64,000 nucleotides of DNA. Source: Neoarius graeffei (taxonomy: Eukaryota; Chordata; Actinopteri; Siluriformes; Ariidae). This document shows, piece by piece, positions 1 to 64,000 of this stretch. Made by a program: the position numbers and the translations under genes. How positions within the stretch are numbered: position 1 is the first letter of the stretch; every line of letters starts with the position of its first letter. The notes below the pieces were generated by a model. That model was not told the DNA's origin. It ran no database searches and worked only from the letters and a program-made list of their open reading frames with translations. The stretch spans positions 32,929,714 through 32,993,713 of the forward strand of contig NC_083592.1 in the NCBI RefSeq assembly GCF_027579695.1, given 5' to 3'.

Positions 1-175
1 AGTTAACCTAACCTGCATGTCTTTGGACTGTGGGGGAAACCGGAGCACCCGGAGGAAACCCACGCGGACACGGGGAGAACATGCAAACTCCGCACAGAAA
101 GGCCCTCACGGGGCTCGAACCCAGACCTTCTTGCTGTGAGGCGACAGCGCTAACCACTACACCACCGTGTCGCGG
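1..175 (-). mobile_element. tRNA-derived SINE, cut by window edge
   Basis: This is the 5' part, in reverse, of the dominant SINE of the window. The head reads GGTGGTGTAGTGGTTAGC (box A-like) and GGTTCGAGCCC (box B-like) on the minus strand, ending near 175. The rest lies outside the window. Short ORFs across it are SINE translations, not genes. Confidence 0.9.
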
Positions 176-197
176 TGAATTTTTTATATATATATAT

Positions 198-1467
198 GGC
201 ATGCTGTTCAGGAAATTAACCTTTGAATATATAGAATGAAACCCTGAATATGTGGAATGAAACTTTTTGTATTCTGCCCCCACTCCCACAGCTCGGCAGA
301 TAGACAACAGGTCCCAAGAAAAACTCTGACTCAGAGGAGAGTATTAGAGTATATTGAGAAATGCTGTAAAACTCGACAAACAATTTACAAATTCGTTTTA
401 TATCCAGAAAATACCATTATACAAATATGCGTTAGCTTCCGGCTAATGTTAATGGCAAAATTAATGTATATTCTAACATTCGCCACGATCGGCGAATGCA
501 CAAGCATAGATTTAGACTTGGACAGACTTTAACGATCCATGAGGGAAATGACTGTCACCGTAGCTTCATTGCACATAAAAGAAGTAAACACTAATAAAAC
601 CACAAGCATTCGCCAGAGTGTTAACAATGTCTTTATTGTTTAAAATAGCTGCAACCAAATCCCGAGCCGACTGACTCATTTTTGCTACAGGACGGCGGCA
701 GTGCCTTCATGACGTCAGCCAAGTTTCATTCCATATATTCAGAGTTTCATTCCATATATTCAGAGTTTCAATCTTTGAATATATTGAATGAAACTCTGAA
801 TATATGGAATGAAACTTGGCTGACGTCATGAAGGCACTGCCGCCGTCCTGTAGCAAAAATGAGTCAGTCGGCTCGGGATTTGGTTGCAGCTATTTTAAAC
901 AATAAAGACATTGTTAACACTCTGGCGAATGCTTGTGGTTTTATTAGTGTTTACTTCTTTATGTGCAACGAAGCTACGGTGACAGTCATTTCCCTCGTGG
1001 ATCATTAAAGTCTGTCTAAGTCTAAATCTATGCTTGTGCATTCGCCGATTGCGGCGAATGTTAGCATTAGCATATACGTTAATTTTGCCATTAACATTAG
1101 CCGGAAGCTAATGCATATTTGTATAACGGTATTTTCTGGATATAAAACGAATTTGTAAATTGTTTGTTGAGTTTTACAGCGTTTCTCAATATACTCTAAT
1201 ACTCTCCTCTGAGTCAGAGTTTTTCTTGGGACCTGTTGTCTATCTGCCGAGCTGTGGGAGCGGGGGCAGAATACAAAGTTTCATTCCGTATATTCAGGGT
1301 TTCATTCCATATATTCAGGGTTTTATTCCATATATTCAAAGTTTTATTCCATATATTCAAAGTTTCATTCCATATATTCAGGGTTTTATTCCATATTCAA
1401 AGGTTCATTCCATATATTCAGGGTTTCATTCAATATATTCAAAGATTAATTTCCTGAATGGCATGCC
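198..1467. repeat. 1.27-kb imperfect palindrome (fold-back element)
   Basis: The left arm (198-770) is repeated as its reverse complement in the right arm (about 775-1467), with the centre near 771. Matching landmarks include the segment starting ATTCTGCCCCCACTCCC at 270 and its complement ending at 1272, and GGCATG at 198 and 1467. Near the ends lie tandem copies of a roughly 21-bp unit with core CATTCCATATATTCA; the right arm has more copies, so the arms differ in length. No coding sequence is convincing. It is probably a fold-back or MITE-type transposon. Confidence 0.85.
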
Positions 1468-1497
1468 ATACATACATAATATATATGTATGTGTGTG

Positions 1498-1615
1498 TTA
1501 TTTACCAGCTGGGAGGTCCGTATCGTGAAATACCGTGACCGAGGTCTTGAAAGTACTGAGCGAGGCCCTCTGGGCCGAGATCATGGTATTTCACCGACCT
1601 TAAGCTGGTAAATAA
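1498..1615. repeat. short inverted-repeat element
   Basis: TTATTTACCAGCT at 1498-1510 is mirrored by AGCTGGTAAATAA at 1603-1615. Inside are the partly mirrored motifs GTATCGTGAAATACCGTGACC and ATGGTATTTCACCGACC. This looks like a MITE or one end of a larger DNA transposon. Confidence 0.55.
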
Positions 1616-2106
1616 TATATTTATTTTTTTCTTTACCAAATTCTAACAGAAAACGAGAGCGCCCGAAAGGGAAAACCGAGCCGCCGTTTTGAATCCTCAT
1701 TCACGGCTGCAATGCAAATTGCTTCCTCCTCGGTATACAAGTGCACTTCCATGGCAGGAAAAAAAATACATTTTGCCGCCTATTTGTACAAAATCTGAGT
1801 CATTGAGGATTCAGCCATGTTTTTGCTCGGCGTTAGCAACAGTTAGAGGTTTTTAGCTTTCTCCTGAAATGTTTTCTTTTATTTCTTCTTCCTCAGGGTA
1901 GTAAAACTCGCTTTCGCTGTGAAGACTGTTGTTATCACTATCCATGATGTAAAATTAATGCTGTTCTCCTGAGAAATGCTGGCAAAAAATTTAAGATTTT
2001 TGATAACCTTATAAATAAATCTTATAAAAAAAGATAAATGTTGACAAAAATTGCAACTATGTTTGTTGTTGTGAACGAGTGAGTCGCCAGAGGTCCGCCA
2101 GAGGGC

Positions 2107-2330
2107 GGCACGGCGGTGTAGTGGTTAGCACTGTCGCCTCACAGCAAGAAGGTTCCGGGTTCAAACCTCACGGCCGACAGGGGCCTTTCTGTGTGGAGTT
2201 TGTATGTTCTCCCCGTGTCCGCGTGGGTTTCCTCCGGGTGCTCCGGTTTCCCCCACAGTTTAAAGACATGCAGATTCGGTACAATGGGGCCACTGTAATT
2301 GGCGCAAGCTGTTGTGGTTTCCCATGCCAT
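2107..2330 (+). mobile_element. tRNA-derived SINE, 3' truncated
   Basis: The SINE head GGCGGCACGGCGGTGTAGTGG and body are present up to about ACATGCAG. The sequence then diverges and runs into a CA/TA microsatellite. Confidence 0.85.
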
Positions 2331-2340
2331 GATGTATGTA

Positions 2341-2341
2341 T

Positions 2342-2405
<64 letters not shown>
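2341..2405. repeat. (CA)n(TA)n microsatellite
   Basis: An uninterrupted CA run is followed by a TA run. Alternating Ile/Tyr ORFs on both strands here are artefacts. Confidence 0.95.
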
Positions 2406-2407
<2 letters not shown>

Positions 2408-2499
2408 TCCTATGGCAAAAGCTAAATAAATTAATAAATAAATAACCGGAGTCTGTATCGTACAGACCCGCTCGCCAGCCAATCAGAGCGCAGGATTTG

Positions 2500-3141
2500 A
2501 TGGAAACTGGACCGTGAAAAAAATAAATTAAATTACCTCTTCTTGGCAAAATGTTTTTTATTTATCCTTATAAAATTACACTATATTCTGCAAGACGCAG
2601 AAGACATATTTTAAACACGTTTGAAAATAAATGTAAGACAATATCTTTTCCATTTCCAATATCAAATATTATGAATAGTTATTCTTCTAAGGATTTTCTA
2701 AAGATTTTTTAAATTTTGATCGCAATAACATCACTGTAATGAAACAAACTGCAATTCATGCATTATTCAACTGTATTAATATTCAAGCATTTTAGTGTTC
2801 CCTAAACATGTTTACTGTACCACCATTTTCCACAGTTAACGTACTGTATGTGAGACACACTGTCAGTGAAGAACAATTTCTTATTGCTATTAGTCAAAAT
2901 ACTTTAATCATAAATGTGATTTTATGAATCAACACCAAACATTGACTGTTTTTTTAACCCAAAAATAGTAAATGACCTGAAATACTTTGTTTCATTATAA
3001 TTTATGGAAAATAAACAAATCCTGAAATTGTGTAATCAGTTATCTCTATAATTTTACATAAACTCCTTTTCATACATTTTGTCATTTTTGTTATTAAAAC
3101 AAATTTGTACCAAATGCAGTTTGTATTTTGTATTTTTTATA
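2500..3141. other. AT-rich stretch with no recognised feature
   Basis: No gene, terminal repeat or known repeat could be recognised here. Confidence 0.5.
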
Positions 3142-3154
3142 CTATACAGAATAG

Positions 3155-3527
3155 TCTCATCTCATTATCTGTAGCCGCTTTATCCTGTTCTACAGGGTCG
3201 CAGGCAAGCTGGAGCCTATCCCAGCTGACTACGGGTGAAAGGCGGGGTACACCCTGGACAAGTCGCCAGGTCATCACAGGGCTGACACATAGACACAGAC
3301 AACCATTCACACTCACATTCACACCTACGGTCAATTTAGAGTCACCAGTTAACCTAACCTGCATGTCTTTGGACTGTGGGGGAAACCGGAGCACCCGGAG
3401 GAAACCCACGCGGACACGGGGAGAACATGCAAACTCCACACAGAAAGGCCCTCGCCGGCCACGGGGCTCGAACCCGGACCTTCTTGCTGTGAGGCGACAG
3501 CGCTAACCACTACACCACCGTGCCAGC
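3155..3527 (-). mobile_element. full-length tRNA-derived SINE with 13-bp target duplication
   Basis: The complete element runs from the CTCATCTCATTATC tail to the tRNA-like head GGCACGGTGGTGTAG. It is flanked by the direct repeat CTATACAGAATAG at 3142-3154 and 3528-3540. This proves a discrete insertion and gives a reference length near 373 bp. Confidence 0.95.
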
Positions 3528-3755
3528 CTATACAGAATAGTTTTGTTGAAATACTTTAAAAGTAGACGGCCTTTTGATTTCATAAAATCAGTGAAATTTA
3601 GTTCCCTCTGAAATTTGGTCATTGTTGTGGTATATGTTTATTTCTGTAATATCAAAAAAAAATATATATATCGTTTGCTTCATGCAATCAAGCAGACAGA
3701 GGAAGTCCATGTGTGCATGCACAGGTTTACCTTTGTCGTCGTTGTCTTCATCTTT

Positions 3756-4112
3756 TGGGCTGCATGGTGGTGTAGTGGTTAGCACGGTCGCCTCACAGCA
3801 AGAAGGTCCTGGGTTCAAGCCCAGCAGCCGGCAAGGGCCTTTCTGCGTGGGTTTCCTCCGGGTGCTCTGGTTTCCCCCACAGTCCAAAGACATGCAGGTT
3901 AGGCTAATATGGGACGGCCTTGGGCTGAGGTGCCCTTGAGCGAGGCATCTAACTCCCAACTGCTCCCTGGGCACTGTTAGCGTGGCTGCCCACTGCTCTG
4001 GGTATGTGTATGTGCTCATTGCTCATGTGTGTGTTCACTGCTTCAGATGGGTTAAATGTAGAGAGGAATTTCACAAGTGTGTGATGAATAAAGTTGTGCT
4101 TTCTTTCTTTTA
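3756..4112 (+). mobile_element. SINE variant with a different 3' half
   Basis: The head is shared with the main SINE. After CATGCAGGTTAGG, however, it switches to a different body (GGCTGCCCACTGCTCTGGG, then CTGCTTCAGATGGGTTAAATG) ending in a TTTCTTTC tail. A reverse copy with the same body lies at 12708-13030, so this is a distinct subfamily. Confidence 0.85.
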
Positions 4113-4310
4113 TGGCAGCTGTTGCATTACTACCACCTACAGGTTTCTCTTGACCGTGCACTAACAGTTACATCATTCTGTCACTAAACAAACAGCTGAT
4201 CACACCAAGGTGCTCGCTGATATTTATTAGCTTGGTCCTGCGTTTCCTTTCCTTCGCAACATATCTTTTCTTCTCGTTACTGTAGTCAGTCTTTCACGTT
4301 CCATTTTTTT

Positions 4311-4562
4311 CTCATCTCATTATCTCTAGCCGCTTTATCCTTCTACAGGGTCGCAGGCAAGCTGGAGCCTATCCCAGCTGACTACGGGCGAAAGGCGGGG
4401 TACACCCTGGACAAGTCGCCAGGTCATCACAGGGCTGACACATAGACAAACAACCATTCACACTCACATTCACACCTACAGTCAATTTAGAGTCGCCAGT
4501 TAACCTAACCTGCATGTCTTTGGACTGCGGGGGAAACCGGAGCACCCGGAGGAAACCCACGT
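4311..4562 (-). mobile_element. tRNA-derived SINE, head missing
   Basis: The 3' two thirds of the SINE lie in reverse, ending abruptly at GGAAACCCACGTGG. Confidence 0.9.
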
Positions 4563-5106
4563 GGCCATTTTTTTCTTCTGTTTCAAATTTGTATCCCACA
4601 ATGCCTTGTGTGAACAGGGAAAGCACACCACATGATGCCTGACGTATCTTGTTTTGCATCATGGTGAGGCAGGAAAAAATAGAGGAGAACTTAGGGCCAC
4701 GTGGCTCTAAATTCATTAATTGTTTTTAAAAAAAAACTAAAAACTGGAAGTCTGTGATTTGAATTCGGTAGCTTTTGGTCCATTAAACAAAAAAAATAAT
4801 TGTGTGTCAGGGAAAATTCTTTAAAGGTCATAGGCAAAGGTTTTCAATTTATGCACATTTGAAACTTTATATGTTAAAAAACCCTCTGTAATTTTCTTCT
4901 GGTCCCAAGAAGTATTGTTAATAAGTAATAATTAAAATAAGTTAGCGCGGATCACGGTGAATTTCTGCTCAGCGATTTTCGTGACCACTCGGCATGTGAC
5001 ATCATTCAAGGGAAACAAATCGCCTGAGTTGAGTCCACTTCAATTTATTTGCGTTGCCGTTCGGCTTGAGTGCAGACGTGCGTTTGGGAATTTCCAAAGA
5101 AAAACC

Positions 5107-5136
5107 ATGCCTTATTGTTGTGCAGTGAACTGTAAC
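5107..5136 (+). pseudogene. THAP exon, first fragment (K1)
   Basis: ATGCCTTATTGTTGTGC starts a THAP-like N-terminus with the first zinc ligands (MPYCCAVNC). Coding is then broken by an 850-bp insertion and resumes at 5991. Confidence 0.6.
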
Positions 5137-5990
5137 AGAGCCGGTTCAGACCTCCATGGGGCCCTAGGCAAAATTCTGCTAAGGGGCCCTCTTAACTGAA
5201 CCCCAAAATGTTCAACAGTCGCACCTGACACCCAGTGCTTCCACTCATCCCCTCTTTAAACATATTGCACTAGTGTTGCCACCTGTTGGGCTGACTGGCT
5301 GGACTCTGTGCTGCTTGTTAGAAACTTAAGCATCGCACCTGGAAAATATAGATAAGGCTACTATTAATTCAGCTCCATCAAATTGGCTGCACTTGTTTTA
5401 CCTTCAGATACTGTACTTAAAATGTAGGTGATTTAGATTATTATTTAGCCTATTTAGCACCATTGTCATATTTCATGAGTTTTATTTATTCACTAATATA
5501 TCTGCATCTATATTTGCCTGTGGGCTGTCCAAGCAAACAAAATTCAATCTTAGTAAATATTTATCCATTACTTTCCATTTTGTATAAGTGCAGTTGTAAC
5601 TACACTCAGAACGATTGATATAACACTTAAATTGTAGAAGCCAGCAAGACGCACACGGAGACTGTCCGGGGTTCACCCAGGGCTCACCGCCCTGTTATGT
5701 AGGTCAAACACCGACTAGCCCCGTCCCTCCCACTCTCCCACCCGGAGAGGAGAGTTACCTGACTGCTGTTCTCGCTGTTCATTTTCATGCAGTTTCTTTT
5801 TCCTTTTTTCACTCCCCGAGGGATAACTCCGGTTCATCTTGCTAGGTTGATGCACATGCACTGGGAATCTGACGTGCGCGAGCAGCGCGACGGACTGTCA
5901 CGTCGTCACTTTTTTTTTTTTCCCACGGGGCCTCTATGAGCTTGCGGGGCCCTACGCAATGTGCGTAGTGTGCATATTGGGTGAACCTGT
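5137..5990. mobile_element. hAT-like insertion inside the THAP exon
   Basis: It is bounded by a direct repeat TGAACTGTAAC on each side (about 5126-5136 and 5992-6002). Its ends are loosely inverted (CAGAGCCGGTTCAG on the left; complement of GTGAACCTGTACTG on the right). It contains GGGGCCCTAGGCAAA near the left end and GGGGCCCTACGCAA near the right. No transposase ORF was seen. Confidence 0.6.
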
Positions 5991-6321
5991 ACTGAACTGT
6001 AACAATGGGACCGGTTCAGGAAGAAGGTTTTTACCTTTTTCTGAGAGAGAGGAGAAGAGGCGGAGAGAGTGGATTGTGCGTGTGAAGCGAGAGGGCTGGC
6101 AGCCGGGTAAATACGCCACTCTGTGCTCCGATCACTTTTTGAAGAATCTCAATCTGTTGGAGAGTTTAGGTGTCAGTGTCGGACAGAGAAGGCTCAAACC
6201 TGACGCTGTTCCGACAAAATTCGAACACAAAATCAAGCGGTCAAAGAAGAAACGGAGCAGCAACGCTCAAGCAAAAAGGAGAAGATTGGAGGTAAACATT
6301 TTTACCTTTGCTTGCAATTGA
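5991..6321 (+). pseudogene. THAP domain remainder (K1)
   Basis: The reading frame includes the THAP landmarks REW, then LCSDHF (third Cys and His zinc ligands), then LKPDAVPT, followed by a lysine-rich tail. The first Cys pair sits upstream of the insertion at 5107-5136. THAP domains are C2CH zinc-binding DNA-binding modules. Here the domain is interrupted and probably inactive unless the insertion is spliced out. Confidence 0.75.
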
Positions 6322-6548
6322 CAAATCAAGAATCCTGAGGGATCCTGTACAATCATTGTGGAAATGAGACAAAAGGGATATTTCCTCACTTAGAGTTGGC
6401 TATAAATAGTATAATACTTGTATTACTATTAGCAATATACTATATTCACAATATAAACAAATGCACGTTATATTATGTGTGTGCCCGTGTGGTTTAATTA
6501 TTCTTCAAAAGGGCTCTTATTTAGTATTACGACGAAAGTAGGAATTTA

Positions 6549-6776
6549 TCATAACGACCAGGATAAATCGTTTGGGCGCGAGTCTTGTTGAGGTCCGGGG
6601 TCACCGCGATCAGAGTCGGCCGAGTCGCTGTCCGATTCCGAGGCTGCATGGTCAAACCAGTGAGCCACATTCACCAATTGCTTCGCAACGGCCATAGGTT
6701 CATACATATATGGTTTTACCTCTCGATATTTAATTCGGAGAGTTCCTACTTCAAAATCGCTATCGCTTTCACACAT
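6549..6776 (-). CDS. P2RX7-like N-terminal ORF inside K1
   Basis: A 75-codon ORF starts at the ATG at 6776 (MCESDSDFEVG), contains VKPYMYEPMA, then an acidic Ser/Asp stretch (SESDSDSADSD), and ends NDLSWSL. Fish P2RX7-like proteins have an acidic N-terminus with a PYxFEP-type motif, followed by a Trp-Cys-x-Cys motif. This ORF stops right after the Trp. A related ORF in K7 (39132-39579) carries the Cys part. The family assignment is from memory and moderate. It lies on the strand opposite the THAP exon. Confidence 0.5.
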   Translation of the reverse strand: MCESDSDFEVGTLRIKYREVKPYMYEPMAVAKQLVNVAHWFDHAASESDSDSADSDRGDPGPQQDSRPNDLSWSL

Positions 6777-6875
6777 TTTACACAACCTCTCACAACCAAA
6801 GTCCGTACATGTGTGCTCGGTTCGCAAGTAAACACAGTACTGCTCCCGGTCTGTTTGGCTTGAATGACGTCACAA

Positions 6876-7254
6876 CGGGGCGGCACGGTGGTGTAGTGGT
6901 TAGCGCTGCTGCCTCACAGCAAGAAGGTCCGGGTTCGAGCCTCGTGGCCGGCGAGGGCCTTTCTGTGTGGAGTTTGCATGTTCTCCCCGTGTCCGCGTGG
7001 GTTTCCTCCGGGTGCTCCAGTTTCCCCCACAGTCCAAAGACATGCAGGTTAGGTTAACTGGTGACTCTAAATTGAGCGTAGGTGTGAATGTGAGTGTGAA
7101 TGGTTGTCTGTGTCTATGTGTCAGCCCTGTGATGACCTGGTGACTTGTCCAGGGTGTACCCCGCCTTTCGCCCATAGTCAGCTGGGATAGGCTCCAGCTT
7201 GCCTGCGACCCTGTAGAACAGGATAAAGCGGCTAGAGATAATGAGATGAGATGA
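6876..7254 (+). mobile_element. full-length tRNA-derived SINE in K1
   Basis: The complete SINE is flanked by the direct repeat GACGTCACAA at 6866-6875 and 7255-7264. Confidence 0.95.
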
Positions 7255-7472
7255 GACGTCACAATGACTGCCCCCTGGCGGTGAAAGTGCGCATAAGTTA
7301 GACATAAACAAACCTTTGGAACTTGCGCAAACCAATATGTTTTAATCGTTTTATTCGATTTTAGGATGCAAATTAGACACCAGGAAGCTTGAATTCGCTT
7401 TTTGGGTCGTTCTTCTGGAAAATAAAGTTGATATTCTACGTTCCACCCCCGACCCTTGCCTATGACCTTTAA

Positions 7473-7800
7473 ACACTTGAAAAATCTGAAAGGCAGTCTC
7501 ATTGGGCAGTCTACCTTTAAAGAAGGGGGGGAAGCAGTGTTTAATCTGAACACTGGTGGCGCTGTGGAGTTGAATCCAATTGGTCAGAGAGTTCTCTTAC
7601 TGCAGGATGGTGTTTGTCTGGGTTGCCTTGTTGTTTGATAATCGTAGAATTTTAGCGCTTTTTATCTGCGGATTTCAGCTAATGCTATAGGCATTACTTA
7701 ACAACATTTTCTCTAGATATTAATACATATTGTGTTATTAGAGCTACTGAATCCATTTGTACTCTTCTCTACTGCATTCAGTGTTTCTTACTGTGTTGAT
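7473..7800. other. no recognised feature
   Basis: Nothing convincing was found between the K1 element and the LINE tail. Confidence 0.4.
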
Positions 7801-7805
7801 TTTTA

Positions 7806-8340
7806 TTTACCATTAGGACAAACACAGTCACTATCATCAGAAAGGCCCAGCAGAGGTTGTACTTTCTGCACCAGCTCAGGAAGCTCAACCTGCCTCAGGA
7901 GCTGCTGACACAATTCTACTCTGACATCATTCAGTCTGTTCTTTGCTCTTCCATCACTGTTTGGTTTGGATCGGTCACCAAACAGGAGAAGAACAGACTG
8001 CAACGGACAATAAGGTCTGCAGAGAAAATTATTGGTGTCAACCTGCCCTCCATCCAAGACTTATACTTGTCCAGAGTCAGGAAACGGGCAGGTAACATCT
8101 CTGTGGACCCATCACACCCTGGTCACAATCTGTTTAATCTTCTCTCCTCAGGGAGGCGATATAGATCACTGTATGCAAAAACAACCAGACACAAGAACAG
8201 TTTCTTCCCTCAGGCTGTCTCTGTGATGAACAGCTAAAATCCACATTCATATATCAGTAATATCACTTGCAAAATATCTGCACACTCATACTGTCATTCT
8301 GTGCTCACTGTTACTTATATTTATACTTATTTAAATTTAC
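7806..8340 (+). mobile_element. CR1/L2-group LINE, C-terminal fragment of ORF2 and 3' region
   Basis: The frame from 7857 encodes LRKLNLPQELL, then SSITVWFGS and DPSHPGHNLFNLL, ending at a stop near 8237. This is the region after the reverse transcriptase in CR1/L2-type retrotransposons. Only the 3' end is present, as expected of 5' truncated LINE copies. The 3' region is broken by later insertions and partly duplicated at about 9140-9237. Confidence 0.75.
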
Positions 8341-8711
8341 TAGTCAAGTCAAGTCAACTTTATTGTCAAATATGCTATACATGCTCGACATACAGCGCAG
8401 ATGAAATATGAGTCCTCTCTGACCCACGGTGCACACAGGCAATGGAATAAATAAAAATAGAATAATTGAAAAAAACAAACAATATAAACAGTATAAACAC
8501 TCTAGATAGGAACTAGACATAGACTAAACACTCAAACAATATAAACAGTATAAATAAACAGTATAAACACTAGATAAGAACAACACAGACTAAACACTGA
8601 GACAATATAAACAGTGTAAACACTAGATAAGAACTACACACAGACTAAACACTCAGACAATATAAACAGTATAAACACTCTAGATATGAACTAGACGTAG
8701 ACTAAACACTC

Positions 8712-8743
<32 letters not shown>

Positions 8744-8758
8744 ATACACACACACACA
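8341..8758. repeat. AT-rich tandem repeat inserted in LINE 3' region
   Basis: It begins TCAAGTCAAGTCAACTTTAT. Four or so imperfect copies of a roughly 50-60-bp unit follow, containing CAATATAAACAGTATAAACAC and AGACTAAACACTCA, and it ends in a TA/CA microsatellite. Confidence 0.75.
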
Positions 8759-8759
8759 G

Positions 8760-9134
8760 GGGTGGCACGGTGGTGTAGTGGTTAGCGCTGTCGCTTCACA
8801 GCAAGAAGGTCCGGGTTCGAGCCCCGTGGCCGGCGAGGGCCTTTCTGTGCGGAGTTTGCATGTTCTCTCCGTGTCCGCGTGGGTTTCCTCCGGGTGCTCC
8901 GGTCTCCCCTACAGTCCAAAGACATGCAGGTTAGGTTAACTGGTGACTCTAAATTGACCGTAGGTGTGAATGTGAGTGTGAATGGTTGTCTGTGTCTATG
9001 TGTCAGCCCTGTGATGACCTGGCGACTTGTCCAGGGTGTACCCCGCCTTTCGCCCGTAGTCAGCTGGGATAGGCTCCAGCTTGCCTGCGACCCTGTAGAA
9101 CAGGATAAAGCGACTAGAGATAATGAGATGAGAT
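8760..9134 (+). mobile_element. full-length tRNA-derived SINE
   Basis: Complete head, body and GATAATGAGATGAGAT tail. Confidence 0.93.
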
Positions 9135-9238
9135 CTTTGCACTATGCACCATATTGCACCAAAAGGGAAATCCTTTCTGTGATGAACAGCTAAAATCCAG
9201 ATTCATATATCAGTAATATCACTTGTAAAATATCTGAA

Positions 9239-9620
9239 CGGGCGGCACGGTGGTGTAGTGGTTAGCGCTGTCGCCTCACAGCAAGAAGGTCCGGGTTCAA
9301 GCCCCGTGGCCGGCGAGGGCCTTTCTGTGCGGAGTTTGCATGTTCTCCCCGTGTCCGCGAGGGTTTCCTCCGGGTGCTCCGGTTTCCCCCACAGTCCAAA
9401 GACATGCAGGTTAGGTTAACTGGTGACTCTAAATTGACCGTAGGTGTGAATGAGAGTGTGAATGGTTGTCTGTGTCTATGTGTCAGCCCTGTGATGACCT
9501 GGCGACTTGTCCAGGGTGTACCCCGCCTTTCGCCCGTAGTCAGCTGGGATAGGCTCCAGCTTGCCTGCGACCCTGCAGAAGGATAAAGCGGCTAGAGATA
9601 ATGAGATGAGATGAGATGAG
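9239..9620 (+). mobile_element. full-length tRNA-derived SINE in LINE tail
   Basis: Complete SINE. The LINE-tail sequence AAATATCTGAAC occurs on both sides, consistent with a target duplication. Confidence 0.93.
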
Positions 9621-9835
9621 AAATATCTGAACACTTATACAGTCATTCTATGCACACTGTATACTTTATATTTATTTAACTATTCCATACTTGACTTACC
9701 TGGATTACTTTGCACTATGCACCTATTTTTGTTGTTGTTTGTTTGTTTGTTTTGTACTATGAGAGCTAAGTGAACCGGAGTCAAATTCCTCGTGTGTGTC
9801 CACATACCTGGCAATCAAAGTGTTTCTGATTCTGA
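9621..9835 (+). mobile_element. LINE 3' tail
   Basis: It continues the LINE 3' region and ends in the repeat TTCTGATTCTGATT, the typical 3' end of CR1/L2-group fish LINEs. Confidence 0.65.
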
Positions 9836-10605
9836 TTTCTGAGTTTGTACCGCATAGATCTGGCAACCCTGGGCTCTGCTCGCGAGCTGTATAATGGCGG
9901 CCTCAGTGAGTGGTTGGTTGTCCGGTGTTGCTAAGGAAGTTAAAAAAAAAAGTTTGCTGTGATGTGAGGAGCTGGCTGCAGGTAACAGGATGCGTTTTAT
10001 TATTACAGGTGTTATTTTCCAGTACAAGAGAATTTAAAAAATGGATTAATTTAGAGACGAATTGCTTTATTTGACACTGTGAGCGAGCTCCAGAGCTGTG
10101 ATTGAGACTCTTATAGAGGGGGGTTAGCATGTTATGCTAATCACAGTGAGTTAACCGTTACTAAAGCAGATTATTAGGGAGCTGTGTTTTATATAAAGGA
10201 CGCATAACAATATGAACAAAAAGAGACAGGATTTAATGACTTTTTTCCCCCAGCTTGAGGCTGTCTTTTGTGAGGGACAATTTAGCATTTTTACACGCGC
10301 CTTTATGAGCTTAAAGTTCCTCAGAAATTACACCTACCTTCTCCTTAGTGTTATAGACCACAGTACAATTAGCGTATCATGAAAAGTGTTTCGTTTCCTT
10401 GTTCCAGTTTGTCACTCATAAAACATGACTAAAATTTTTGATGACTCAGTTTGTACTAGTCTTGTTTTCATCCAATTAAATGCTCTCAAACGTGTATACG
10501 CCCTCCCTAGGGGCGGGTCTTTGCTCTCCAGTTGTAGCTCCTTGTGCTGTGTGTCAATTCGCATAGTTGTGTACACAGTGTGTACTTAATTGTGCGCGAA
10601 TTTTG
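9836..10605. other. apparently single-copy stretch; possible upstream exon
   Basis: It is not similar to other repeats in the window. It holds a short plus-strand ORF at 9892 (MAASVSGWLSGVAK) in a GCGG-rich context and a possible splice donor CTGCAG|GTAACA near 9980. It could be a 5' exon of a gene, perhaps an untranslated exon of inpp5e. This is not supported beyond position. Confidence 0.25.
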
Positions 10606-10645
10606 ACAGCGTAGCGTTGTGTCGTGGTTAGCTCCGTCGCCTTAA

Positions 10646-11539
10646 AGTGCCATTCCACCATTGGATGTATTCTTTGGCATAAAATACAATATATTTTGAC
10701 AACATATATAAATGGTATCACTAGATAGAGAAATCTTTTAGCTTCAAAATGATATATCAAACATAATTTTTTGACAACGACAAGTATATTAATTTTGCGA
10801 CCAAAGTCACCTACCCTTTTAATTTCCGTGCGTGATGTCATCGGCAGGTTCCCCTTCTTGTGTACCACGTGACGTGTGACGTGGCACATATTATCAGCAA
10901 TGGCGGATAGAACGCGATAAAAATAATACCAACTAGACAGGGACACTCTAACCAGTGCAAACCCCGCCTTTTCCCTATTAAAATACATTGGGCGAAAATT
11001 TCGAAGTTCTGCCATGACCTTGACCTTTGACCTCCAAAATTTAATGGTTTCCTTCCTGGGTGATTGGCAACACATGTACAAAATTTGGTCCAAATCGATC
11101 CATTGGTTCTTGAGATATCTTGCAGACAGACAGACAGATACACACACACAGACTGACGCAGGTGAAAATAATAACCCCTCCGACTACTGTCGGCGGGGTT
11201 AATAAATCTAGCTAACTGAAAGACTAACTCAATTTTTCGCAATTTTTTTGGCCCCCATATACGAGGAGAAATGACTCTCTCACTTTGGGGGTTTCCTGGT
11301 CTAAAAATAGACCGACACGTGGTACACAAGAAGGGGAACCTGCCGATGACATCACGTTTCACTACCACGCGGAAATTAAAAGGGTAGGTGACTTTGGTCG
11401 CAAAATGAATATACTTGTCGTTGTCAAAAAATTGTTTGATATATCATTTTGAAGCTAAAAGATTTCTCTGTCTAGTCATGTTGTCATAAAATGTATTGTA
11501 TTTTATGCCAAAGAATACATCCAATGGTGGAATGCCACT
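10646..11539. mobile_element. TTAA-flanked palindromic element (K2)
   Basis: TTAA at 10642-10645 and 11540-11543 flanks long inverted arms of about 228 bp (10646-10872 and 11312-11539) starting AGTGCCATTCCACCATTGG. The TTAA duplication fits a Kolobok-like or piggyBac-like MITE. The middle holds a secondary insertion around 10910-11210 (CCCCGCCTTTT on the left, GGCGGGGTTAATA on the right). No coding sequence. Confidence 0.75.
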
Positions 11540-11542
11540 TTA

Positions 11543-12061
11543 AGGCCAATTTATGCTGACAATGCAGTCCTCGCAGATGGCGTCTGCGTAGCCCCCCCCC
11601 CCCCCCCTTCGCAGACGCTCTGCGCGCACCTCCCAAAAATTTTGACCACCGCAGAAGCCTCGCAGACAGCGTCGCAGACAAGAGGGCTCTGATTGGTCCA
11701 CTGTACATCCGCTGTACACGCACTTCCGCTTCCCTACTTTCCCGGTTTGGTTTGTTTTCACGACCGCCATTTTTAAAAACACGAGCGAAGATGGAGCAGC
11801 ACGAAGAGCGGTTGATCGAGGAAGTGAGGAAGTACGTACATCTATACGACTCCAGTTCTAGTCATTATAAGTAACCGGAGGATAAACACTCCACTAACCA
11901 CACCCACCAACTACTCCTAGCAATTTCGCGACTTCGCGCCCCCTTGCGTCGTGGCAGTGAATAACATAGCGCACGCCTATTACTCCCCGCTCAACGATAA
12001 ATTACAACTGTCTGCGAAAAGCTATCTGCGAAAGCCTTTTCGCAAGAGCATGCAGAGGCCC
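11543..12061. mobile_element. PIF/Harbinger-like MITE with TTA duplication
   Basis: It is inserted in the SINE between TTA (10642-10644, before K2) and TTA (12062-12064). The ends are weakly inverted (AGGCCAATTTATGCTG and the complement of GCATGCAGAGGCCC). A poly-C run lies at 11594-11607. Confidence 0.5.
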
Positions 12062-12475
12062 TTACAGCAAGAAGGTTCTGGATTCGAGCCCGGTGGCTGA
12101 CGGGGGTCTTTCTGTATGGATGGATGTTCTCCTCGTGTTTGCGTGGGCTTCCTCCGGGTGCTCCGGTTTCCCCCAGAGACATGCAGGTTAGGTTAATTGG
12201 TGGCTCTAAATTGACCGTGAGTGTGAATGGTTGTTTGTCTTTGTGTCAACCCTGTGATGATCTGGCGACTTGTCTACGGCGTACCCCGCCTCTCACCCAT
12301 AGTCAGCTGGGATAGGCTCCAACTTGCCCGCGACCCTGCACAGGATAAGCGGTTACGGATAATGCACGGATGGATGTTGCGTAGCCTGCCAAAAAATGTG
12401 TTTTTGCAGTTTGTTCTGGATAGAAGAAGAACAACTTTATTCATCTCAAAGTCATGCCATTTGGTGCATAGGGCG

Positions 12476-12707
12476 GCACCGATCTCTGTAGCCCTCGGCC
12501 TCTAGCCTATTACATAGCTAGGGTTACAGTGAGGGGCTAGTCCTCTGGTAACCGCAAGAGTTTGACTCCCCACTCGCATCTGTATTGCAGCGTGCCTTGC
12601 CAGATGGCAGTAGGTACCGTTTTTATGATGGTCTGTGGTATGACCCGACCGTGAATAGAACTCGCAATCGAGAGGCGGACACGCTAACCACTAGGCCAAC
12701 TCGTGGT
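12476..12707 (-). mobile_element. tRNA-headed SINE of the 5S-chimeric family, 5S part missing
   Basis: On the minus strand the head reads TGGCCTAGTGGTTAGCGTGT, then CAGATGGCAGTAGG-type body and GGCCGAGGGCTACAG. The 5S rRNA-like 3' segment seen in the copy at 52094-52430 is absent. Confidence 0.75.
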
Positions 12708-13030
12708 TTTATTCATCACACGCTTATGAAAATCTTCTCTTCATTTTACCCATCTGAAGCAGTGAACACACAAACATACCCAGAGCAGTGGGCAGCCATG
12801 CTAACAGCGCCCGGGGAGCAGTTAGGAGTTAGGTGCCTCGCTCAAGGACACCTCAGCTCAAGGCCGTGCCATATTAACCTAACCGCATGTCTTTCTTTGG
12901 ACTGTGAGGGGAAACCCACACAGACACAGGGAGAACATGCAAACTCCACACAGAAAGGCCCCCGCTGGCCGCAAACCCAGAAACTTCTTGCTGTGAAGCG
13001 ACCATGCTAACCACTACACCACCGTGCCAC
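12708..13030 (-). mobile_element. SINE variant with alternative 3' half
   Basis: Reverse copy of the subfamily at 3756-4112. It shares the GGCTGCCCACTGCTCTGGG-type body and the SINE head. Confidence 0.85.
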
Positions 13031-13648
13031 TGATTTCTGATGAATCCTTGCTCGCACATCTGCTCTCGGTTTTTCATAACGCTCTCCTGATGAGTAATCT
13101 TCCATCACCTCTTGAAGCTACCCTATCACACTCGGCCAACTCTGCTTCCTGAAACTGTAGTTTCCAGTCATATCACTGCACCACACTCTTGAATGTAGAT
13201 GTATACTCGTTTGTTCTTCAGTAAACTGAGAAACATCTCTGAACTGCTGTGTGTCCATGATTGTCGTTCCCGGATCAATCCGTGAGGCAGGATCTCTCGG
13301 CGGCAGAGGACTTGTGGTTTTCGATCACTTGTACTTTTTCAATTCAACTTCCTTCAGTACAGACAAATCAAAATCTACGAGTATAATCGTATTAATCTGC
13401 CGTTTTTTGCTCACCTCTTAAAAATGAACGAGTTTTTAATCTTCGTTGCTTGTGTTTATAGATATTTCAAATGGCACGGAAGTTACGTCACAGTCAATGA
13501 CACACCCTCGTCTGACAGGCTGAAAATAAGTATGGAAGTACACAAATTGAGACACACTGAAGGTTTATTGGTGCTTTTTTTTGGTGGCATTCTATCACCT
13601 TTTCTAACCATTCTTTGGCTGAAAAAAAAACAACAATTTATTCATTTT
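13031..13648. other. no recognised gene
   Basis: No repeat ends or coding sequence were recognised. It could hold inpp5e upstream regulatory sequence. Confidence 0.3.
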
Positions 13649-13822
13649 GGGTGGGATGGTGGTGTAGTGGTTCACACTGTCACCTCACAGCATGAAGGTT
13701 CGAACCTGGTTCAAACAAGGCCTTGCTGTGCAGAGTTTTCATGTTCTCGCCGTGCCTTTGTAGGGTTCTTCCAGGCGCTTCAGTTTTCTCCCACAGTCCA
13801 AAGACGTGCAAATTTCACTCTA
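13649..13822 (+). mobile_element. degenerate tRNA-derived SINE fragment
   Basis: GGTGGTGTAGTGGTTCACAC and TCCCACAGTCCAAAGAC are recognisable, but the copy is strongly diverged. Confidence 0.75.
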
Positions 13823-14123
13823 CTGTAATGCATATGTGACAAAGTCGCTGCCTTTGACTGTCGCTCAAACGTGTCGCATGATCAAAAACAAAGCAAAGAG
13901 TCGTTCAGAATCTACTGTCAGATTTGTTTAGGGTTGGCAGGCGTGTGGGTATCTCGAATGACGTTGGCTGTTGTTTAAAGTAGCCAAGCACTTGAACATG
14001 CCAAAATCTGGGCTTTTATAATGCCATTCAGTAATTTTTTTTTTTAATTTACTGTTTTTCCAGAATGTGAACATGTGATGGTCATGGCACTTGTTCGTGT
14101 CTGAAAATAAGTGGGAGAGTAGA

Positions 14124-14941
14124 ATGAATGAGAATGAAGAGCCCATCGTCCCGTTCCACCCTGTTGAAGTACAGTCAGAAGATGCAGTCTGTAGGAATGA
14201 TACAGCTAACTTCAGCGTAGAAGTGGCAAATCACAGAACCAACAAAGAGCAACTCCGTGGTAAGAAGTCGTCTCATGAAGTTCTTCAAATCTCTCAAGAT
14301 GAGCAAAGGGAGGAAGACAAACTTGGTCCCTACATACCTCATCCACCCTTACTTCCCAAGCCTCCTTGTGTTGCGAAAGGAAGTAGGAACATGTCGTTTG
14401 AGGAAAAGAAAAAGGGGAGACGACTGAGGAGCAGTCAGGAGAGCCTCACTGACCCGGCCGAGATGACCTCTTCGACCGACTCCCTTAGGGAAGTCTCCAC
14501 TTTTCTTGCACCAAGTAGCCATATGGTTTTAAAGAATGGCCAGAACTCTGGAGAAAATCATTTTGATCAAATGGCCTGGCAATCCCCACCATTCCGGGAT
14601 CGACGTAGCAGCTTCCCTGAGGAGGACAAATGCCCTCCTGGCCAAAGCCATCTTTCTGGGCAGCATCCAAAACCTTCCAAAATAATTCTTGCCCCACTGC
14701 AGTCTGCAGGATCCTTTCCTCCGCTGGAGTACAGTATTGCCTCCATGTCCTTAAGGACTTCTAATCAGATTGACAGGGATTGCTTGGATTATAGGAACGG
14801 GAGCCTGCAAGAGAAGTTGCAAAAGAACCTCAGTGACAGCCAGCTTTGGGACACCATGGTGTCGGACAGCACCTCGGTCAATTCCATGAAGTCCACCTTC
14901 AGCGTCCTCAACCCAATCCGACCCAAGGATGTGAGGAACAG
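14124..14941 (+). CDS. inpp5e: inpp5e coding exon 1
   Basis: Residues 1-273. The exon is low complexity, rich in Ser, Pro and charged residues, with LLPKPPC near residue 75 and KKKGRR near 95. It ends PIRPKDVRN before the donor CAG|GTAGAA. The frame is open upstream of the ATG but offers no earlier ATG. Confidence 0.93.
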
Positions 14942-17900
14942 GTAGAACCCTTTTTTCTTTGTTTCTGTCGTAATTGTAGGCTAAGCCACACTTTTAAACT
15001 GCTTTCACTTCCAGATTTGTCCATTCACGCAGCTCTTTGTTAAGATGTGATATTTGGACGATTTTATGTTTATTCACACGTTACCCGCTGTCGCTGTAAG
15101 ACACTGTAGTTTGTCTGTTTTTTGTTGTACGAGCTCATTTCTGTTCATTATTGTGCTTTGTCTAGCCCTGTTTTTTTTTTTTTTTTTAAATATGCACATA
15201 ATCATGGATTATCACTGCATTATGTGTCAAACTATTTAGTCGATTAATAAGTACATTTCGGAGAAGAACCAGCATCTGCAAGTCAAGAGAGAGAATAAAG
15301 AAGCTGTCAGGGGGGAATCAGAGGTTTGCAGTGTTTACTTTCTATGATCTATTGCTTTCATTCCTGAATAAATTTAGTTAAATTATAGAAATGAAATGTA
15401 AGGGAAAGAGAACTGAAACGTGGAGTGGAGTGAAGTGAAGGTGAGAGGATTAAGGCTGGATCAGTGAAACACTTGCTCAGCACACATTCCTCGTGAAGCA
15501 TGGCATTTTGTAGTGGACTGGTTATTGCCAGGTCTTGGCTTTCTTTGTTTTAAGAGTTTGTACTTGACTCAATGCTAATCTGTCAAAATAGAAGTGAAAG
15601 CCTTAAACATGTATTTAACAACCACGTGCTGTTTACAGGAGCTTTTTGGAGGGCAGTGTGCTGGGCAACGGAGCCTTACTCGGGGCTGAAGAGTTGGACC
15701 GGTACTTTCCCAGCAGGCAAATTGGGATTTACGTTGCCACATGGAATATGCAGGGAGAGAAGGTGAGTGTAAGTGCTGTGACACAAAGACTCATTATCAT
15801 TGACCTGTGTAGAAATATGTTCTATTAATGGTGAATGTTGCATGCAGGGGCTTCCAAACAACCTAGATGACCTGTTGCTCCCAACAGACACTGATTTTGC
15901 ACAAGATCTCTATATCATTGGAGTGCAAGAAGGATGCCCTGATAGGTAGGCAGTTTCCTGTCTGTCTGTTTTAATCTCAGACCCCTCACCGTGGGCGTCG
16001 CTAGGGGTGGGCCTTTGAGACTTAAGCCCCAGATGTTTTGATATCAGCCACAAAAGATTTTTTTTTCCATCTTGGTTTTATTGAAACAGTGTGGTTTCCT
16101 TTACCGCTATCGTCACTTTAAAAGTTCACACTGCAGCACCTGTGGTATCCGTCAGACCCCTCCCCCAACACCCCTCTACGCTAAGCATGAAGGCAGTGAC
16201 GAGAGAGACTGTTGGCATGGACGTGTATGCTTTCTTCTGAAAGCAGAGTAAAAAGGAGGCCGAGGAATGCTCGTCACCGATCTGACATAGTTCAGGTTAA
16301 TGAAGGGCAAGGCGGGATAAGTCAGGACTGTTCCAGGTTAGTTAGCCTACGCAGCTAGGTAGGTATTAATTCACTGGTTAAAACGCTTTAGCAGTAAAGC
16401 AGATACGCAGAACCTTTATTTTTAAATAAATTTCTGAGCGGATAGTATCTCCATCCTTGACTCTTGTATGCTGCATAAATGGGAATAAAAATATGTATAT
16501 ATTTTTGAGAGTTAAAAATTGACCGCAAAGTTGGCATTCGAGCTGCCCCGCTGAGCCAGCCAGCCCTCGGCGCGTGACGTCACTGCGGTAACCGGCTTTA
16601 AGGCCGAGGCCATTTACAGCTATCGACCAAAATCATATCAATAAAAATTTATGATGAAAGTAAGAAATACCGTTACCGACTTGCTCAACTAAGGGCGTAT
16701 TCACACCTATGTTGTTTAGTCCGGACCAAACGAACCAAATTTCCCTTGGTCCGGACCTTTTGGGTTGGTCTGAATACAAACCACCGAACTCTGGTCCGGA
16801 CCAAACAAGCGGACCGAGACCGAGCTGCAAGGTCGGACTCGGTCCGGACCAAAGGAACCCTGGTGCGGATCTTTTGGAGGTGTGAAAACAGACCGGACCT
16901 AATCCGACAGTTTTGCTTTTTTGTACCTCGGGAGCTTCCGTCGTTTGTCGACCATTATGGGAAACAGAGTTTTGACACTCCACCGCAAAGTGCAAACACT
17001 GTTTCGGTTGTCAAGGGTCGTTCAGTCACCAGTGGTAGGCGAGTACAAAAAATGAGTAGGGGGCAAACGTGGGCCGAGGAAGAAACGCGCACCCTTGTGG
17101 ATATATGGGCAGATGTCCACATATCTGAGCTTTTGGAGAGAACACACAAAAATGCCGACGTGTTTGCTGTATTCAGTGAGAAAATGAAGGAGAAGGGGTT
17201 CACGCGCTCCCCAGAACAATGTCGGCTAAAAGTGAAGAAACTCCGTCAGACCGACATTAAAATCAGGGACATTCTTTCAAAAAGTGGCGGTACTAGCGAC
17301 GCGAAAAAGAAATTCATCTATTGCGTGAAGAGCCAGAACTGTCACAACATGATGTGCGCTCATCAGCACTATCCTCCGTAGCCGCCTTGCCCTTTGTCGT
17401 CGTCGTTGATAAATTACTTGTACAACAGCATAGTAATCGCACAGTTGTGAAAACAGTAAAAACTGGAAAAAACATATAGCTTTGATGACATTAAAAAGAA
17501 TAACAGCACGGAAAGCCTCCATGACTACTTTTGAACTTAACGCTTTGTGCGCGTGTCGTCTCTGATCAATAGCTGAACGACCTCAGGGCGCGTGGCTTTG
17601 TTGACAGATTTTGGTCCGCTTACTAAAATGTACAGTGTGAAAGCGAACCGCACCAAAATGAAAACATAAAAACATTTGGTTCGGACCAAAGCAAGTGAAC
17701 TATCGAACTATCCTGGTCTGAATACACCCTTAGACTGATTTGACTTCATTGATTGTGGGTTGATTCTCATTAAAACAGGATAGGTGTTATAACTTATGCA
17801 ACACACATTATGCATTTTCATTGATAAAATGTAAAAGGCTAATTAAATAATCAGATGAACTGAGACAATCGCATTCTGAAGCAAATTAAATAATCTTATA

Positions 17901-20900
17901 CTGGCAACTTAAACACACAATACAAGTTACATGTATTAATCTAAATGCAGGTAAACAACGAGTGTTGTTGTTTTGTATCCAAATGAGAGTCGGAGCTTAC
18001 TCGTCTGTGTTCTTGCTTCTTGAAGGCTGATCTCGTGGCCGATTGTTTTGAATTAATCTGACTTTCAGTTGTTTGTTCAGTTCTCCGTTCATTGGCTTCT
18101 TCCACATAAGGGCGAGATATTGCTGCTGAGGCAAGCATATGCAGCGGAGAAATCAGACGGCTGGTCCACTCATTCTCCATTTTCTCCATACTGAGTACTC
18201 CGCCATTACTGCTCGGCTCAGGCAATTACTAAAACCCAGGACGGGACGTCACCGGTTTTAGCAAGAACTGCGGGGAGGTCGCTGCCCGAGCGATAATATG
18301 TCCCGTTCCGTCCCGGGTTTTACCAACAACCCTCGGCTCACGCTCCGGGAGAACTGGTGCAACTGAACTTGCTTTCCTTTGCTTGTAGTTTTATTTAACT
18401 GTTGGGACTGCACCCTCTTTCAATACGGGCTTATAGCCAACGCTCCTCAACAGATCAGAGGTTTCATACGAGTCTTCAGTAAAATGTGCAGAGCAGAGGA
18501 GAGACCACTTCGTAGGCGCCCAATGTGCCCGTGAACTTCCCGCAAAACGCGTCCAAATCTTTGCAGTTTGAACATTCTTGGGCCATGAACGCAACGTAAA
18601 TCCACCTTCTGTCATGTTGCTGCACCCACCAGCAACACATCTACGTGGCATGGCGATAAATTAGCTCAAAATGGAGGATCAGAGTTGCAGTCAGCTCTGT
18701 GTTTTAGTATAGCGGAAATGGCGATGAGACCGATAGACTTCCTGCTGTGACGTCTCGGATGTCAAGGTCATTCACTCAGACCGCTACCTATATGAATAAT
18801 TTTAATCGTAAAAGTTACTATATTAGATTTATTGTTAACGCTTAAAACTATTCCTGTGCCATTCTTGAGGTCTCAAGGGATTTCTAAACAAAAAGTGAGG
18901 TCATGGTTCTGCGTATATGCTTTAAGTATTACTGCAAGCTGGCCTAGTGGTTAGCGTGTCCGCCTCTCTATCAGAAGATCTACTCACAATCGGGTCATAC
19001 CAAAGACCATCATAAAAATGGTACCTACTGCCATCTGGCAAAGCACGCTGCAATACAGATGCGAGTAGGAAGTCAAACTCTTGCGGTTACCAGAGGACTC
19101 GCCCCCCACCCACTGTAACCCCACCTGTATAGGTGAGAGGCCGAGGGCTGTGGAAACAGAGATCAGCATCGCCCAATACGTCTTAAAGAGCTGGGTAGTG
19201 CTGGGACATAGTCTGGTTAACACCAGACCATATCACAAGTGAAATATGGTCTGGAATCCGCCTATTGAATTTCTCGTAGGGGAGGTGTGGTTTACGATTG
19301 TCAACGGCCGTTTATTGGACGTTGCGAATGTCTATCATTTGGCGTATACGTAGCCCATGGCCAATCATGGCAGTTGTACCCGGTGACGTAGTTAGAGCGA
19401 CGAAGAAGAGAAGGAAAAAGAGAAGGCAAAACAAAAATAGGAAAACAATGGCACCGAAATTATTTCACTTGTGATATGGTCTGGTGTTAACCAGACTAAT
19501 TCAGAACAGTGTCTAAAGCTTGATCGAAAGTTTGGTTCGTATCGCTCGCCGCCATGTTAAATGTGATCCGTAAACAGTCCCAAATAAACTACAAGCTTCC
19601 GTTTGTCGAGTAGTACACGTCACCGTCTTTCCACCCCTCCCCACTCTCTGATTGGCTCCCTAACTCAGGCGAGCCTTTAGACCATAGTTTCCATGCTGTC
19701 TTTTCAGATCGGAACGATTGTGCAAAGCAGCATGGGATTTCCCAGGCTAGCTGGGACAGGAAACTGCCTGGGAAGACCAGATCCTGGCGTGGAAGGGACT
19801 TTTTTTTTTTTTTAAATATCCTAGATTAAATTAATATATTCCTCAATAGAGGAAGAGTAAGCAATGAAGAATGTGAAATAGGTGGAGAGGAAAAAAAAAC
19901 CCAGAATGCCAGAGCAAAGACTTGGACAGAAAAAGAAGAAAAGGGATACGTGATCATGTATGTGACACTGAATTGAATGTCATAAATGGAGCAGTAAAGG
20001 AGCGCTCGTTATTAGGTATGAACGTTAATTATAAACCTCGCTGAATTAAATGATGGAATTAAACATAGAATGGTAATTCACATTGTCTGAATTTCATCTG
20101 AAGTTTATATTTGCTGCACAGAGGTCTCGGATGTTAATTGTCTCAAACTGCCAGAAAATGATATTAATTAACTATTTCACTGAATAAAAAAAATAAGTAA
20201 ATAAATCAAATCTCCACAAAAATCACCCCCACAGACACCCTCCCCCTTCCAGAAGAGGTCTGAGCGAAGCCCCCAATCCTGCTTCAGTCTGAGCAACACC
20301 ACTGTCCTTCCCTCAGCATTTTGTATATTTACAGGAAGGAGTGGGAAATCCGTCTGCAAGAAACTCTGGGTCCGCACTATGTGATGCTGTACGCAGCTGC
20401 ACATGGAGTGCTCTATCTCACCATCTTCATACGCAGGGACCTCATATGGTTCTGTTCGGGTAGGTTTTTCACCTTTTGGAGCAGAGTAATTTTCCTCCAA
20501 TATCGGCTCGCGGAGCATTAAATGATGTGCTTGGCATATTGTGTACTCCTCCAGATAGTTCTGATCAAACCCATTGTGTTGGCTCTTTTTGTAGAGGTGG
20601 AGCATGCTACCGTCACTACTCGGATCATCTCGCAGATTAAGACCAAAGGGGCAGTGGGAATCGGCTTCACTTTCTTTGGGACATCTTTCCTTTTCATCAC
20701 ATCACATTTTACTTGTATGTAAGAAGTTTCATTCTTCTAGAAGAAGTCTATATGCGTAATATGTTTAGGTGCGTGCTCATTTATTGTAAATAGGTACACT
20801 ACCGTTCAAAAGTTTGGGGTCACCCAGACAATTTTGTGTTTTCCATGAAAAGTCACACTTTTATTTACCACCATAAGTTGTAAAATGAATAGAAAATATA

Positions 20901-23900
20901 GTCAAGACATTTCTCTGGCCGGGCGGCACGGTGGTGTAGTGGTTAGCGCTGTCGCCTCACAGCAAGAAGGTCCGGGTTCGAGCCCCGTGGCCGGCGAGGG
21001 CCTTTCTGTGTGGAGTTTGCATGTTCTCCCCGTGTCCGCGTGGGTTTCGTCCAGGTGCTCCGGTTTCCCCCACAGTCCAAAGACATGCAGGTTAGGTTAA
21101 CTGGTGACTCTAAATTGACCGTAGGGTGAATGTGAGTGTGAATGGTTGTCTGTGTCTATGTGTCAGCCCTGCGATGACCTGGCGACTTGTCCAGGGTGTA
21201 CCCCGCCTTTCGCCCGTAGTCAGCTGGGATAGGCTCCAGCTTGCCTGTGACCCTGTAGAACAGGATAAAGCGGCTAGAGATGATGAGATGAGATTTTTCT
21301 GGCCATTTTGAGCATTTAATCGACCCCACAAATGTGATGATCCAGATACTCAATCTGCTCAAAGGAAGGTCAGTTTTATAGCTTCTCTAAAGAGCTAAAC
21401 TGTTTTCAGCTGTGCTAACATGATTGTACAAGGGTTTTCTAATCATCCATTAGCCTTCTGAGGCAATGAGCAAACACATTGTACCATTAGAACACTGGAG
21501 TGATAGTTGCTGGAAATGGGTCTCTATACACCTATGTACACTACCGTTCAAAAGTTTGGGGTCACTTTGAAATGTCCTTATTTTTGAAAGAAAAGCACTG
21601 TTCTTTTCAATGAAGATCACTTTAAACTAATCAGAAATCCACTCTATATATTGCTAATGTGGTAAATGACTATTCTAGCTGCAAATGTCTGGTTTTTGGT
21701 GCAATATCTCCATAGGTGTATAGAGGCCCATTTCCAGCAACTATCACTCCAGTGTTCTAATGGTACAATGTGTTTGCTCATTGCCTCAGAAGGCTAATGG
21801 ATGATTAGAAAACCCTTGTACAATCATGTTAGCACAGCTGAAAACAGTTGAGCTCTTTAGAGAAGCTATAAAACTGACCTTCCTTTGAGCAGACTGAGGC
21901 TACATCCACAAGACAACGGCAACAAGATGTTATTTAAAAATATATTGCGTCCAAATGGGCAACGATCAGTAAAATATCAGGTCCATATGGCAACGCAATG
22001 CTTGCTGAAAACGATGCAATACACATGCCACACCTCTAGGGGCGCTGTAAGACGGTCCCTTCGGAGACACCAGAACAATAGAAGAAGTAAGGATGCATGC
22101 GCATAAACTATTATGCGCGAGACTTCATATTAGCCACAAAGTCAGGAAAATCTGTTCGTAAAATTACATTATAATGACCAAATACAATGAAAAGTATTTT
22201 TCCAGTCTCACCTGTGAAAGGTAATCCCATGTGATCTCGTTTGGACGGCAAACCTGTTGGTACAGTTAAACGCAGCTAATCTTTATTCTCCGCTTTGACC
22301 TATCCAATATGGTGGCGAGGATGACGCATGATTCTACGCGGAAGGCGGCGTCTTTAATGGTCCGGAATAAATTGAATGCTACACGTTGATGGATTAATTT
22401 GTTGTTTCTCACCTGTGAAAGGTAATCCCATGTGATCTTGTTTGGACGGTAAACCCGTTGGTACAGTTAAACGCAGCACATGAATCTTTATTCTCCGCTT
22501 TGACCTATCCAATATGGCGGCAAGGATGACGTATGATTCTACGCGGAAGGCGGCGTCTTTAATGGTCCGGAATAAATTGAATGCTACACGTTGATGGATT
22601 AATTTGTTGTTTCTCACCTGTGAAAGGTAATCCCATGTGATCTTGTTTGGACGGTAAACCTGTTGGTACAGTTAAACGCAGCACATGAATCTTTATTCTC
22701 CGCTTTGACCTATCCAATATGGCGGCAAGGATGACGTATGATTCTACGCGGAAGGCGGCGTCTTTAATGGTCCGGAATAAATTGAATGCTACACGTTGAT
22801 GGATTAATTTGCTCTTCTACGCCCTTTTTGAGGAATGTATTGTAGGACTTAAACCATCATCTGAAGAGGTGAGATCGCTCCTTTTTTTCCTATTTTTGCT
22901 GGCGGGATTGACTCTGCCCTAAGGGCAGAGTCTCTCTCTCTCTCTCTCTCTCACTTTGCACCATTACACAATAAATATTCACAGTGAAAATATTTTGTAA
23001 GCGCGTTTCATGAACCAAGTTATAGGATTTGTTGACAACTCGCATCGAGTTCGTTACACTTCTACCCGGCGTGAAGCACTCACAGTCATGTGGTTGTGAC
23101 GTCATCGTAAACAAATCCGTTCTACTCATCCAGACGACTTCACAACGGCAACGTTGCCAGATCTTTCCACTCTGGAACCCGTTCTCAAAAAGATTGCGTT
23201 TTGGGCACCCAAAACGCCGGTGCCGTGTGGACGCCAGGCCTAAACGATAAGCAGTTGTATCGGAGTCACCTGAATCTGTTGCCGTGTGGACAGGGCCTCA
23301 GTTTCTGGAGCATCACATTTGTGGGGTCGATTAAATGCTCAAAATGGCCAGAAAAATGTCTTGACTATATTTTCTATTCATTTTACAACTTATGGTGGTA
23401 AATAAAAGTGTGACTTTTCATGGAAAACACAAAATTGTCTGGGTGACCCCAAACTTTTGAACGGTAGTGTAGATATTGCACCAAAAACCAGACATTTGCA
23501 GCTAGAATAGTCATTTACCACATTAGCAATGTATAGAGTGGATTTCTGATTAGTTTAAAGTGATCTTCATTGAAAAGAACAGGGCTTTTCTTTCAAAAAT
23601 AAGGACATTTCAAAGTGACCCCAAACTTTTGAATGGTAGTGTATAATTTGGGTATAATTTCTGTTTCAGCGGGAGACTCCAAAGTCTATGAAAGGATACT
23701 GGACTACAATAAGATAATAGAAGCTTTAGCTCTTCCCAGGTGCCTTCCTGACACCAACCCTTATCGTTCAGTTGCCTGTGAGTTTCCTTTTAATTAACCA
23801 CAAACTTGTGCGTCACACATTCATCATAATGAACGACTCAACCACTTTATTTTCAGCGGATGTGACTACTAGATTCGACGAAGTCTTCTGGTTCGGGGAT

Positions 23901-26900
23901 TTTAACTTTCGGCTTAGTCAAGACCGGGGAAGAGTGGAAGCCATTTTGAACCAGCTGACTGGGAAAAATATGGACGCCCTGCTCCAGCATGATCAGCTGT
24001 GCAAAGAAATGAAAGATGGTTAGTCTTAAACTGGAATCTTAATAAGTTTCCTTTACAGGATAATACTTTGAGTATATGCATTGTAGTATTACCTTTTTTT
24101 TTTTAATAAGACTGAACCCTGATGGCTCAAGAAGAACGTGTAACCATTAATTTCTGCTCATAGGTTCCATCTTCAAAGGATTTCAGGAAGCTCCAATCCA
24201 CTTCACTCCCACGTACAAGTTTGACATCGGCTGTGATGTTTACGACACAACATCCAAGCAGAGAACGCCATCGTATACAGTGAGGAAGCTTCATGTTCAG
24301 CTGCTTTTAAAGGATACAGGATACAGTGTGACTACTGCTAAACATTTTCATCTTTATGTTTGCAGGATCGAATCCTTTTTAGGAGCAGACAGGTAGATGA
24401 CATCAAGGTGGTTAAGTATACATCCTGCTCATCTATCAAGACCTCTGATCACCGGCCTGTCATTGGCATGTTCCAGGTCAAACTCCGGCCTGGTAGAGAC
24501 AAGTAAGGAAACAATTCGAGCAATATATTGTGAGCTGATGAAGTATAAAGAGCCGATAGAGAGAGAGAGAGTGATTCCACGCTTATGGGTACTGAAATGG
24601 GGACATGAACGTATTTTTAAAAATTCACCGAAATCCATTTCTTTTTTTTACCATCAGGTCACAAAACATGTAATCTTTAATGAATGATATGTTAAAAGAT
24701 AATTTTAATTTTCTGAGATGTAATAAAAACATATTTATATGCCAAAGTCAGAACGTAACAGAAGTGTTGTGGACATATCTCATCTCTAGCCGTTTTATCC
24801 TGTTCTACAGGGTCGCAGGCAAGCTGGAGCCTATCCCAGCTGACTACGGGCGAAAGGCGGGGTACACCCTGGACAAGTCGCCAGGTCATCACAGGGCTGA
24901 CACATAGACACAGACAACCATTCACACCTACGGTCAATTTAGAGTCACCAGTTAACCTAACCTGCATGTCTTTGGACTGTGGGGGAAACCGGAGCACCCG
25001 GAGGAAACCCACATGGACACGGGGAGAACATGCAAACTCCGCACAGAAAGGCCCTCGCCGGCCCCGGGGCTCGAACCCGGACCTTCTTGCTGTGAGGCGA
25101 CAGCGCTAACCACTACACCACCGTGCCACCCCGTTGTGGACATATATATATTCTCAATTTTAACAATGTAGAATTACTTTTTGAAACATAGGAAGGTGAT
25201 GTTTTAGCAAATATAATTAATAAACATGTGTAGTAGAATAAACATACACATTCTTTCAATAAGATTAACATGGTATATAGCTAGATTGTAATTAATTTGT
25301 AACAGACGCGAGATGGACAATCGTAACAGAAGTAATGTAACAGACATCATTTTGGAACTCATAGGCTTGACTTTGGCATATAAATATGTTTTTATTACAT
25401 CTCAGAAAATTAAAGTTATCTTTTAACATATCATTCATTAAAGATTACATGTTTTGTGACCTGATGGTAAAAAAAAGAAATGGTTTTAGGTGAATTTTTA
25501 AAAATAAGTTCATGTCCCCATTTCAGTACCCATAAGCGTGGAATCACTCATATATATAAAAATAAATCACCAGTGTTGAAGTCGAGTCACTAAACCTCAA
25601 GTCCGAGAACAAGACTCCAACTGCGCCATTTGACGGTGGCTGTTGCTGCCTTTATGTGAAACCGTCCCTGCTGCTGTGTTGGACTACCGTTATTGCTCGA
25701 CTGCCCCATTTTAATTAATAGACTACAGATAAAAAGCTTGTTCATCACTCAGCAAGCCCCGCTATCAACAGAGCAATGAACATAGCGTGTCACTTCCTTC
25801 TCTGGGTGGAGTCTTGCCAAATGACAATTGAAGTTCGAGGCCGTCCTCGTCATCTCCTCGATAGTTCTTCTACATATACAGCACATTGCAGTGCTTTTTT
25901 TTTCTCCCCCCCACTGCATGAGAAGTCTGTATAAGCAAAGCGGACAATCCTGGGGCTTCTCTCCAGGCATTTTAGCGCCATTAATGTTAGCTTGTTCCTG
26001 AACGTGATGTATGAACAAGTGAATATGCATTCTCTTGCACAAAATTAGTATAAAAATTAATGTAGATATTTATATCTTATGGGAGGCACGGTGGTGTAGT
26101 GGTTAGCGCTGTCGCCTCACAGCAAGAAGGTCCGGGTTCGAGCCCCGTGGCCGGCGAGGGCCTTTCTGTGCGGAGTTTGCATGTTCTCCCCGTGTCCGCG
26201 TGGGTTTCCTCCGGGTGCTCCGGTTTCCCCCACAGTCCAAAGACATGCAGGTTAGGTTAACTGGTGACTCTAAATTGAGCGTAGGTGTGAATGTGAGTGT
26301 GAATGGTTGTCTGTGTCTATCACTACGTTCACACTGCAAGGCTTAATGCTCAATTCCGATTTTTTTGTGAGGTCGTTCACATTAACAAATATATGCGACT
26401 TGTATGTGATCCTCAGTATGAACGAAAAGCGACCTAAAAGTGTTCCGCATGCGCATTGCAGGATACGACGACGTCACGCAGTGAGCATGGCCAGTGTTTT
26501 ACGGAAGTAACCTAAAGTTTCCTGTGTATGACAGTAGCCAGCATGGAGTACCTGGCGATGGAGCCAGAACATGCACAATAGCCTGATGTTAAGGAGGAGG
26601 TTGAGAAGGAAGAGGGCAAGGGTTTTGGCTCAGGCGTTCTGCGGGGTAGTGACTGCAACCTCCGTTCAAAGGAACGTGTGGGTGCGGAGTCGCATTGATG
26701 TCATGCGCCATGTTGTTGTAACTTTTTTTGAGAGACCCGCCGCCTACTTCAGCGCAGAATAGTGACGTTTGTGGCTTGTTGATGATGTGTAAGTCGGATG
26801 AATGCGACCTGGCGGTTCAGACTGAAGTCGCATACGAAAAGATCGGATAGGAATCGGAATTAGGACCACATATCCAAACGGCCTGGGTCGGATTTGAAAA

Positions 26901-27957
26901 AATTGGATCTGTGTCGTTCATATTGTCAATAAAAGATCGGATACAGGTCACATATGGGCGAAAAAATCAGATTTGAGTCACTTCAGCCTGCAGTGTGAAC
27001 ATAGTGTCAGCCCTGTGATGACCTGGCGACTTGTCCAGGGTGTACCCCGCCTTTCACCCGTAGTCAGCTGGGATAGGCTCCAGCTTGCCCGCGACCCTGT
27101 GGAACAGGATAAAGCGGCTACAGCTAATGAGATGAGATAAATATCTCATGCCAAATTTATGTAATGTTACAAAAAATGAAGAAAAAAAATCCGAGTCCTC
27201 GTCTCCACTTCACGAGTCTGAATGCAGTTAATGCCCGAGTCGGACTTGAGTGCTACAAGCCTGATAATCACCTCATTTTAAAGAAACCTAATATTGTAAT
27301 ATCGTAAACTGATTCACACTCTTATAATGGAATGGACTTCTCTATATTTTATTCATTCCATACTGTTGTTTGGATTGTGCTGGCTTGAAGTTATAATTTT
27401 CACACCATTGCTTAAAATTTCAATTGTCAGTACAAATTACTGTTTTAATAGTTTTATCTACATTATTTATATATTTGCCATTAATTTATTTATGCACATT
27501 TTTCATGCAAGTGTCAGCTTTTGAAACCGTAATAAAGTTTATTATTAGCAGTTAGCTACAGAACAGGCTCTTCAGTTCAGCCACTTTTTCCATAAAGAGT
27601 AAATATATTTTCATGGTAAGGCTTGAGAAGAAATTGGTCAGGTGTTTTCACTGCATTCGTGAGCATTTTCAAAGTTGAACACTGGAGAGCTTCATAGAAC
27701 ACGTTATAGAAGGGAACTTTTTAAGATTACATGAACAAGGTTGTGTTATAAATTCTTCACTACTGTTAGGAAGTTATTATTTCTAGTTCACAAGACGGAG
27801 TGCTAATTCTCACCTGCCCTCTAGCATTCCATTGGGAGCGGGCTTATTTGACCGAGCCGTGTACCTGGAAGGCATCAGGAGGAGGATTACGAGAGAATTG
27901 AAGAGGAGGGAGGCTATGAAGAACCAGAGCAATAGCACCGTCTGTTCTATCTCCTGA
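14124..27957 (+). CDS. inpp5e: inositol polyphosphate-5-phosphatase E, 10 coding exons
   Basis: The coding exons are 14124-14941, 15639-15762, 15848-15945, 20335-20459, 20595-20714, 23670-23777, 23857-24018, 24164-24279, 24366-24502 and 27825-27957. They total 1941 nt (646 codons plus stop) with all phases consistent and GT-AG introns. Human INPP5E has 10 exons and 644 residues. The enzyme removes the 5-phosphate from PI(3,4,5)P3 and PI(4,5)P2, mainly in the primary cilium. Visible motifs are ATWNMQG, GVQEG, the catalytic [16 protein letters not shown] and SDHRP. The N-terminal exon is disordered and Ser/Pro rich. The protein ends in a CaaX box, CSIS, for prenylation. The ciliary motif FDRxLYL appears as FDRAVYL. 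The start was chosen as the first ATG (MNENEEP) of the long N-terminal frame. It converges with pmpca. Confidence 0.96.
15639..15762 (+). CDS. inpp5e: inpp5e coding exon 2
   Basis: Residues 273-314, between TTTACAG and AAG|GTGAGT. It encodes [14 protein letters not shown] and the phosphatase-domain opening [11 protein letters not shown]. Confidence 0.95.
15848..15945 (+). CDS. inpp5e: inpp5e coding exon 3
   Basis: Residues 315-347, including [14 protein letters not shown]. The GVQEG segment carries the metal-site Glu of 5-phosphatases. Confidence 0.95.
15985..16397. other. intron 3 sequence, no recognised gene
   Basis: Intron 3 of inpp5e before the K3 element. GGGCGTCGCTAGGGGTGGGC hints at an old transposon end, but no partner end was found. 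Confidence 0.3.
16693..17729 (+). mobile_element. PIF/Harbinger element with Myb/SANT-like ORF
   Basis: Ends GGGCGTATTCACACC and the complement of CTGAATACACCC, flanked by TAA and TTA (a TWA-type duplication with one mismatch). The uninterrupted K4 copy reads straight through this site. GGTCCGGACC is repeated several times near the left end. It encodes only the Myb-like protein, so it would need a transposase from elsewhere. Confidence 0.75.
17052..17381 (+). CDS. Myb/SANT-like DNA-binding protein of Harbinger
   Basis: A 109-codon ORF starting [19 protein letters not shown], with spaced tryptophans and a [10 protein letters not shown] helix. This is typical of the trihelix/Myb-like accessory protein encoded by PIF/Harbinger transposons. 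In other Harbingers it helps the transposase enter the nucleus and bind the ends. The C-terminus after KKKFIYC looks unrelated, so the ORF may be truncated or frameshifted. Confidence 0.65.
   Translation: MSRGQTWAEEETRTLVDIWADVHISELLERTHKNADVFAVFSEKMKEKGFTRSPEQCRLKVKKLRQTDIKIRDILSKSGGTSDAKKKFIYCVKSQNCHNMMCAHQHYPP
17941..18225 (-). pseudogene. second coding remnant of K3
   Basis: The minus-strand frame contains [19 protein letters not shown] and [12 protein letters not shown]. Related but broken sequence occurs in K4 (about 30730-31010) and K5 (about 59630-59830). It may be a downstream exon of the THAP protein. No domain was recognised. Confidence 0.4.
18391..18651 (-). CDS. THAP domain ORF of K3
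   Basis: An 86-codon ORF starting [10 protein letters not shown], with C5, C10, C53 and H56 as C2CH zinc ligands (LLCSAHF), a central Trp-rich segment, and EGAVPTVK before the stop. All THAP ligands and the AVPT box are intact in this copy, unlike K4 and K5. It is the N-terminal DNA-binding part only. Confidence 0.8.
   Translation of the reverse strand: MPRRCVAGGCSNMTEGGFTLRSWPKNVQTAKIWTRFAGSSRAHWAPTKWSLLCSAHFTEDSYETSDLLRSVGYKPVLKEGAVPTVK
18934..19800 (+). mobile_element. tRNA/5S chimeric SINE, split by a hAT-like insertion
   Basis: The tRNA-like head CTGGCCTAGTGGTTAGCG starts near 18936. The body matches the intact copy at 52094-52430 up to 19208. It resumes at 19751 with CTGGGACAGGAAACTGCC and CTGGGAAGACCAGATCCTGG, which corresponds to the 3' half of 5S rRNA. 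Confidence 0.7.
19209..19750. mobile_element. hAT-like MITE with 8-bp duplication
   Basis: CTGGGACA occurs at 19201-19208 and 19751-19758. The ends TAGTCTGG and the complement of CCAGGCTAG form a short imperfect inverted repeat. Inside, 19211-19496 is itself bounded by inverted 36-bp repeats starting GTCTGGTTAACACCAGACC. Confidence 0.65.
19801..20334. other. intron 3 tail, no recognised feature
   Basis: It starts with a poly-T run. No gene or repeat ends were recognised before inpp5e exon 4. Confidence 0.4.
20335..20459 (+). CDS. inpp5e: inpp5e coding exon 4
   Basis: Residues 347-389 ([26 protein letters not shown]). It follows the 4.4-kb intron 3, which is filled with transposons. Confidence 0.95.
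20595..20714 (+). CDS. inpp5e: inpp5e coding exon 5
   Basis: Residues 389-429 ([26 protein letters not shown]). Donor T|GTATGT, phase 1. Confidence 0.95.
20921..21294 (+). mobile_element. full-length tRNA-derived SINE
   Basis: Complete SINE in MITE copy A, with TTCTCTGGCC / TTTTCTGGCC on the two sides. Confidence 0.93.
21898..23299. mobile_element. hAT-like element nested in MITE copy B
   Basis: The ends AGGCTACATCCACAAGACAA and the complement of GTGTGGACAGGGCCT resemble the AGGCCCTGTCCACACGG ends of fish hAT elements. The target duplication is not clean. It contains the triple tandem repeat at 22207-22811 and a TC microsatellite at 22931-22951. Confidence 0.55.
22207..22811. repeat. three tandem copies of a ~203-bp unit
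   Basis: Unit starts CTCACCTGTGAAAGGTAATC at 22207, 22408 and 22613 (spacing 201 and 205 bp) and ends ATGGATTAATTTG. Copies two and three are nearly identical. Confidence 0.95.
23670..23777 (+). CDS. inpp5e: inpp5e coding exon 6
   Basis: Residues 429-465 ([22 protein letters not shown]). The acceptor TTTCAG lies only 26 bp after the end of the nested MITE in intron 5. Confidence 0.95.
23857..24018 (+). CDS. inpp5e: inpp5e coding exon 7
   Basis: Residues 465-519. It contains [20 protein letters not shown], the hallmark catalytic motif of inositol 5-phosphatases. Confidence 0.97.
24164..24279 (+). CDS. inpp5e: inpp5e coding exon 8
   Basis: Residues 519-557 ([29 protein letters not shown]). 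It splits the second catalytic motif with exon 9. Confidence 0.96.
24366..24502 (+). CDS. inpp5e: inpp5e coding exon 9
   Basis: Residues 558-603. It starts DRILFRSR and contains IKTSDHRPV, the C-terminal catalytic motif. It ends AA|GTAAGG; reading through would give an immediate stop. Confidence 0.96.
24572..25549. mobile_element. element with ~180-bp terminal inverted repeats
   Basis: The left end starts GTGATTCCACGCTTATGGG, and the right end is its complement, ending near 25549. The arms match through the stretch ATTTTCTGAGATGTAATAAA. It is inserted beside a GA microsatellite, 70 bp after the inpp5e exon 9 donor, and carries a SINE. No coding sequence. Confidence 0.8.
24779..25132 (-). mobile_element. 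full-length tRNA-derived SINE
   Basis: Flanked by the direct repeat GTTGTGGACATAT at 24766-24778 and 25133-25145. Confidence 0.95.
25550..26082. other. intron 9, no recognised gene
   Basis: A minus-strand frame at 25749-26042 has C-x2-C and H spacing ([24 protein letters not shown]). It resembles a BED-type zinc finger of a hAT transposase, but no element ends were found. Confidence 0.35.
26083..27140 (+). mobile_element. tRNA-derived SINE split by a MITE
   Basis: The head and body run from 26083 to 26330 and resume at 27006 (TCAGCCCTGTGATGACC) to the GATGAGAT tail. The insert is the element at 26331-27005. Confidence 0.9.
26331..27005. mobile_element. MITE with ends CACTACGTTCACACTGCA
   Basis: The left end CACTACGTTCACACTGCAAG and right end CTGCAGTGTGAACATAGTG are inverted repeats. 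It interrupts the SINE body. Repeated GATCGGATA/GGTCGGATTTG motifs lie near the right end. No transposase. It is probably a PIF/Harbinger or hAT derivative. Confidence 0.65.
27141..27824. other. intron 9 tail, no recognised feature
   Basis: AT-rich intron sequence before the last inpp5e exon. Confidence 0.4.
27825..27957 (+). CDS. inpp5e: inpp5e last coding exon
   Basis: Residues 603-646. It contains [10 protein letters not shown] (ciliary targeting region) and a basic stretch [11 protein letters not shown], and ends in the CaaX box CSIS before TGA. Confidence 0.95.
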
Positions 27958-29519
27958 TCCAGGGTCAGCAGACTCCAGACCGTATCTTCTATATTCTGAG
28001 CTACTAACTCAGGAAGCTGGACTTTCCGGACCCAAGGGAGGCTCAGAACTATGGGAGATAAAGTGTTTAACTCCCCATCCAGGAGCTTGAAAGGAGGCTG
28101 TGCCTTATCATTCAAGGTCTTTGGTTAGAGCTGGAAATGTTTGAGAACACTACACATTCTGTAGAAAGTGGTGAACATGTATAGCTGAAAATGAAGGGAA
28201 CATAACAATGACCTCTTTATATCTTGTGCACTACATTTTACCCAGCATCAGTGTGAGAGCTTATATTTAAGATCGTCTGAACGATGTTATACAACTCACT
28301 TTTTTTTTTCCCAAAACAACGCAGTGTTTTAAGGGCCTTACACAGATTAGCAGCTCGACTAATGAACACATTTGTTACCAGAACTAATTGTGGTTTGTTT
28401 AAAATATTTTATTTCATAGATCTAGTTTAAATTCTGCCAAAATTGCATTTTGGTTTCCACCAGTGAAAAGTGGTCTCTGTAACAATGGAAATGTGACCCA
28501 TCATCCTGTTCAGTCAGAAATTGTTACCTTGCAGAAAATACAACCGAGACTGAACGCAAGGTTTTTATCTAGGACATCTGTTTATTGCCTTAAATTCTTA
28601 TACAAAATAACTCTCTTTTACTTGATGTCATCTGGCCATTTGTACAGGACTAAGGACTGATTTTTTACTAAGTATTCCTCGTGGGTGGGCCACAAATAAA
28701 AACGTATCCCAGTCCCCACTCTCGATGGAAAGTGCCTGAGCTGCTCTTGCTTTTCTAGAACATTTTGTTTCCACCTAAATAACAGCATGTTTTTAATGTT
28801 GACAGTGTTATGTAACATAAACTATGACTGAATCTACTGACTCGTCTGGATTTCCCCCCCCCCCCCTCCCCCACACACTTTTAGTTTATAGCTATGAAAG
28901 TCATAACCGTTTAAAACAGACCAAAGAAATATGAACGAACAAATGCATAGCCAAATTAGGACACTCAGTAAAGTACATACTTTTGTCGAGTCACATATTA
29001 AAATCAAAACCACGTGAACCAGGATAATACTAAAGCTGGCCACCAAATTTCAAACTCCGTTCAATATTGGGAACCAGCAAAAAAAAAAAGTCTTGGCTCT
29101 GTATATACATCTGGCTTTGCATTAAAATCTAAATCAACTGGTCCTTGGAACTCACCTTTCCTCAAAATCCGTTCATGACTTTGAGTTACAGTAGGAACAG
29201 ACAAACACAGGCAAAAACAACCTCCTCCAACAAGGCTGGTGGAGGTAAAAATAAATGTAAACCACATTTATGAACAAAAAAAACAGACAGAGCTTCACAT
29301 TACAATGTCAGTGCATTATTATAATTTGTAAAATGTGTGAGAAGGAGGATGCATACATGAGGCAGTCTCTTACAATAAACAAACTACGATTTAGATGAAT
29401 AGGACATGCAGTGTGTGCAACCATCAGTTCGTATGCCAAAGAATATACACATCACACAAGAGATGCACTTTCAAACCACCAGGTCTAGTCTCTGCTCAGG
29501 CTTTCTGAGACTCAGCCCA
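27958..29519 (+). other. inpp5e 3' untranslated and intergenic sequence
   Basis: Follows the inpp5e stop. A poly-C run lies at 28854-28868. A repeat-like segment at about 29080-29260 (CAAAATCCGTTCATGACTTTG, CCAACAAGGCTGGTGGAGG) resembles other low-copy fish repeats. No gene was recognised. Confidence 0.4.
28695..28700 (+). terminator. candidate inpp5e polyadenylation signal
   Basis: AATAAA on the plus strand, 738 bp after the stop codon. It is one candidate only; usage cannot be judged from sequence. Confidence 0.25.
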
Positions 29520-29529
29520 TGTTTACATT

Positions 29530-30172
29530 AGACCGTATCAGCGGATCATCAGATTAACGTTTTTAAAATGATTTGCGTGCACACAGCAACACCAATACAC
29601 GGATACGTTCGGCTCCACAGGCATCCTGCGCTCCAAATCACTCCGTCCTGAACAGCGAGTGCCCTCTGGAGGGTGCGCACTCCGGCCCTGCGCAGCTCAC
29701 AGAGCGCGCGAGTGAAGTGAACAAGCTGTGATTCGGGACTGAGCCGCTGTGTGTGTGATCCCAGCGCATATCACTTACCACTTGCAAGTGGAAGGATGGC
29801 AAGCCTAAAGACAATCATAACTACACAATGGGCAGTATTTGCATCAGTATTTGCAGTATTTTCATACTTTTATACTCTTTAATGAAAGGTGATACAAGGC
29901 GGAAGTCCGCGCCGTTTTTCAGCAGTCGCGTCACATGACCAATGCCAGCGAATCAGGAAGGTGGATGTCACAGTGACATTGTCCAATGAGACGCCAGCTA
30001 GAGCTCAGCACAGCGCATCCGCGTATTCTGAATGTTTACACAGCACCGGAGCTGACACGATCTGGATTGAATACATGGACGCTGGCGGATTCCCGTTTCC
30101 AGGCGGTTTAATGTAAACGGACAGTGCATCCGCGAAGAAAACGAGACAGATACGGTCTAATGTAAACGTAGC
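29530..30172. mobile_element. hAT-like element between the two host genes
   Basis: ATGTTTACATTAGACCGTATC on the left is inverted as GATACGGTCTAATGTAAACG on the right. The inside is GC-rich around 29600-29760. No transposase ORF. Confidence 0.7.
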
Positions 30173-31041
30173 CTCATCAGAGTAGACGAGAGTCATCATG
30201 TTGATGGAGGCCTGGCTGTTTGATTGTTCTTGTAATGGGCTTCTTTCAGAAGCAAGATCATTAACATTAAAGCAGATATGCAGAACCTTTCTTTTTAAAT
30301 AAATTTCTGGAGTGGTTAGTATCTCCACCCTTGACTCTTGTATGCTGCATAAATGGGAATTAAGAAAATATATATTTTTGAGAGTTAAAATTGACCGCAA
30401 AGTTGGCATTTGAGCTGCCCCGAGTGTGTGACGTCACTGCGGTAGCCGGTTTTAAGGCCGAGGCCTTTGACGGCAATCGACCAAAGTCATATAAATAAAA
30501 ATTTATGGTGAAAGTAAGAAATCCCGTTACCGACTTGCTCAACTAAGACTGATTTGACTTCATTGATTGTGAGTTGACTCTCATTAAAACAGGTGTTAAC
30601 TTATGCAACATGCATGCATTTTCACTGATAAAACGTAAAAGGCTCATTAAATAATCAGATGAACTGAGACAATCGCATTCTGAAGCAAATTAAATAATCT
30701 TATACCGGTAACTTAAACACGCAATACAAGTTACATGTATTAATCTAAATGCAGGTAAACATGTTGTTTTGTATCCAAATGAGAGTCGGAGCTTACCCGT
30801 CTGTGTTCTCGCTTCTTGAAGGCCGATCTTGTGGTCGATTGTTTTGAAACAATCTGACTTTCAGTTGTTCACTCAGTTCTCTGTTCATTCACTTCAACGT
30901 AAGGGCTATATGGCAGTGATATCCAGCGGAGAAATCAGATGGCTGGTTCACTCATTCTCCATTTTCTCCATACGGAGTACTCCGCCATTACTGCTCGGCT
31001 CAGGCAATTACTAAAACCCAGGACGGGACGTCACCGGTTTT

Positions 31042-31229
31042 TTTTTTTTTTTTTTTTAAGATATTTTTTTGGGCTTTTTGCACCTTTATTGGATAGGACA
31101 GTGTAGAGACAGGAAATGAGCGGGAGAGAGAGACGGGAAGGGATCGGGAAATGACCTCGGGCCGGAATCGAACCCGGGTCGCCCGCATTTATGGTATGGC
31201 GCCTTAACCACCTGAGCCACGATGCCCCC
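31042..31229 (-). mobile_element. second tRNA-derived SINE family
   Basis: The minus-strand head is GGCTCAGGTGGTTAAGGCGC with box B GGTTCGATTCC and an A-rich 3' tail. It is flanked by the 15-bp direct repeat GACGTCACCGGTTTT at 31027-31041 and 31230-31244. It is unrelated in body to the main SINE. Confidence 0.9.
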
Positions 31230-31375
31230 GACGTCACCGGTTTTAGCAAGAACTGCGGGGAGGTCGCTGCCCGAGCAATAATATGTCCCGTTCCGTCCCG
31301 GGTTTTACCAACCACCCTCGGCTCATGCTCCGGGAGAACTGGTGCAACTGAACTTACTTTCCTTTGCTTGTAGTT

Positions 31376-31624
31376 TTATTTAACTGTTGGGACTGCACCC
31401 TCTTTCAATACGGGCTTATAGCCAACACTCCTCAACAGATCAGAGGTTTCATACGAGTCTTCAGTAAAATGTGCAGAGCAGAGGAGAGACCACTTTGTAG
31501 ACGCCCAATGTGCCTGTGAACTACTCGCAAAACACGTCCAAATCTTTGCAGTTTGAACATTCTTGGGCCATGAATGCAACGTAAATCCACCTTCTGTCAT
31601 GTTGCTGGCACATCTACGTGGCAT
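31376..31624 (-). pseudogene. THAP exon of K4, damaged
   Basis: Same ORF as K3 but starting MPRRCASNMTEGG. A 12-bp deletion removes the second zinc-ligand Cys. LLCSAHF and EGAVPT are kept. Confidence 0.8.
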
Positions 31625-31881
31625 GGCAATAAATTATCTCAAAATGGAGGATCAGAGTTGCAGTCAGCTCTGTGTTTTAGTACAGCGGAAATGGCGATGA
31701 GACCGATAGACTTCCTGTGGTGACGTCACGGATGTCAAGGTCATTCACTCAGACCGCTACCTATACGAATCACTTTAATCATAAAAATTACTATATTAGA
31801 TTTATTGTTAATGCTTAAAACTATTCCTGTGCCATTCTTGAGGTCTCAAGGCATTTATAAACAAAATGTGAGGCCATGGTT

Positions 31882-32328
31882 TGTGGTTGGTAGAAGAGAG
31901 CAACTGGACTTGCTTGAAGATTCTTAAAACGTTTCGCCTCTCATCCGAAAGGCTTCCTCAGTTCTGTCTGTCTAATAGGGAGTATCAGGTATTTATCCTC
32001 TCATGGATCATCATAGAATCCGAATCAGAATGCTGATGGCTGCATTGTAGGTGGCTGATAAAAGATGTCATAGACACCCACCTTTGTTCAGTGATGGTCG
32101 TTCCAGGTTGACAAAAATGAACAATCCTCTCTGGCTAAGATGTCTGCCAGTTTTCTGGAAGTCCATGAGAGGATAAATACTGGATACTCGCTATTAGTCA
32201 GACAGAACTGAGGAAGCCTTTCGGATGAGAGGCGAAACGTTTTCAAGAATCTTCAAGCAAGTCCAGTTGCTCTCTTCTACCAACCACAGATTACTATGTA
32301 CCTGGATGACTGAGATTCTTCACAGATA
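31882..32328. mobile_element. inverted-repeat element with 13-bp target duplication
   Basis: TGAGGCCATGGTT occurs at 31869-31881 and 32329-32341. About 100 bp at each end are inverted (GAGAGCAACTGGACTTGC, AAACGTTTCGCCTCTCATCC). Long terminal inversion with a 13-bp duplication is unusual for cut-and-paste transposons. Confidence 0.75.
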
Positions 32329-32499
32329 TGAGGCCATGGTTCTGCGTATCTGCTTTAAGTAGATTTTAACATCGCCACTATTTTTTTTACAATGAGTGTT
32401 TTCACAAAACCCAGGTTTCAATGATAATCTGGCATTAGTTGTAAAAAAAACCAAACAAAAAAAAAAAAACCCTTATACTCCTGGATGCACAAATGTATA

Positions 32500-32505
32500 T
32501 TTATT
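32500..32505 (-). terminator. candidate pmpca polyadenylation signal
   Basis: TTTATT on the plus strand is AATAAA on the minus strand, 575 bp past the pmpca stop. It lies just beyond K4. Confidence 0.3.
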
Positions 32506-33079
32506 ATAAATTTAGTAACAACGCCAATGCCTCATATATGCAAATACCTAGGATTAACCTGAATATTAGGTTGTTGAAAATCTACATTACAGTATTTTGA
32601 ACAGTTTCGTAATCAGCTTCTCTTAGGATTACATTTTTAATAAAATAAATAATTTTAATTAATTTAATTTGGACTGGAATCAAATTGTTCATTTTTAACA
32701 CTTGGTGCCAAATTGGAAAATTATTATTACTTCCAATGATTTTTCTTTTTTTTTTTCGCACATCAGCAGACTAAACATTAAACGGACTTCTTGCATTACT
32801 TGGTTGTAACAGGGCCCTTCAACGTTTCAATTACCTAAAGCCAGTCTATTGGACATGTTGCTGCAAAAACATCCATTGCTATTTACTCTGAACACGATAC
32901 TGCAAACAAATCCATACAACGTAACAAACAAGACCTCTGAAGGCAAAGTTAAATTTACATTCAAGTGCCCTGACTACCACAGACACTCGGCGCTTCCTCA
33001 TAAGAGCTCGATAAAAGAGCTCTGTAAAAAGTTACGCTGCAGGTCAGTCACTGGTGTACGCAACACGTGCGATGATGTT

Positions 33080-61217
<28,138 letters not shown>

Positions 61218-61340
61218 GTTGGATTTTCTGTGAGCATGACCGTTCCCCCGGAAGTGATTCAAGAACGCTTCCGTGAGTTGCTGCTGTGGTTCACTGAGCT
61301 CGAAAGTGAAGTGTGACGCCATCTGGCCGCCATCTTACCA
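61218..61340 (-). promoter_or_regulatory. pmpca proximal promoter candidate
   Basis: An ETS/GABP-type site CCGGAAGTG sits at 61248-61256 and a YY1-type site GCCGCCATCTT at 61326-61336. Both are common near start sites of nuclear genes for mitochondrial proteins. There is no TATA box nearby. In human this promoter is shared with ENTR1 on the other strand; no entr1 exon was seen here. Confidence 0.45.
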
Positions 61341-61669
61341 CTCACATCGCGTGTCTGTTAAACCGTCATATCAGATCAAATTTGCCCCAAGAAAAGTATC
61401 TCCTGACTCTGTTCCCTTTCAGTACCTCCTATTATTTTATCATCTTTACCCCCATTCCTTACATATCTTTATAGCACTGTTATAGTTTTTTTTTCCTTTT
61501 CCAGTTCAGTCTCTGATCATTTTTCTTTTTGAACAGCTCTTTTACTAAGATACTTATTTTTACGGACATTATTTCAACTTTTCTCTTATACAGTGTATCT
61601 TTCTCATTAATATAGTTCTTCCTTTCTTTTTAAAATTATTTTTATTATACCAACAATTGTTGAAACATA
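61341..61669. other. pyrimidine-rich stretch, no recognised gene
   Basis: Nothing recognised. Confidence 0.4.
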
Positions 61670-62265
61670 TGGCAGCACGGTGGTGTATTGGTTAGCGCTG
61701 TCGCCTCACAGCAAGAAGGTTCTGGGTTCGAGCCCAGCGACCAACAAGGGCCTTTCTGTGTGGAGTTTGCATGTTCTCCCCGTGTCTGTGTGGGTTTCCA
61801 CCGGGTGCTCTGGTTTCCCCCACAGTCCAAAGACATGCAGGTTAGGCTAAGGTTGGCTCTAAATTGACCGTAGGTGTGAATGGTTGTGTGTGTCTATGTG
61901 TCAGCCCTGGCGACTTGTCCAGGGTGTACCCTGTCTCTCAACTCTCAGAAAATAAAGTACATTATTGTACCTTTGGGGTACAATGGCTTGTCACTGGAGC
62001 AGTACCTTCTAAGGTACTTATTTGTACCCTTTAGATACTGCTTGGGACCATATTTGTACCTTTTTGTCCCGAAAAAGGTACACACAGTTACCTTGAGGTC
62101 CAATAATGAGCTCTAGGAGGTACATTAGTATAGACTGTACCTTGGGGGACAGAAAGGGACTCCTACTGTACCCCTATTTCTGACAGTGTCCCATAGTCAG
62201 CTGGGATAGGCTCCAGCTTGCCTGCGACCCTGTAGGACAGGATAAGTGGCTACAGATAATGGATA
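61670..62265 (+). mobile_element. tRNA-derived SINE split by a MITE
   Basis: Body up to about 61937, resuming at about 62188 (CCATAGTCAGCTGGGATAGG). Confidence 0.88.
61938..62187. mobile_element. MITE with GTACC-rich body
   Basis: The ends AACTCTCAGAAAATAAAG and CTATTTCTGACAGTG are partly inverted. Repeated GTACCTT / AAGGTAC motifs fill it. Confidence 0.65.
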
Positions 62266-62280
62266 GATGGACGAAATAGG

Positions 62281-62408
62281 AGGGCGACCCGGTGGTGTAG
62301 TGGTTAGCATTGTCGCTTCACAGCAAGAAGGTCCTGGGTTTGAGCCCAGCGGCCAACGAGGGCCTTTCTGTGTGGAGTTGGCATGCTCTCCCCGTGTCTG
62401 TATGGGTT
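62281..62408 (+). mobile_element. SINE 5' fragment
   Basis: Head and first body third only, ending at GTGTCTGTATGGGTT. Confidence 0.88.
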
Positions 62409-62527
62409 AACAACATTCAGCTTAAGAGTTATTGATCCGGGAAGTCTGAATCTGTGAATATATTTCCAACTTTACCACAGTTCAACCCAAGCATGAAACA
62501 GAGCTTCATTAAATCATGTGAATGAGC

Positions 62528-63812
62528 CACATTGCCCAGTTTATTTTCCATATTACCCAGTTTATTCTCCCACATTACCCAGAGTATTCTCTACATTACC
62601 CAGTTTATTATCCACATTACCCAGTTTATTCCCACACATTACCCAGAATATTCTCCACATTACCCAGTTTATTCCCCCACATTACCCAGAGTATTCTCCA
62701 CATTACCCAGTTTATTCCTCCACATTACCCAGTTTATTCTCCACATTACCCAGAGTATTCTCCACATTACCCAGTTTATTCTCTACATTACCCAGTTTAT
62801 TATCCACATTACCCAGTTTATTCCCACACATTACCCAGAATATTCTCCACATTACCCAGTTTATTCCCCCACATTACCCAGAGTATTCTCCACATTACCC
62901 AGTTTATTCCTCCACATTACCCAGTTTATTCTCCACATTACCCAGAGTATTCTCCACATTACCCAGTTTATTCTCTACATTACCCAGTTTATTCCCCCAC
63001 ATTACCCAGTTTATTCCCCCACATTACCCAGTTTATTCTCCACATTACCCAGAGTATTCTCCACATTACCCAATTTATTCTCTACATTACCCAGTTTATT
63101 CCCCCACATTACCCAGTTTATTCCCCCACATTACCCAGTTTATTCTCCACATTACCCAGTTTATTCCCCCACATTACCCAGTTTATTCCCCCACATTACC
63201 CAGTTTATTCTCCACATTACCCAGTTTATTCTCCACACATTACCCAGTTTATTCTCTACATTACCCAGTTTATCCCCCACATTACCCAGTTTATTCTCCA
63301 CATTACAGAGTATTCCCCCACATTACCCAGTTTATTCTCCACATTACCCAGTTTATTCCCCCACATTACCCAGTTTATTCTCCACATTACCCAGTTTATT
63401 CTCCACATTGCCCAGTTTATTCTCCACATTACCCAGTTTATTCTCCACATTACCTAGTTTATTCCCCCACATTACCCAGTTTATTCTCCACATTGCCCAG
63501 TTTATTCCCCCACATTACCCAGTTTATTCTCCACATTACCCAGTTTATTCTCCACATTACCCAGTTTATTCCCCCACATTACCCAGTTTATTCCCCCACA
63601 TTACCCAGTTTATTCTCCACATTACCCAGTTTATTCCCCCACATTACCCAGTTTATTCCCCATATTACCCAGTTTATTCCCCATATTACCCAGTTTATTC
63701 CCCCACATTACCCAGTTTATTCCCCATATTACCCAGTTTATTCCCCCACATTACCCAGTTTATTCCCCATATTACCCAGTTTATTCCCCATATTACCCAG
63801 TTTATTCCCCAC
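62528..63812. repeat. minisatellite, ~21-bp unit, about 60 copies
   Basis: Unit CATTACCCAGTTTATTCTCC with 20-22-bp length variants (CTCCA, CCCCCA, CCCA ends). A higher-order 192-bp period is seen between 62581 and about 62990. All three plus frames are open over long stretches only because no unit variant contains a stop. Confidence 0.97.
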
Positions 63813-64000
63813 ACACCTCATTCAAACCATAGATTCAAACATGATTTCACGTAATAACGTGAAAATATATTGTTATAACAATAAACGTTTTTGATACTGA
63901 TTTTTTTTTTTTCTGGTGTGGCAGCGTCCGCAGCCTATGTGACCCAGATAAATAAATCATATATGAATGTGTTATAATTAAATAAAGATTGTGCAGGGGA

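Follow-up and report, generated by a model that had tools for sequence, protein, structure and literature searches.

The closest described systems are the Kol0 lineage of Kolobok DNA transposons (the Kolobok-1_XT type), the Xenopus XKol transposons with the T2-MITEs, and the host genes P2X7 and nanor. According to the available text of Kojima and Bao 2022 (PMC9587614), Kolobok termini are 5'-RR and YY-3', Kol0 elements share these ends and the TTAA target, the KolX protein of the Kol0 lineage shows the fold of the cytoplasmic ballast in P2X7, and the P2X7 gene is the product of a fusion between a P2X4-like gene and KolX. The available text of PMC6004289 gives THAP, DDE, and H2CH as the usual Kolobok features and describes XKol and the T2-MITEs with a THAP transposase, TTAA, AG termini, and abundant non-autonomous derivatives; KolX, Kol0, and P2X7 had no matches in this text. 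The ballast domain was described across animals by Rump et al. 2020 (PMC7016195), where exon 13 of P2X7 and nanor carry the zinc-coordinating cysteines that are also present in one KolX here; the string "transpos" had no match in the main text of that article. Our literature search joined KolX with Kolobok in no source beyond PMC9587614, and P2X7 with Kolobok in the available text of that paper plus a review mentioning each term once.

We analysed a window, meaning the whole stretch of 64,000 nucleotides on contig C25, and searched the 2.34-Gb genome, probably that of a fish, for related sequences; contigs and loci are designated by our own C and L numbers. The element at 4825..7468 is a decayed, non-autonomous Kolobok DNA transposon that includes two later insertions and retains the first exons of two former genes, and it is a new member of an already published kind. 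We read it as an internally deleted, non-autonomous Kol0-type Kolobok whose open reading frames (ORFs) are remnants of a THAP-DDE transposase gene and a KolX gene, with a probability of about 0.92. What was observed directly comprises the ends, the target sites, the THAP domain, the resemblance to KolX exon 1 with its junction, the convergent order, and the recurrence at many loci.

The element lies between two TTAA sites, the target site duplications (TSDs) at 4821..4824 and 7469..7472, and its inverted ends read AGGTCATAGGC.../...GCCTATGACCT. The repeat analysis placed the terminal inverted repeats at 4825..4841 on the plus strand (AGGTCATAGGCAAAGG...) and at 7452..7468 on the minus strand. 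The inverted arms are imperfect, with 27 nt (TTAA counted in) at 89% complementarity. TTAA-flanked terminal inverted repeats had been claimed for 4825-7468 in an earlier note on this DNA, and they were confirmed in the sequence and found to recur at other loci. The termini AG...CT have the 5'-RR and YY-3' form given for Kolobok in the available text of PMC9587614, and the TTAA target and a THAP domain are present as well. Compared with the Kol0 Koloboks, the window element is non-autonomous, keeps first exons only, and has no ballast cysteines. The transposase body, expected to hold the DDE core with C/DxxH and H2CH, was deleted from the window copy; motif-like segments were read by eye in the related unit L056.

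The THAP exon starts on the plus strand at 5107..5149 (MPYCCAVNCN..., ATG at 5107) and is separated by an insertion from its remainder at 5990..6291, which ends, by eye, at a donor-like AG/GTAAAC. The Pfam search matched the remainder, in the plus-strand frame from 5980, to PF05485 (E 6.5e-13), in agreement with the plus-strand THAP segment claimed previously. The insertion of about 840 bp (5150..5989, limits approximate) is bounded by a direct repeat of 17 nt at 88% as computed, or, by eye, of about 30 nt with the two repeats differing slightly in length. It is missing in the other copies aligned over this stretch; the THAP exon is unsplit by it in the other copies read, and the frame of L063 is uninterrupted. 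The THAP exon and a 73-aa minus-strand ORF are convergent within the element, and the approximate place of the internal deletion is 6396..6490, where the sequence differs among copies; the deletion would have taken out both the body of the transposase and the ballast exon. The other later insertion is a SINE at 6877..7254 on the plus strand, between the minus-strand ORF and the right end of the element, with the 10-bp TSD GACGTCACAA at 6867-6876 and 7255-7264; it is missing here in other copies aligned across the site. We take this SINE to be of the tRNA type, and the window contains 23 further pieces of it.

The minus-strand ORF extends from stop to stop at 6869-6549, with an ATG at 6776 and a Trp codon ending at 6558. 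The 73-aa sequence (MCESDSDFEVG...VKPYMYEP...NDLSW, 6558..6776) is acidic and Trp-terminated; an acidic tail ending at a Trp had been stated before. It is most likely exon 1 of KolX, an accessory protein of Kol0 Kolobok, and its stop would be intron sequence, because the ORF contains the Y-x-[FY]-E-P motif and terminates in the Trp codon at which the KolX of L031 splices to the ballast exon. In the KolX-like genes, the CxC...CC ballast is preceded by an N-terminal part that contains the Yx[FY]EP motif, an acidic stretch, and a Trp. In L031, exon 1 ends NNEW at the donor TG/GTAGGT, the next exon begins from the acceptor CAACAG/GTGC, and splicing would restore WCTCDHC; this donor is shared by L032 and by L054, which is identical in position to L031. 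All 19 other copies of the window's family have the end of the ORF at the same Trp, with TAG (TG/GTAG) next in 18 and TAA in L018.

An HMM built from eight KolX N-terminal segments of the same genome, cut by hand at the Trp, gave the window ORF 12.4 bits, and one of the 4996 shuffles scored (5000 were made) was as high. The family consensus reached 11.2 bits, with two shuffles equally high, and the motif [GPN][YN]x[FY]EP was found in 2 of 20,000 shuffles. Several observations speak against our reading, among them the following. The window copy reads TCG instead of TAG, and the GTAG donor is lost; in L043, L047, L048, L050, and L052, the frame continues through Trp-Cys with no intron there; and the one high-scoring shuffle outscored the window ORF (15.7 vs 12.4 bits). 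The ORF had no significant match in Pfam (best E 0.12, an unrelated family) and no match in the PDB because the ballast is missing, and the zinc-binding ballast cysteines are absent from it. The earlier note had called the ORF P2RX7-like and proposed an HMM search against the P2RX7 intracellular domain. The direct match failed, since the ORF would be only exon 1 of KolX without the zinc-binding ballast, whereas the likeness itself was borne out through the KolX genes of the same genome, by the HMM and the shared exon junction.

Copies of the element were sampled from the ORF and from the left end. The minus-strand ORF DNA had 2203 first-look candidates in the genome, and all 40 scored were matches (39 non-window at 95-96%); the left-end DNA had 2156 candidates, and all 40 scored were likewise matches (39 non-window at 92-96%). 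These counts, which are unverified, suggest about 2,000 candidate copies of the element in the genome. Twenty ORF-found loci were fetched, including the window's own, and the 19 others were analysed. Both ends lay inside the fetched stretch in 14 of the 19, at a spacing of 1285 to 2419 bp, with TTAA at 13 of the 14 left ends (the exception is L010, AAAA), at 13 of the 14 right ends (the exception is L016, TTTT), and at both ends in 12. The remaining five loci had one end or none in the fetched stretch, and L011 has TGAA at the right. The mean pairwise identity of 13 copies was 93%, with L009 omitted for length.

The end-first sample comprised the best 10 of the 39 non-window left-end matches. 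TTAA was present at the left in all 10 copies, and KolX exon sequence in seven. The other three were without KolX in the stretch fetched, which reached 7.5-8 kb for L063 and L067 but only 2.5 kb for L059, a copy that an insertion interrupts. L063 and L067 were also considered as longer autonomous copies, which was not borne out, as no right half, transposase body, or KolX was found within 7.5-8 kb. L006 was rejected as a longer autonomous copy since other sequence is inserted in it. The copies examined included no longer member of the window's family that retains both transposase body and ballast exon, which counts against our reading, as do the three end-first copies without KolX. On the question raised in the earlier note, whether the ORF always lies between the same ends, both ends were seen at 14 of the 19 ORF-found loci, and seven of the 10 copies found by their left end hold KolX sequence. 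The ORF belongs to the element, and the two copies lacking it that were followed furthest look truncated rather than differently built.

We next consider the ORF as a possible product of selection. It is open from Met in 15 of the 19 other copies (L006 is without Met, L010 is broken, and L013 and L014 have a stop), and its raw pN/pS is 0.49 over 16 copies. Both values would be expected if the non-autonomous copies made a useful 73-aa KolX exon-1 (or THAP) peptide and the ORF were kept by selection. However, the constraint read from the raw ratio was gone with the non-coding mutation spectrum as control, under which 62 amino-acid-changing variants were seen vs 65.4 expected (P 0.20). Singletons numbered 40 vs 38.0 expected, and variants in at least three copies numbered 12 vs 15.3 expected (P 0.08). 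The sample also favours open copies, as 19 of the 29 loci were chosen by ORF similarity; of the seven end-first copies holding KolX, L058 carries a stop, L062 is interrupted by an insertion, and L065 is truncated. There is no sign of selection on the ORF, and we consider a useful peptide highly improbable.

For the ballast domain, PF20478 (P2RX7_C) gave at least 124 matches to exons genome-wide (E <= 0.001), with 150 of 245 candidates scored and two exons of one gene possibly counted twice. P2X channel domains were found at seven loci (38 exon matches, with all 64 candidates scored). Comparing these seven loci with the scored ballast matches turned up no P2X gene that has a ballast exon, and the joining of a P2X channel to the ballast, by which a P2X7 receptor is recognized, was not seen in this genome. 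The 30 best ballast loci were examined together with 1.5 kb of sequence on each side, and a transposase or THAP piece occurred within 1.5 kb of 16 of them (L022, L029-L035, L039, L040, L042, L043, L046, L048, L050, and L051), several of which are close copies of one another, so that the 16 are not independent. In all 16 loci, the pieces were on the opposite strand and beyond the KolX 3' end, that is, tail-to-tail. Adjacency was called by tblastn at E <= 0.001, with L035 the weakest (8.6e-4) and L031 having THAP only; the transposase queries came from L056 (the same place as L022), L043, L050, and L051, and those four are self-hits. Six of the 30 loci, the chromosome-1 cluster L023-L028, had no transposase piece within 1.5 kb, and the other eight had no transposase or THAP piece in the 3-kb stretch. 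Considered as a domesticated family, the chromosome-1 cluster has a pN/pS of 0.90 on few changes, and L026 has stops.

Strict TTAA inverted ends surrounded the match in three of 34 P2RX7_C loci (L049, L051, and L055) vs none of 34 in the scrambled-end control; this low count, which speaks against our reading, is partly due to the length of only about 3 kb in 30 of the 34 stretches. TTAA is also where homology between copies stops in L043/L045, L050/L055, and L049/L052. In L055, which has 14/14 inverted ends, KolX is convergent with a THAP exon (PF05485 E 1.7e-13). The suggestion that this domain family lives in Kolobok-like transposons gained support from the 16 of 30 loci near transposase or THAP and from the TTAA units with a ballast-bearing KolX. 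The contrary case, the domain outside any TTAA unit, has candidates in L023-L028, which sit where no TTAA unit was shown.

A unit of 11.1 kb at C18:32468548-32479647 (L057 and L056) has TTAA on both sides and 16/16 inverted ends, and combines plus-strand transposase-like exons with a minus-strand, ballast-bearing KolX. This KolX matched PF20478 at E 2.2e-28 and, in the PDB, P2X7 chains at 2.1e-17 (best 9e3m); its structure predicted without alignment had a mean pLDDT of 42.2 and was not used. The plus-strand exons of L056 show D, D, WDIWH, H/C-rich, and LESFHN segments by eye, three pieces tested were without a Pfam match, and the name transposase is our own, given from these motif-like segments. 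No THAP was found in the 11.1-kb unit, and it is therefore a relative, not the parent, of the window element. We rejected L056 as a P2RX7 receptor gene beside a fossil transposase, given that no P2X channel exon was found on contig C18 and the unit has its own 16/16 TTAA ends. The ends of the window element were sought in L022-L057 and not found; two matches with three mismatches had neither TTAA nor the family motif. With respect to the second gene of Kol0, the window's family has KolX exon 1 without the ballast exon, and the ballast is present in other units.

The window itself holds further units. A second KolX-bearing stretch at 38940..39802 on the minus strand lies between TTAA/AGGGG and CCCCT/TTAA, where only about 5 nt of the ends match and the limits are unconfirmed. 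At 39135..39579 on the same strand, a frameshifted KolX with ballast cysteines reads ...GYQFEP... and then, in another frame, ...AWCSCGKC...CC; its PF20478 match (E 0.0035, 17.7 bits) is below the curated cut-off of 23.5. A third TTAA unit at 37048..38436 on the minus strand has the inverted ends AGTGCTGATGACAC / AGGGCTGATGACAC and a THAP exon (PF05485 E 7.7e-14). The 38940-39802 stretch lies beyond an exon that matched peptidase M16 weakly (E 6.3e-4, below cut-off), and a further M16 exon was found at 46700-47038 (E 3.3e-12). We take this gene to encode the mitochondrial processing peptidase alpha subunit, with its next exon presumably at 38908; the Pfam search of the piece at 38908 gave no match.

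The strong similarity between KolX and the P2X7 ballast could also have arisen if a transposon captured a piece of host P2RX7, with the gene first and the element as a passenger carrier. Similarity alone gives no direction, but the nearest of the at least 124 ballast matches is about 1.98 Mb from any P2X exon, among the matches scored, and divergent KolX families adjoin the transposase in the same order. The Kol0 lineage was moreover reported from vertebrates, annelids, cnidarians, and sponges in the available text of PMC9587614, and we regard host capture as very unlikely. Transposons of the piggyBac type share the TTAA target and are not known to carry a THAP domain. That the ORF and the THAP segment are chance frames in such an unrelated TTAA element is the least credible reading, because the ends and the ORF recur together at other loci, the termini AG...CT are those of Kolobok and differ from those of piggyBac (PMC9587614, available text), and the THAP match, the rarity of the motif among shuffles, and the junction shared with L031 speak against it.

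On the preferred reading, an internally deleted Kol0-type Kolobok, the parent most likely carried two genes in convergent orientation, with a THAP-DDE transposase read from one end, KolX from the other, and the first exon of each just inside an inverted end. Given this convergent layout, a deletion of the middle would leave both ends and both first exons, as in the window's family, and we infer that the family's own parent had a ballast exon. The derivative, unable to make a transposase of its own, would insert at TTAA and would be moved by transposase supplied in trans, and its THAP and KolX ORFs would be passive remnants. The role of KolX may be guessed to be that of a zinc-binding accessory of the transposase.

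The L031 intron falls inside the Trp codon just before the ballast CxC, so that the ballast exons bring a splice acceptor of their own. Insertion of a Kol0 element downstream of a P2X4-like gene might have given birth to P2X7 by splice capture, with KolX elements as standing donors and the ballast confined to transposons here, a scenario that we offer tentatively and consider rather doubtful. Since the comparison showed no ballast exon in a P2X gene, the ballast may survive here only in transposons and their offspring. The idea that Kolobok spread explains the many copies of this domain and perhaps the C-terminus of P2X7, put forward in the earlier note, is supported, but it is already in print in the available text of Kojima and Bao 2022 (PMC9587614).

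The published derivation of the P2X7 ballast from a transposon protein is here checked independently across a whole genome. Besides this check, the analysis adds a matching exon junction and a convergent layout shared by several families, both of which may be new. In this one genome, at least 124 exons match the ballast and none of them is near a P2X gene; of the 30 loci examined, about half stand tail-to-tail with a Kolobok-like transposase or THAP piece. The results suggest KolX as the identity of many "P2X7-like" ORFs that have no P2X channel.

The THAP exon of the main element (4825-7468) carries an insertion of about 840 bp at 5150-5989, flanked by an imperfect direct repeat that is unusually long (17 nt by repeat search, about 30 nt by eye). 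In many of the other genomic copies of this element (L002-L020), the stretch that corresponds to element positions 1198-1276 holds a short tandem array derived from the THAP exon, and this array takes the place of part of the THAP domain.

The window contains a third TTAA unit at 37048-38436, which has inverted ends and carries a THAP exon; another inverted-repeat element is nested inside it, with arms at 37620-37707 and 37743-37830. A Tc1-type transposase was also found on the minus strand at 44620-45705, as an open reading frame of 361 aa with the Pfam domains HTH_SB, HTH_Tnp_Tc3_2, and DDE_3, and a long repeat at 62497-63894 gives ITQFI/PHYPVYS-like units in several frames.

The second, ballast-bearing KolX copy of the window is located at 38940-39802, with TTAA sites on either side. 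It lies past an exon that matches peptidase M16 weakly, and apparently sits in an intron of the gene to which that exon belongs.

Genome-wide, no P2X channel gene was close to a ballast-domain match among the matches listed. A standard P2RX7 may be absent from N. graeffei, or it may exist and have been missed by the assembly or lie outside those matches. The ballast genes L023-L028 form a cluster on chromosome 1 at 85-94 Mb, and no transposase piece was found within 1.5 kb of them. These six loci are possibly duplicated host genes of KolX origin.
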